DNA of 64,000 nucleotides from Solirubrobacter pauli (GTDB lineage Bacteria; Actinomycetota; Thermoleophilia; Solirubrobacterales; Solirubrobacteraceae). A program made the translations under genes and the position numbers. The notes beneath the pieces are model-generated. The model searched no databases. It saw only the letters and a list, made by a program, of their open reading frames with translations, and was not told where the DNA came from. Shown here in pieces: positions 1-64,000 of the stretch (the first letter of the stretch is position 1; every line of letters starts with the position of its first letter). The stretch is from the NCBI RefSeq assembly GCF_003633755.1, contig NZ_RBIL01000001.1, forward strand, positions 3,581,426 through 3,645,425. Reading direction: 5' to 3'.

Positions 1-582
1 GGCCTGAACGTCCGCCACGCCGACGAGCAGCTCCGCGGCACGATCGCGCTGCCGCACGGCCTCGGCAAGGAAGTCAAGATCGCCGTGTTCGCCAAGGGCG
101 ACAAGGCGAAGGAGGCCGAGGAGGCCGGGGCCGACATCGTCGGTGCCGACGACCTCGCCGCCAAGATCCAGGAAGGCTTCATGGACTTCGACGTCGCCAT
201 CGCGACGCCGGACATGATGCCGGTGGTCGGCCGCCTCGGCCGCATCCTCGGCCCGTCGGGCAAGATGCCGAACCCGAAGGTCGGCACCGTGACGATGGAC
301 GTCTCCAAGGCCGTCCAGGAGTCCAAGGCCGGCAAGGTCGAGTACCGCACGGACCGCACCGCGATCGTGCACATGACGCTCGGCAAGACCTCCTTCTCGG
401 ACGAGCAGCTGCTCGACAACTACCGCGCCGTGATGGAAGAGATCAACCGCGCGAAGCCGTCCGCGGCGAAGGGCAAGTACATCCGCACGGTGACGCTCGC
501 GTCGACCATGGGCCCCGGCATCAAGGTCGATCCGACGCGTCTCAAGGACTTGGTCGATACGGAGGCTGGCGCGGCCGCGTAA
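1..582 (+). CDS. rplA: 50S ribosomal protein L1 (5'-truncated)
   Basis: Ribosomal protein uL1, which forms the L1 stalk on 23S rRNA and helps release deacylated tRNA; in many bacteria it also represses its own operon by binding the mRNA. The frame is open from base 1, so the start codon lies outside the window; 193 residues remain. Family motifs are clear: [17 protein letters not shown] near the visible start, [14 protein letters not shown] in the middle and [13 protein letters not shown] at the end. The GTG at 85 is an internal valine, not a start. The gene leads into rplJ-rplL-rpoBC, the usual bacterial order, with a 75-base gap before rplJ. Confidence 0.97.
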
Positions 583-657
583 GCGGATACGCATAACCAG
601 CCTCTCCCCAGACTCCGGCCGCCCATCGAGGCGTAAGACCGGGATAGGAGAAAGCGC
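583..657 (+). promoter_or_regulatory. rplA-rplJ spacer, possible short L10 leader
   Basis: This 75-base gap is where bacteria commonly carry the L10 leader, an mRNA structure bound by the L10-L12 complex to repress rplJL. I see the Shine-Dalgarno AGGAG at 646-650, seven bases before the TTG start of rplJ, but no convincing kink-turn fold and no promoter. The leader role is inferred from position only, and the gap is shorter than the leaders I know of. Confidence 0.25.
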
Positions 658-1224
658 TTGAACCGAGAGCAAAAGGCTCAGGTCATCGAGGAGGTGGCCG
701 AGTCTCTACGTGAGTCCAACGCCGTCTTCGCGGTGGACTATCGCGGCATTTCCGTCGCCCAGGCTGCTGAGCTGCGCACCGCGCTGCGTGCGGCCGACTC
801 GAGCTTCACCGTCGTCAAGAACACGCTGGCCGAGCTCGCTGCGGGCCAGGTCGGTGCTGACGGCCTGAAGCCGATCCTCCAGGGCCCGACGGCGATGACC
901 TTCGTCCGTGGCGACGCCGCCGCGGCCGCCAAGGCGCTGCGCGACTTCCGTCGCGCCACCCAGAACACCCTCCTGGAGTTCAAGGGTGGCTGGATGGACG
1001 GCCAGGCGCTGACGCCCGAGGACGTCGACGCCATCGCCCAGCTCCCGGCGAAGGAGGTCCTCATCGGCCGCCTCGTCGGCATGATCGCGTCGCCGCTCAC
1101 CGGCCTCGCGACCGCGCTCAACAACTTGCCGGCCGGCCTCGCCCGCCAGCTGCAGCAGATCGTCGACCAGGGTCTCCTTGGTGGCGACGCCCCCGCACCC
1201 GCTTCCACTGACACCGAGGAGTAA
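658..1224 (+). CDS. rplJ: 50S ribosomal protein L10
   Basis: Ribosomal protein uL10, the base of the ribosomal stalk: its N-terminal domain binds 23S rRNA with L11 and its C-terminal helix holds the L7/L12 dimers. Length is 188 residues, close to the usual 165-180. The N-terminus reads NREQKAQVIEEVAESL, followed by the typical FAVDYRGISVAQ and VVKNTLAELA segments; the end is a Pro/Ala/Asp-rich tail. I chose the TTG start at 658 because AGGAG lies seven bases upstream and no better start exists. Six bases separate it from rplL, so the two are co-translated, in line with the fixed L10:L12 ratio of the stalk. Confidence 0.96.
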   Translation: MNREQKAQVIEEVAESLRESNAVFAVDYRGISVAQAAELRTALRAADSSFTVVKNTLAELAAGQVGADGLKPILQGPTAMTFVRGDAAAAAKALRDFRRATQNTLLEFKGGWMDGQALTPEDVDAIAQLPAKEVLIGRLVGMIASPLTGLATALNNLPAGLARQLQQIVDQGLLGGDAPAPASTDTEE

Positions 1225-1230
1225 CAAGAC

Positions 1231-1617
1231 ATGGCTTCCAGCACCCAGGAGTGGATCGACGAGCTCAAGTCGATCTCCGTTCTCGAGCTTTCCGAGCGCA
1301 TCAAGGCCCTCGAGGAGGCCTTCGGCGTCTCCGCCGCGGCGGTCGCCGTCGGCGCCGCCCCGGCCGCCGGTGGCGGCGGTGGCGAGGCCGAGGCCGCCGA
1401 GGAGCAGACCGCGTTCGACGTCATCCTGACGGCGGCCGGCGACAAGAAGATCCAGGTCATCAAGGTCGTCCGCGCGGCGACCGGCCTGGGCCTCAAGGAG
1501 GCCAAGGCGCTCGTCGACGAGGCCCCGAAGCCCGTCAAGGAGGGCGTCGAGAAGGACGAGGCCGAGAAGCTCAAGGCCGAGATCGAAGAGGCCGGCGGCT
1601 CCGTCGAGATCAAGTAG
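1231..1617 (+). CDS. rplL: 50S ribosomal protein L7/L12
   Basis: Ribosomal protein bL12, the multi-copy stalk protein that recruits EF-Tu, EF-G and other GTPases. The 128 residues show the usual parts: an N-terminal helical dimerisation domain (about 1-35), an Ala/Gly-rich hinge (about 36-55) and the globular C-terminal domain with [20 protein letters not shown] and the [16 protein letters not shown] motif that contacts the GTPases. The GAGGAG Shine-Dalgarno at 1216-1221 abuts the rplJ stop codon. Three inverted repeats follow, so most transcription probably stops or is attenuated here before rpoB. Confidence 0.97.
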
Positions 1618-1645
1618 TTCTCGAACCCCACGGTTCTTCGCTTGG

Positions 1646-1675
1646 AGGGCGCCCACCGGGCGCCCTTCGGCGTTT
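1646..1675 (+). terminator. Hairpin terminator after rplL
   Basis: A perfect 9-bp stem (AGGGCGCCC, bases 1646-1654, pairing with GGGCGCCCT, 1658-1666) with a 3-base loop, followed by TCGGCGTTT. It lies 28 bases after the rplL stop. The T run is short, as is common in high-GC actinobacteria, so termination may be partial. Confidence 0.7.
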
Positions 1676-1714
1676 AAGGGCCGGGGTCGAGCGTGGGCCT
1701 GAGCCCTTAAACGC
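1670..1714. repeat. 12-bp perfect inverted repeat, second hairpin after rplL
   Basis: GCGTTTAAGGGC at 1670-1681 is exactly complementary to GCCCTTAAACGC at 1703-1714, leaving a 21-base loop. The repeat begins within the tail of the first hairpin and ends one base before the third, so the three structures are packed end to end. The AT core (TTTAA) is unlike a normal terminator. It may be an RNA-processing or attenuation element; this is inference. Confidence 0.6.
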
Positions 1715-1747
1715 AGAAGGGCGGCCAGGGGTCGGCCGCCCTTCTTG
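1715..1747 (+). terminator. Third hairpin before rpoB
   Basis: A perfect 12-bp stem, AGAAGGGCGGCC (1715-1726) with GGCCGCCCTTCT (1734-1745), and a 7-base loop, then TTGCAC without a T run. It could be a terminator or an RNase III-type processing site comparable in position to the rplL-rpoB attenuator region of Escherichia coli; the comparison is positional only. Confidence 0.6.
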
Positions 1748-2167
1748 CACTTCCCTCCAGGGGGTTCACGAGCTGCTGACGGTGCCGGGGTGCCGGCGGG
1801 GGACAATCGGAGGCGGTGACGGGCCGCCCCCGAGTAGTGCAGCTCGCGGGGGGTGTTCGGACTCCTGGAACCTTACGGAGGTGCGGTTATCCGCACCATC
1901 CCCCGGAAGTGGTAACCGGAATCCGGTGTAGCCCGGGCTTGCGGGCGTCGCTATCCTCTAGGGCACTCGGCCGATAGTCGCAGCCGTCCACTATGCCCTT
2001 CCCGCCACATACGGGAGCCGGGCCGGGCGGGGTCCGTGAGCGTCGAGCGCCCCTTGCGCGGGGGTTCGTAACCCCCTGTGCTATCTTGGTTGGTCGCGCC
2101 TGTATGCCTCCGGCATGTCCAGTGCACCTCCCCCGCCGCCCTACGACCCTCTTGAGGAGTCGCCGTC

Positions 2168-9802
<7,635 letters not shown>

Positions 9803-9828
9803 GTCGCGCCTCTGAGGTGAAGTAGTAC

Positions 9829-9861
9829 GAAGGGCCCGCTCTGAGCGGGCCCTTCTTGTTT
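9829..9861 (+). terminator. rpoC terminator
   Basis: A perfect 12-bp stem (GAAGGGCCCGCT, 9829-9840, with AGCGGGCCCTTC, 9844-9855) around a CTG loop, followed by TTGTTT. This is a typical intrinsic terminator 27 bases after the rpoC stop. Confidence 0.9.
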
Positions 9862-9913
9862 CCGGGGTCTTCCGCGTGCTCTCATTGCCGTCTCAACCGA
9901 GACGGAGGGGACC

Positions 9914-12835
9914 TTGAGGATTGCGATCTTGGCCGTGGTGGCGCTGCTCGCCGGCGCGGCACCGGCCGCGGCGAGCGACGAGCTGCCGACCGCGGACAGC
10001 GCGCTCGTGCAGGTGTTCGTGCCCGCGGGCACGGACATCTCGGCGCTGAGCGAGCGCTACGACCTCGCGGAGTACAAGCACGTCGAGGAGGACGGCTCGG
10101 TCCTGATCGTCGCCGACGCCACGGCCGCTGACCGGGCCGCGCTCCGCGCCGAGGGCTTCCGGATCGGGAGCACGATCGAGGACGCGACCACGCGCGCGGC
10201 CGTCGCCGAGGAGCGCGACGCGCAGCGCGAGGCGGACGATCTCGCCGCCGCGTACGCGGAGGCCGGTGCGCCGAAGACCCGGGCGGCGGTCGCCGCGCGC
10301 GGGGAGACGGTGATCCAGCGCGCGGACCGGTTCACGAACTACGCCGGCACGTTCCTGTACGTGGAGGCGTTCAACAAGGCCACGGTGTCGACGGGGCCGA
10401 CGTCGTTCAGCGGCCCGACGCAGGCGCTGTCGTACGCGGGCGCCGACGGCGTCTACGCGGCGGCGACCGACATGCAGCGCTACACCGACGGCACGACGAC
10501 GCCGGACACCTACATGTTCCACCGCCAGCTCGTGCGCCTGACCGGCCCGGCGGCGCAGATCCCGGTCGGTGAGCTCACCGTGCGGGTGGCGTCGAGCTCC
10601 GGCGCCGTGGACACCAGCAAGGTCACGACCTGGCCGGGCGGCACGCTGCCGCCGCACGTCGCGAGCTACCAGCAGGGCTTCTTCAACCGCTACCAGGACC
10701 CGACGGAGAACCGGGCGCAGCTGGACAAGCTCGCGACCGAGTTCCCGAACCTGGTCACGGCGGTCAACCTGCCGCACCTGAGCGCCGGCTACCAGCGCAA
10801 GGCGATGGGCATCGTCGGCCTCAAGACGCCGTACGCCGACCAGGTCGCCAACAACGGCAGCCTCGGCAACGTCGGCACCGACGCCACGCAGACCGCGGCG
10901 ATCCGCGCGACGCAGGCGCTGGTGATCAACACCAAGGCCTGGGGCCACGAGGGCGGCAACGCCGTCTCGGTCGAGCTCAAGGCGCCGGCCGCGCCGAACG
11001 CGCCGCTGCTGGTGGCGGTCGACGGCTCCGGCATCGTCGTCAGCCTGGCGGGTGACGCCGCGGGCGCGCCGGCGAGCAAGACGGCGGACGTCGTAGCGGC
11101 CATCAACGCCAGCCCCGCCGCCGCGGCCCTCGTGACCGCCTCGACCTTCCGCGGCAACCTCGGCCAGGGCATCGCCCAGCCGACCGCCAAGACGCTGATG
11201 AAGGACTACCTGAACGCGCCCGCGCACGTCCAGCGCGGCCCGTTCCAGCAGCGCGTGTACCGGATCGGCGCGCACCGCGACGGCACGAAGGTCGGCGTGT
11301 TCTTCACCTGCCAGGTCCACGCGCGCGAGTGGACGACCGGCCTCACCTGCGTCGAGACGGCCGAGCGGCTGGTCCGCAACTACGCGACCGACCCGCAGAC
11401 CAAGCAGCTGCTCGACAACGTCGAGGTGTTCATCCACGCCAACGGCAACCCCGACGGTGGGCACCTGTCGATGTACGACTTCGCCTCCCAGCGGCGCAAC
11501 ATGACCAACTACTGCGCCTACAACGACCCGCTCGGGCGCAACCAGTGGGGCGTCGACCTCAACCGCAACTACACCGAGTACTCGCGCTTCGACGGCCCGT
11601 GGGTGGGCGCGTCGGGCGACTGCACGGCCGACAGCTACTCGGGCCCGGGCGAGGCCTCCGAGCCCGAGACCAAGAACGACATGTGGATCGCGGACACGTA
11701 CCCGAACATCAAGTTCGCGAGCAACATGCACTCGTTCGGCGGCTACTTCATGTGGTCTCCGGGCGCGTACCTGGACGACGGCAAGCGCACGACGTCGCCC
11801 GCGCCGAACATCGGCGTCGAGAAGTACTTCTTCCAGGCGGGCGAGAAGATCCTCGGCCGGATCAAGGAGCACCGCGGCACGGTGATCACGCCGGCGCGCA
11901 CGGGCCCGATCGCGGACGTGATCTACTCCGGCGCCGGCTCCTCGGCCGACGACCACTGGTACCGCAAGGGCATCATCGGCTACGGCTTCGAGACCGGTGC
12001 CGACCGCTTCATCTCGACCGAGGAGGGGACGGCGCAGATCCAGACCGGGTTCCAGCCGCCGTTCGGCGCAGCCACCGGCGGCGCCGACCCGCGCCTCGCC
12101 AACGAGGGTCGCGACCAGGCGATGGAGTTCGCCTCCGGCAACTTCGGCATGATCGAGGCGGCGTACGACTACGCCCTGGACACGACGGCGCCGAAGACGT
12201 CGATCGAGTACTCGGCCGCTCAGTCCGACAGCGCGCCGATCACGTTCAAGTTCAACTGGCTCGACGAGGCGGCGGTCATCCGCTACACCACCGACGGCTC
12301 GACGCCGACGCTCGCGTCACCGACCTACAACGCCGAGCGCCCGCGCGGCCTCGGCGAGCTGCTCACGGTCACCAAGCCCGGCGTCACCGAGGTCAAGTGG
12401 TTCGCCACGGACATCAAGGGCAACCAGTCGGCGGTGCAGACGCAGGCGCTGCAGATCGGGGAGCAGGGGACGGTCGGCGGGACGGTGCCCGCGACGCTCG
12501 CGCTCACGCTCGGCACGCCGGCGACGTTCGGCGCGTTCGTGCCGGGCGTGGACGCCGAGTACACGGCGTCGACCGACGCGACCGTCATCTCGACGGCCGG
12601 TGACGCGACGCTGAGCGTGGCCGACACCGGGGCGAACCCGGGTCACCTCGTCAACGGCGCGTTCGCCCTGCCCCAGCCGCTGCGGGGCCTGGGCGTCGTC
12701 AAGACGTGGTCGGCGCCGACCAGCAACGAGAAGGTCACGGTCACGTTCAAGCAGGCGATCGGCAAGGCCGACGCCCTTCGGACAGGGACCTACGCGAAGA
12801 CCCTGACCTTCACGCTGAGCACGACCTCCCCGTAG
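9914..12835 (+). CDS. Secreted M14 zinc carboxypeptidase, copy 1
   Basis: Predicted exported metallocarboxypeptidase of the M14 family; substrate unknown. Parts in order: Sec signal peptide (1-21, ending AAPAAAS), a propeptide-like region (to about 130), a beta domain beginning VIQRADRFTNYAGTF, the start of the M14 fold, an inserted module (about 335-424), the rest of M14, a chitobiase/hexosaminidase C-terminal-type domain (about 758-845) and a shared terminal beta domain (about 852-973). M14 zinc ligands are His469 and Glu472 (HAREW) and His606; Arg551 (GVDLNRN) binds substrate and Glu693 (FETGADRF) is the catalytic base, so it looks active. The TTG start has GGAGGGG three bases upstream. 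It heads four tandem paralogues and lacks the extra insert of copies 3 and 4. Confidence 0.9.
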   Translation: MRIAILAVVALLAGAAPAAASDELPTADSALVQVFVPAGTDISALSERYDLAEYKHVEEDGSVLIVADATAADRAALRAEGFRIGSTIEDATTRAAVAEERDAQREADDLAAAYAEAGAPKTRAAVAARGETVIQRADRFTNYAGTFLYVEAFNKATVSTGPTSFSGPTQALSYAGADGVYAAATDMQRYTDGTTTPDTYMFHRQLVRLTGPAAQIPVGELTVRVASSSGAVDTSKVTTWPGGTLPPHVASYQQGFFNRYQDPTENRAQLDKLATEFPNLVTAVNLPHLSAGYQRKAMGIVGLKTPYADQVANNGSLGNVGTDATQTAAIRATQALVINTKAWGHEGGNAVSVELKAPAAPNAPLLVAVDGSGIVVSLAGDAAGAPASKTADVVAAINASPAAAALVTASTFRGNLGQGIAQPTAKTLMKDYLNAPAHVQRGPFQQRVYRIGAHRDGTKVGVFFTCQVHAREWTTGLTCVETAERLVRNYATDPQTKQLLDNVEVFIHANGNPDGGHLSMYDFASQRRNMTNYCAYNDPLGRNQWGVDLNRNYTEYSRFDGPWVGASGDCTADSYSGPGEASEPETKNDMWIADTYPNIKFASNMHSFGGYFMWSPGAYLDDGKRTTSPAPNIGVEKYFFQAGEKILGRIKEHRGTVITPARTGPIADVIYSGAGSSADDHWYRKGIIGYGFETGADRFISTEEGTAQIQTGFQPPFGAATGGADPRLANEGRDQAMEFASGNFGMIEAAYDYALDTTAPKTSIEYSAAQSDSAPITFKFNWLDEAAVIRYTTDGSTPTLASPTYNAERPRGLGELLTVTKPGVTEVKWFATDIKGNQSAVQTQALQIGEQGTVGGTVPATLALTLGTPATFGAFVPGVDAEYTASTDATVISTAGDATLSVADTGANPGHLVNGAFALPQPLRGLGVVKTWSAPTSNEKVTVTFKQAIGKADALRTGTYAKTLTFTLSTTSP

Positions 12836-12844
12836 GTCGTGGGT

Positions 12845-12876
12845 GCGCGGGCGTGGAGGCAAATCCACGCCCGCGC
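12845..12876 (+). terminator. Hairpin between carboxypeptidase copies 1 and 2
   Basis: A perfect 13-bp stem (GCGCGGGCGTGGA, 12845-12857, with TCCACGCCCGCGC, 12864-12876) and a 6-base loop, nine bases after the stop of copy 1. There is no T run. The core CGGGCGTGGA...TCCACGCCCG recurs after copy 3. Confidence 0.65.
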
Positions 12877-12970
12877 ATGGTGCACCGACGCTCATCTTCT
12901 GTTCATATTCCTTGACTTGGCCGTCATCGGAAGACGGCCGTCGGTCATTTCGAACGGAGGGTTCGACACG

Positions 12971-15910
12971 GTGGCTGGAAGAGGGGTAGTGCGGCTGGCC
13001 CGGGCGACGTTGCTCGGCACGGCGATCATGCTCGGCGCGGGCGGTTCCGCGTTCGCGCAGGACACGGAGCGACGGCTGATCAAGGTCACGCATCCGAGCG
13101 AGGAAGCGATCCACGGGCTCGAGTCGACGCACGACGTCGGCTACGTGGGTGACCACACCGAGGCGGCGGTCTACCTGACACCGGCCGAGGAGGGCGTGCT
13201 GCGCGCCCGCGGCTTCACCATCGGCGAGGTCGTCGAGGACAAGAGCACCTGGGAAGCGCGCAAGGCGGAGATCGCCGCGACCACCGCGAGCGAGGCGCGC
13301 GCCGCCGAGTTCGCGGAGAACGGCGTCAGCGCCGCCAAGCTGCGCGGGGCCGTTCCGCCCGCGGGCGAGACGGTGATCATGCGCGCGTACACGTTCACCA
13401 ACTACGCGGGCCGCTTCCTCTACGTGGAGGCGCACAACAAGGGCCACGAGCCGAACAACACCGGCGGCCCGGCGCTCCAGCTCTCCTACGCGGGCCCTGA
13501 CGCCCAGTACACGACGCCGGTCAACGGCACCCGCTTCTCCGACGCCGGCCGCTACATGTACCACCGGTACCTGGTCGCGCTGCGAGGTGCGCACGCCGAC
13601 GTCCCGACGGCCGACCTTCGAGTCCGCGTCGCCGCCGCCACCGGCTCGAGCGACTCCGCGACGCCGACCCAGTGGGCGACCTCGCAGGTGCCCCCGCGCG
13701 TCGCCGCCTTCCAGAAGGACTTCATCACCAAGTACATGGACCCGACGGAGGTCTACGAGCGGATCGACGCGCTGGTGGCCGGCAACTCGGACATCGCCGA
13801 GCTGGTCACGCTGCCGCACAAGACGCCGGGCTACCAGCGTCAGGCGATGGCGATGATGGCCGGCACCACCGCGCCCGGATCGAACCCGAGCGGCGCCAAC
13901 GCGGGCTCCGCGGTGCAGCTGTTCTCGAAGGCCATGGGGCACCTCGGCGGCAACGAGATCACCGCCGAGTTCATCGCTCCGACCACCGCGGACGCGCCGC
14001 TGACGGTCGCCGTCGACGGCAAGAGCATCACGGTCAACCTGGCGACGAACGCGACCGGCGCGCTGTCCTCGACCGCCGCGCAGGTGCGTGACGCCATCAA
14101 CGCGTCGGCGCCCGCGAGCGAGCTGGTCACCGCCTACACGTACGCCGCCAACGCCGGTTCCGGCATCGTCCAGGCCCGTGCCCGCGTGACGCTGTCGGAC
14201 TTCCTCGCCGCCCCCGCGAGCGTCAAGCGCGGCCCGTTCGAGCAGCGCATCCTGCGCATCGGCAAGCAGCGGGACGGCTCCAAGGTCGGTGTCTACATCT
14301 ACTGCCAGCAGCACGCGCGTGAGTGGGTCACCCCGATCACGTGCCTCGAGACGGCCGAGCGCCTGGTCAAGAACTACGCGACCGACCCGACCACGAAGTC
14401 CTACGTCGACAACCTGGACATCTTCATCCTGCCGTCGGCCAACCCGGACGGCGCGCACTACTCGATGTACGACTTCAACTCCAAGCGCCGCAACATGGCC
14501 AACTACTGCCCGCCCGGCTCGGCCAGCGGCAACGTCGGCAACCGCAACAACTGGGGCGTCGACCTCAACCGCAACGCGACCGTCGGCTCGGCGTTCGACG
14601 GCTACGTCGGGGCGGACCTCGGCACGGCGAGCTGCACCAGCGACGTGTTCGCCGGTGCGTTCGAGGGCTCCGAGCCGGAGATGAAGAACGAGCTGTGGGT
14701 CGCGGACACGTTCCCGAAGATCAAGTTCGCGATCAACATCCACACGCACGGCGGCTACTTCATGTGGGCGCCGGGCGCGTACAAGTCCCAGAACCGCGAG
14801 ACGCTGCCGGCGCCGAACATCGGCATCGAGAAGTACTTCTTCCAGGTCTCGGAGACGATCCTGTCGCACATCGCCGACTCGCGCGACACGGTCCTGCTGC
14901 CGGAGCGCACGGGCCCGATCGCGGACGTCCTGTACTCGGCCGCGGGCAACTCGGCCGACGACCAGTGGTACCGCAAGGGGATCATCTCCTACTCGTTCGA
15001 GGCAGGCGCGCAGCGCATGACCGTCAACCCGACCACCGGCGCCATCTCGCGCCGTGACGTCGGCTTCCAGCCGTGCTTCGGCGGCCCGGGTACCCACGGC
15101 GGCACGAACACGTCGACCGCGTCCCAGTGCGGCACGGCCAGCAACCCGGACCCGCTGATGGTCAACGAGGGCCGCCTGTCCACGCAGGAGTTCGCCGACG
15201 GCAACTACGGCCTGCTCCAGGGTGCGCTCGAGTACTCGCAGGACACGAAGGCGCCGAACGTCGGCATCGAGTTCTCGGCCGCGCAGACGTCCGGTGAGCC
15301 GATCAACTACCGCTTCAACTGGCTCGACGAGGCGGCGGTCATCCACTACACGACGGACGGCTCGACCCCGACCACCGACTCGCCGAAGTACGAGGCCCAG
15401 GGCATCCGCCGCCCGGGTCAGGTGCTGACGGTGTCCGCCCTGGGCGCGCACACGATCAAGTGGATCGCGGTCGACATGAAGGGCAACGTCTCGCCGGTGA
15501 AGTCGCAGCGGCTGCTGGTCGCGGCCGACGACGCCGACGGCACGGTCGGCGGCAGCGTGCCCGCCACGCTGTCGCTCACGCTGGGCGCACCGGCTTCGTT
15601 CCCGACGTTCGTCCCGGGCCTCGCGCGCGAGTACACGGCGAACACGGAGGCGACGGTGACCTCGACGGCCGGCGACGCGACCCTGACGGTCGCCGACCCG
15701 AGCACGACCAACACCGGCAAACTGGTCAACGGCGCGTTCACGCTGCCGCAGTCCCTGCAGGGCCTCGGCGTCGTCAAGACGTGGAGCGCTCCGACGTCCT
15801 CGGAGCGGGTCCCGGTCACGTTCAAGCAGGCGATCGACGCCAACGACGCCCTGCGCACCGGCACCTACAGCAAGACGCTCACCTTCACGCTGAGCACGAC
15901 CAACCCGTAG
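12971..15910 (+). CDS. Secreted M14 zinc carboxypeptidase, copy 2
   Basis: Second paralogue, 979 residues from the chosen start. I place the start at GTG 12971: GGAGG lies at 12956-12960 and translation from there gives a clean signal peptide (ATLLGTAIMLGAGGSAFAQ), whereas the open frame from 12839 adds 44 residues that look like non-coding spacer. Zinc ligands are His448 and Glu451 (HAREW) and His591 (IHTHGGYF, where the other copies have HS[FY]GG); Arg534 and Glu677 complete the site. It has the embedded module seen in copy 1 (about 317-411), the chitobiase-type domain and the terminal beta domain. It is the most divergent of the four. A hairpin separates it from a convergent gene. Confidence 0.9.
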   Translation: MAGRGVVRLARATLLGTAIMLGAGGSAFAQDTERRLIKVTHPSEEAIHGLESTHDVGYVGDHTEAAVYLTPAEEGVLRARGFTIGEVVEDKSTWEARKAEIAATTASEARAAEFAENGVSAAKLRGAVPPAGETVIMRAYTFTNYAGRFLYVEAHNKGHEPNNTGGPALQLSYAGPDAQYTTPVNGTRFSDAGRYMYHRYLVALRGAHADVPTADLRVRVAAATGSSDSATPTQWATSQVPPRVAAFQKDFITKYMDPTEVYERIDALVAGNSDIAELVTLPHKTPGYQRQAMAMMAGTTAPGSNPSGANAGSAVQLFSKAMGHLGGNEITAEFIAPTTADAPLTVAVDGKSITVNLATNATGALSSTAAQVRDAINASAPASELVTAYTYAANAGSGIVQARARVTLSDFLAAPASVKRGPFEQRILRIGKQRDGSKVGVYIYCQQHAREWVTPITCLETAERLVKNYATDPTTKSYVDNLDIFILPSANPDGAHYSMYDFNSKRRNMANYCPPGSASGNVGNRNNWGVDLNRNATVGSAFDGYVGADLGTASCTSDVFAGAFEGSEPEMKNELWVADTFPKIKFAINIHTHGGYFMWAPGAYKSQNRETLPAPNIGIEKYFFQVSETILSHIADSRDTVLLPERTGPIADVLYSAAGNSADDQWYRKGIISYSFEAGAQRMTVNPTTGAISRRDVGFQPCFGGPGTHGGTNTSTASQCGTASNPDPLMVNEGRLSTQEFADGNYGLLQGALEYSQDTKAPNVGIEFSAAQTSGEPINYRFNWLDEAAVIHYTTDGSTPTTDSPKYEAQGIRRPGQVLTVSALGAHTIKWIAVDMKGNVSPVKSQRLLVAADDADGTVGGSVPATLSLTLGAPASFPTFVPGLAREYTANTEATVTSTAGDATLTVADPSTTNTGKLVNGAFTLPQSLQGLGVVKTWSAPTSSERVPVTFKQAIDANDALRTGTYSKTLTFTLSTTNP

Positions 15911-15917
15911 GAGACCC

Positions 15918-15948
15918 GACGGGCCCGCTCGCCGCGAGCGGGCCCGTC
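15918..15948. terminator. Bidirectional terminator
   Basis: A 14-bp perfect stem (GACGGGCCCGCTCG, 15918-15931, with its complement at 15935-15948) and a CCG loop between the stop codons of carboxypeptidase copy 2 (plus strand) and the MopE-type gene (minus strand, stop at 15954). It can serve both transcripts. Confidence 0.75.
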
Positions 15949-15953
15949 AGCGG

Positions 15954-16895
15954 TCAGCACCGGGTGGCTTCGACGGCGCCGGGCGCCAGGCACAGCGTCC
16001 GGCCCGTCACCCGCTTGCGCGCGATCCGCAGCTCGCGGACCTTGCCGATCGCGTTCGGCGTGGTCACGGCGACACGCACACGCGCGCCGACCTTCAGCGG
16101 CTTGCGGAACAGCTTCGTGAGCGAGACGCTGCCCTTCGCCGAGGTGGTGAGCGTCTGCGACCTCGGGCAGCCCTTCCGGCGGCCGGTGCAGGTGACGGCG
16201 ACCTGCGCGCCGGCGGGTGCCTCGGCCACACGTAGGCTCCTGAATCGGGTCGACGTGCGGGTGCTGCGCGAGCTGAAGACGATCGTCGCGCTCACCCGCC
16301 CGGCCGCGTCCGCGCCGTTGCAGTCCTGGTCGATGCCGTCCCCGACCACCTCGGGCGCGCCCGGATACACGCGCGAGTTGGTGTCGTCGCAGTCGGTCGG
16401 CGGCGCGACGCCGTCACGGTCCGCGTCAACGGCCGGTGTCGTCGGGCTCGGCGGCGGACTGGGGCTCGTCGCGGGTGGCGAGCCCCAGGCGCCGTTGTAG
16501 CTGGGCGGCGTCCCGTGCGCCCCGTTGCACGGCGGCGTTCCGCCGCCGAAGGAGCCGTAGTCGTCCCCGCCGGACGCGTCCAGCGCGCTCGCCCAGCCCC
16601 ACGCGCCGTTGTCGGCCTGCGTCCAGCCGAACCAGTGGTTGCGATAGCCGTCGGCGCTGCGCATGTCGCCGCCCTGCTCCTCGCACTGGATCCAGTTGCG
16701 ACCCTGGTGGAGGTAGCCGACGGTGGTGGTGCCGACGGCGACGATCGAACCGCCTGACCGGCCGTCACCTGAGCGGAACCAGCCGCACTCGAACTTCCCG
16801 CCGCCCACGTTGGTGCACGGAACCTCGGCCTGCCCCAGCGCCGGCTCCGCCACGGCGAGCGCCAGCAGCGCGCCCGCGATGAGTCCTGCCCTCAT
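15954..16895 (-). CDS. Secreted protein with MopE-type putative metal-binding motif
   Basis: A predicted exported protein of 313 residues. The start is ATG at 16895, which gives a signal peptide (RAGLIAGALLALAVAEPALGQ); the frame stays open for 66 more codons upstream but that stretch is unlike coding sequence. A Trp/Gly/Cys-rich N-terminal domain (about 25-140, with CEEQGGDM and WFGWTQADNGAWGW) is followed by a Pro/Ser linker and a segment DADRDGVAPPTDCDDTN...EVVGDGIDQDCNG, which matches the MopE-type putative metal-binding motif (Asp-rich with paired Cys). The C-terminal domain is a basic beta-rich region also common in secreted actinobacterial proteins. It is the only minus-strand gene within the M14 cluster. 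Function unknown. Confidence 0.8.
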   Translation of the reverse strand: MRAGLIAGALLALAVAEPALGQAEVPCTNVGGGKFECGWFRSGDGRSGGSIVAVGTTTVGYLHQGRNWIQCEEQGGDMRSADGYRNHWFGWTQADNGAWGWASALDASGGDDYGSFGGGTPPCNGAHGTPPSYNGAWGSPPATSPSPPPSPTTPAVDADRDGVAPPTDCDDTNSRVYPGAPEVVGDGIDQDCNGADAAGRVSATIVFSSRSTRTSTRFRSLRVAEAPAGAQVAVTCTGRRKGCPRSQTLTTSAKGSVSLTKLFRKPLKVGARVRVAVTTPNAIGKVRELRIARKRVTGRTLCLAPGAVEATRC

Positions 16896-17011
16896 CGGAC
16901 CGAGTCTGCCGTCTCGCGGTTGGGAGAACCTTGGGGACAGCCGTACGCGGACCTGAACGCAGACCCCATTGGACATGGAGGCGTGATGGATGCAGAATGG
17001 GCCCCTGAGGA

Positions 17012-17045
17012 GGGGTGAGCCTTTCCTGATGGCTCGGCTCGCCCC
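17012..17045 (+). other. Leader hairpin upstream of carboxypeptidase copy 3
   Basis: GGGGTGAGCC (17012-17021) pairs with GGCTCGCCCC (17036-17045), with one G-U pair and a 14-base loop, followed by CCTTGTGTT. It ends 19 bases before the Shine-Dalgarno GGAGGG (17064-17069) of copy 3. It may be an attenuator or a stabilising 5' structure. The rest of the 182-base divergent spacer shows no clear promoter. Confidence 0.4.
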
Positions 17046-17077
17046 CTTGTGTTCCATACACATGGAGGGTTCTGCCC

Positions 17078-20000
17078 ATGGTCGGGAGAACATCGCTGGC
17101 CGCCGTCTTCGCGTCAGCGTTGCTGTTATCGGGAGGAGGTCTGGCGTACGCCGACACCGACTTCCCGGACGCGGACGCGTCGCTGATCGAGGTCCACGTC
17201 GGGAGCGAGTCCGACATCGACGCGCTGATCGACGACGGGTTCGATCTCGCTGAGTACAAGCGCGTGGAGAGCGCGAACGACATCGTCGTCGCCATCGACG
17301 CGGTGCCGGCCGAGATCGGCCAGCTCAAGCAGCGCGGCTTCAAGATCGGCCGCACGATCGAGACGCCCGAGCACCGCGAGGCGATCGCGGCCGCACGCGA
17401 CGCCCAGCGCGAGCTCGACAGCCGCACGGCCGAGTACGCCGAGAACGGCGTGCCGAAGACGCGGTCCGCCGTCGCCCAGCCGGGCGAGACGGTGATCCAG
17501 CGCGCCAACAAGTTCACCAACTACGCCGGCACGTTCCTCTACGTCGAGGCGCACAACAAGGCGATCCAGCGCGTCGCCGGCAGCAACACGCAGTTCACCG
17601 GCCCGACGCTGCAGATGGCGTACGCGGGCGCGGACGGCAACTTCGTCCCGGCCGACACGGCGATGCCGCGCTTCATCGACACGGACACGACGCCTGACGA
17701 GTACCTCTACAACCGTCAGCTGATCCGCCTCACGGGCGCCGCGGCCAACATCCCGGCGTCCCAGATGACCGTCCGGGTCGCCGCGAGCACGGGCTCGGTC
17801 GACACCTTCAAGGTCACGGAGTGGCTCGGCAGCTCGCTGCCGCCGCACGTCGCCGGCTACCAGCAGGGCTTCTTCACCCGGTACCAGGACCCGACGGAGA
17901 ACCGCGCGCAGCTGGACAAGCTGGCCGCGGAGTTCCCGAACCTGGTGACGGCGGTCAACCTGCCGAACCTGACGAACGGCTACCAGCGCAAGTCGCAGGC
18001 GATCCTGTCCGGCACGTCCGGCATCGGCGTCGCCCCGCCGGCCGTCTACGGTGCGCCGATCGCCGAGTCCACGGGCGAGATCACGGCCGCGGCGCCGGTC
18101 GCCTCGATCCCGTTCAACGGCACCGCGGGCCAGCGCATCTTCGCGACGGTCGACGGCATCCCGGGCGGCTCGACCGACTTCATCTTCACGCTCAAGAGCC
18201 CGACCGGCGCCGTGATCAGCGGCCCCATCGACACGGGCACGAGCCCCGAGTTCATCACGAACCTGAACCTGCCGGTGACCGGCACGTACACGTTCGAGGT
18301 CTCCGGCTACGACGGCGACCTGGGTGACTTCACGTTCAAGGTGCAGCCCGTCCAGGTGTCCTCCGCCGAGGCCGCCAACGGCGCGGTCGTCCTGACGTCC
18401 AAGGACTGGGGCCACCAGGGCGGCGACCAGATCACCGCCGAGGTCAAGGCGGCGGCCACGGCCAATGCCCCGCTGTCCGTCGCCGTCACGGGCAAGGACA
18501 TCGTCGTCACGCTGGCGACCAACGAGTCCGGCGCGGCCGTCAGCACGGCCAAGCAGGTCGTCGACGCGATCAACGCCTCGCCCGCGGCGACGGCGCTGGT
18601 GAGCGCCACGACGTACCGCAACAACGCCGGGGCCGGCATCGTCCAGCCGCGGGCCAAGGTCAACCTGGACGACTTCCTCAACGCGCCCGCGCACGTCGCG
18701 CGCGGCCCGTTCCAGCAGCGCGTCTACCGGATCGGCTCCGTCCGTGACGGCTCGAAGGTCGGCGTCTTCCTCTACTGCCAGCAGCACGCTCGCGAGTGGA
18801 CGACCGGCCTGAGCTGCGTCGAGACCGCCGAGCGGCTGGTCAAGAACTACGCGACCGACCCCGACACGAAGAAGCTGCTGGACCAGGTCGAGGTGTTCGT
18901 GCTGCCGAACGTCAACCCGGACGGCGGCCACTACTCGATGTACGACTACGCCTCCCAGCGGCGCAACATGACCAACCACTGCGCGGACTCGCTCGGCGTG
19001 AGCGACCCGGCGGCACGCAACGCCTGGGGCGTGGACCTCAACCGCAACAACGGCGAGTACTCGCTGTTCGACGGCTACGCCGGCGCGTCGCCGAGCTGCA
19101 CCAGCGACGTGTACGCCGGCCCGGGCGAGTACTCCGAGCCGGAGATCAAGAACGAGAAGTGGGTGGCGGACACGTTCCCGAACATCAAGTTCGCGAACAA
19201 CATCCACTCGTTCGGCGGCTACTTCATGTGGGCGCCGGGCTCCTACAAGGACGACGGCATGCGCACGACGGCGCCGGCGCCGAACATCGGCATCGAGAAG
19301 TACTTCTTCGAGGCCGGCGAGAAGATCCTCACCCGCATCAAGGAGTACCGCAACACGGTGATCCTGCCGGAGCGCACCGGCCCGATCGCGGACGTTCTGT
19401 ACTCGGCCGCCGGCAACTCGGCGGACGACCAGTGGTACCGCAAGGGCATCATCAGCTACTCGTTCGAGACGGGCGCGGACCGCTTCATCTCGACCACGAG
19501 CGGCACCGCCCAGATCCCGACCGGCTTCCAGCCGTGCTTCGCGGGTCCCGGCACCTACGGCGGGTCCAACACGCAGTTCGGCTACCCGATCTGCGACGAC
19601 TACCCGGTGCTGCTCAACGAGGGCCGCGACCAGGCCATGGAGTTCGCCTCCGGCAACTTCGGCATGGTCGAGTCCGCGTACGACTACGCGATGGACACGA
19701 CGCCGCCGAAGACCTCGGTCGAGGTGTCGGCCGAGAAGGGCACGTTCCCGGTGAACTTCAAGTTCAACTGGGATGACGAGGCCGCGGTCATCCACTACAC
19801 GACCGACGGCTCGACGCCGACGCTGTCCTCGCCGACCTACAACGCCCAGCGTGCCCGCGGCCTCGGTGAGGTGCTGCAGCTCACGAAGCTCGGCGAGAAC
19901 CTCATCAAGTGGATCGCCGTGGACATCAAGGGCAACCAGTCGGCGGTCCAGACCAAGCGCGTGCTGGTCGGCGCGACCGAGGAGACGGGCACCGTGGGCG

Positions 20001-20359
20001 GGACCGTGCCGGCGACGCTGTCGCTGACGCTCGGCGCTCCGGCGACGTTCCCGACGTTCACGCCGGGCGTGGCGCGCGAGTACACGGCGACCACCGACGC
20101 GACGGTCACGTCCACCGCGGGTGACGCGACGCTGTCGGTCGCCGACCCGAGCACGACGAACACCGGCAAGCTCGTCAACGGCGCGTTCGCGCTGGCCCAG
20201 CCGCTGCAGGGTCTCGGCGTCATCAAGACGTGGACCGGCCCGACGTCGAACGAGAAGGTCACGGTGACCTTCAAGCAGGCGATCGGTGCGAACGATCCGC
20301 TGCGCACGGGCACGTACAGCAAGACGCTCACGTACACGCTGAGCACGACGAACCCGTAG
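17078..20359 (+). CDS. Secreted M14 zinc carboxypeptidase, copy 3 (with extra PPC-like insert)
   Basis: Third paralogue, 1093 residues. ATG 17078 follows GGAGGG by eight bases; the signal peptide is SLAAVFASALLLSGGGLAYA. Zinc ligands His570, Glu573 and His710; Arg656 and Glu797 present, so it looks catalytically intact. Compared with copies 1 and 2 there is an additional insert of about 100 residues (about 330-430) resembling a bacterial pre-peptidase C-terminal (PPC) domain, with TDFIFTLKSPTGAVI and TGTYTFEVSGYDGDLGDFTF. The module shared by all copies follows (about 434-528). Both lie between the first strands of the M14 fold and the HAREW ligands. The chitobiase-type and terminal beta domains follow. 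Its start region is nearly identical to that of copy 4, pointing to recent duplication. Confidence 0.9.
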   Translation: MVGRTSLAAVFASALLLSGGGLAYADTDFPDADASLIEVHVGSESDIDALIDDGFDLAEYKRVESANDIVVAIDAVPAEIGQLKQRGFKIGRTIETPEHREAIAAARDAQRELDSRTAEYAENGVPKTRSAVAQPGETVIQRANKFTNYAGTFLYVEAHNKAIQRVAGSNTQFTGPTLQMAYAGADGNFVPADTAMPRFIDTDTTPDEYLYNRQLIRLTGAAANIPASQMTVRVAASTGSVDTFKVTEWLGSSLPPHVAGYQQGFFTRYQDPTENRAQLDKLAAEFPNLVTAVNLPNLTNGYQRKSQAILSGTSGIGVAPPAVYGAPIAESTGEITAAAPVASIPFNGTAGQRIFATVDGIPGGSTDFIFTLKSPTGAVISGPIDTGTSPEFITNLNLPVTGTYTFEVSGYDGDLGDFTFKVQPVQVSSAEAANGAVVLTSKDWGHQGGDQITAEVKAAATANAPLSVAVTGKDIVVTLATNESGAAVSTAKQVVDAINASPAATALVSATTYRNNAGAGIVQPRAKVNLDDFLNAPAHVARGPFQQRVYRIGSVRDGSKVGVFLYCQQHAREWTTGLSCVETAERLVKNYATDPDTKKLLDQVEVFVLPNVNPDGGHYSMYDYASQRRNMTNHCADSLGVSDPAARNAWGVDLNRNNGEYSLFDGYAGASPSCTSDVYAGPGEYSEPEIKNEKWVADTFPNIKFANNIHSFGGYFMWAPGSYKDDGMRTTAPAPNIGIEKYFFEAGEKILTRIKEYRNTVILPERTGPIADVLYSAAGNSADDQWYRKGIISYSFETGADRFISTTSGTAQIPTGFQPCFAGPGTYGGSNTQFGYPICDDYPVLLNEGRDQAMEFASGNFGMVESAYDYAMDTTPPKTSVEVSAEKGTFPVNFKFNWDDEAAVIHYTTDGSTPTLSSPTYNAQRARGLGEVLQLTKLGENLIKWIAVDIKGNQSAVQTKRVLVGATEETGTVGGTVPATLSLTLGAPATFPTFTPGVAREYTATTDATVTSTAGDATLSVADPSTTNTGKLVNGAFALAQPLQGLGVIKTWTGPTSNEKVTVTFKQAIGANDPLRTGTYSKTLTYTLSTTNP

Positions 20360-20374
20360 TCACCGCCTAGCCAT

Positions 20375-20410
20375 AGGTCCGGGCGTGGAGCGATTTCCAC
20401 GCCCGGACCT
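20375..20410 (+). terminator. Hairpin between carboxypeptidase copies 3 and 4
   Basis: A perfect 15-bp stem (AGGTCCGGGCGTGGA, 20375-20389, with its complement at 20396-20410) and a 6-base loop, without a T run, 15 bases after the stop of copy 3. The core matches the hairpin after copy 1, so the spacer seems to have been duplicated together with the gene. Confidence 0.65.
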
Positions 20411-20506
20411 GGCGAGATCTCTTCATTTCTGGTCACATACCGCTCTGACGTCCGCCCGTGTGTGTGAGGGAGGGGGACGTGGGTCTATGAATGGAGGGTT
20501 CTACCC

Positions 20507-23500
20507 ATGGTTGGGAAGACTGCGCTAGCCGCGTTCGCGGCTTCGGCGTTGTTGCTGGCGGGAGGCCAGTCGGCGTTCGCCGCCGATGACGGCACCCCGT
20601 TCCAGAAGCTGCTCGAGGTCACCGTCGGCTCGCAGAGCGACGTCGACAAGGTCGTGACCAAGTACGACGCCGCGGAGTACAAGCGCGTCAACGACGACGG
20701 CTCGATCCTGCTGAACGTGTTCGCGACCGCTGAGGAAGAGGACGCGCTCGAGAAGGCGGGCTACAAGGTCGGCGCCACGATCGAGGACTCGAACACCGGC
20801 AAGGAGCGGATGCGCGAGCGCCAGGAGATCCTCGATGAGGAGGAGCTCGCGAAGACCGTCGCCGAGGACGGTCTCAAGGGCACCAAGTTCGAGGGCCGCT
20901 CGGTCGTGCCGCTGCCGGGTGACACCGTCATCCAGCGCGCCAACACCTTCACCGACATCGTCGGCCTGGCTCCGAACACGGCCAAGGCTCGCTTCATCTA
21001 CATCGAGGCGTTCAACAAGTCGACCAAGGTCGCGGCCAACAACTCGGTCACCGGTCCCACGCTCGCCGTGTCGTACGCGGGCGCGGACGGCGTCTACAGC
21101 ACGGCGACGAACATGGGTCGGTTCATCGACACCGACACCACGCCGGACGTGTACCTGTACCACCGGCAGCTGATCCGCCTGCCCGCCAACGCCCCGGCGG
21201 ACATCAAGACGATCCGCATCGCCACCACGGCGACCAACGGCGGTGCCGCCGCCAGCGTCGAGACCTTCCCGGTCACCGAGTGGCTCGGCAAGGACCTGCC
21301 GCCGCACGTCGAGGGCTTCAAGAACCAGCCGTTCTTCACGAAGTACATGGACCCGACCGAGAACCGCGCGGACCTCGACGCCCTGGCGGCGCGGTACCCC
21401 GAGCTCGTGTCGGTCGTCAACATGCCGGAGAAGACGTCGGGCTACCAGCGCAAGTCGCAGGCGATGATGTTCGGCACCACCGGCATCGGCTCGACGCCGC
21501 CGGTCACCATCGGCGGCAATCTGCAGCCGCTCCAGACCGGTACGACCACGGCCGCGCAGCCCGTCGCGACCTTCTCGTTCAACGCGAAGAAGGACCAGTC
21601 CGCCCGGGCGATCGTGGACTCCACCGCGAGCCCGAAGCCGGACTTCATCCTCACACTGAAGGATCCGAGCGGCAAGGTCATGCAGCAGATCGACACGGGC
21701 ACGAGCCCGGAGCAGGTCGATCAGACGTTCCCGGCCGACGGCACGTACACGTACGAGATCTCCGGTTACCAGGGCGCGCTCGGCAGCTACACGTTCAAGA
21801 TCGACGAGATCACCGGCGGTCCGATCTCGGCCGTCGTGCTGACCGCCAAGGAGTTCGGGCAGAACGGCGGCGACCAGGTCCAGGCCGAGTTCCTGAACCC
21901 GGGCGCGCCGAACTCGCCGCTCGGCGTCACGGTCACCGACAAGCTGATCTCGGTCTCGCTGGCCACGGACGCCCAGGGCGCCCTGAGCTCGCGGACCCGT
22001 GACGTCGTCGCGGCCATCAACGCGAACGCCGCCGCCTCGGCGCTCGTGACGGCGACGACGTTCCGCGGCAACCCCGGGCCCGGCATCGTCCCGGCCCACG
22101 CGCGCGTGAACCTCGACGACTTCCTCAACGCGCCCGCGAGCGTCGCGCGCGGCCCGTTCCAGCAGCACCTGTACCGCATCGGCACCAAGCGCGACGGCAG
22201 CAAGCCGGGCGTCTTCCTGTTCTGCCAGCAGCACGCGCGTGAGTGGGCCACGGGCCTGACGTGCATCCAGACGGCGCACGAGCTCGTCGAGAACTACGCG
22301 ACCGACCCGCAGACGAAGCAGCTGCTGGACAACGTCGAGGTGTTCATCTCGCCGAACTCCAACCCGGACGGCGCGCACTACTCGATGTACGACAGCAACT
22401 CCCAGCGCCGCACGCTCGTGAACTACTGCCCGGCCTCGGGCAACTCGGACCCGGCGTCGCGCAACACCTGGGGCGTCGACATGAACCGCAACAGCGGCGA
22501 GTACTCGCTGTTCGACGGCTACGCCGGCGCGGACCAGAACTGCAACAGCGACACGTACGCCGGCCCGGGCGAGTACTCCGAGCCGGAGACCCGTAACGAG
22601 ACCTGGGTCGTGGACACGTTCCCGAACATCAAGTTCATGAACAACATCCACTCCTACGGTGGGTACTTCATGTGGGCGCCCGGCTCCTACAAGGACGACG
22701 GCAACCGCACCACGGCGCCCGCGCCGAACATCGGCATCGAGAAGTACTTCTTCGAGGCCGGCGAGAAGATCCTCAAGCGCATCAAGGACTCGCGCGGCAC
22801 CGTGATCCTGCCGCAGCGCACCGGCCCGATCGCCGACGTGCTGTACTCCGCCGCCGGCAACTCGGCCGACGACGGCTGGTACCGCAAGGGCATCATCGCC
22901 TACTCGTTCGAGACGGGCGCTGACCGCTTCACGTCGACGACGTCCGGCACGAGCACGCAGATCGTCGGCTTCCAGCCGTGCTTCGGCGCGGTCGGCACGG
23001 GCGGCAGCACCGGTACCTGCAACAGCGGCCTCGTGAACGAGGGCCGTGACGAGGCGCTCGAGTTCGCGGCCGGCAACTTCGGCCTCGTCGAGTCCGCGTA
23101 CGACTACGGCAAGGACGTGACCCCGCCGAGCACCTCGATCGAGGTCTCGGAGGCGAAGACGGTCGGCGCGCCGATCAACTTCAAGTTCAACTGGAACGAC
23201 GAAGCGGCGGTCATCCACTACACGACCGACGGCTCGACGCCGACGCTCTCCTCGCCCGTCTACAACAACCAGCGGGCCCGCAGCGTCGGCGAGGTGCTGA
23301 CCATCAGCGCCCCGGGCGTGCACCAGGTCAAGTGGTTCGCCGTGGACATCAAGGGCAACCAGTCCGCGGTCCAGACCCAGCGCCTGGACATCGGCAACAG
23401 CACCGACGGCACCGTCGGCGGCACCGTGCCGGCGACGCTGTCGCTGACGCTCGGCGCCCCGGCGTCGTTCCCGACGTTCGTCCCCGGCTTCGCCCGCGAG

Positions 23501-23779
23501 TACACGGCGACGACCGACGCGACCGTCACGTCGACGGCCGGCGACGCGACCCTCACGGTCGCCGACCCGAGCCCGACCAACACCGGCAAGCTGGTCAACG
23601 GCGCGTTCGCGCTGGCCCAGCCGCTGCAGGGCCTGGGCGTCGTCAAGACGTGGACCGGCCCGACGTCCAACGAGAAGGTCACCGTGACCTTCAAGCAGGC
23701 CATCGGCGCCAACGACCCGCTCCGCACGGGCTCGTACAGCAAGACGCTCACGTACACGCTGAGCACGACGAACCCGTAG
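20507..23779 (+). CDS. Secreted M14 zinc carboxypeptidase, copy 4 (with extra PPC-like insert)
   Basis: Fourth paralogue, 1090 residues. ATG 20507 follows GGAGGG (20493-20498); the signal peptide is ALAAFAASALLLAGGQSAFA. Zinc ligands His576, Glu579 and His715, substrate Arg661 (GVDMNRN) and Glu802 are present. The PPC-like insert and the embedded module are at about 340-435 and 440-535, as in copy 3. The chitobiase-type domain (FKFNWNDEAAVIHYTTDGST) and terminal beta domain are almost the same as in copy 3. The four copies are separated by 70-170 bases apart from the MopE-type gene, each with its own ribosome-binding site and hairpin, suggesting separate transcripts rather than one operon. 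Confidence 0.9.
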   Translation: MVGKTALAAFAASALLLAGGQSAFAADDGTPFQKLLEVTVGSQSDVDKVVTKYDAAEYKRVNDDGSILLNVFATAEEEDALEKAGYKVGATIEDSNTGKERMRERQEILDEEELAKTVAEDGLKGTKFEGRSVVPLPGDTVIQRANTFTDIVGLAPNTAKARFIYIEAFNKSTKVAANNSVTGPTLAVSYAGADGVYSTATNMGRFIDTDTTPDVYLYHRQLIRLPANAPADIKTIRIATTATNGGAAASVETFPVTEWLGKDLPPHVEGFKNQPFFTKYMDPTENRADLDALAARYPELVSVVNMPEKTSGYQRKSQAMMFGTTGIGSTPPVTIGGNLQPLQTGTTTAAQPVATFSFNAKKDQSARAIVDSTASPKPDFILTLKDPSGKVMQQIDTGTSPEQVDQTFPADGTYTYEISGYQGALGSYTFKIDEITGGPISAVVLTAKEFGQNGGDQVQAEFLNPGAPNSPLGVTVTDKLISVSLATDAQGALSSRTRDVVAAINANAAASALVTATTFRGNPGPGIVPAHARVNLDDFLNAPASVARGPFQQHLYRIGTKRDGSKPGVFLFCQQHAREWATGLTCIQTAHELVENYATDPQTKQLLDNVEVFISPNSNPDGAHYSMYDSNSQRRTLVNYCPASGNSDPASRNTWGVDMNRNSGEYSLFDGYAGADQNCNSDTYAGPGEYSEPETRNETWVVDTFPNIKFMNNIHSYGGYFMWAPGSYKDDGNRTTAPAPNIGIEKYFFEAGEKILKRIKDSRGTVILPQRTGPIADVLYSAAGNSADDGWYRKGIIAYSFETGADRFTSTTSGTSTQIVGFQPCFGAVGTGGSTGTCNSGLVNEGRDEALEFAAGNFGLVESAYDYGKDVTPPSTSIEVSEAKTVGAPINFKFNWNDEAAVIHYTTDGSTPTLSSPVYNNQRARSVGEVLTISAPGVHQVKWFAVDIKGNQSAVQTQRLDIGNSTDGTVGGTVPATLSLTLGAPASFPTFVPGFAREYTATTDATVTSTAGDATLTVADPSPTNTGKLVNGAFALAQPLQGLGVVKTWTGPTSNEKVTVTFKQAIGANDPLRTGSYSKTLTYTLSTTNP

Positions 23780-23801
23780 TCCCCCGGCCTTCGGGCTGAG
23801 C

Positions 23802-23848
23802 GAGAGCCCGTCCTGGCACTCCCGTGCCAGGGCGGGCTCTCCGTCGTT
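23802..23848 (+). terminator. Terminator after carboxypeptidase copy 4
   Basis: An 18-bp stem (23802-23819 with 23824-23841, one G-U pair) and a TCCC loop, followed by CGTCGTTCT. It is the longest hairpin in the window and closes the M14 cluster. Confidence 0.85.
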
Positions 23849-23983
23849 CTGGCACCTCCTGTCCGTTTTTCGCCCTCGCGGGTGCCTGAGCGCTGAAGAG
23901 GCTTGACCCGGTGTGCTCATGCGTGTTTAGTGCCGCACGCCGGGCAGGACTCTTCAAACCTTCACAAGTGGGGTGGGTGCGTG

Positions 23984-26626
23984 ATGGTCGATGCTGCTGT
24001 GCGTGGGGTGGCCCGTGGTCGGTCACTCGGGGTGGGCCGGCGGACGAGGCTCGCGGCCGGGGTGACGCTGGTGGCGCTGGCCCTGCCGAGCGTGGCGCTC
24101 GCGGACTCGGCGCGGAACGACACCTCGAGGACCGGCGTGCGGGCGGCGGCGCCGCCGCTCGATCCGCTCCCAGCAGCCAGCGCGCGGCGCGGTGCGGACG
24201 TCCCGCACCTGCGCACGCGGACGTCGCGGACCTACGAGGCGCGCGACGGCTCCTACGAGACGCGGCTGTCGCCGGAGTCCATCAACTACCAGGACGACCT
24301 CGACCGCTGGCAACCGATCGACAATCGCCTCCGGATCGACGGGGACGTCGTGCGCAACGGCGCCAACCGGTACGTGTTCACGGCGCCTCGGCGACTCACG
24401 GACAACGCGCAGATCAAGGTCGGTGCGGACAGCTCATGGGTTGCGTTCGCCCCGAGCGGTGCACGTGGCACCGCTCGTGTCGACGGCTCCTCGGTGACGT
24501 ACGCGAACGCATGGCCGGGGGTCGACCTGCGCTACACGGCGACCGGCGACGCAGTGCGAGAGGAGATGGTGGTGCGAGACCGGGCCAGCGCTCGCGACTT
24601 CCATTTCGGTCTCCGCCTGCCCGCCGGCACGGTCGCGCAGGAGGCGGGCGACGGCGTCACCCAGTTGCGCGACGCGACAGGCGCCAAGCGGATGCGGCTG
24701 TCGTCCGCGTGGATGGTCGACGCGGCCGGTGCCCGCGCCCCGGTCACCTCGAAGCTGACGCGTGGGGTCGGGGGCTGGTCGATGCGCATCAGCCCTGACC
24801 GGGGCTGGCTCGCGGCGCACGAGCGCAAGTGGCCGGTGCGGGTCGACCCGACCGTCGTCGTCGGTGAGACGCTCGGCTGCACGATCGCCTGGGACGAGCT
24901 TCGCGAGGACGAGGAGTCCTACTGCGGCGAAGGGCTGGTCGTCGGCGAGGTGTGCCAGGACGTCTGCAAGTACTACCGCACGCTGCTGCGATTCGACCTC
25001 GGCTCGCTGCCTCCTGGGGCGTACATCGAGGCCGCGACGCTCACCGGTGTGGACGACATCGACGAGATCGGCAGGCTCACGAAGGCGTGGACCAACGACG
25101 TGACGTGGGACACGACAGACGGTTCGACGGAGTGGACGTGGCCAACGCTCGGTGGGTACTTCGGCGGGGCGGGCAACGACCAGGTCCCCATCCCGGACCT
25201 GACGCAGCTCACGCGCGACTGGCAGTCGGGGGCGGTCGCCAACCACGGCTTCTTCTTCGCCGAGGCGCTCGCCTCACGACAGGATCCGCTCGTCGAGATC
25301 GACCCCGTCCTGTCGATCCAGTACGCCCAGACCGAAGATCCGGACAGCGCGGCACAGGGCAACTCGCTCGAGGACTACACCGAAGACGCCGGCATCTCCG
25401 CGGCCGAAGCGGCCCGCCGGCTGCAGTTGCAGGACCGCTTCGGCAGCCTCAACGGTGCGATCGAGGACGCCATCGACCCGGCGGACTTCGGCGGGACGTG
25501 GTTCGACGACAACGACGACGGCCGCTTCAAGATCGCCATCAAGACGAACCAGCCGTCGCCCCCGAACGCGAAGATCGAGGACGCGGAGGACCTGCTCGCC
25601 GACCACGACCTCCTGTCCGAGGCCGATTTCGTCGCGGTCGAGTTCAACGAGGCCGAGCTCGACGACGCGCAGGACGACGTCTCAGCTGCGCTCAGCACGC
25701 TCACGGACGCGGGCAAGGTCACGGTTTCGGCGGACGTGGAGCTCAACGGCCTGCTCGTCGAGGAGGCCACGACGATCACCCCGACCGAGCACGGGCAGGT
25801 GACGACCGCGGCAGGCACCGTCGACCCGCCGACGACGATCGTCGCGGTCGACGAGACAGACCTGCGGATGGAGGCCCGCGAGGAGCTCGATCCGTGCGGC
25901 CTCGCACCCAACGGCTGGCTCGCGTGCCCACCACCGCTTCGCGGCGGCATCAACCTCGTCAGCACCGGGCTCGACGGCTGCACGGCGGGCTTCTGGGCCA
26001 AGGACGGCAGTGACGAGTTCATCGTGACGGCGGGCCACTGCCTCGGCTCGGTCGACACGGGCTGGTTCACGATCACGGCTCCGACCCCAGAGGAGGCGTC
26101 GCATCCGGAGCTGCTCGGGCAGACGAGCCGGGTCGAGTGGGCCACGAACGTCAAGAAGGACGTAGGGGCGATCCGGGTCGACGGCTCGGACTTCGAGAAC
26201 AGCGCTCCCGGTTACATCTACGTCACCGCGAACGATGAGTCCAACACGCCGCACAAGGAGAACTTCGAGATCACGAGGGTCGCGCGCAAGCGGCCACCGA
26301 AGGGACGGCGCATGTGCGTCACGCAGGCACCGCCCAACCCGACGGCGAACCGCCACACGGTGTGCGGGACCGTCGTCAACAGCAACTACGAGGCCAAGTA
26401 CGACGGTCACACGGTGTTGCACACGGTCGTCGTCCGGACCTGCAAGCGGAGCGATGAGTCGGACCGTGAGGTCAAGCAGCAGTACGTCGAAGGCGGCAGT
26501 GGCGGCCCGGTGTACCGCAACCACACCGCGTATGGCATCGGCGTCGCCGGGCGGTGGTGCCGGATGGCGTTCGTGTCCGCGGGCCAGCTCCAGACGGACC
26601 TGGACCTGGAGATCCAGACGCGCTGA
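23984..26626 (+). CDS. Secreted S1-family (trypsin-fold) serine protease with large N-terminal region
   Basis: Predicted exported serine protease of 880 residues. The C-terminal domain (about 650-880) has the chymotrypsin-fold triad: His685 in TAGHC, Asp726 in KKDVGAIRV and Ser839 in GGSGGPV, closest in style to actinobacterial streptogrisin-type enzymes. Before it come a signal peptide (LAAGVTLVALALPSVALA), a region of about 240 residues resembling the N-terminal part of wall-associated or polymorphic-toxin proteins (INYQDDLDRWQPIDNRL, ANAWPGVDLRYT), a DNRLRE-like beta domain (RTLLRFDLGSLPPGAYIEAATL; AWTNDVTWDTTDG) and a helical linker. I prefer ATG 23984; GTG 23981 is equally possible, and the frame is open further upstream. 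It sits next to the M14 genes, so secreted proteolysis is a shared theme. Confidence 0.85.
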   Translation: MVDAAVRGVARGRSLGVGRRTRLAAGVTLVALALPSVALADSARNDTSRTGVRAAAPPLDPLPAASARRGADVPHLRTRTSRTYEARDGSYETRLSPESINYQDDLDRWQPIDNRLRIDGDVVRNGANRYVFTAPRRLTDNAQIKVGADSSWVAFAPSGARGTARVDGSSVTYANAWPGVDLRYTATGDAVREEMVVRDRASARDFHFGLRLPAGTVAQEAGDGVTQLRDATGAKRMRLSSAWMVDAAGARAPVTSKLTRGVGGWSMRISPDRGWLAAHERKWPVRVDPTVVVGETLGCTIAWDELREDEESYCGEGLVVGEVCQDVCKYYRTLLRFDLGSLPPGAYIEAATLTGVDDIDEIGRLTKAWTNDVTWDTTDGSTEWTWPTLGGYFGGAGNDQVPIPDLTQLTRDWQSGAVANHGFFFAEALASRQDPLVEIDPVLSIQYAQTEDPDSAAQGNSLEDYTEDAGISAAEAARRLQLQDRFGSLNGAIEDAIDPADFGGTWFDDNDDGRFKIAIKTNQPSPPNAKIEDAEDLLADHDLLSEADFVAVEFNEAELDDAQDDVSAALSTLTDAGKVTVSADVELNGLLVEEATTITPTEHGQVTTAAGTVDPPTTIVAVDETDLRMEAREELDPCGLAPNGWLACPPPLRGGINLVSTGLDGCTAGFWAKDGSDEFIVTAGHCLGSVDTGWFTITAPTPEEASHPELLGQTSRVEWATNVKKDVGAIRVDGSDFENSAPGYIYVTANDESNTPHKENFEITRVARKRPPKGRRMCVTQAPPNPTANRHTVCGTVVNSNYEAKYDGHTVLHTVVVRTCKRSDESDREVKQQYVEGGSGGPVYRNHTAYGIGVAGRWCRMAFVSAGQLQTDLDLEIQTR

Positions 26627-26635
26627 GCCGCGTCG

Positions 26636-27088
26636 TCACAGGCCGGGGCTGAACGCCGAGTACAGCCCCGGCCGGACCGCGCTCGTGACCACCAGCGGCG
26701 GGGACACCAGCACGTCCCCGCCGCGCGTCAGCGGCGGCGCGGCCTCAGGCTGCAGGTAGACGGGCCCCGCCAGCCATTCGCCGGGCCGCACGGGGTCGTC
26801 AAGGGCCTGGATGTAGCGTCCGGCCGCCCAGCCGGGGATGACGACCGTGCCGTGGTCGGCGAGCGCGTACGGGTCCGGGGCGCTCAAGGTGACGCAGTCC
26901 ACGCCGGGGGCGCGGCACGCCTCGATCCGCAGCTCGTGGAGCTGCGCCCGGTCCGAGACCTCCGAGGGGCGGACGGACACCGTCGCTCCCACCGTCGGCG
27001 TGCCGACGAGCGTCGGCTGGTCGACCGCCCCCGCGCTCGCGGGCCATGTGAGGACCGCCACGGTCGTCGCGAGTCCGACGGATCTCAT
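26636..27088 (-). CDS. Small secreted protein, function unknown
   Basis: A 150-residue protein with a signal peptide (SVGLATTVAVLTWPASAGA) followed by DQPTLVGTPTVGATVSV, a segment resembling the first strands of the Ig-like repeats in which G-TP-VG-T recurs. Cys38-type residues in ACRAPGVDCVTL could form a disulfide. No enzyme motif is visible. It ends ten bases from the stop of the convergent protease gene with no hairpin between them. The ATG at 27088 has no Shine-Dalgarno, so a leaderless transcript is possible. I do not recognise a family. Confidence 0.7.
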   Translation of the reverse strand: MRSVGLATTVAVLTWPASAGAVDQPTLVGTPTVGATVSVRPSEVSDRAQLHELRIEACRAPGVDCVTLSAPDPYALADHGTVVIPGWAAGRYIQALDDPVRPGEWLAGPVYLQPEAAPPLTRGGDVLVSPPLVVTSAVRPGLYSAFSPGL

Positions 27089-27102
27089 GCGTCAACTATG
27101 AC

Positions 27103-27124
27103 CGCTCCCCCGCTCGGGGGAGCG
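27103..27124. repeat. Inverted repeat in divergent spacer
   Basis: CGCTCCCCC (27103-27111) and GGGGGAGCG (27116-27124) form a perfect 9-bp hairpin. It lies 15 bases upstream of the small secreted gene on the minus strand, where its -35 region would fall. A regulatory site or a chance GC-rich repeat; undecided. Confidence 0.35.
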
Positions 27125-27291
27125 CGGTCCGCCCCCGTCAACCAGGGCGGACGCACTCGGAGGTCTGCGAGCGATTCTGCAATCGCCTGTCCGTTTTGGG
27201 ACCCGTGCCGCTCTGCGCTGCGTCTCGTGCGTCCCGGGAGTACCCCCAGAACGGGGAGGATCCGGAAGTTCTTGAGGCAATCTTCAGATCA

Positions 27292-27428
27292 GGCAGTACG
27301 CTGCCCAAAGCTCGAAAAGGCCTAAAGCCCTTCGAGCGGGGAACCGATGTAGGTGGAGAGCTCGCCGGGGACATCGCTGAGAGAGGCGATGGGCGAGGCA
27401 CCTTCACTCAATCGACGTACGAGGACAC
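27292..27428 (+). ncRNA. Structured 5' leader of the DMT-family gene, possible riboswitch
   Basis: The 340-base spacer 27089-27428 holds no gene. Its last 140 bases fold readily: GGCAG-tacg-CTGCC (27292-27305), a long hairpin closed by GCTCGAA and TTCGAGC (27310-27337), a short ACC/GGT pairing after GAGCGGGGAACC (27334-27345), and a stem of CTCGCC and GGCGAG (27361-27396) enclosing CATCGC/GCGATG. The segment GAGCGGGGAACC recalls the 3' part of the ydaO (cyclic di-AMP) riboswitch, but the 5' half does not match, so I do not assign a class. A -10-like TACGCT (27297-27302) overlaps the first hairpin; if used, the transcript would begin near 27309. Confidence 0.35.
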
Positions 27429-28298
27429 GTGTCGCTGAATCTGGGCATCCTGCTCGCGCTTGTCTGCGCGATCGCAACGCAGCTGGGCTTTCTCTACAAG
27501 CACAAGGGCGCCAACGAGGCTCCCACGGTTGACATCCGTCATCCGTTCCGTACGGCGAAGCAGCTGTACGCGTGCAAGTGGTTCGCGATCGGCATGGCCA
27601 TCGCGGCGGGCGCGTGGATCTTCCACGTCGCCGCGCTGAAGTTCGCCCCGCTGTCGGTCGTCCAGGCCGTCCTCTCGACCGGCGTGGTGATCCTCGCCGT
27701 CATGGCCGAGCGCATCTTCGGCTTCAAGGTCGGGCTGCGCCAGTGGGTCGGCGTCGCCATGACCGCCCTCGGCCTCGTCCTCCTCGTCATCACGCTGCCG
27801 GCCACGCACGGCGCGCACTCGGCGTACTCGCTCGCCGGCATGATCGCCTTCGAGGGCGCGATGCTGGCCATCGGCGCCGTCCTCATCGGCGGCAAGCGCT
27901 TCGGCGTGCCGGACCACCATCACGGCATCATGCTCGGCGCGGCCGCCGGCGTCCTGTTCGGCGTCTCCGACATCGCCATCAAGGCCCTCACCGGCCTGAG
28001 CGGCATCGGCGCGATCGCCGGCTCGCCGTGGCTGGCCGTGACGATCATGGCCTCGGTCATCGCCTTCTACGCCAGCGCCCGCGGCATGCAGCAGGGCGAG
28101 GCCGTGCCGGTCATCGCCGCCACGTCCACCGCCGCCAACGTGTCCTGCATCCTCGGCGGCATCATCGTCTTCGGCGACCCGATGCCCTCCGACACGGTCG
28201 GCATCTGCGTCCAGGCCTTCGCCTTCGTGCTCGTCGTCGTCGCCGCGATCCTCACGCCGCCGCCGGTCCGCGCCGCGGCCGCCGCCTCCCACGCATAG
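27429..28298 (+). CDS. DMT-superfamily (EamA-like) membrane protein
   Basis: Integral membrane protein of 289 residues with about nine or ten hydrophobic segments, starting at SLNLGILLALVCAIATQLGF. The repeated layout, two halves of four to five helices, fits the drug/metabolite transporter superfamily; LKFAPLSVVQAVLSTGVVI and GEAVPVIAATSTAANVSCIL occupy the places of the paired EamA motifs. Substrate is not deducible. GTG 27429 has AGG only four bases upstream, a poor but usable site. The structured leader suggests control at RNA level. A bidirectional hairpin separates it from pucR. Confidence 0.8.
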   Translation: MSLNLGILLALVCAIATQLGFLYKHKGANEAPTVDIRHPFRTAKQLYACKWFAIGMAIAAGAWIFHVAALKFAPLSVVQAVLSTGVVILAVMAERIFGFKVGLRQWVGVAMTALGLVLLVITLPATHGAHSAYSLAGMIAFEGAMLAIGAVLIGGKRFGVPDHHHGIMLGAAAGVLFGVSDIAIKALTGLSGIGAIAGSPWLAVTIMASVIAFYASARGMQQGEAVPVIAATSTAANVSCILGGIIVFGDPMPSDTVGICVQAFAFVLVVVAAILTPPPVRAAAAASHA

Positions 28299-28350
28299 AA
28301 GGAAGGCGGGACATCCCCGCCGCCCCACCCCGATCATCCGACCTTCTCGA

Positions 28351-28384
28351 GCGCCACCGAGCCCTAGCGGTGGCGCGCTGCGTT
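28351..28384 (+). terminator. Terminator between the DMT gene and pucR
   Basis: A perfect 9-bp stem (GCGCCACCG, 28351-28359, with CGGTGGCGC, 28368-28376), 8-base loop, followed by GCTGCGTTT. Its 3' side abuts the -10 box of pucR, so termination of one gene and initiation of the next overlap here. Confidence 0.65.
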
Positions 28385-28397
28385 TAAGCTCGCGACG
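28385..28397 (+). promoter_or_regulatory. pucR -10 box, leaderless start predicted
   Basis: TAAGCT (28385-28390) ends six bases before the GTG start at 28397. With normal spacing, RNA would begin at the G of the start codon. No Shine-Dalgarno is present, which fits a leaderless mRNA. No clear -35 is visible. Confidence 0.5.
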
Positions 28398-29959
28398 TGC
28401 TGCCCCTGCGGGAACTGCTGCGTGAGCTGGAGCTGGAGGTCGTCGCCGGTGCGACCGGCCTCGACAACCCGCTGCGCTGGGTGCACATCTCCGAGCTGGA
28501 GGACCCGACGCCGTGGCTCTCCGGCGGCGAGCTGCTGCTGACGACCGGGCTCGGCCTGGGGGATGAGCGCCAGCAGCGCGCCTACGTGGAGCGGCTCGCC
28601 GGCCACGGGCTCGCCGGGCTCGGCTTCGGCACGGGCTTCTCGCACGCCGGCGTGCCGGAGGCGCTGCGCGCGGCGGCCGAGGCGCAGGACTTCCCCGTCT
28701 TCGAGGTGCCGTACGCGACGCCGTTCATCGCCATCACCGAGCGCGCCGCGGCGCAGCTCGTGAACGAGCAGTACGCGGTGCTGCGGCGGGCGCTGTCCGC
28801 TCACGAGCGGCTCGAGCAGGTCGTGCTGTCCGAACGTGGTCTGGAGGGCGTGGCGAGCGAGCTCGGCACGATGATCGGCGGACCGGCGCTGATACTCGAC
28901 GCACGGGGTGAGGTGCTCGCCGCACGCGGGCGCGTGGACCCGGCGGGCGTCGTGCGGGAGCTGCGGGAACGGCTCGAGGCGGGCGTCAAGCGCGGCTACG
29001 CGCCCGAAGCCGAGGACTTCCCGGCCGGTGCGCTCGCGCTGCCGGTGTCCCGCTCCGGCGCGGCGCTCCCGGAAGCGTGGCTGGTCGCGGCGCGCGCGAA
29101 CGGGCCGCTGAACGAGCTGGACCGGCTGACGCTGCACCAGGCGGTGACGATCGTGGCGCTGGAGCTGTTGCGCCGGCGCGTCGTCGACGACACCGAGCGC
29201 CGGCTCGCCGGCGACGTGCTGAGCGCGCTCGTCGCGGGTGACCTCGCGGGCGCGGAGCTCGCGCGCCGCCTGGAGCCGTTCGGCGTGCGCGAGCGTGCCG
29301 GCGTGCTCGTGCTCGCGCCGCCGCGGGGCGTCCGCGCGGTCGCCGAGGAGGCGCTCGCGCGCGCCGTGCGCGAGGAGGCCGGCGGCGGGCTCGTGGCCCC
29401 AGCGGGCGCGTTGCTGTGCGCGCTGTTGCCGACGAGCGGCGACGACGAGCTGTTCGCCCTCGCCGGGCGGCTGCTCGCGCGGGTGGAGCAGGAGACGGGC
29501 GCGACGCTGCCCGCGGGCGCGGGGCGCTGCGTGGCGCCCGGCGAGCTGCGACGCGGGTTCCACGAGGCGCGCTGCGCGCTCGAGGCCCGCGCGCTCGCGG
29601 TCGGCGGCAGCGGCTCGGAGAGCGGGATCGCGACCTACCGCGACCTCGGCTCGTTCCAACTGCTCTTGTCGCTCCAGGACGACGACGCGCTGCGCCTGTT
29701 CTGCGACTCGATCCTCGCGCCGATCGAGGACTCCGAGGGGGCGTATGGGGGCGAGCTGATGCGGTCTCTGGAAGCCTTCATCGAGTGCAACGGCCAGTGG
29801 GAACGTGCGGCGAAGGCGCTCTTCTGTCACCGTCACACGCTGCGCTACCGGATCCGGCGCGTAGAGGAGCTGACCGGCAGGTCGCTGGACTCCGCCCGGG
29901 ACCGGATCGACTTCTGGCTCGCGTTGCGCGGCCGCGAATTGATCCAACCTGAGAGGTGA
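28397..29959 (+). CDS. PucR-family transcriptional regulator, likely activator of ald
   Basis: A 520-residue regulator. The N-terminal domain (about 5-125; LRWVHISELEDPTPWLSGGELLLTTG is its signature, here shown by WVHISELEDP) is the purine-catabolism-regulator type; a middle GGDEF-like region follows; the C-terminal helix-turn-helix (about 455-515) has the PucR pattern GQWERAAKALFCHRHTLRYR. It lies six bases upstream of ald with its stop codon beside the ald ribosome-binding site, so both are one transcript. In Bacillus subtilis the PucR-type protein AdeR activates ald, which supports the same role here; that is inference from context. GTG start, apparently leaderless. Confidence 0.85.
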   Translation: MLPLRELLRELELEVVAGATGLDNPLRWVHISELEDPTPWLSGGELLLTTGLGLGDERQQRAYVERLAGHGLAGLGFGTGFSHAGVPEALRAAAEAQDFPVFEVPYATPFIAITERAAAQLVNEQYAVLRRALSAHERLEQVVLSERGLEGVASELGTMIGGPALILDARGEVLAARGRVDPAGVVRELRERLEAGVKRGYAPEAEDFPAGALALPVSRSGAALPEAWLVAARANGPLNELDRLTLHQAVTIVALELLRRRVVDDTERRLAGDVLSALVAGDLAGAELARRLEPFGVRERAGVLVLAPPRGVRAVAEEALARAVREEAGGGLVAPAGALLCALLPTSGDDELFALAGRLLARVEQETGATLPAGAGRCVAPGELRRGFHEARCALEARALAVGGSGSESGIATYRDLGSFQLLLSLQDDDALRLFCDSILAPIEDSEGAYGGELMRSLEAFIECNGQWERAAKALFCHRHTLRYRIRRVEELTGRSLDSARDRIDFWLALRGRELIQPER

Positions 29960-29965
29960 CGAGAG

Positions 29966-31084
29966 ATGAAGGTCGGCTGCCCCACCGAGATCAAGACCGA
30001 CGAGTACCGGGTTGCACTGACGCCCGCCGGCGTACGTGAGCTGGTAGAGCACGGCCACGAGGTCGTCATCCAGGCCGGTGCCGGCGAGGGCTCGGCGATC
30101 ACCGACGCGGAGTACGTCTCGCAGGGCGCGTCGATCCTCCCGGACGCGGCCGCCGTGTTCGAGGCCTCGGACATGATCGTCAAGGTCAAGGAGCCGCAGG
30201 CGGTCGAGGTCGCGATGCTCGAGCCGCGCCACACGCTGTTCACCTACCTGCACCTCGCGCCGGACCCCGAGCTGACGAAGGGGCTCGTCGAGTCGGGCGC
30301 CACGTGCGTCGCCTACGAGACCGTCGAGGACTCGCGCGGGCGGCTGCCGTTGCTGGCGCCGATGAGCGAGGTGGCCGGCAAGATCGCCACGCAGGCGGGC
30401 GCGTTCATGCTCGAGAAGCCGCTCGGCGGCCGCGGCATCCTGCTCGGCGGCGTGCCGGGCGTCGCCGCCGCGAAGGTGATGATCATCGGCGGCGGCGTGG
30501 TCGGCATGAACGCGGCGTTCATCGCGCTCGGGATGGAGGCCACGGTCTACGTCTACGACCGCAACATCGACCGCCTGCGCGAGCTCGACATCGCCTTCGG
30601 CGGCCGCGCGGACACGTGCTACGCGTCGACGCTGGACATCGAGCAGCGGCTGCCCGAGGTCGACCTCGTGATCGGCGCGGTGCTCGTCGCGGGCGCGAAG
30701 GCGCCGTACGTCATCCGCCGCGACCAGCTCGCGCTGATGAAGCCGAGCGCGGTGCTCGTCGACGTGTCGATCGACCAGGGCGGCTGCTTCGAGACGTCGC
30801 GGCCGACGACGCACTCGGACCCCACCTACGAGGTCGACGGCGTCCTGCACTACTGCGTCGCGAACATGCCGGGCGCGGTGCCGATCACGTCCACGCGCGC
30901 GCTGACGAACGCGACGATGCCGTACATCGTCCACGTCGCCGACGCGGGCGTCGAGCGGGCGGCGCGCGAGAACCCGGGGCTGGCGAAGGGCGTCAACGTC
31001 GTCGGTGGCAAGGTCACGTACGCGCCGGTCGCGGAGTCGACGGGGCTGCCGTACGTGGACGCCTTCGAGGCGCTCGCGGCCTAG
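29966..31084 (+). CDS. ald: L-alanine dehydrogenase
   Basis: NAD-dependent enzyme converting L-alanine to pyruvate and ammonia, and back, linking amino-acid nitrogen with central metabolism. All 372 residues align with the family (usual length about 370). Catalytic and substrate residues are in the expected places: Arg15, Lys75 (KVKEP), His96 (YLHLAPD). The Rossmann glycine motif is IIGGGVVGMNAA near residue 174. ATG 29966 has a GAG-rich site just upstream and follows pucR by six bases. A FAD oxidoreductase starts two bases after its stop, so the three genes probably form one operon. Confidence 0.97.
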   Translation: MKVGCPTEIKTDEYRVALTPAGVRELVEHGHEVVIQAGAGEGSAITDAEYVSQGASILPDAAAVFEASDMIVKVKEPQAVEVAMLEPRHTLFTYLHLAPDPELTKGLVESGATCVAYETVEDSRGRLPLLAPMSEVAGKIATQAGAFMLEKPLGGRGILLGGVPGVAAAKVMIIGGGVVGMNAAFIALGMEATVYVYDRNIDRLRELDIAFGGRADTCYASTLDIEQRLPEVDLVIGAVLVAGAKAPYVIRRDQLALMKPSAVLVDVSIDQGGCFETSRPTTHSDPTYEVDGVLHYCVANMPGAVPITSTRALTNATMPYIVHVADAGVERAARENPGLAKGVNVVGGKVTYAPVAESTGLPYVDAFEALAA

Positions 31085-31086
31085 TC

Positions 31087-32568
31087 GTGTACGACGCCGT
31101 CATCGTCGGCGGCGGCCACAACGGGCTGGTGGCGGCGACGCTGCTGGCCCGGGCCGGGCGGTCCGTGGTCGTGCTCGAGCGGCGCGACCACGTGGGCGGC
31201 GCGGCGGTCTCCGAGCGCCCGTGGGCGGGGGTGGACGCGCGGTTGTCGCGCTACTCGTACCTCGTGTCGCTGATGCCGGAGGCGCTGCGCGCGCAGATGG
31301 GGCTGCGCACGGAGATGCGGCGGCGCTCGGTCTCCTCGTACTCGCCGCGCGAGGACGGCACCGGGCTGCTCGTGCGGGTCGGCGAGCCACCCGGGCCGAG
31401 CTGGGCGGCGTTCGAGGCGCTGACGGGGCGGGTCGCCGAGTCGGTGTTCCCGACCCTGACCGAGCCGCTGCCCTCGCGCGCGGACCTCCGCGCGCGCGTG
31501 GGTGACGACGCGGCGTGGGAGGCGCTGTTCGAGCGCCCGCTGGACGGGCTGCTGCGCCGCTTCTTCGAGGACGACTTCGAGCGCGGGATCATCGCGACCG
31601 ACGCGCTGATCGGCACGTTCGCGGAGCTCGACGAGCCGTCGCTGCGGCAGAACCGCTGCTTCGTCTACCACGTGATCGGCAACGGCACCGGGCACTGGGA
31701 CGTGCCCGTCGGCGGGATGGGCGCGCTGACGTCCGAGCTCGCGGAGCTGGCGACGGCGGCCGGCGCGGAGGTGCGGCTCGAATGCGAGGTGACCGGGATC
31801 GATCCCGGCGGCGAGGTGCGCTTCGACGGCGGATCGGTGCGGGGGGAGTGGGTGCTGGCGAACGTGGCGCCCGCGGTGCTCGCGCGGCTGCTGGGTGAGC
31901 CGCCGCCGGACGAGCCGGCGCCGGAGGGCGCGCAGCTGAAGCTCAACATGCTGCTGCAGCGGCTTCCGCGGCTGCTGGACGCGTCGGTCGACCCGCGCGA
32001 GGCGTTCGCGGGGACGTTTCACGTCAACGAGTCGGCCGCGCAGCTGGCGGAGGCGTACGCGAGCGCGGCGCGCGGCGAGGTGCCGTCGCTGCCGCCGTGC
32101 GAGATCTACTGCCACTCGTTGACGGACCCGACGATCCTGGGCCCCGAGCTGCAGGCGTCGGGCGCGCAGACGCTGACGTGCTTCGGGCTGCACATGCCGG
32201 CGCGGCTGTTCGCGCAGGACCATGACCGGGTCAAGGCGGAGGCGGTCGCGGCGACGCTGCGGTCGCTCAACCGCGTCCTCGCCGAGCCGATCGAGGACTG
32301 CCTCTACGTCGCGCCCGACGGCGAGCCGTGCCTGGAGGCCAGGACGCCCGTCGAGCTCGAGGAGGAGCTGGGGCTGCCGGGCGGGAACATCTTCCACCGG
32401 GACCTCGCGTGGCCGTTCGCCGAGGACGACGCGGAAGTCGGCACATGGGGCGTCGAGACCCCGTGGGAGCGCGTGCTGGTCTGCGGCGCGGGCGCGCGAA
32501 GAGGGGGTGGCGTGAGCGGCATTCCTGGGCATAATGCGGCCATGAAGGTCCTCTCAGCGGGGTCCTGA
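31087..32568 (+). CDS. FAD-dependent oxidoreductase, PYROXD2 / phytoene-desaturase-like
   Basis: A flavoprotein of 493 residues. The N-terminus is a dinucleotide-binding fold, [20 protein letters not shown], with [10 protein letters not shown] completing the FAD motif. [15 protein letters not shown] and the C-terminal GHNAAMKVL are typical of the PYROXD2/carotenoid-desaturase-like amine-oxidase group. The reaction is not known for most members. The start is GTG 31087, two bases after the ald stop, because the flavin motif begins at once; the frame is open upstream only as a shadow inside ald. Co-transcription with ald suggests a role in amino-acid or amine oxidation, but this is weak evidence. 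Confidence 0.85.
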
Positions 32569-32599
32569 CGCGGTTCGCCGGGTTTGCTGCTACATGCGT

Positions 32600-32618
32600 T
32601 GCTACTATCCAGCGCCGT
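32600..32618 (+). promoter_or_regulatory. rpsL extended -10 promoter
   Basis: TGC-TACTAT at 32600-32608. RNA would start about 32615, four bases before the ATG, and no Shine-Dalgarno precedes rpsL, so the mRNA is nearly leaderless. The same TGCTAnnnT pattern precedes rpoB, fusA and rpmJ. The promoter lies just past the end of the FAD oxidoreductase gene. Confidence 0.5.
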
Positions 32619-33014
32619 ATGCCGACGACGTCCCAGCTGGTCCGGAAGGGCCGCAACCCTAAGACGAAGAAGCTCGCTACCCCTGGCTTGAAGTCCGGTA
32701 AGGGCCGCAAGAAGAAGGTGGCCGCTCCCCAGCGTCGCGGGGTCTGCACGCGCGTCTACACCACCACGCCCAAGAAGCCGAACTCGGCTCTGCGCAAGGT
32801 GGCTCGTGTGCGCCTGACGAACTCGATGGAAGTCACGGTCTACATCCCCGGCGAGGGTCACAACCTGCAGGAGCACTCCGTCGTGCTCGTGCGTGGTGGC
32901 CGCGTCAAGGACCTTCCGGGCGTCCGGTACAAGGTCGTCCGCGGCACGCTCGATGCCGCCGGCGTCTCTGACCGCAAGAAGGCCCGTTCCCAGTACGGAG
33001 TGAAAGCCAAGTAA
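32619..33014 (+). CDS. rpsL: 30S ribosomal protein S12
   Basis: Ribosomal protein uS12 in the decoding centre, 131 residues. [11 protein letters not shown] and [12 protein letters not shown] are unchanged, including the lysines whose mutation gives streptomycin resistance, so sensitivity is expected. Compared with the actinobacterial pattern (LKG-SPQRRG) there is an insertion of about nine residues, [10 protein letters not shown], before PQRRGVCTR; a longer insertion at this place is known in low-GC Gram-positives. The start ATG has no ribosome-binding site (see promoter). It overlaps rpsG by one base (TAATG). Confidence 0.98.
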
Positions 33015-33484
33015 TGCCTCGTCGCGCCGCCGCCGGGCGCCGGACCATCGATCCGGACCCCGTTCACCGTTCCAAGCTCGTCCAGCAGGTCATCAACCGT
33101 GTGATGCTGGACGGCAAGAAGTCGACCGCCGAGCGCATCGTGTACGACGCGCTGGCGATCCTCTCGGAGCGCACGGGCAAGGAGCCGGTCCAGGCTCTGG
33201 AGGACTCGATCAAGGCCCTCACGCCGGTCCTCGAGGTTCGCTCCCGCCGCGTCGGTGGTGCGACCTACCAGGTGCCCGTCGAGGTGCCGGCCCCGCGTGC
33301 CCGCACGCTCGCCGTCCGCTGGCTGGTCGAGTTCTCGCGCAACCGTCGCGAGAAGTCGATGGCCCAGCGTCTCGCCAACGAGCTGCTGGACGCGCAGTCC
33401 CAGCAGGGCGGCGCCTACAAGCGCAAGGACGACATCTTCCGCATGGCGCAGGCCAACAAGGCCTTCGCGCACTACCGCTGGTAG
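33014..33484 (+). CDS. rpsG: 30S ribosomal protein S7
   Basis: Ribosomal protein uS7, which starts assembly of the 30S head and contacts E-site tRNA. The 156 residues are the standard length; PRRAAAGRR at the N-terminus, VNRVM-type [15 protein letters not shown] and [12 protein letters not shown] are characteristic. Translation is coupled to rpsL by a one-base overlap. In most bacteria fusA follows immediately; here a terminator and a 5.9-kb accessory block intervene. Confidence 0.98.
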
Positions 33485-33508
33485 TCGTCCGCTTCATCTG
33501 AGCTTTGC

Positions 33509-33540
33509 GAACGGCCCGCGTTGCGGGCCGTTCGTCTTTA
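33509..33540. terminator. Terminator after rpsG
   Basis: A perfect 11-bp stem (GAACGGCCCGC, 33509-33519, with GCGGGCCGTTC, 33523-33533), GTT loop and GTCTTTA tail. The convergent minus-strand gene ends at 33538, so it may serve both directions. Confidence 0.85.
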
Positions 33541-34281
33541 ACCGGCCAGGTCGTCCACTGCGCTGTAGGACGGGAGCTGCGCGTGGTGCAGGTCGTCGCC
33601 GGCCCGGATCGCGGCCGCCGCGGCGACGGCGCTCTGCAGAGCTGCCCGGAACAGTAGCGAGCCGGTGCTGATCCGCGCGGCGCCGCGGGCGGCGAGGTCG
33701 GCGACCGTGTGGCCCGGCTGGAAGAGCACGTTCAGCGGTGCCGCGACCGCGTCGGTGAACGGCGCGACGTCCTCGAGCGGGAGGCCCGGGACGAACACGC
33801 CGTCGGCGCCCGCGCGGACGTACGCGGTGCACCGGGCGATCGCGTCGTCGAGGTCGCCGGTGCGCAGCCAGTGCGTGTCCGTGCGCGCGTTGACGAACAC
33901 GTGCGGGTTGCGCCGCTTGACCGCGGCGATCACGGCCGCGTGGTGGTCGGGGTCGCCGTGCTGGTCCTCGAGGTTGACGCCGGCGATCCCGTCGAGCTGC
34001 GCGACCCGCTCGGCCACGGCGTCGGGATGCTCGCCGAACCCGTGCTCGAGGTCGACGGTCAGGTGGCAGTCGAGCCGGCTCAGCCTGAGGGCGAGCGCGC
34101 GCGTCTCCTCCCACGCGGCCCCGACCCCGTCCCGCTTGCCGGCGGCCGCGGCAACCCCGAGGCTGGTCGTCCCGATCGCCTTGAACCCGGCGGCGACGAG
34201 CGCCGCGCCGGACACCGCGTCCCACGCGTTCGGCAGCACGAGCGGGTCGCCGGGCACGTGCAGCTCCGCGAACCCCGTCAC
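33538..34281 (-). CDS. Isocitrate lyase / PEP mutase-family protein
   Basis: A 247-residue TIM-barrel protein of the isocitrate lyase/phosphoenolpyruvate mutase superfamily. Recognisable segments are LPNAWDAVSGAALVAAGFKAI, DLEHGFGEHPD (metal-binding acidic residues), GVNLEDQHGDP and VNARTDTHW; the canonical KKCGH loop of isocitrate lyase is absent. Members of this subgroup are mostly uncharacterised C-C lyases or mutases acting on 2-oxo acids. The GTG start overlaps the stop of the upstream P450-like gene by four bases (GTGA), so the two proteins are translationally coupled and probably act together. The frame stays open far upstream but only as a shadow. Confidence 0.8.
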   Translation of the reverse strand: MTGFAELHVPGDPLVLPNAWDAVSGAALVAAGFKAIGTTSLGVAAAAGKRDGVGAAWEETRALALRLSRLDCHLTVDLEHGFGEHPDAVAERVAQLDGIAGVNLEDQHGDPDHHAAVIAAVKRRNPHVFVNARTDTHWLRTGDLDDAIARCTAYVRAGADGVFVPGLPLEDVAPFTDAVAAPLNVLFQPGHTVADLAARGAARISTGSLLFRAALQSAVAAAAAIRAGDDLHHAQLPSYSAVDDLAG

Positions 34282-34940
34282 CGGAGCGCCTCCGCGAGCG
34301 CCCGCGCGTGCGCCTCGCCCGGGCAGCGGCGCGGCCCGTCCCCGAACGGCCGCCCATCGAGGCCGACCGCGACGATCTCGCCGTCCGCGGTGACACGCTT
34401 CGTCGTCTTCACGGGCAGATTGTCGCCGCGCACGAGGCCGGCCGTCGCCTCGCACGCCTGCACCAGCAACGCGACGTGCTGCGCGAGCGCCTCGGGCTCG
34501 TCGGCGGGCAGGAGCGCGAGCAGGGCGGCGAGCGCCGCGTCGGCCTCGGGATGCTCCGTCCCGGGCTGATACGCGGCGGCGACGACCCGCGTGAACCCGA
34601 CGGCCGCGACCGGGTCGGCGACGCCGGTCGCGTCGGCGAGCACGGCGACGGGGAGATACGCGCGGGGCACGCCGGCGAAGCCGCGAGCGGCCGGCGAGGC
34701 ACCGGGCCACGTGGCGGCGGCGGGCGGCGTGGAGGCAGCGGTCTCGCGCGTGCCTGCGGCCGCGTTCTTCGCGGCGGCGGCGAGCGTCGCCGGGTCGAGC
34801 GTGGCGAGGCGGGCCTCGGTGAGCGCGCGGCGGCGGGCGTGGGTCTCGCCGTTGGCGAAGCGCGAGACGGTCGCGCGCAGCCAGGCCATCGTGGCGAACG
34901 GGCCGGACGGGCCGGGGTCCGGGACGGGGAGGTCGAGCAT
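34278..34940 (-). CDS. Short cytochrome P450-like protein
   Basis: A 220-residue protein, about half the length of a cytochrome P450, with three P450-like landmarks in order: RFANGETHARRR (27-38), like the N-terminal NG-x-H-x-x-RR segment; LLVQACEATAGLV (158-170), like the I-helix around the oxygen-binding threonine; and FGDGPRRCPG (199-208), an exact match to the haem-thiolate loop FxxGxRxCxG with Cys206 as the would-be ligand. The K-helix ExxR and meander that normally lie between the last two are missing. No frameshift is visible and the frame is intact, so it looks like a real reduced protein. It may bind haem or have lost it. It is coupled to the PEP-mutase-like gene and divergent from arsR. 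Confidence 0.65.
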   Translation of the reverse strand: MLDLPVPDPGPSGPFATMAWLRATVSRFANGETHARRRALTEARLATLDPATLAAAAKNAAAGTRETAASTPPAAATWPGASPAARGFAGVPRAYLPVAVLADATGVADPVAAVGFTRVVAAAYQPGTEHPEADAALAALLALLPADEPEALAQHVALLVQACEATAGLVRGDNLPVKTTKRVTADGEIVAVGLDGRPFGDGPRRCPGEAHARALAEALR

Positions 34941-35005
34941 CGTCCGACGGTAGGGCCGGGACGGTTCGGTCGCCGCCGAAACGTCGCGGGCGTACGCTGG
35001 GCGGC
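34941..35005. promoter_or_regulatory. Divergent leaderless promoters
   Basis: This 65-base gap carries a -10 box for each side. On the minus strand TACCGT (34952-34947) ends exactly six bases before the ATG of the P450-like gene, and on the plus strand TACGCT (34993-34998) ends seven bases before the arsR ATG. Neither gene has a Shine-Dalgarno. The ArsR protein may control both; no clear palindromic operator is seen. Confidence 0.5.
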
Positions 35006-35665
35006 ATGTCCGAGCTCGCCGACGTCGCCGCGCTGCTCGCCGACCGCACGCGGGCGCGGATCCTCGAGGAGCTGCTCGGCGGGCCGCCGCTCCCCGCCGG
35101 GGCGTTGGCGGTGCGGGTGGGTGTGGCGCCGTCGACGGTCAGCGGCCACCTCGCGAAGCTCGAGGCGGCCGGGCTGATCGTCGTGCGCCAACGTGGGCGC
35201 CGGCGTGAGGCGGAGCTCGCGCGCCCCGAGGTCGCCGAGGCGCTCGAGGCGTTGTCGCGGCTCGCGCCTGGTGTCGCGCGGCCGATCGGCCTCCGCGCCG
35301 TGAACGGGCACGCCGCGTTGCGCGAGGCCCGCTCGTGCTACGACCATCTCGCCGGCCGCACGGGCGTCGCGCTCGCGGACGACCTCGTCGCGCGCGGCGC
35401 GCTCGTCCTCCGGGACGGCGCGTTCACGGTGGGCGACGGGGCCCACTTCTCGCGCGCGTTCGCGATCGACCTCGACGCGCTCGGCGGCCGCCGCGTGCTG
35501 GTGCGCGCGTGTCCCGACTGGACCGAACGCCGCCCGCACGTGGCGGGGGCGCTGGGCGCGGCGCTGCTCGACGTCGCGCTGGCGCGGGACTGGGTGCGGC
35601 GGCGGGATGACGGGCGGGCGCTGAACGTCACGGCCGCGGGGCGCTGTGCGCTCTTGTGCGGCTGA
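35006..35665 (+). CDS. ArsR-family transcriptional regulator
   Basis: A 219-residue regulator. Residues about 5-75 form an ArsR-type winged helix: ALLADRTRARILEELL, then the recognition helix VAPSTVSGHLAKLEAAGLI and a beta wing VRQRGRRREAEL. The metal-binding ELCVC motif of classical ArsR/SmtB is absent, so it probably does not sense metal. The C-terminal 130 residues (RARSCYDHLAGRTGVALADDL type; DWTERRPHVAGALGAALLD) form a domain seen in longer actinobacterial ArsR-like proteins, of unknown ligand. It is divergent from the P450-like/PEP-mutase-like pair, the likely target, and 242 bases upstream of the MMPL gene. Confidence 0.8.
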   Translation: MSELADVAALLADRTRARILEELLGGPPLPAGALAVRVGVAPSTVSGHLAKLEAAGLIVVRQRGRRREAELARPEVAEALEALSRLAPGVARPIGLRAVNGHAALREARSCYDHLAGRTGVALADDLVARGALVLRDGAFTVGDGAHFSRAFAIDLDALGGRRVLVRACPDWTERRPHVAGALGAALLDVALARDWVRRRDDGRALNVTAAGRCALLCG

Positions 35666-35839
35666 GCCGGGTCCCCGGACTGTGGAACGCGTGCGCGTTC
35701 CCCCGTTCGCATGGCGAGGGCCGGTCTCGCAGGGGTGGGCCGGCTGGCTTTCGATTGGCGAGAGTTCCCTGGCCCACCCCGTCACGGCAGGTCCCCCGTG
35801 ATCGGCGGCGGGTAGGGCTAACCCGAGCCCCACCCGGGG

Positions 35840-35854
35840 GTGTACGACGTACAC
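35840..35854. promoter_or_regulatory. Perfect 15-bp palindrome, probable operator for the MMPL gene
   Basis: GTGTACG-A-CGTACAC is a perfect inverted repeat with 7-bp arms and one central base, 53 bases upstream of the MMPL start. Such short-spaced palindromes are typical sites for dimeric repressors, and MMPL exporters are often repressor-controlled. Which regulator binds is unknown; the neighbouring ArsR-like protein is a candidate. The remainder of the spacer 35666-35907 shows no gene. Confidence 0.5.
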
Positions 35855-35907
35855 AAACGGTCCCGCGCCCCAGTGGAACGGCGCCTGGGAACGGCGATGT
35901 TCCCGGT

Positions 35908-38031
35908 ATGTCCTCCAACGTTCATTCCGCGGGCCTGCTGGCGCGCGTCACACGACGGTGCGCGGCCGCTTCGGCGCGGCGCCCGAAGACCATCGTCCTG
36001 CTGTGGATACTGCTCGTCGCGGGGTTCGTCACCGCCGGGGCGATGACCGGGACGAAGGCGCTGACCGGGGCGGACGCCGGCGTCGGCGAGTCCGCCAAGG
36101 CCGATCGCATCCTCGCCGAGGCGGGCCTGCAGGGGCCGGCGGTCGAGACGGTGCTGCTGCGCGCTGATGATGCCGCGAAGACCGCGACGGCCGCGCGCGA
36201 CCTCACCAAGCGGGCGCAGGCGCTGCCCGAGGTCGCCTCGGCTCGTGCTGATCTCGAGCGCGACAAGGGCCGCACGCGGCTGGTGCAGGTCACGTTGCGC
36301 GGGGATCCGGCGGACGCCGCCGACCACGTCGACGGGCTGGTCAAGGCCGTCGACGAGCTGCAGGCCACGCACCCGGACGTCACGGTCCAGGCGGCCGGGC
36401 CCGGGACGACCGACAAGGCGATCGGCGAGGTCGTCACGCGCGACCTGCGCACGGCCGAGCTGATCTCGCTGCCGATCACGCTGATCATCCTGTTCCTGGC
36501 GTTCGGCGCGCTGGTCGCCGCGGCCGTGCCGCTGATGCTCGGCCTCACGTCGGTGATCGCCGCGATGGGCGGCATGGGCGTGCTCTCGCAGATCGCGCCG
36601 ATGGACGAGGCCACGTCCTCGCTGGTGGTCCTGCTGGGCCTGGCGGTCGGCGTCGACTACTCGCTCTTCTACATCCGCCGCGAGCGCGAGGAGCGCAAGG
36701 CCGGCCGGGACGAGGACGCCGCGCTCAACGCCACCGCCGCGACCGTCGGCCGCGCGATCGTCGTGTCCGGCGTCACGGTCATCGCGGGCCTCGCCGGGTT
36801 GCTGCTGACGGGCCTGACGATCTTCTCGAGCATGGCGCTCGCGACGATGCTCGTGGTCGCGATCGCGGTCGTCGGCTCGCTCACGGTCCTGCCGGCGGTG
36901 CTGGCGCTGCTCGGCGACCGCATCAACAAGGGCCGCCTGCCGTTCATGCCGCGCACCGGCGGCAAGAGCCGCGTGTGGACCGCGCTCGCGAACGTGGTCA
37001 CGCGCCGCCCCCGCACGTCGCTGGCGATCGCCGCGGCCGCGCTCGTCGCCCTCGCCGCGCCGGTCCTGAACCTGCACACCAGCGGCACCATCCCGAGCCT
37101 TCCGGAGGACGAGCCGTCGATGGTCGCCGCGCGCGACATCGAGCGGGCCTTCCCGGGCGCGCCCGGCTCGGCGAGCCTCGTCGTCACCGGCCCGAAGCAG
37201 GACCTCGAGCAGATCGCCGAGACCGCGCAGCAGATCACGGGCGGCAACGGCGACGCGTCCATCACCGAGGGCAAGGGCGCGAGCCTCGTCACGGTCCCGA
37301 TGCCCGACCGCAGCGACGACCGTGCCGGCCAGATCGTCGAGGAGCTCCGCGCCGAGCTGCCCGACAGCGTGCTGGTCACCGGCGACGCCGCCTCCAGCCT
37401 CGACTTCGCCGACCGCCTGCGCACGACCACGCCGCTGGTGATCGCGTTCGTGCTCGGCCTGGCGCTGATCCTGCTGCTCGCGAGCTTCCGCTCCCTTCCG
37501 CTCGCGCTCGCGATCATCGGCCTGAACCTGCTGAGCGTCGGCGCGGCCTACGGCGTCCTCACGGCGGTCTTCCAGAACACGTGGGCGGAGGGCCTGCTCG
37601 GCTTCACGTCCCACGGCGCGATCGTCGACTGGGTCCCGCTGAACACGTTCGTGATCCTGTTCGGGCTCTCGATGGACTACACGATCCTCGTGCTCGAGCG
37701 CATCCGCGAGGCGCGCCGCGAGGGCCGCGACCCCCGCGCCGCGGCGGCCGAGGGCGTCTCGGCGACGGCGGGCGCGATCACGAGCGCGGCGGTCGTGATG
37801 GTCGCGATCTTCGCGATCTTCCCGACGCTCCCGCTGATCGAGATGAAGATGATCGGCCTCGGCCTGGCGATCGGCGTGCTCGTCGACGCGACGCTGGTCC
37901 GCGGGATCGCGCTCCCCGCCGCGGTCGCCCTGCTCGGCGAGCGCGGCGTCAAGGCCCCGGCTACAGCACGCGCGCTACGCGACCGTCAGGGTCGACGGTT
38001 CGCACCTGCAACCGACCGCGCGGGACGCTGA
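35908..38031 (+). CDS. MMPL-family (RND-type) membrane transporter
   Basis: A 707-residue membrane protein of the MMPL family: proton-driven exporters of lipids or hydrophobic compounds. Two repeats are visible, each with one helix, an external domain and a bundle of helices. The signature segments are VGVDYSLFYIRREREER in the first half and LSMDYTILVLERIREARREG in the second, both with the family Asp-Tyr pair. ATG 35908 gives the usual short cytoplasmic N-terminus before helix one (TIVLLWILLVAGFVTAG); the open frame before it (from 35656) is Arg/Pro-rich spacer. Its 3' end overlaps the convergent hypothetical gene by 71 bases. Confidence 0.88.
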   Translation: MSSNVHSAGLLARVTRRCAAASARRPKTIVLLWILLVAGFVTAGAMTGTKALTGADAGVGESAKADRILAEAGLQGPAVETVLLRADDAAKTATAARDLTKRAQALPEVASARADLERDKGRTRLVQVTLRGDPADAADHVDGLVKAVDELQATHPDVTVQAAGPGTTDKAIGEVVTRDLRTAELISLPITLIILFLAFGALVAAAVPLMLGLTSVIAAMGGMGVLSQIAPMDEATSSLVVLLGLAVGVDYSLFYIRREREERKAGRDEDAALNATAATVGRAIVVSGVTVIAGLAGLLLTGLTIFSSMALATMLVVAIAVVGSLTVLPAVLALLGDRINKGRLPFMPRTGGKSRVWTALANVVTRRPRTSLAIAAAALVALAAPVLNLHTSGTIPSLPEDEPSMVAARDIERAFPGAPGSASLVVTGPKQDLEQIAETAQQITGGNGDASITEGKGASLVTVPMPDRSDDRAGQIVEELRAELPDSVLVTGDAASSLDFADRLRTTTPLVIAFVLGLALILLLASFRSLPLALAIIGLNLLSVGAAYGVLTAVFQNTWAEGLLGFTSHGAIVDWVPLNTFVILFGLSMDYTILVLERIREARREGRDPRAAAAEGVSATAGAITSAAVVMVAIFAIFPTLPLIEMKMIGLGLAIGVLVDATLVRGIALPAAVALLGERGVKAPATARALRDRQGRRFAPATDRAGR

Positions 38032-39187
38032 GCACCCGCGCCTGACCCCGTCGCACGGTCCTCGTGACCGTCCGGCCACCCGCGCTCGCGCGCACGCGGC
38101 ACGTGCGCGCGGGAGCGTTGATGCACGCCACCCGGAGCCGCGGCGCGTCCCCGCGCAGCGGCTCCGCGGCGATCTCGGTCCGCGCACACGGCCCGGCCGG
38201 CAGCGTCGCGGCGGAGGCCGACGCCACGTACAGGCACGATGGCGTCGAGAACCCGAGCCACGCCCCGTCGAACGAGAGCGACGTGACGTCGTACACGGCC
38301 GGCCCGCGCAGGATCTCGCCGCGATCGGCGGGGGAGAGCGCCGCGGGGGTCGCGGGCGCCGCGGGAGCGGGCGCTGCGGGGGTGGGCGCTGCGGGGGTGG
38401 GCGCTGCGGGGGTGGCAGGCGCCGCCGCGGCGCCTCGTGCCCTGGTGGCCGCGCTCGCGCCGACGTCGTGGACCGCGGCCGGGTCGACCACGACGACGCG
38501 CACGCCCTCGCGCAGGCCCGCGCCCGTCACGTGCGCGACGCGCCGCCCGGCGACCGCCACGCGGCCCAGGCGCTCCCCGCGCGCGATCACGCGCACGCGG
38601 CTCTCGCCCGCCGCGGCCCAGACCAGCGCGCCCGTCCCGTCACCGACCGGCACGCTCGCGGCGACATCACCCGCCGGCGACAACGCGAGCCCGTCCAGGT
38701 TCACGGGGTCCAGCGCGCCGAGCGACACCTGGCGCACCTCGACGCCCGAGCGCAGGTCGAAGACGACGAGCGCGCCCTCCGGCACCGGCGCGACCCCAAG
38801 GCCGCCCGCCACGGCCACGACGGACGGATCGGCGCCCGGCGGCAGCGCGATCTCCACGCGCCGCCCGTCACGCCGCAGCCACACGCCGCCGTCCTCGAGC
38901 GTCACCACGCCGAGGTCCGACGACTGCACGGGATCGACGACCGCGAACGGCGACGACTCGCCCAGCGGCGGCGACAGCGGTGCGAGCACGCCGGCCGGCG
39001 CCGCCGCCGTGCGCGGAGGCCCGCCCCAGAGCGGCTCGGTGAACACGTCGCCGCCGGATTCGAACCACACCGTGTTCCCGTAGATCACGGGGCCCGCCCC
39101 CGCGGGCGCGAGCGCGCGCACGGGCGCGCCGGAAGCTGAGGAGCAGAGCGCCGCGGAGACCAGCAGCGCGGCGATCAAAACCCGCAT
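37961..39187 (-). CDS. Secreted hypothetical protein with Pro/Ala linker
   Basis: A 408-residue predicted exported protein (signal peptide RVLIAALLVSAALCSSASG). The body up to residue 240 consists of short strands with repeated GG-V-L, D-G-V-L and P-D type turns, suggesting a beta-propeller-like fold. A linker with TPAAP repeats (about 255-290) follows, then a second beta region with two or three Cys. No catalytic motif is visible and I do not recognise the family. It converges on the MMPL gene with a 71-base overlap of coding sequence and diverges from the fusA leader. Confidence 0.65.
   Translation of the reverse strand: MRVLIAALLVSAALCSSASGAPVRALAPAGAGPVIYGNTVWFESGGDVFTEPLWGGPPRTAAAPAGVLAPLSPPLGESSPFAVVDPVQSSDLGVVTLEDGGVWLRRDGRRVEIALPPGADPSVVAVAGGLGVAPVPEGALVVFDLRSGVEVRQVSLGALDPVNLDGLALSPAGDVAASVPVGDGTGALVWAAAGESRVRVIARGERLGRVAVAGRRVAHVTGAGLREGVRVVVVDPAAVHDVGASAATRARGAAAAPATPAAPTPAAPTPAAPAPAAPATPAALSPADRGEILRGPAVYDVTSLSFDGAWLGFSTPSCLYVASASAATLPAGPCARTEIAAEPLRGDAPRLRVACINAPARTCRVRASAGGRTVTRTVRRGQARVLSVPRGRLQVRTVDPDGRVARVL
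38371..38415. repeat. Three perfect 15-bp tandem repeats
   Basis: GCGCTGCGGGGGTGG occurs three times in a row (38371-38385, 38386-38400, 38401-38415). In the minus-strand hypothetical gene each copy encodes five residues of the Thr/Pro/Ala linker. The copy number is in frame and likely to vary between strains. Confidence 0.9.
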
Positions 39188-39240
39188 GAGGTCTCAGTTC
39201 TAGCGAGTGAAACCGCGATACCGCCGCGGCGTCGACCCCC

Positions 39241-39255
39241 TGCTATATTCGACTG
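39241..39255 (+). promoter_or_regulatory. Extended -10 promoter upstream of the fusA leader
   Basis: TGC-TATATT at 39241-39249, the best -10 match in the window. RNA would start at about 39255. No -35 is clear; the extended TGC element may compensate, as in the rpoB, rpsL and rpmJ promoters. Confidence 0.6.
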
Positions 39256-39389
39256 CCGTTGCGGGTGGCCCTGTGCCCGCGCAACGACCCCGGTCCTTCA
39301 CATGGAGTCAAGCGAGACATAGCCCACCGAGTCTTCGGGCCGCCTCGCAGCATGTGAACGACACGGGCCCGAAAGGGCCCGTTTCTTTG
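39255..39389 (+). ncRNA. Candidate small RNA or transcription attenuator before fusA
   Basis: A promoter, a compact fold and a terminator follow one another with no room for a gene. The predicted 135-base transcript begins with a hairpin (CGTTGCGGG, 39257-39265, with CCCGCGCAACG, 39276-39286), continues with an 8-bp closing stem (TTCACATG, 39297-39304, with CATGTGAA, 39351-39358) enclosing an internal AGCGAG/CTCGC pairing, and ends in a textbook terminator. It therefore looks like an independent small RNA, or an attenuator that controls read-through into fusA 55 bases further on. I do not recognise a known family. Confidence 0.5.
39363..39389 (+). terminator. Intrinsic terminator inside the fusA leader
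   Basis: ACGGGCCC-GAAA-GGGCCCGT (39363-39382), a perfect 8-bp stem with a GAAA tetraloop, followed by TTCTTTG. It lies upstream of fusA in the same direction, so unless a second promoter exists between 39390 and 39444 it must be read through. Confidence 0.85.
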
Positions 39390-39444
39390 CCCGCTGTCAG
39401 GGCACCCTACGCAGGAAGACCGTAGAGACAGAGAAGAGATCTGC

Positions 39445-41544
39445 ATGCCGCGCAAGTTCACACTCGAGAAGACCCGAAACATCGGGATCATGGCCCACAT
39501 TGACGCGGGCAAGACGACGACGACCGAGCGCATCCTGTACTACACCGGAAAGTCCCACAAGCTGGGCGAGGTGCACGAAGGCGCCGCGACCATGGACTGG
39601 ATGGAGCAGGAGCAGGAGCGTGGCATCACGATCACCTCTGCTGCGACCACGTGCGAGTGGGACAACCACCGCATCAACATCATCGACACGCCCGGCCACG
39701 TCGACTTCACCGTCGAGGTGGAGCGTTCGCTGCGCGTGCTCGACGGTGCTGTCGCGCTGTTCGACTCTGTCGCCGGTGTAGAGCCGCAGTCGGAGACCGT
39801 CTGGCGTCAGGCCGACAAGTACCAGGTCCCGCGCATCGCCTACATCAACAAGATGGACCGCATCGGGGCCGACTTCGAGCGCGGTGTGCAGACGATGATC
39901 GATCGCCTGGGTGCCCACCCGGTGCCGATCCAGCTGCCGATCGGCGCTGAGTCCGAGTTCCTCGGCATCATCGACCTCATCGAGATGAAGGCCGTCGTCT
40001 ACAACGACGACCTCGGCAAGGACGTCGTCGTCAAGGACATCCCGGAGGACCTGCTCGACGAGGCCAACGCGGCCCGTGAGCACCTCCTCGAGGAGGTCTC
40101 GCACTACGACGACGAGCTCGTCGAGATGATCCTCGAGGACCAGGAGATCCCGACGGCCCGCCTGGTCGCCGCGATCCGCAAGGCGACGCTCTCGAGCCAG
40201 CTCACGCCGGTCCTCTGCGGCTCCAGCTTCAAGAACAAGGGCGTTCAGCCGCTGCTGGACGCGGTCATCGCCTTCCTGCCGTCCCCGCTGGACGTCCCGG
40301 CCGTCACCGGCCTGGAGCCCGTCCGCGGCGGCGAGGACGTCGAGGCGACGCGCACGGCTTCGGACAACGAGCCCTTCGCGGCGCTGGCGTTCAAGATCAT
40401 GGCCGACCCGTACGTCGGCAAGCTCACCTACTTCCGCGTCTACTCGGGCAAGCTCGAGGCCGGCTCGCGCGTCCTGAACGTGTCGACCGGCAAGAACGAG
40501 CGCATCGGCCGCATCCTGATGATGCACGCCAATGACCGTGAGGACGTGACCGAGGTCTACGCGGGCGACATCGCCGCGGCGGTCGGCATCAAGCAGGTCG
40601 TCACGGGCGACACGCTCGCGGCGCCGGACAAGCCGATCAAGCTCGAGGCGATCACCTTCGACGACCCGGTCATCTCGGTGGCCATCGAGCCGAAGACGAA
40701 GTCCGACCAGGAGAAGATGTCGGTTGCCCTTGGCCGTCTGGCCGAGGAGGACCCGACCTTCCAGGTCCGGACGAACGAGGAGAGCGGCCAGACCGAGATC
40801 TCGGGCATGGGCGAGCTGCACCTCGAGGTGCTGGTCGATCGCATGATGCGCGAGTACAAGGTCGAGGCGAACGTCGGCCGTCCGCAGGTCTCGTACCGCG
40901 AGACCGTGCGTGGCACCGCCGAGAAGGTCGAAGGCCGCCACGTGCGCCAGACCGGCGGCTCGGGCCAGTACGGCATCGTGTACATCAACATCGAGCCGGC
41001 GCCGGGCGAGGGCTTCGACTTCGTCAACAAGATCAAGGGTGGCTCGATTCCGACCGAGTACATCCCCTCGATCGAGAAGGGTGTCGAGGAGTCCCTCTCC
41101 AACGGCATCCGCGCCGGCTACCCGGTGGTCGACGTGCGGGTCACGCTCGTGGACGGCAAGTTCCACGACACGGACTCGTCGGAGATCGCGTTCAAGATTG
41201 CCGGCTCGCTGGCGTTCAAGGAAGCGGCCAAGCGCGCGAAGCCGGTTCTGCTGGAGCCGGTGTTCGCCGTCGAGGTCGTCACGCCCGAGGAGTACATGGG
41301 CGATGTCATCGGCGACCTCAACCGTCGCCGCGGGCGCGTGAACGGCATGGAGCCGCGCGGCAACGCCCAGGTCGTCTCGGCGCATGTGCCGCTGAGCGAG
41401 ATGTTCGGTTACGCCACCGACGTGCGGACGATGTCCCAGGGTCGCGCGACGTACACCATGCAGTTCGACAAGTACGAGGAAGTGCCGCCCAACATCGCCG
41501 AAAAGGTGATCGAGGGTCGCACCGGCGAGCCAGTCCCCGCCTGA
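39445..41544 (+). CDS. fusA: Elongation factor G
   Basis: The translational GTPase that drives translocation and, with RRF, ribosome recycling. At 699 residues it is full length. G motifs: AHIDAGKTT (P-loop), [11 protein letters not shown] (switch I), DTPGHVDF (G3), [10 protein letters not shown] (G4). Domain IV and the tail [22 protein letters not shown] are present. It belongs to the main EF-G type rather than the mitochondrial-like duplicates. ATG 39445 has a GAGAAGAG purine stretch upstream. tuf follows after 59 bases, with a -10-like TAGTCT at 41551-41556 that may give tuf its own promoter. Confidence 0.99.
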
Positions 41545-41603
41545 GCGCGGTAGTCTGGATGGGTTCGCCTGAGCACGGGTTTCGAGATAGGAGCGAGTAG
41601 AAA

Positions 41604-42791
<1,188 letters not shown>

Positions 42792-42806
42792 CACGTAGGT
42801 GATCCA

Positions 42807-42832
42807 GCGGCGGGCGCCCAAGCGCCCGCCGC
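42807..42832 (+). terminator. Hairpin after tuf
   Basis: A perfect 11-bp stem (GCGGCGGGCGC, 42807-42817, with GCGCCCGCCGC, 42822-42832) and a CCAA loop, 16 bases after the tuf stop. There is no T run, so it may only attenuate. Confidence 0.6.
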
Positions 42833-42861
42833 AGCGCAAGAAGTCGACCGATACGACCTTG

Positions 42862-42894
42862 GAGGGCGGGCCCCGTAGCCCGGGGGCCGCCCTC
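42862..42894 (+). promoter_or_regulatory. Leader hairpin of the S10 operon
   Basis: GAGGGCGGGCCCC (from 42862) pairs with GGGGCCGCCCTC (to 42894) with a single bulge, followed by ATTGCG. It sits 50 bases before rpsJ. In Escherichia coli L4 controls the S10 operon through leader hairpins; a similar role here is only inferred from position. No clear promoter is seen in 42792-42944. Confidence 0.4.
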
Positions 42895-42944
42895 ATTGCG
42901 CGCAAGAAGCCAGCAAAGATTTCACTCCAAGTACCGGACAGAAC

Positions 42945-43271
42945 GTGGCCATAGCCCAGAACAAGATCCGCATTCGTCTCAAGGCGTACGACTCGTCGGC
43001 CATCGAGACCGCGGCCAAGGAGATCGTCGAGACCGCGACGCGGACTGGCGCCACTGTCTCCGGCCCGGTGCCGCTCCCGACCGAGAAGAACGTGTACGCC
43101 GTGGTGAAGTCCCCCTTCAAGGACAAGGACTCCCAGGAGCACTTCGAGATCCGGACGCACAAGCGCCTGATCGACATCCATCAGCCCACGCCCAAGACGG
43201 TCGACTCGCTTCAGCGCCTCGACCACCTGCCCGCCGGCGTGGACATCGAGATCCGACTCGCTTTCAACTAA
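42945..43271 (+). CDS. rpsJ: 30S ribosomal protein S10
   Basis: Ribosomal protein uS10 of the 30S head, also a NusG/NusB partner in antitermination, 108 residues. [15 protein letters not shown] and [22 protein letters not shown] are typical. The GTG start at 42945 gives the usual short N-terminus; the Shine-Dalgarno is weak. It opens the S10 operon and overlaps rplC by one base. Confidence 0.97.
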
Positions 43272-43888
43272 TGCCCGCCATCCTCGCCAAGAAGCTGGGA
43301 ATGACCCAGCGCTTCCTCGACGACGGTCGTGTCGAGCGCGTGACCGTGCTCGAGGCGGGCCCGTGCCCCGTGACCGCCATCCGCACGAATGACGTCGACG
43401 GCTACGAGGCTGTTCAGCTCGGCTTCGGCGCCGTCCGCGAGAAAGCGCTCAACAAGCCCAAGCTCGGCTACCTGAAGAAGGTCAACGCCTCCCCCGTCCG
43501 CACGCTCGTGGAGTTCCGCGACGAAGCGGGCGAGCTCGTCGTCGGCGACACCGTGACCGTGGAGGCCTTCGAGGTCGGCCAGAAGGTCAAGATCGCCGGC
43601 AAGGGCAAGGGCAAGGGCTTCCAGGGCACGATCAAGCGCCACAACTTCTCGTCCGGTCCGAAGTCCCACGGCTCGCACAACAAGCGCGCCCCGGGCTCGA
43701 TCGGTGCCTCGGCCACGCCCTCGCGCGTGTTCAAGGGCATTCGCGGCCCCGGCCAGATGGGCGGCAAGCGCGTCACGCAGAAGGGTCTGACGATCGTCGA
43801 CCTTCTGCCCGAGCAGAACCTGATGCTCGTCCGCGGCTCGGTTCCGGGCTCCAAGGGCGACACCGTGGAGGTCCGTACGGATGCCTAG
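43271..43888 (+). CDS. rplC: 50S ribosomal protein L3
   Basis: Ribosomal protein uL3, near the peptidyl-transferase centre; one of the first to bind 23S rRNA. It has 205 residues starting [14 protein letters not shown]; the loop [15 protein letters not shown] and the [11 protein letters not shown] segment are diagnostic. The ATG overlaps the rpsJ stop (TAATG), and the last eight bases overlap rplD. Confidence 0.98.
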
Positions 43889-44507
43889 CTCCGCTCCGAC
43901 CCTGGGCGGCGGCAACGCCGTCACGCTGGACGCCGACGTCTTCGAGCAGCCGTTCAACGGCCCGCTCGTGCACGAGGTCGTCATCGCCGAGCTGGCCGCG
44001 CGCCGGCAGGGGACGCACGCGACCAAGACGCGTGGCATGGTCTCCGGCGGCGGCGCCAAGCCGTGGCGTCAGAAGGGCACCGGCCGCGCCCGTGCGGGTA
44101 CGAGCCGTTCCCCGATCTGGACCGGCGGCGGCACCGTCTTCGGCCCCAGCCCGCGTTCGTACGTCGTGAAGGTCAACCGCAAGGCGCGCAAGTCCGCGCT
44201 GCGCAGCGCGCTCTCGGTGCACGCCGAGCGCGGGACCATCCACGTCGTCGACACGGCCGGCTTCGACGCGCCGTCGACCGCCAAGGCGTCCGACCTGCTG
44301 AACGCCCACCGTGGCGGTTCGGTCCTGGTCGTCGTCGCCGACGGCGAGGTCACGACGCTCAAGTCGTTCCGCAACCTGGTGCGCACGAACGTCCTGCACG
44401 TCGACGACGTCGGTGTGGCCGACCTCGTCCGCGCCGCGACCCTGGTCCTGAGCCAGGCCGCGCTGGACTCCCTCACGACGCGCGCCCGCAAGGAGGCGAA
44501 GGCCTGA
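43881..44507 (+). CDS. rplD: 50S ribosomal protein L4
   Basis: Ribosomal protein uL4, with a loop reaching the exit tunnel; in some bacteria it represses the S10 operon. It has 208 residues. [26 protein letters not shown] marks the tunnel loop (shown by [10 protein letters not shown]), and GTGRARAG follows. It overlaps rplC by eight bases and rplW by one. Confidence 0.97.
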
Positions 44508-44803
44508 TGGACCACAGCCAGGTGATCATCCGCCCGGTCGTCTCCGAGAAGAGCTACGTCCTGGCGACCGCCGAGAAGTACACGTTCCGCGTGCACGACA
44601 AGGCGCACAAGACGCAGATCAAGCAGGCCGTCGAGGCGCTGTTCGACGTCAACGTCGTCGAGGTCCGCACGTCCAAGGTCCCCTCCAAGCCCAAGCGTCG
44701 CGGCGTCACCGCCGGTCGCACCCGGGCGTGGAAGAAGGCCGTCGTGCAGGTCGCTCCCGGCCAGTCCATCCCGATCTTCCAGGGCCTCGAGGCCGACCTC
44801 TAA
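44507..44803 (+). CDS. rplW: 50S ribosomal protein L23
   Basis: Ribosomal protein uL23 at the tunnel exit, docking site for trigger factor and SRP. It has 98 residues; [11 protein letters not shown] and [20 protein letters not shown] are characteristic. The ATG at 44507 overlaps the rplD stop by one base; three bases separate it from rplB. The frame is open upstream only as a shadow inside rplD. Confidence 0.97.
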
Positions 44804-44806
44804 GCC

Positions 44807-45652
44807 ATGCCGATTCGCAAGCCCAAGCCCACCTCCGCCGGACGACGTTTCATCACGTTCCCGGACTTCGCGGAGATCACGAAGACCGAGCCGGAGAAGT
44901 CCCTCACCGAGGGCCTCAAGAAGTCCGGCGGGCGCAACGCGCGCGGTCGCAAGACGGCTCGTCACCGCGGTGGTGGCGCCAAGCGCCTTTACCGCAAGAT
45001 CGACTTCAAGCGGACCAAGGACGGCGTCTCGGCGCGCGTCGCCGCGATCGAGTACGACCCCAACCGCACGGCGTACATCGCGCTGCTCCACTACACGGAC
45101 GGCACGAAGGCCTACATCATCGCTCCGAACCGCCTTCGGGTCGGCATGGACGTGATCTCGGGCGTCGGCGCGGACATCCAGGTCGGCAACGCGATGCCGC
45201 TCTCGGCCATGCCGGTCGGCACCCTGGTCCACAACGTCGAGCTGCAGCCGGGCCGTGGCGCCCAGCTCGCCCGCTCAGCCGGTGTGGGCGTGCAGTTGAT
45301 GGCGAAGGAGGGCGACTACGCCACCCTGCGCCTCCCGTCCGGCGAGATGCGCCAGGTGCGCGTCGAGTGCCGCGCGACGGTCGGCGTGGTCGGCAACTCC
45401 GACCACCAGAACGTCACGATCGGCAAGGCCGGCCGCAAGCGTCACCTGGGCGTCCGCCCGCAGACGCGCGGCAAGGCCATGAACCCCGTCGACCATCCGC
45501 ACGGCGGTGGCGAGGGCGGTGGCTCGCTGGGCAACCATCCGAAGACCCCGTGGGGCGTGCCGACGCTCGGCTACCGCACCCGCAAGAAGGGCAAAGCTTC
45601 AGACCGTTTGATCGTCCGCGGCCGTCGCCGTGGCAAGAAGGGTGGCCGCTGA
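44807..45652 (+). CDS. rplB: 50S ribosomal protein L2
   Basis: Ribosomal protein uL2, needed for subunit joining and peptidyl transfer, 281 residues. The N-terminal [11 protein letters not shown], the middle [16 protein letters not shown] and the C-terminal [14 protein letters not shown] (containing the conserved histidine near the active centre) are present. It overlaps rpsS by one base. Confidence 0.99.
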
Positions 45653-45924
45653 TGAGCCGTTCCTCAAAGAAGGGGCCGTGGGTCGAGGATCGTCTCTTCG
45701 CCCGCATCGAGTCAATGAACGACGCGAACCAGCGCACGATGATCAAGACGTGGTCGCGGGCTTCGACGATCTTCCCGGAGTTCGTCGGTCACACGATCGC
45801 CGTCCACGACGGCCGCAAGCACGTCCCGGTCTTCGTCTCTGAGTCCATGGTGGGTCACAAGCTCGGCGAGTTCGCGCCGACGCGTACCTATCGCGGACAT
45901 GACGCGCGAGGCAAGGTGCGATGA
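45652..45924 (+). CDS. rpsS: 30S ribosomal protein S19
   Basis: Ribosomal protein uS19, in the 30S head, contacting A-site tRNA and the B1a bridge, 90 residues. [15 protein letters not shown] and [16 protein letters not shown] are diagnostic. The ATG overlaps the rplB stop (TGATG), and its own stop overlaps rplV by four bases (ATGA). Confidence 0.98.
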
Positions 45925-46682
45925 CTCCGGACAACGAGAAGCAGACCGACCAGGTCGACGAGAACGTGCCTGACGACGCCGTGGAGGAGACTCCGCAGGC
46001 CGAGGGCACGTCCGCCGAGCCGGTCGACCAGCAGGAGCGTGCCGACGAGGCCGCCGCTCGCGCGACCGACGCCGCCGTGGAGGCCGAAGAGGCCGCCGAC
46101 GAGGCCGGTACCGAGACGGCTGTCGCTGCCGCCGCCGAGGCCGAGGAGGCCGCGGACAAGGCGCAGAACGCCGCGGCCGCCGCTGCTGACAAGCCCAAGC
46201 GCGAGAAGTCCCGCAAGGCCCGCGAGGCCGAGCAGGCCGCGGACCAGGCCGAGGAGGCCGCCGACGAGGCGAAGAAGTCCGCGAGCCGGACTCGGAGCCG
46301 TCGTGGCGGTCGGGCCGAGGAGCCCAAGGCCGTGCCGGTCGGGCTGGAGGTCTCCGCGCAGGCCAAGTACGTGCGTACATCCGCCCGCAAGGCGCGGCTC
46401 GTGTGCGACCACATCCGCGGCAAGGACGTCGTCGAGGCGCGCAAGATCCTTGCGTTCGCCACGCGCGACGCCGCCAAGGCGTGGAGCAAGCTGCTCGAGT
46501 CGGCCGTGGCCAACGCCGAGCACAACCACGAGCTGGTCGGCGAGGAGCTCCGCATCCTCTCCGTGCACGCCGACGAGGGTCCGACGCTGAAGCGCTACCG
46601 GCCGCGCGCCATGGGCCGCGCCACGCGCATCCGCAAGCGCACCTCGCACCTGTCCATCACGCTCACCCCGAAGGAGTCCTAG
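45921..46682 (+). CDS. rplV: 50S ribosomal protein L22 with long N-terminal extension
   Basis: Ribosomal protein uL22, which lines the exit tunnel with its beta-hairpin. The normal 110-residue core starts at about residue 143 ([25 protein letters not shown], shown by [10 protein letters not shown]) and is well conserved to [10 protein letters not shown]. Before it come about 140 extra residues rich in Ala, Glu, Asp and Lys, with recurring AEEAADEA-type units and a basic stretch [10 protein letters not shown] next to the core. The extension is in frame, begins at an ATG overlapping the rpsS stop by four bases, and has no internal start with a better ribosome-binding site. It is predicted to be helical or disordered and would project from the 50S surface. 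Function unknown. Confidence 0.95.
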
Positions 46683-46688
46683 CCCCCC

Positions 46689-47668
<980 letters not shown>

Positions 47669-47669
<1 letters not shown>

Positions 47670-48085
47670 TGCTTTCCCCTAAGCGCGTCAAGTACCGCAA
47701 GGTCCATCGCGGACGCCGGCACGGCCTCTCGCGCGGTCAGCAGACGGTCAACTTCGGTGAGTACGGCCTCAAGGCCACCGAGGCGGGCTGGCTGACGAAC
47801 CGCCAGATCGAGGCGGCTCGTATCGCGATGACCCGCAAGATCAAGCGTGGCGGCAAGGTGTGGATCAACGTCTTCCCGGACAAGGCCTTCACCAAGAAGC
47901 CGGCCGAGACCCGCATGGGTTCCGGCAAGGGCAACCCGGAGGGCTGGGTTGCCGTCGTCAAGCCGGGTCGCGTGATGTTCGAGCTCTCCGGCGTGCCGGA
48001 GGACCTCGCTCGCGAGGCCATGCGCCTGGCCGGCCACAAGCTGCCCGTGAAGACCAAGTTCGTGCTGCGAGAGGACGGTCAGTGA
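47669..48085 (+). CDS. rplP: 50S ribosomal protein L16
   Basis: Ribosomal protein uL16, near the A-site of the 50S subunit, 138 residues. [37 protein letters not shown] (shown by [10 protein letters not shown]) and [19 protein letters not shown] are diagnostic. One-base overlaps join it to rpsC and rpmC. Confidence 0.98.
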
Positions 48086-48297
48086 TGAAGGCGTCCGAAC
48101 TCCGCGACCTCGACGACAAGGCCCTGGGCGAGCACGTGGCCAACGTGCGCCGTGAGCTGTTCGGCCTGCGGCTGCAGCACGCCACGGGCGAGCTCGAGAA
48201 CACGGCGGGCCTGCGGTCCGCCAAGCGCGACGTCGCTCGCGCCCTGACCGTCGCGCGTCAGCGCGGCATCGACCCGACACAGAAGAACAATGGCTGA
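48085..48297 (+). CDS. rpmC: 50S ribosomal protein L29
   Basis: Ribosomal protein uL29 at the tunnel exit beside L23, 70 residues; two helices with ELRDLDDKALGEHVANVRRE and RDVARALTVARQR. ATG 48085 overlaps the rplP stop by one base. Its last eight bases overlap rpsQ. Confidence 0.95.
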   Translation: MKASELRDLDDKALGEHVANVRRELFGLRLQHATGELENTAGLRSAKRDVARALTVARQRGIDPTQKNNG

Positions 48298-48853
48298 ATC
48301 CGAAGAGACAACTGAGAACGTGGAGGAGGTGACCTCCACGGAGGCGACCGCCGAAGCGCCCGCCTCCGAGGAGAAGTCCGCCGCTCCCACCGCGACTCGC
48401 CGCGAGCGCAATGCCGCCGCGCGTGCCGCGAAGAAGAAGGCCACCGGTCCCCAGACGCTCGAGGAGCGTCTGGCGGAGCGCCAGGCCCACAAGGAGCGCA
48501 ACGCCGCCCAGCGGCGTCGCTACCGCGCGAAGCAGAAGGCCAAGCGCGCCGAAGCGCGTGCCGCGGCGCCGGCCGTCGAGGAGCAGCACGCTCCCGAGCA
48601 TGGTCCCGGTCGTCCGAAGGTGCGCCAGGGCATCGTCGTCTCCGACAAGCCCGACAAGACGGTGGTCGTGCGCGTGGACATCGCGCGTCGTCACCGCCGC
48701 TACCACAAGATCCTCCGCAGCTCGATCACCCTGCACGTCCACGACGAGAGCAACAACGCCCATGAGGGCGACACGGTTCGCGTCCAGGAGTGCCGGCCGA
48801 TGTCGCGCACCAAGCGCTGGCGGCTGCTCGAGGTCCTGGAGCGTGCGAAGTGA
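48290..48853 (+). CDS. rpsQ: 30S ribosomal protein S17 with long N-terminal extension
   Basis: Ribosomal protein uS17, an early 16S rRNA binder with an OB fold. The core starts at about residue 110 ([18 protein letters not shown]) and ends with [17 protein letters not shown]; a normal S17 is about 85 residues long. The first 105 residues are an extension: an acidic Glu/Thr/Ala part (1-35) and then a strongly basic helical part ([36 protein letters not shown]). The ATG lies within the end of rpmC (8-base overlap); GTG or ATG codons nearer the core lack a ribosome-binding site. The extension resembles that of L22 in style but not in sequence. Confidence 0.94.
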
Positions 48854-49218
48854 TCCAGAACGAGACCCGGCTCCGCGTCGCCGACAACACCGGCGCGCGC
48901 GAGATCCTCACCATCCGCGTCATGGGTGGCTCGCGCCGCCGCTACGCGGGCGTGGGGGACATCATCGTCGCCACGGTCAAGCAGGCCAACCCGAACGGGA
49001 CGGTCAAGAAGGGTGACGTCGTCAAGGCGGTCGTCGTGCGCACGAAGAAGGAGTTCGGGCGCGAAGACGGCACCTACATCGCCTTCGACGAGAACGCCGC
49101 GGTGATCATCGACGCCCAGAACAACCCGCGCGGCACGCGCATCTTCGGCCCGGTGGCGCGCGAGCTGCGCGACGGCGGGTTCATGAAGATCGTCTCGCTC
49201 GCTCCCGAGGTGCTCTAG
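48850..49218 (+). CDS. rplN: 50S ribosomal protein L14
   Basis: Ribosomal protein uL14, on the 50S face that contacts the 30S subunit and the silencing factor RsfS. It has 122 residues starting with [22 protein letters not shown] is the family N-terminus (shown in part as [10 protein letters not shown]). [16 protein letters not shown] is at the end. GTG overlaps the rpsQ stop by four bases (GTGA). Confidence 0.98.
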
Positions 49219-49220
49219 GC

Positions 49221-49541
49221 ATGGCCAAGAAGATCCGCACCGACGACAACGTGATCGTCATCTCCGGCAAGGACAAGGGGAAGACCGGCAAGGTCCTCCG
49301 TGTCGAGCCGGCGAAGGACCGCGTGTACGTCGAGGGCCTGAACATCATCAAGCGTCACCAGCGCCCGGTGCCGGGCCGACCGAACCTCGAGGTCGGCGTC
49401 ATCGAGCGCGAGGCGCCGATCCACATCTCCAACGTGGCGTTGGTGGATCCCAAGGACCACAAGCCCACCCGCGTGGGCGTCACCCGCGAGGGCGGCATTC
49501 GCAAGCGCGTGAGCCGTCGCTCTGGGACGGAGCTCGACTGA
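49221..49541 (+). CDS. rplX: 50S ribosomal protein L24
   Basis: Ribosomal protein uL24, an assembly initiator near the tunnel exit, 106 residues. The KOW motif VIVISGKDKGKTGKVLRV is clear. Two bases separate it from rplN, and it overlaps rplE by one. Confidence 0.97.
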   Translation: MAKKIRTDDNVIVISGKDKGKTGKVLRVEPAKDRVYVEGLNIIKRHQRPVPGRPNLEVGVIEREAPIHISNVALVDPKDHKPTRVGVTREGGIRKRVSRRSGTELD

Positions 49542-50128
49542 TGGCACGTTTGAAGGACCGTTACAACGACGAGATCCGCGCGCAGCTCGTGGACAAGTTC
49601 GGCTACTCGACGCCGATGCAGGCGCCGAAGCTGGTCAAGGTGACGCTCAACATGGGCGTCGGCGAGGCCAAGCAGGACTCCAAGCAGCTCGAGGCGGCCA
49701 AGGCGCAGCTCGCGGACATCGCGGGCCAGCAGCCGAACATCCGCCGGGCGCGCAAGTCCGTCGCCGCCTTCAAGCTCCGCGAGGGCATGCCCGTGGGCCT
49801 GACCGTCACCCTGCGTGACCAGAAGGCGTACGAGTTCATCGACCGCCTGGTCTCCGTGGCCATCCCGCGTCTGCGCGACTTCCGGGGCCTCAACCCCAAG
49901 TCGTTCGACGGCCGTGGGAACTACAACACGGGGATCAAGGAGCACGTGATCTTCCCGGAGATCGACTACGACACCGTCGACGCCGTCCGCGGCTTCGACA
50001 TCGCTTTCACGACGACCGCCAAGACTGACGCAGAGGCGTTCACGCTTCTCGACGCGCTCGGCCTGCCCTTCGCCCGCGATGGCCGGCCCAAGCAGTACGA
50101 GAGCCTCCGCCAGCCGGTCGCCGCCTAG
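49541..50128 (+). CDS. rplE: 50S ribosomal protein L5
   Basis: Ribosomal protein uL5, which binds 5S rRNA and forms bridge B1b, 195 residues. [33 protein letters not shown] and [12 protein letters not shown] are diagnostic. It starts within the rplX stop (TGATG). Confidence 0.98.
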
Positions 50129-50147
50129 ACAAGAGAGAACTTCTCGA

Positions 50148-50333
50148 ATGGCTAAGACATCCAAGATCGTCGCCTCGCAGCGCACGCCCAAGTACAAGAC
50201 GCGCCAGCAGTCCCGCTGCCGTCGTTGTGGGCGTCCGCGCGCGGTGTACCGCAAGTTCGGCATCTGCCGTCTGTGCCTGCGCCAGCTGGCCCACAACGGC
50301 ATGATCCCCGGCATGACGAAGTCGAGCTGGTAG
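50148..50333 (+). CDS. rpsN: 30S ribosomal protein S14, zinc-binding type (type Z)
   Basis: Ribosomal protein uS14, 61 residues, of the short zinc-ribbon kind with CRRCGRP and CRLC, as opposed to the 90-100-residue zinc-free kind. Start ATG 50148 gives [19 protein letters not shown] upstream serves as ribosome-binding site. The frame is open earlier only as a shadow in rplE. Confidence 0.97.
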
Positions 50334-50340
50334 GTCCATC

Positions 50341-50748
50341 ATGTCGATGACCGACCCCATCGCGGACTTCCTCACCCGCATCCGCAACGGCATCATGGCC
50401 GCGCACGAGACGGTGGAGATCCCCTCCAGCACGTTCAAGCGCGAGCTGGCCCGCATCCTCACGGAGCAGGGCTACATCGAGGGCTTCGACGAGAAGCCCG
50501 GTGTGCCCGGCAGCGCGGCCGACAAGATCCTCATCCGCCTCAAGTACACTGAGAACCGGACATCGGTGATCTCCGGCCTGCGCCGGGTGTCCCGCCCCGG
50601 TCAGCGTCGGTACGTCGACTCCAAGTCGATCCCGAAGGTCCTCGGTGGCATGGGCACCACCATCGTGTCCACCTCGCACGGCGTCATGACCGGCCACGAA
50701 GCTCGCGCTGCGGGCGTCGGTGGCGAGGTCGTCGCCGAGGTCTGGTAA
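50341..50748 (+). CDS. rpsH: 30S ribosomal protein S8
   Basis: Ribosomal protein uS8, a central-domain organiser of 16S rRNA and, in Escherichia coli, repressor of the spc operon. It has 135 residues: TDPIADFLTRIRNGI and TSHGVMTGHEARAAGVGGEV are diagnostic. It is seven bases from rpsN and six from rplF. Confidence 0.98.
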   Translation: MSMTDPIADFLTRIRNGIMAAHETVEIPSSTFKRELARILTEQGYIEGFDEKPGVPGSAADKILIRLKYTENRTSVISGLRRVSRPGQRRYVDSKSIPKVLGGMGTTIVSTSHGVMTGHEARAAGVGGEVVAEVW

Positions 50749-50754
50749 TCTGCA

Positions 50755-51288
50755 ATGTCCCGCATCGGTAGAAAGCCCATCCCCGTGCCCTCGTCCGTGA
50801 CTGTCACGGTCGAGCCCGAGGTCGTGCGCGTCAGCGGGCCCCGGGGCAACCTCGAGGAGCGCAAGAACCGCGCGATCGAGGTCGTCCAGGAAGACGGCCA
50901 GCTGCTCGTCACCCGTCCGACCGATCGCGCCGAGCACCGGGCCCTGCACGGGCTCACGCGCTCGCTGGTCGCGAACATGGTCGAGGGTGTGACCGTCGGC
51001 TTCACGAAGACGCTCGAGATCCAGGGCGTCGGTTACCGCGCGCAGCTCAAGGGCAAGGACCTGGAGCTCGCGCTCGGCTACTCGCACCCTGTGCCGATCA
51101 AGGCGCCGGAGGGCATCGAGTTCGAGGTCCCGCAGCCCACGCGCGTGATCATCAAGGGCAACTCGAAGCAGGTTGTCGGCGAGATCGCCGCCATCATCCG
51201 CAAGCAGCGTCCGCCGGAGCCGTACAAGGGCAAGGGCATCCGCTATCAGGGCGAGTACGTGGCCCGGAAGGTCGGTAAGCGCGCATGA
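50755..51288 (+). CDS. rplF: 50S ribosomal protein L6
   Basis: Ribosomal protein uL6, near the factor-binding site, 177 residues. [14 protein letters not shown] and [16 protein letters not shown] are typical. Its stop overlaps the rplR start by four bases (ATGA). Confidence 0.98.
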
Positions 51289-51638
51289 CGGTTCTGTCTC
51301 CTCCTGCGAAGCGCCTCAAGCGTCGTCGCCGCGTCCGTGCGAAGGTGCACGGCTCGGCCGTGCGCCCGCGCATCTCGGTGTTCCGCTCCAACCGCGGCAT
51401 CTTCGCCCAGCTCATCGACGACGACGCCGGCCGCACGCTGGCCTCGGTCCAGTGGACCGAGGACGCGCTGAAGTCGCTCAAGCCGATGGAGCAGGCGACG
51501 GAGGCGGGCAAGCTGCTCGCTTCCCGCGCGAAGGACGCCGGCATCGACTCCGCCGTGTTCGATCGCGGTGGCTACCAGTATCACGGCCGTGTGAAGGCCC
51601 TGGCCGAGGGCGCCCGCGAGGGCGGCCTGAGCTTCTAA
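51285..51638 (+). CDS. rplR: 50S ribosomal protein L18
   Basis: Ribosomal protein uL18, the 5S rRNA-binding protein, 117 residues. The basic N-terminus [15 protein letters not shown] and the end [24 protein letters not shown] are characteristic. Translation is coupled to rplF. Confidence 0.98.
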
Positions 51639-51661
51639 GACCGCTACCCTCGAAGGACTCC

Positions 51662-52279
51662 ATGGCAGCCCCCGATCGATCCACCTCAGCCTCCGGCTTC
51701 GACCTGGAAGAACGCGTCGTCGAGATCAACCGCGTCGCCAAGGTCGTCAAGGGCGGCCGGCGCTTCTCGTTCACCGCGCTGGTCGTTGTTGGCGACGGGA
51801 ACGGCGTCGTCGGCGTTGGCTACGGCAAGGCGAACGAAGTCCCGCTGGCGATCCAGAAGGGCGTCGAGCGTGCGAAGAAGAACCTCTTCAAGGTTCCGCG
51901 CCACGGCTCGACGATCACCCATCAGACCACTGGCATCTTCGGCTCCGGCCGTGTGTTCCTGAAGCCCGCGTCCCCCGGTACCGGCGTCATCGCCGGTGGC
52001 GGTGTGCGCGCGGTGCTCGAGCTCGCCGGGATCCACGACATCCTCTCGAAGTCGCTGGGCTCCCAGAACCCCATCAACCTGGTCAAGGCGACCATCGCCG
52101 GCCTGCAGGACCTGCGCAAGCCCGAGGAGATCGCGGCGCTGCGTGGCCTGTCGGTGGACAAGGTTCTGGGCCTCGGCTCCAAGCCGGTGGCCGCGACCTC
52201 GACGAATGGCGAGTCCGCTCCGGCGGACGTTGACGACACTCCGGCGGAGACCACCTCGGAGGAGGTCACCACCGCATGA
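51662..52279 (+). CDS. rpsE: 30S ribosomal protein S5
   Basis: Ribosomal protein uS5, part of the mRNA entry and of decoding fidelity, 205 residues. Motifs: [36 protein letters not shown] and [13 protein letters not shown]. An acidic/Thr tail of about 30 residues ([19 protein letters not shown]) follows the core, longer than usual. Start ATG 51662 has AAGGA upstream; the frame is open earlier as a shadow of rplF/rplR. It overlaps rpmD by four bases. Confidence 0.97.
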
Positions 52280-52458
52280 GCACCCTCGTCATCACCCAGG
52301 TCAAGTCCGCGAACGGCACGAATGGCCGTCAGCGGGACACGCTGCGCTCGCTCGGCCTGCGCGGCATCGGCAAGACGGTGGAGCGGCCCGACTCGGAGCC
52401 GCTGCGCGGCATGGTTCACGCCGTGCGCCACCTCGTAACGGTTGAGGAGAAGTCGTGA
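52276..52458 (+). CDS. rpmD: 50S ribosomal protein L30
   Basis: Ribosomal protein uL30, 60 residues: [40 protein letters not shown] and VRHLVTVEE fit the family. It is joined to rpsE (ATGA) and rplO (GTGA) by four-base overlaps. Confidence 0.96.
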
Positions 52459-52973
52459 GCGAGCAGGACGCTGTCAACGAGGAGCTGCGCGCCGAGGCGG
52501 TCGGGCTCCATTCGCTGAAGCCGGCTCCCGGCTCCAAGAAGGACCGCAAGCGCGTCGGTCGCGGCCATGGCTCCGGCCACGGCAAGACCTCGGGCCGCGG
52601 CCACAAGGGCTACAACTCGCGCGCCGGCGCGAAGGACCGCGCTCGTTTCGAGGGCGGCCAGAATCCGCTGCACATGCGGATGCGCAAGCTGCGCGGCCCG
52701 AACAAGAAGATGTCGATGCCGTTCGAGATGTTCCGGACGCACACGCAGCACGTGAATCTGGACGATCTCGAGGCGCGCTTCGATGCAGGCGCGACCATCG
52801 GGCTCGAGGAGCTCAAGGCCACGGGTCTCGCCAAGCAGCGGGACGTGCCGGTCAAGATCCTCGGTCGCGGTGAGCTCACCAAGAGCTTCACCGTGAACGT
52901 CCACAAGATCTCGGCCTCCGCGCGCTCGTCTATCGAGGGCGCCGGCGGCACCGTTCAGCTCATCGAGGACTAG
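52455..52973 (+). CDS. rplO: 50S ribosomal protein L15
   Basis: Ribosomal protein uL15, a late-assembly protein of the 50S core, 172 residues, about 25 longer than the common length because of an acidic N-terminus ([16 protein letters not shown]). The core begins [20 protein letters not shown], followed by [13 protein letters not shown] and the [17 protein letters not shown] segment. GTG start in the rpmD stop. Confidence 0.97.
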
Positions 52974-52979
52974 CTCACC

Positions 52980-54248
<1,269 letters not shown>

Positions 54249-54250
54249 GC

Positions 54251-54919
54251 ATGTCAGAGCTGAACCTCATCCTCCTGGGTCCTCCCGGGGCCGGTAAGGG
54301 CACCCAGGCCGCGCGGCTGCGCGAGGACTTCGGGTTGGCCTACATCGGCACGGGCGATCTGCTGCGCGAGCACAAGGAGAACAAGACCGAGCTCGGTCAG
54401 CGCGCGCAGGAGTTCATGGACAACGGCGACCTCGTCCCGGATGAGCTCGTCATCTCCATGATCATCGACAAGATCGAGGACGAGGGCGACGACGGCTTCC
54501 TGCTCGACGGCTTCCCGCGCACGGTCGGCCAGGCCGACGCGCTGACGGAGGAGCTGGAGAAGCTCGGCCGCCGTCTGACGGCCGCGCTGCTCGTCGACGC
54601 GCCGGACGAGGTCGTGCTTCAGCGCCTCAGCGGTCGCCGGCAGTGCTCGAACGGGCACCTCTACCACGTCGAGTTCGATCCGCCGAAGCACGCTGACGTC
54701 TGCGACCAGGACGGCAAGCCGCTGTTCCGCCGCAAGGACGACGAGCCGGACACGATCCGCAAGCGCCTCGCGACGTACCACAAGCAGACGGAGCCGCTGC
54801 GCGACTACTACGAGGAGCGCGGCTACCTGCGGCGCTTCGACGGCACGCGCGACAAGACCGAGGTCCACGACCACATCCGCGCGACCTTGGCCACGCTGCG
54901 GCTCGAGGAACGGCTGTGA
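54251..54919 (+). CDS. adk: Adenylate kinase
   Basis: Catalyses AMP + ATP to 2 ADP, 222 residues. P-loop GPPGAGKGTQ, AMP-binding TGDLLR, LLDGFPRT and the LID with RRKDDEPDTIRKRL are present. The LID carries CSNGHLYH and HADVCD, a partial metal-binding-like pattern. ATG 54251 is two bases after secY; the end overlaps map by four bases. secY-adk-map is the classic end of the spc operon. Confidence 0.98.
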   Translation: MSELNLILLGPPGAGKGTQAARLREDFGLAYIGTGDLLREHKENKTELGQRAQEFMDNGDLVPDELVISMIIDKIEDEGDDGFLLDGFPRTVGQADALTEELEKLGRRLTAALLVDAPDEVVLQRLSGRRQCSNGHLYHVEFDPPKHADVCDQDGKPLFRRKDDEPDTIRKRLATYHKQTEPLRDYYEERGYLRRFDGTRDKTEVHDHIRATLATLRLEERL

Positions 54920-55701
54920 TCATCAAGAAGTCCCCCGCCGAGATCGACCAGATGGCCGCGGCGGGGGAGATCCTGGTGCGCACCATGGATCTGCTGGCGG
55001 GCAAGATCCGCCCCGGCGTCACGACGCTGGAGCTGGACGCCGCCGCCGAGAAGTACATCCGCTCGCAGGGCGCGACGCCGGCCTTCAAGGGCTACCGCGG
55101 CTTCCCGGGCTCGATCTGCGCCTCGCCGAACGACATGGTCGTCCACGGCATCCCCGGCAAGTTCAAGCTGCAGCGCGGGGACATCATCTCCGTCGACATC
55201 GGCGTCGTGAAGGACGGCTGGGTTGCCGACGCCGCCCGCACGTTCCCGGTCGGGGACGTCTCGCCGGTCGCGATGCACCTGCTGGACACGACGCGCGAGT
55301 CGCTCTTCAAGGCCGTCGAGCAGTGCCGCGTCGGGAATCGCCTCGGCGACGTGTCCCACGCCGTGCAGCAGCACGTCGAGGGTGCGGGCCTGTCGATCGT
55401 GCGCTCGCTGGTCGGCCACGGCGTCGGCCGCGACATGCACGAGGAGCCCCAGGTGCCGAACTACGGCTCCCCGGGCAAGGGCACCCCGCTCGAGGAGGGC
55501 ATGGTCCTCGCCGTCGAGCCGATGGTGAACGCCGGGCGCCACATGGTCCGCATGGGCGACGACGGCTGGGCGATCTACTCGCAGGACGGCTCGCTGGCCG
55601 CCCACTTCGAGTTCACGATCGCGATCACGGCCGCCGGCCCGCGCATCCTCACCCCGTGGCACCACCCGGAGGCCTCCGCCTCCGCGCCCGCCGCAGCGTA
55701 A
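54916..55701 (+). CDS. map: Methionine aminopeptidase, type I
   Basis: Removes the initiator methionine from new proteins, 261 residues. The metal ligands of the pita-bread fold are visible: Asp in SVDIGVVKDGW and VADAARTF, His in GHGVGRDMHEEP, Glu in VLAVEPMV and Glu in HFEFTIAIT. The GTG start overlaps the adk stop (GTGA). In most bacteria infA follows; here the 3' end instead overlaps a convergent gene by 53 bases. Confidence 0.98.
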   Translation: MIIKKSPAEIDQMAAAGEILVRTMDLLAGKIRPGVTTLELDAAAEKYIRSQGATPAFKGYRGFPGSICASPNDMVVHGIPGKFKLQRGDIISVDIGVVKDGWVADAARTFPVGDVSPVAMHLLDTTRESLFKAVEQCRVGNRLGDVSHAVQQHVEGAGLSIVRSLVGHGVGRDMHEEPQVPNYGSPGKGTPLEEGMVLAVEPMVNAGRHMVRMGDDGWAIYSQDGSLAAHFEFTIAITAAGPRILTPWHHPEASASAPAAA

Positions 55702-56440
55702 GCAGCACCGCCCCGAGCATCACCGCCGCCGCGCTGACCGTCAGCGCCTTCTCGGGCGCGTCGCACTCGCCGACGGCGTTGCAGCCGGCCTGGCAGTCCC
55801 GCGCCTCCGCGGCGAACGCGTCGGCGTCGAACCGCTCCGGCTGGAACGCCGGCCCGCGCGGCGAGTCCTGCTCCAGGGGAACGAGCCGGCTGGCCCGCGA
55901 GCCACCCCACGGCGTCGCCTTCGTCATCCAGGCCGGGTCCGTCCGCGTGATCTCGACCACCGGCGCCGTCGTGGCCCGCCCGCGCCCGTCGGACTCGTCG
56001 TTGGGATCGGGCCAGAGCCGGTCCCGCGTGCCGGCGTGGAAGTACGACGCGTGGCTGCCGTGCGCGGCATAGACCACGGGCCGGTCGCCGCGGCGCTCGA
56101 CCGCGTCCGCGCCGCACCGCTCCTGCCCGGAGTGCTGCGCGTAGACGGCCTCGACGAGCCGGTTCTCCTCGACCCGGTACTGCACGAGCTCCCAGTCACC
56201 CTCGTGCCGACCGGTTCGCACGATGCCGCGATCCTGGTCCTGGTACCGGTAGTACAGCCAGTACTGGAGCCAGGTCCCACCGTCGCGCGCGGGGACGGCT
56301 CGCCCGTAGAGCGCGGGGCGGGCGCTGTCCACGGCCGCGAGCGGGGAGGACTCGGCGGCGTCGTGGACGACGATGGGCGCGAAGGCGTCCAGCACAGAGC
56401 GCGCATCATGACGGACCGGGCGCCCGCAAACTCCGCACAA
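55649..56440 (-). CDS. Vps62-like domain protein with C-terminal membrane anchor
   Basis: A 263-residue protein. The central part has the pattern of the Vps62-like domain found in many bacteria: LQYWLYYRYQDQ, TGRHEGDWELVQYRV, VYAQHSGQERC and GDRPVVYAAHGSHASYF. The aromatic and His-rich segments suggest a metal- or ligand-binding surface, but the function of the domain is unknown. A C-terminal hydrophobic segment (ALTVSAAAVMLGAVLLTL) followed by Arg-rich residues is a membrane anchor. The TTG start at 56440 is the longest reading; an in-frame GTG 16 codons later is an alternative. It occupies the place of infA, on the opposite strand. Confidence 0.72.
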   Translation of the reverse strand: MCGVCGRPVRHDARSVLDAFAPIVVHDAAESSPLAAVDSARPALYGRAVPARDGGTWLQYWLYYRYQDQDRGIVRTGRHEGDWELVQYRVEENRLVEAVYAQHSGQERCGADAVERRGDRPVVYAAHGSHASYFHAGTRDRLWPDPNDESDGRGRATTAPVVEITRTDPAWMTKATPWGGSRASRLVPLEQDSPRGPAFQPERFDADAFAAEARDCQAGCNAVGECDAPEKALTVSAAAVMLGAVLLTLRRARRRRPPGGATG

Positions 56441-56587
56441 CGAGAGCGAACCCGCTCCCGAATCGACACCTTTCGTACGCTAACGTGGTACGTCGCGCGC
56501 GTGAGACGGCGTGTGCGACCCCGACGGAACGGCAGAAACAAGCCGTTTGCAGGGCCTTAGCAGATGGACCGGACGCCCCGGGTGCTT

Positions 56588-56603
56588 TGCTATCCTGCTC
56601 TGT
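56588..56603 (+). promoter_or_regulatory. Extended -10 promoter of the rpmJ-rpsM-rpsK unit
   Basis: TGC-TATCCT at 56588-56596 would start RNA near 56603, giving a 111-base leader. The TGCTAnnnT form is shared with rpoB, rpsL and fusA. The alpha operon genes here therefore have their own promoter and need not depend on the spc operon. The rest of 56441-56587 shows no gene. Confidence 0.5.
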
Positions 56604-56657
56604 CGCGCTCGGAGCCGGGAGGCTTCTGCGTGTGCACCGCTCCGGGGGCATGGTAGC

Positions 56658-56676
56658 GGTGGCCGTCCCGGCCACC
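56658..56676 (+). other. Leader hairpin upstream of rpmJ
   Basis: GGTGGCCG-tcc-CGGCCACC, a perfect 8-bp stem, 37 bases before rpmJ within the predicted leader. It could be a binding site for autoregulation by a ribosomal protein; no known leader class is recognised. Confidence 0.45.
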
Positions 56677-56713
56677 AGAGCCACCCCGTCTGGTACATCA
56701 GCCGAAAGGGATC

Positions 56714-56827
56714 ATGAAGGTACGACCGTCGGTAAAGCCGATGTGTGAAAAGTGCAAGATCATCCGTCGCCACGGTCGGGTGCTCGTGATCTGCCAGAAC
56801 CCTCGCCACAAGCAGCGTCAGGGGTAA
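56714..56827 (+). CDS. rpmJ: 50S ribosomal protein L36
   Basis: Ribosomal protein bL36, 37 residues: [19 protein letters not shown] is the family start (diagnostic MCEKCK), followed by [13 protein letters not shown]. The Cys-x2-Cys...Cys-x4-His zinc site is intact, so this is the zinc-binding form. GAAAGGGATC just before the ATG serves as ribosome-binding site. It lies 12 bases before rpsM. The gene is too short for usual length cut-offs and was read directly. Confidence 0.95.
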
Positions 56828-56839
56828 GGGCGGACACCG

Positions 56840-57223
56840 ATGGCACGCATCGCAGGAATCAACATCCCGCTCAACAAGCGCGTTGAGATCGGACTCACCT
56901 ACATCTACGGGATCGGGCGTCCGACCTCGAACGACATCCTCGCCGCGCTCGGGATCGAGCCGGACCGCAAGGTCCGCGACCTCACCGACGACGAGGTGTC
57001 CAAGCTTCGCGACATCATCGACCGCGACTACGTGGTCGAGGGCGACCTTCGCCGTGAGCGCAGCCAGAACATCAAGCGCCTGATGGAGATCGGCTGCTAC
57101 CGCGGCCTGCGCCATCGCCGCGGCCTGCCCGTGCGCGGCCAGAAGACCAAGACCAACGCTCGTACGCGCAAGGGCCCCAAGCGCATGCAGGTGGCCGGCA
57201 AGAAGAAGGCAGGTAAGAAGTAA
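56840..57223 (+). CDS. rpsM: 30S ribosomal protein S13
   Basis: Ribosomal protein uS13 of the 30S head, contacting P-site tRNA and bridge B1, 127 residues. [20 protein letters not shown] (start), [31 protein letters not shown] (shown by [15 protein letters not shown]) and the basic tail are typical. It overlaps rpsK by one base. Confidence 0.98.
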
Positions 57224-57618
57224 TGCCCGCTCCCCGCCGCCCCCAGCGTGGTCGCCGCAAGGTCAAGAAGAACATCCCCGTCGGCCAGGCGCACATCAAG
57301 ACGTCGTTCAACAACACGATCGTCGCGCTGACCGACCGCGAGGGCAACGTCATCGCCTGGGAGTCCGCCGGTGGCGCTGGCTTCAAGGGCTCGCGCAAGT
57401 CGACCCCCTTCGCTGCGCAGGTGACGGCTGACGCCGCCGCGCGCAAGGGCATCGAGCAGGGCATGCAGAAGGTCGAGGTCTTCGTGAAGGGCCCGGGCTC
57501 GGGTCGCGAGACCGCGATCCGCTCGCTGCAGGCCGCCGGCCTCGAGGTGACGGGCGTCAAGGACGTCACGCCGCAGGCCCACAACGGTTGCCGACCCCGA
57601 AAGCGCCGCCGCGTCTAA
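57223..57618 (+). CDS. rpsK: 30S ribosomal protein S11
   Basis: Ribosomal protein uS11 of the platform, 131 residues. [30 protein letters not shown] and the end [11 protein letters not shown] are diagnostic. It starts within the rpsM stop (TAATG). rpsD would normally come next but is not here. Confidence 0.98.
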
Positions 57619-57750
57619 CGACCGTGGGGACTGCAGGCTGAACACGATCAGCTCGGCGCGAGACCTAGTCACAGACTTCCCACCCCCTTGGGCGCACAAC
57701 CGGTGCCGCCAGGGCTTGCTCCCCACACGAGAACGAAGTTAGGAACATTG
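57619..57750 (+). other. rpsK-rpoA spacer, usual place of rpsD
   Basis: This 132-base gap is far too short for rpsD (about 600 bases) and carries no recognisable remnant of it. I see AGGA at 57741-57744 as the rpoA ribosome-binding site and a weak -10-like TAGTCA at 57667-57672. Nothing else is supported. Confidence 0.6.
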
Positions 57751-58737
57751 ATGCTCGACTTCCAGATCCCCCGGATCACGTCCGAATCGGTTGAGGAAAA
57801 CCGCGGACAGTTCGTGGTTGAGCCGCTTGATCGCGGCTTCGGCTACACGTTCGGGAACTCCCTGCGTCGCGTGCTGCTGGCCAGCCTGGCCGGCGCTGCC
57901 GTGACGTCGGTCCGGATCGAGGGGGTGGCGCACGAGTTCTCGACGATCAAGGGTGTGACGGAGGACGTCACCGACATCGTCCTCAACCTCAAGGGCATCG
58001 TGTGCCGCATGCACTCGGACGCCACCGAGGTTGAAGCTCCGCTCGTCGTGACGGGCCCGGGCGAGATCACCGCGCGTGACATCGACCTGCCGTCGGGGGT
58101 TGAGATCCTCAACCCGGACGCGCACATCGCGACGCTCGACAAGAAGACCAAGCTCGAGCTCTACCTCACGATCGGCCGTGGCCGCGGCTACCGCCCGGCC
58201 GAGGAGAACAAGTCGCCCGATCAGCCGATCGGCGTCATCCCGATCGACTCGATCTTCAGCCCGGTCCGCCGTGTCGCCTACTCGGTCGAGCAGGCCCGTG
58301 TCGGCCAGCGCACCGACTTCGACAAGCTGACGCTGGACATCGAGACCGACGGGTCGATCGACCCGCAGGCCGCGCTCCGGGAGGCCGCCGAGATCCTGAT
58401 CTCGAGCCTCTCGATCTTCACGGACGAGGATCGCATCGAGGACCTGCGTCAGGGTCACGCGAACCTCCAGCTCGACAACGGCGCCGGCCCCGGCGGCAAC
58501 GTCCTGGCCCCCGGCGGCCAGCGTGGCGGCGGCCCGATGGACGACATCCTCATCGAGGAGCTCGAGCTCGGCGTCCGTAGCTACAACTGCCTCAAGCGTG
58601 CCGGCATCCAGACGGTCGGCGATCTGGTGTCGAAGTCGGAGGGCGAGCTCGCCGCCATCCCGAACTTCGGCAAGAAGTCCATCGACGAGGTCATCGAGAC
58701 CCTCTCGCAGCGGGGCCTGACGCTGCGCACTGACTGA
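57751..58737 (+). CDS. rpoA: DNA-directed RNA polymerase subunit alpha
   Basis: The alpha subunit, 328 residues. The N-terminal dimerisation domain has EPLDRGFGYTFGNSLRRVLL and the C-terminal domain (from about 255) has ELELGVRSYNCLKRAGI and NFGKKSIDEVIETL, the part that contacts activators and UP elements. A Gly/Pro linker joins them. The start is ATG 57751 with AGGA seven bases upstream; a longer frame from 57688 is not supported. rplQ follows after five bases. Confidence 0.98.
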   Translation: MLDFQIPRITSESVEENRGQFVVEPLDRGFGYTFGNSLRRVLLASLAGAAVTSVRIEGVAHEFSTIKGVTEDVTDIVLNLKGIVCRMHSDATEVEAPLVVTGPGEITARDIDLPSGVEILNPDAHIATLDKKTKLELYLTIGRGRGYRPAEENKSPDQPIGVIPIDSIFSPVRRVAYSVEQARVGQRTDFDKLTLDIETDGSIDPQAALREAAEILISSLSIFTDEDRIEDLRQGHANLQLDNGAGPGGNVLAPGGQRGGGPMDDILIEELELGVRSYNCLKRAGIQTVGDLVSKSEGELAAIPNFGKKSIDEVIETLSQRGLTLRTD

Positions 58738-58742
58738 TCAAA

Positions 58743-59099
58743 ATGCGCCATCAGAAGACCCGCCATAAGCTCTCCCGCGACAGCGCGCACCGCAAGGCGC
58801 TCCTCGCCAACCTCTGCATCGAGGTCATCGACCACGAGCGGATCAAGACCACCGAGGCCAAGGCCAAGGCGGTCAAGCCCGAGATCGAGAAGCTGATCAC
58901 CCTTGCGCGCAAGGGCGACATCCACGCTCGCCGTCAGGCGACGTCGATCCTGCAGCACCCCGACAAGGGCGTCATCTACAAGCTCTTCGAGGAGATCGCC
59001 CCGCGTTACACGGAGCGGCCGGGTGGCTACACCCGGATCCTCAAGCTCGGCCCGCGCTCTTCGGACGCGACCGAGATGGTCTACCTCGAGCTCGTCTAG
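58743..59099 (+). CDS. rplQ: 50S ribosomal protein L17
   Basis: Ribosomal protein bL17 at the tunnel exit, 118 residues: RHQKTRHKLSRDSAHRKALL, ERIKTTEAKAKAVKPEIEKLI (shown by TTEAKAKAVKPEIEKL) and PGGYTRILKLGPRSSDATEM are diagnostic. It is followed after two bases by truA. Confidence 0.98.
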   Translation: MRHQKTRHKLSRDSAHRKALLANLCIEVIDHERIKTTEAKAKAVKPEIEKLITLARKGDIHARRQATSILQHPDKGVIYKLFEEIAPRYTERPGGYTRILKLGPRSSDATEMVYLELV

Positions 59100-59101
59100 A
59101 G

Positions 59102-59815
59102 CTGACCAGCAAGCTCACCCTGAGCTACGACGGCGGCCCGTTCGCCGGTTGGGCACTTCAGCCCGGCCAGCGGACCGTGGCCGCCGAGGTCGTTAAGGCG
59201 CTCGGGATCGTCCTGCGCCGGCCGGTCACGTTGACCGTCGCCGGCCGCACCGACTCCGGCGTCCACGCGCTCGGCCAGGTCGTCTCCTACGACGGCCCGC
59301 TCCCGCGCCTGCGCAGCGTCAACGCGCTGCTGCCGGACGAGATCTCCGTCCTCGCGGCCGAGACCGTCCCCGACGGGTTCTCCGCCCGCTACGACGCGAA
59401 GGCGCGCAGCTACGTCTACCGCGTGCTCAACCGCTCCCAGCCCGACCCGTTCGAGCGCGGCCGGGCGCTGTGGTGGCCGTACGCGCTGGACCGCGACGCG
59501 CTGGACGCCTGCGCGGCGCTGCTCGTCGGCTCGCACGACTTCACGGCCTTCACCCCGACCGAGACGTCGCACCGTCGGTTCCAGCGCGACGTGTTCAGCG
59601 CGGCGTGGCAGCGGCACGGCGACCTCCTCGAGTTCCGGATCGAGGCCGACTCGTTCATGCGGAACATGAACCGCATCCTCGTCGGCACGATGCTCGAGGT
59701 CGCGCAGGGGCAGCGCACCGGGTTCGCGGAGCTGCTGCAGGGCGCCCCGCGTGCGGCCGCCGGCCGCACGGCACCCCCGCACGGCCTCTACCTCGAGCGG
59801 GTCCGCTACGCGTAG
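59102..59815 (+). CDS. truA: tRNA pseudouridine synthase A (apparent CTG start)
   Basis: Makes pseudouridine at positions 38-40 of tRNA anticodon arms. Catalytic Asp51 lies in AGRTDSGVHA; DFTAFTPTE and FRIEADSFMRNMNRILVGT follow. The conserved first strand KLTLSYDGGPFAGW begins only three codons after the rplQ stop, and there is no ATG, GTG or TTG in frame before it. The nearest normal start, GTG 59177, would delete this strand. I therefore propose CTG 59102 as the start, translated by coupling from rplQ; the length is then 237 residues, within the normal range. rplQ-truA is a common pair. The stop overlaps the convergent GGDEF gene by ten bases. Confidence 0.85.
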   Translation: MTSKLTLSYDGGPFAGWALQPGQRTVAAEVVKALGIVLRRPVTLTVAGRTDSGVHALGQVVSYDGPLPRLRSVNALLPDEISVLAAETVPDGFSARYDAKARSYVYRVLNRSQPDPFERGRALWWPYALDRDALDACAALLVGSHDFTAFTPTETSHRRFQRDVFSAAWQRHGDLLEFRIEADSFMRNMNRILVGTMLEVAQGQRTGFAELLQGAPRAAAGRTAPPHGLYLERVRYA

Positions 59816-60798
59816 TTGAGCGCGCGGTTCTTGCCGCCGCGCTTGGCGGCGCGCAGCGCCTCGTCCGCCTCGAGCAGCAGCTGCTGCGGGTCGGCGGGCC
59901 CGATCACCCAGCCGGCGCTGATCCGCACGACGTCGCCGTAGCGGATCTCGGTCATCAGCCGCTGCGCGAGCGCTTCCATGCCGGCCGCGTCGATCCCGGG
60001 CGCCAACAGCGCGAACTCGTCTCCGCCGAGCCGGGCGGGAAGGTCCTGCTCACGCGACGAGGTGCGAAGCGCATCCGCCACGAACACGAGCGCGCGGTCC
60101 CCGCCCGGGTGCCCGTACAGGGTGTTGATGCCCTTGAAGTCGTCGACGTCGAGCGTGAGCAGCCCGACCATGCCGCTCGCGGCGGAGATCGCCTCCAGCA
60201 GCGCCCGCCGGTTGGCCAGCCCGGTGAGCGGGTCCTGGCGCGCCAGCGCGTCCGCCTGGGCCCGCAGCTCGACCATGCCGCGCTTGCCGGCGACGAGCAC
60301 GAACATCAGCAGCCAGTAGCAGGGCAGGAGGATCAGCAGCTCGCCGAGCAGCGCCTCGCCGACCGCGTCCGGGTCGTACAGGAGCGGGAACGCGTGCACG
60401 AGGACCACGAGGCCGAGGTACGGCCACGCCTCCTCCGAGCGGAAGAAGTACCCGGGCAGCACGAGCGAGAGCAGCAGCAGGAACCGCGCGGGGGAGTTCA
60501 CCCCGCCGGTGTCGGCGACCGCGACCGCGATGCAGACCACGCCGAGGAACACGGCCGCGTGCATCAGCCAGCCGGGTGCGATGTGCCAGTCACGCCGCAG
60601 CGCGGCATGCAGGCCCCACACGCCCGCGCCGATGCCGATCGGCAGCGTCGGCGTCAGCACGGCGCCCTCGGCCCCCGGCAGCAGCGGCAGCAGCGTGGTG
60701 AGCACGGCGCCGACCACGAACATCCAGCCGACGATCCGCCCGGCCAGCGGGCGTTCATCCGCAACCGCGGTTCCCGTCAGCCGGCGTACAACCTCCAT
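59806..60798 (-). CDS. Membrane-bound GGDEF protein (probable diguanylate cyclase)
   Basis: A 330-residue protein. The first 160 residues hold about six hydrophobic segments, a membrane sensor region of unknown ligand. The GGDEF domain (about 170-330) contains DPLTGLANRRALLEA, the metal-binding LDVDDFKGIN and the intact active site ARLGGDEFALL. REQD lies five residues before GGDEF, matching the RxxD inhibitory I-site, so product inhibition by cyclic di-GMP is likely. ATG 60798 has no good ribosome-binding site. It converges with truA (ten-base overlap) and diverges from surE. No EAL or HD-GYP partner is in the window. Confidence 0.88.
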   Translation of the reverse strand: MEVVRRLTGTAVADERPLAGRIVGWMFVVGAVLTTLLPLLPGAEGAVLTPTLPIGIGAGVWGLHAALRRDWHIAPGWLMHAAVFLGVVCIAVAVADTGGVNSPARFLLLLSLVLPGYFFRSEEAWPYLGLVVLVHAFPLLYDPDAVGEALLGELLILLPCYWLLMFVLVAGKRGMVELRAQADALARQDPLTGLANRRALLEAISAASGMVGLLTLDVDDFKGINTLYGHPGGDRALVFVADALRTSSREQDLPARLGGDEFALLAPGIDAAGMEALAQRLMTEIRYGDVVRISAGWVIGPADPQQLLLEADEALRAAKRGGKNRALNYA

Positions 60799-60877
60799 AT
60801 CTCGGGTGATCGGCCGGACGCCGCCGACCTCGCAGCGATCACCGACTGGAGGACAGTCACACAGGCGCTTGCTCCGC

Positions 60878-60899
60878 GGGCGGCGTCAGGAATCGAACC
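60878..60899 (-). other. tRNA 3'-end-like fragment
   Basis: Read on the minus strand, these 22 bases (GGTTCGATTCCTGACGCCGCCC split as GGTTCGATT and CCTGACGCCGCCC) look like the T-loop, the 3' half of the T-stem and the acceptor strand of a tRNA. The 5' half of the T-stem does not pair (CGTGG against CCTGA) and no anticodon arm is present, so it is not a tRNA gene. It could be a remnant of an integration site or chance. Confidence 0.25.
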
Positions 60900-60925
60900 A
60901 CGAACCGGTGGGTTCGGAGTCGTCG

Positions 60926-60938
60926 TATCCTCCGGCGC

Positions 60939-60939
<1 letters not shown>
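60926..60939 (+). promoter_or_regulatory. surE -10 box, leaderless start predicted
   Basis: TATCCT (60926-60931) ends seven bases before the GTG start of surE, so RNA would begin within one base of the start codon. No Shine-Dalgarno precedes the gene. Confidence 0.45.
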
Positions 60940-63738
<2,799 letters not shown>

Positions 63739-63795
63739 GCTCCGCGCGTGGCTTCTGGCACGGACGCCACTCGTCTCACCGAGAAGGAGCTGAAG

Positions 63796-64000
63796 ATGTC
63801 ACACCTCGTCCGCGCGTCTGCGCTCGGCGTGGTCGCTCTCGCGCTGGCCGTCCCGGGCAACGCCGCGGCTGCCAAGGCGAAGAAGCCGAAGCACACGGTG
63901 ACGGTCAACACCGTCGACGCGCTGCCCAAGACCACGCTCAAGAACCTCAGCCGCAAGTGCGGCAAGAGCACGTCGGCGAAGAAGATCCGCAAGCGCTCGA
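63796..64000 (+). CDS. Secreted protein, 3'-truncated by the window
   Basis: A reading frame from ATG 63796, with GAGAAGGAG a few bases upstream, runs off the end after 68 codons. It begins with a signal peptide (VRASALGVVALALAVPGNAAA) followed by a Lys-rich region (KAKKPKHTVTVNT) and a Cys in SRKCGKS. Too little is visible to name it. It starts 57 bases after ligA and no terminator lies between them. Confidence 0.6.
   Translation, partial: MSHLVRASALGVVALALAVPGNAAAAKAKKPKHTVTVNTVDALPKTTLKNLSRKCGKSTSAKKIRKRS

What the first reader, a model, noticed from the sequence alone, without database searches (positions are those of the whole stretch)
34278..34940. Half-size cytochrome P450-like protein with an exact haem-thiolate loop
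The 220-residue protein keeps FGDGPRRCPG (199-208), an I-helix-like LLVQACEATAGLV and an N-terminal NGETHARRR, but has only about 28 residues between the last two landmarks, so the K-helix ExxR and meander are gone. The frame is intact, coupled by GTGA to a PEP-mutase-like gene and divergent from an ArsR gene, which argues for a working gene. It could be a minimal haem protein or a P450 descendant with a new function.
Basis: partly seen in the sequence, partly recalled or inferred. Interest (0 to 1): 0.6.

Follow-up and report, generated by a model that had tools for sequence, protein, structure and literature searches.

The report
Half-size P450 in an ArsR-controlled operon
A soil bacterium (Solirubrobacter) and several unrelated actinobacteria keep a shrunken relative of cytochrome P450 that has lost half of the usual enzyme but kept the residues expected to hold the haem, nearly always with the same two partner genes and a shared control site, which suggests a small haem-thiolate protein with a job other than classical P450 oxidation.

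Summary
The 220-aa ORF is intact, under purifying selection and present in all seven Solirubrobacter genomes searched. It is not a decayed single copy. I collected a 39-member family (190-362 aa as called; some starts uncertain) from several actinobacterial orders. Its profile finds P450s in the PDB, collinearly (best E 1.9e-10), even with the haem loop removed. The family has lost parts of the lid region, the J helix, K-helix ExxR and meander, but keeps the presumed haem contacts: Cys206 39/39, His34 and Arg38 38/39, Arg182 39/39, the Gly frame of the haem loop. Two features separate it from working monooxygenases: the O2-activating Thr is Ala in 38/39, and an invariant Gln (39/39) sits at the position of P450 BM3 Ala264, by the distal iron site. 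The gene belongs to a conserved module: 34 of 39 loci also carry an ArsR regulator and a PEP-mutase-like gene, and a palindrome TTCG-N8-CGAA lies in the shared promoter in 24 of 25 divergent loci. Best reading: an ArsR-derepressed stress or detoxification operon whose half-size haem-thiolate protein does non-monooxygenase chemistry together with the PEP-mutase-like enzyme. Haem binding, fold and substrate are untested.

The parts
34278..34940 (-). half-size P450-like protein (P450L), 220 aa
   Evidence: intact ORF; orthologues in all 7 Solirubrobacter genomes searched; 39-member family
34827..34841 (-). C-helix His34...Arg38 (HxxxR), expected haem-propionate ligands
   Evidence: His34 and Arg38 38/39 in the family; align to the HxxxR of full-length P450s
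34659..34775 (-). variable low-complexity linker, residues 56-94
   Evidence: length-variable and close to neutral
34431..34469 (-). I-helix core LLVQACEATAGLV (158-170): Gln161 at the BM3 Ala264 position, Ala165 at the catalytic Thr position
   Evidence: Gln 39/39, Ala 38/39; ungapped alignment to AGHETT
34395..34403 (-). Thr180-x-Arg182, strand after the lost K-helix; Arg expected to touch the other haem propionate
   Evidence: both 39/39; aligns to the conserved Arg after ExxR in P450s
34317..34346 (-). haem-thiolate loop FGDGPRRCPG with Cys206
   Evidence: Cys, Pro207, Gly200, Gly202 39/39; Phe199 36/39 (Tyr otherwise)
34278..34281 (-). GTGA stop/start overlap of P450L and PEP-mutase-like gene (translational coupling)
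   Evidence: sequence
33538..34281 (-). PEP-mutase / isocitrate-lyase superfamily protein (PEPM), 247 aa
   Evidence: PF13714 E 2e-64; nearest solved: 2ze3 DFA0005, 4mg4; linked to P450L in 37 of 39 loci incl. this one
35006..35665 (+). ArsR-type regulator with extra C-terminal domain, 219 aa
   Evidence: HTH_20 E 2.8e-12, HTH_metalloreg; nearest solved CmtR 2jsc; linked to P450L in 35 of 39 loci
34965..34980 (.). operator palindrome TTCGGTCGCCGCCGAA in the divergent promoter
   Evidence: TTCG-N8-CGAA in 24 of 25 divergent promoters; only hit in the 64-kb window; only site in the genome with at most 1 mismatch to the extended form

Best explanation
P450L is a cytochrome P450 descendant cut down to a haem-holding core, acting in an ArsR-repressed detoxification or stress operon with the PEP-mutase-like enzyme. 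Shown by sequence: P450 descent; purifying selection; conserved three-gene module; conserved operator-like palindrome; retention of the residues that in P450s hold the haem; loss of the O2-activating Thr and of the ExxR/meander. Inferred: (1) ArsR sits on TTCG-N8-CGAA and represses both directions until a small toxic molecule binds it. (2) P450L and PEPM are then made in step by translational coupling and work as a complex or on consecutive steps. (3) P450L binds haem b through Cys206 with His34/Arg38/Arg182 holding the propionates, and Gln161 lies over the iron as distal ligand or polar residue. (4) Since it lacks the proton-delivery Thr/acid pair and no redox partner was recognised beside it, it does not run the monooxygenase cycle but does haem-thiolate chemistry that needs no reductase (peroxide-driven oxidation, or isomerisation/dehydration), on a molecule that the PEPM enzyme also handles. 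Steps (1) and (2) are fairly likely, (3) about 0.6, (4) about 0.35. The confidence figure is for the statement through step (3).
For: Collinear P450 homology, also without the haem loop. Invariant haem-contact positions, Thr to Ala 38/39, Gln161 39/39. BM3 Ala264, the Gln161 position, contacts the sixth-ligand water, and substitutions there change iron ligation and conformation (PMC11900375). dN/dS about 0.2-0.3 in the conserved part, comparable with the neighbouring ArsR and PEPM genes. ArsR plus PEPM linkage in 34/39 loci (plus the window). P450L-PEPM fusion in one genome. Palindrome in 24/25 divergent promoters and upstream of P450L even where ArsR is elsewhere or not found (L022, L023, L007, L026, L029). 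The same palindrome precedes ArsR relatives that flank efflux pumps and an OsmC gene.
Against: No haem binding, structure or activity data. The AF2 model from two sequences has pLDDT 48, and Foldseek finds nothing at E<=0.001. ExxR and meander normally stabilise the P450 core, and with only 41 residues left between I-helix and Cys the P450 pocket may not form. In many family members Gly208 of CxG is Ala (24/39). Some genomes carry broken copies (L070, L071), so the gene is dispensable there. The fusion is one genome only and could be a one-base sequencing error at a four-base gene overlap.
Confidence: 0.55

Rival explanations
1. P450L binds haem but is a sensor or redox/gas-binding subunit (CO, NO, peroxide or haem level) that regulates the PEP-mutase-like enzyme, with Gln161 as a displaceable sixth ligand; it is not a catalyst itself.
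For: Invariant Gln at the BM3 Ala264 position and loss of the catalytic Thr; lid region shortened, so little substrate pocket; translational coupling and one fusion with PEPM.
Against: No direct evidence for ligand sensing; the His/Cys positions of known haem sensors were not compared.
Confidence: 0.2
2. P450L has lost haem and survives as a structural or substrate-binding partner of the PEP-mutase-like enzyme; the motif residues are kept for folding.
For: Loss of ExxR, K-helix and meander, which normally secure the haem loop; CxG becomes CxA in 24/39.
Against: Selective retention of Cys, the propionate-side basic residues and the Gly frame in 38-39 of 39 members, while K-helix and meander disappear, is hard to explain without haem.
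Confidence: 0.2
3. A decaying P450 gene or annotation artefact of GC-rich sequence.
For: Half size; low-complexity linker; some genomes of a related genus carry disrupted copies.
Against: Conserved in 39 genomes of several orders, purifying selection, operon and operator conservation.
Confidence: 0.03

Closest known systems
Cytochrome P450 (PF00067), bacterial CYP105/CYP107-like group
   Same: Collinear sequence homology, HxxxR C-helix, Arg after the K-helix position, FGxGxxxCPG haem loop
   Different: About 220 aa instead of about 400; no ExxR, no meander; F/G-H region shortened; catalytic Thr replaced by Ala; invariant Gln in the I-helix; below the Pfam cut-off
CYP157 family (ExxR-less P450s of Streptomyces; PMC3599690 citing Rupasinghe 2006)
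   Same: Lack a consensus ExxR, linked to conserved neighbour genes
   Different: By that paper CYP157s keep a K-helix motif (EVLW/EQSLW), with Glu kept and Arg lost; relatives of P450L mostly keep Arg and lose Glu, and P450L itself loses the whole helix
P450s without the catalytic Thr (e.g. CYP74 allene oxide synthase, CYP152 peroxygenases; own knowledge)
   Same: Haem-thiolate chemistry that needs no O2-activating Thr or reductase
   Different: Full-size; their own active-site signatures were not compared in detail and are not obvious in the I-helix core here
ArsR/SmtB regulators (CmtR, SrnR) with palindromic operators
   Same: winged HTH, divergent promoter with palindrome
   Different: extra C-terminal domain with SCYDHLAG and DWTERR motifs; signal unknown
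PEP mutase / isocitrate lyase superfamily (2ze3 DFA0005, 4mg4)
   Same: PF13714 domain, NLED motif
   Different: The segment after NLED is shortened relative to 2ze3 and the Cys loop KKCGH of isocitrate/methylisocitrate lyases is absent; substrate unknown

Membership tests
Cytochrome P450 | sequence homology along the chain | tested here: met
   family profile vs PDB 1.9e-10 collinear; hhalign 3.7e-14; also without haem loop
Cytochrome P450 | haem-thiolate loop FxxGxxxCxG | tested here: met
   FGDGPRRCPG in the window protein; Cys 39/39; CxG is CxA in 24/39 relatives
Cytochrome P450 | K-helix ExxR | tested here: not met
   absent in the window protein; ExxR kept in only 2 of 39 relatives (L021 EVLR, L054 ETLR)
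Cytochrome P450 | I-helix AGxD/ET with catalytic Thr | tested here: not met
   QACEAT; Thr position is Ala in 38/39
Cytochrome P450 | Pfam PF00067 gathering score | tested here: not met
   10.2 bits vs cut-off 22.8
Cytochrome P450 | P450 fold | tested here: inconclusive
   AF2 pLDDT 48; Foldseek no E<=0.001, though the top row and several others are P450s
Cytochrome P450 | Fe(II)-CO Soret near 450 nm | not testable with these tools
   needs purified protein
CYP157 | full-length P450 with EVLW/EQSLW in place of ExxR | tested here: not met
   no such motif and no K-helix in the window protein (motif)
ArsR/SmtB regulator (35006-35665) | ArsR winged HTH profile above cut-off | tested here: met
   HTH_metalloreg 59.3 vs 55 bits; HTH_5 32.5 vs 22 bits
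PEP mutase (PF13714) (33538-34281) | PF13714 above cut-off; Cys-containing KKCGH loop or equivalog score for PEP mutase/lyases | tested here: inconclusive
   PF13714 217.9 bits, met; equivalog models far below cut-off; KKCGH absent from the sequence

The most novel reading that the evidence does not exclude
A naturally minimised haem-thiolate scaffold of about 190-220 aa that folds and works without the K-helix ExxR, meander and full lid, with an evolved distal glutamine, forming one functional unit with a PEP-mutase/isocitrate-lyase-type enzyme under a dedicated ArsR switch: a new kind of haem-thiolate enzyme or sensor and the smallest P450-derived haem protein.
Probability: 0.45. Interest if true: 0.85.

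Novelty: new variant of a known kind. Interest (0 to 1): 0.62.

Why it matters
ExxR, the meander and the I-helix Thr are textbook features of P450s. A conserved family that has discarded all three while keeping the residues expected to touch the haem would show what the minimal haem-thiolate fold is and would give a small scaffold for peroxide-driven or non-natural haem chemistry. The relatives show graded loss of the K-helix and meander, so the order in which P450 elements became dispensable can be tested directly. The ArsR-P450L-PEPM module with its palindrome, for which full-text searches of the open-access library found no description, gives a handle for finding the inducer and substrate.

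Tried and rejected
Pfam and NCBIfam scans of the single protein: insignificant or empty. Single-sequence PDB search: only a low-complexity hit. Plasmid tblastn: nothing. Considered and rejected: decay (family-wide conservation); a haem-loop-only coincidence (haem-loop-free profile still finds P450s); a redox partner nearby (none recognised). Literature: no paper holds 'cytochrome P450', 'PEP mutase' and 'ArsR' together; 'smallest/minimal/truncated P450' searches gave nothing relevant. The tree places F_L024, a 357-aa P450, inside the family, so strict monophyly of the reduced forms against full-length P450s is not shown. hmmalign put a one-residue insertion in the I-helix of L030-L032; the ungapped alignments were used for the Gln161 = BM3 Ala264 assignment.

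Full report
What is there. It overlaps the downstream PEP-mutase-like gene by GTGA and is divergent from an ArsR gene that starts 65 nt away. The genome is most likely a Solirubrobacter: the named homologue is in S. taibaiensis and the window maps to contig C1 of a 7.1-Mb assembly.

Is it P450-derived? On its own the protein scores only E 0.3 to PF00067, on the haem loop. With its family the answer is clear. The 14-row profile A3 finds 185 distinct PDB sequences at E<=0.01; the 60 listed are all P450s, the best at 1.9e-10, and the alignment runs collinearly from the C-helix (chain residue 122) to the haem loop (385). Profile-profile comparison with six full-length P450s gives E 3.7e-14. To be sure this is not the haem loop alone, I removed it: the 60 best-scoring PDB hits are again all P450s (best 1.5e-5) and hhalign gives 1.8e-7 from the C-helix to the TxR strand.

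Is it a working gene? All seven Solirubrobacter genomes searched (own plus six of the genus) carry it. Pairwise dS is 0.50-0.62 and dN 0.14-0.18 against three orthologues; in residues 95-220 dN/dS is about 0.2-0.3, while the low-complexity linker (56-94) is much less constrained. The neighbouring ArsR and PEPM genes show comparable values. Distant members occur in other actinobacterial families and orders. In one genus about half of 60 genomes have it (31 of 60 matched, a few of these weak matches being fragments or other P450s). It is otherwise sparse: 3 of 396 genomes sampled across the phylum, own genome included. Two copies in that genus look broken (L070, L071), so it is dispensable for some hosts.

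What has been kept and lost. In a 39-member alignment: Cys206, Pro207, Gly200, Gly202, Thr180, Arg182, Gln161, Arg27, Phe28 and Ala212 are 39/39; His34, Arg37, Arg38, Ala165, Thr166 and Gly106 are 38/39. By alignment to full-length P450s, His34/Arg38 are the C-helix HxxxR and Arg182 is the Arg after the K-helix. In P450s (general knowledge) these hold the haem propionates, and Cys206 is the thiolate ligand. Missing are the N-terminal A/B region, part of the F-G-H lid region, helix J, the K-helix with ExxR, K' and the meander. The loss is graded among relatives: L021 still has EVLR and L054 ETLR at the K-helix position; most other members of that genus keep Arg but have mainly Ala (or Ser, Thr, Arg) for Glu; Solirubrobacter, L022 and L076 have no K-helix, and L007, L018, L026, L028 and L029 have only a short segment there without ExxR. 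L027 (about 270 aa from its likely start) has the same I-helix signature QAxxAT but a different pattern of deletions, which suggests that the parts away from the haem were shed more than once (inference).

The I-helix. LLVQACEATAGLV aligns without gaps to LLYIAGHETTVNLI. The Thr that delivers protons to bound O2 is Ala in 38 of 39 and the neighbouring acid is not conserved (Ala 20, Glu 5, Leu 5, Asp 4). The Ala of AGxxT is an invariant Gln. In P450 BM3 this is Ala264, which contacts the sixth-ligand water; Glu, Lys and His there can coordinate the iron, and Gln displaces the water without coordination (PMC11900375). So the classical monooxygenase cycle is unlikely, and Gln161 is the residue to watch.

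The module. Of 39 family loci (window included), 35 have the ArsR relative nearby, 37 have the PEP-mutase-like gene, and 34 have both (plus the window). One genome (G998, L076) has P450L and PEPM in one open reading frame (604 aa as called); because the two genes normally overlap by four bases, a single-base error could create this, so it is only suggestive. In 24 of 25 divergent loci the intergenic region contains TTCG-N8-CGAA at the same place (shuffles of the window intergenic region contained it at a rate of 0.00025). The palindrome is the only match in the 64-kb window (34965), and the genome has no other site within one mismatch of the extended GTTTCGG-N6-CCGAAAC. Where ArsR is not divergent (L022; locus L037) a site lies upstream of both P450L and ArsR; where ArsR is absent from the stretch held (L007, L026, L029) a site still lies upstream of P450L. 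ArsR relatives elsewhere that lack P450L carry the same palindrome and sit beside EamA or MFS efflux genes or an OsmC gene. This points to a regulator of small-molecule stress (inference). Quinone-oxidoreductase-like dehydrogenase genes recur beside three of the modules (L035, L043, L131) and a RelA/SpoT-type alarmone synthetase gene beside others in two families, but part of that is plain synteny.

How it most likely works. ArsR on the palindrome represses both transcripts; an inducer releases it; P450L and PEPM are translated in step. P450L is expected to hold haem b by Cys206 with the three basic residues at the propionates and Gln161 above the iron, and to do chemistry that needs neither a reductase nor the Thr proton relay, on a substrate shared or linked with PEPM. 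Descent, selection, module and palindrome are shown by sequence; regulation by this ArsR is strongly implied; haem binding is inferred (about 0.6); the reaction is a guess (about 0.35).

What could not be done. Foldseek on it gave no match at E<=0.001; P450s appear among the top rows, but that carries no weight.

Novelty. ExxR-less P450s are known (CYP157; PMC3599690, citing Rupasinghe 2006), and that paper also lists predicted CYPs in which I- or K-helix motifs were not found. I found no description of a half-size P450 family or of the ArsR-P450L-PEPM module in the open-access library; subscription papers and genome annotations outside it were not searched. I class it as a new variant of a known kind.

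Noticed in passing
L012:1135-2283 and L014:754-1767 (own genome, C1 about 1.342 Mb and C2 about 0.797 Mb): Two more shortened P450s in the same genome: a 382-aa one whose meander is collapsed to YLANRRGRSIPFGGGTRRCIG, and a 337-aa one with an aberrant I-helix (VVAAGQEPP).
   Followed up: no
L027:1390-2580 (G934): About 270-aa P450-like protein with the same QAxxAT I-helix signature but a different set of deletions (F/G/H region and meander gone, K-helix Arg kept); no ArsR or PEPM partner found in its 3.3-kb locus.
   Followed up: partly
L076:733-2547 (G998): P450L and PEP-mutase-like domain in one continuous reading frame; natural fusion or a one-base sequencing error at the usual four-base overlap.
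   Followed up: partly
L070, L071: Apparent frameshifted or fragmented P450L copies in two genomes of the genus where the module is common.
   Followed up: no
L098-L118 upstream of the ArsR relatives: The palindrome TTCGG-N6-CCGAA (or TTCG-N8-CGAA) precedes many ArsR relatives without P450L, next to EamA/MFS efflux or OsmC genes: a widespread ArsR subfamily (SCYDHLAG...DWTERR C-terminal domain) with a shared operator.
   Followed up: partly
L035:4722-5483 and L129:4476-5330: A RelA/SpoT-domain small alarmone synthetase lies beside the module in two actinobacterial families.
   Followed up: partly
L043 (G002), P450L homologue L007:1486-2223: The most divergent Solirubrobacter copy has its middle replaced by an imperfect repeat (GTAADAQG-like) and no ArsR in 12.7 kb, but keeps Cys, the His/Arg contacts and the operator-like site.
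   Followed up: no
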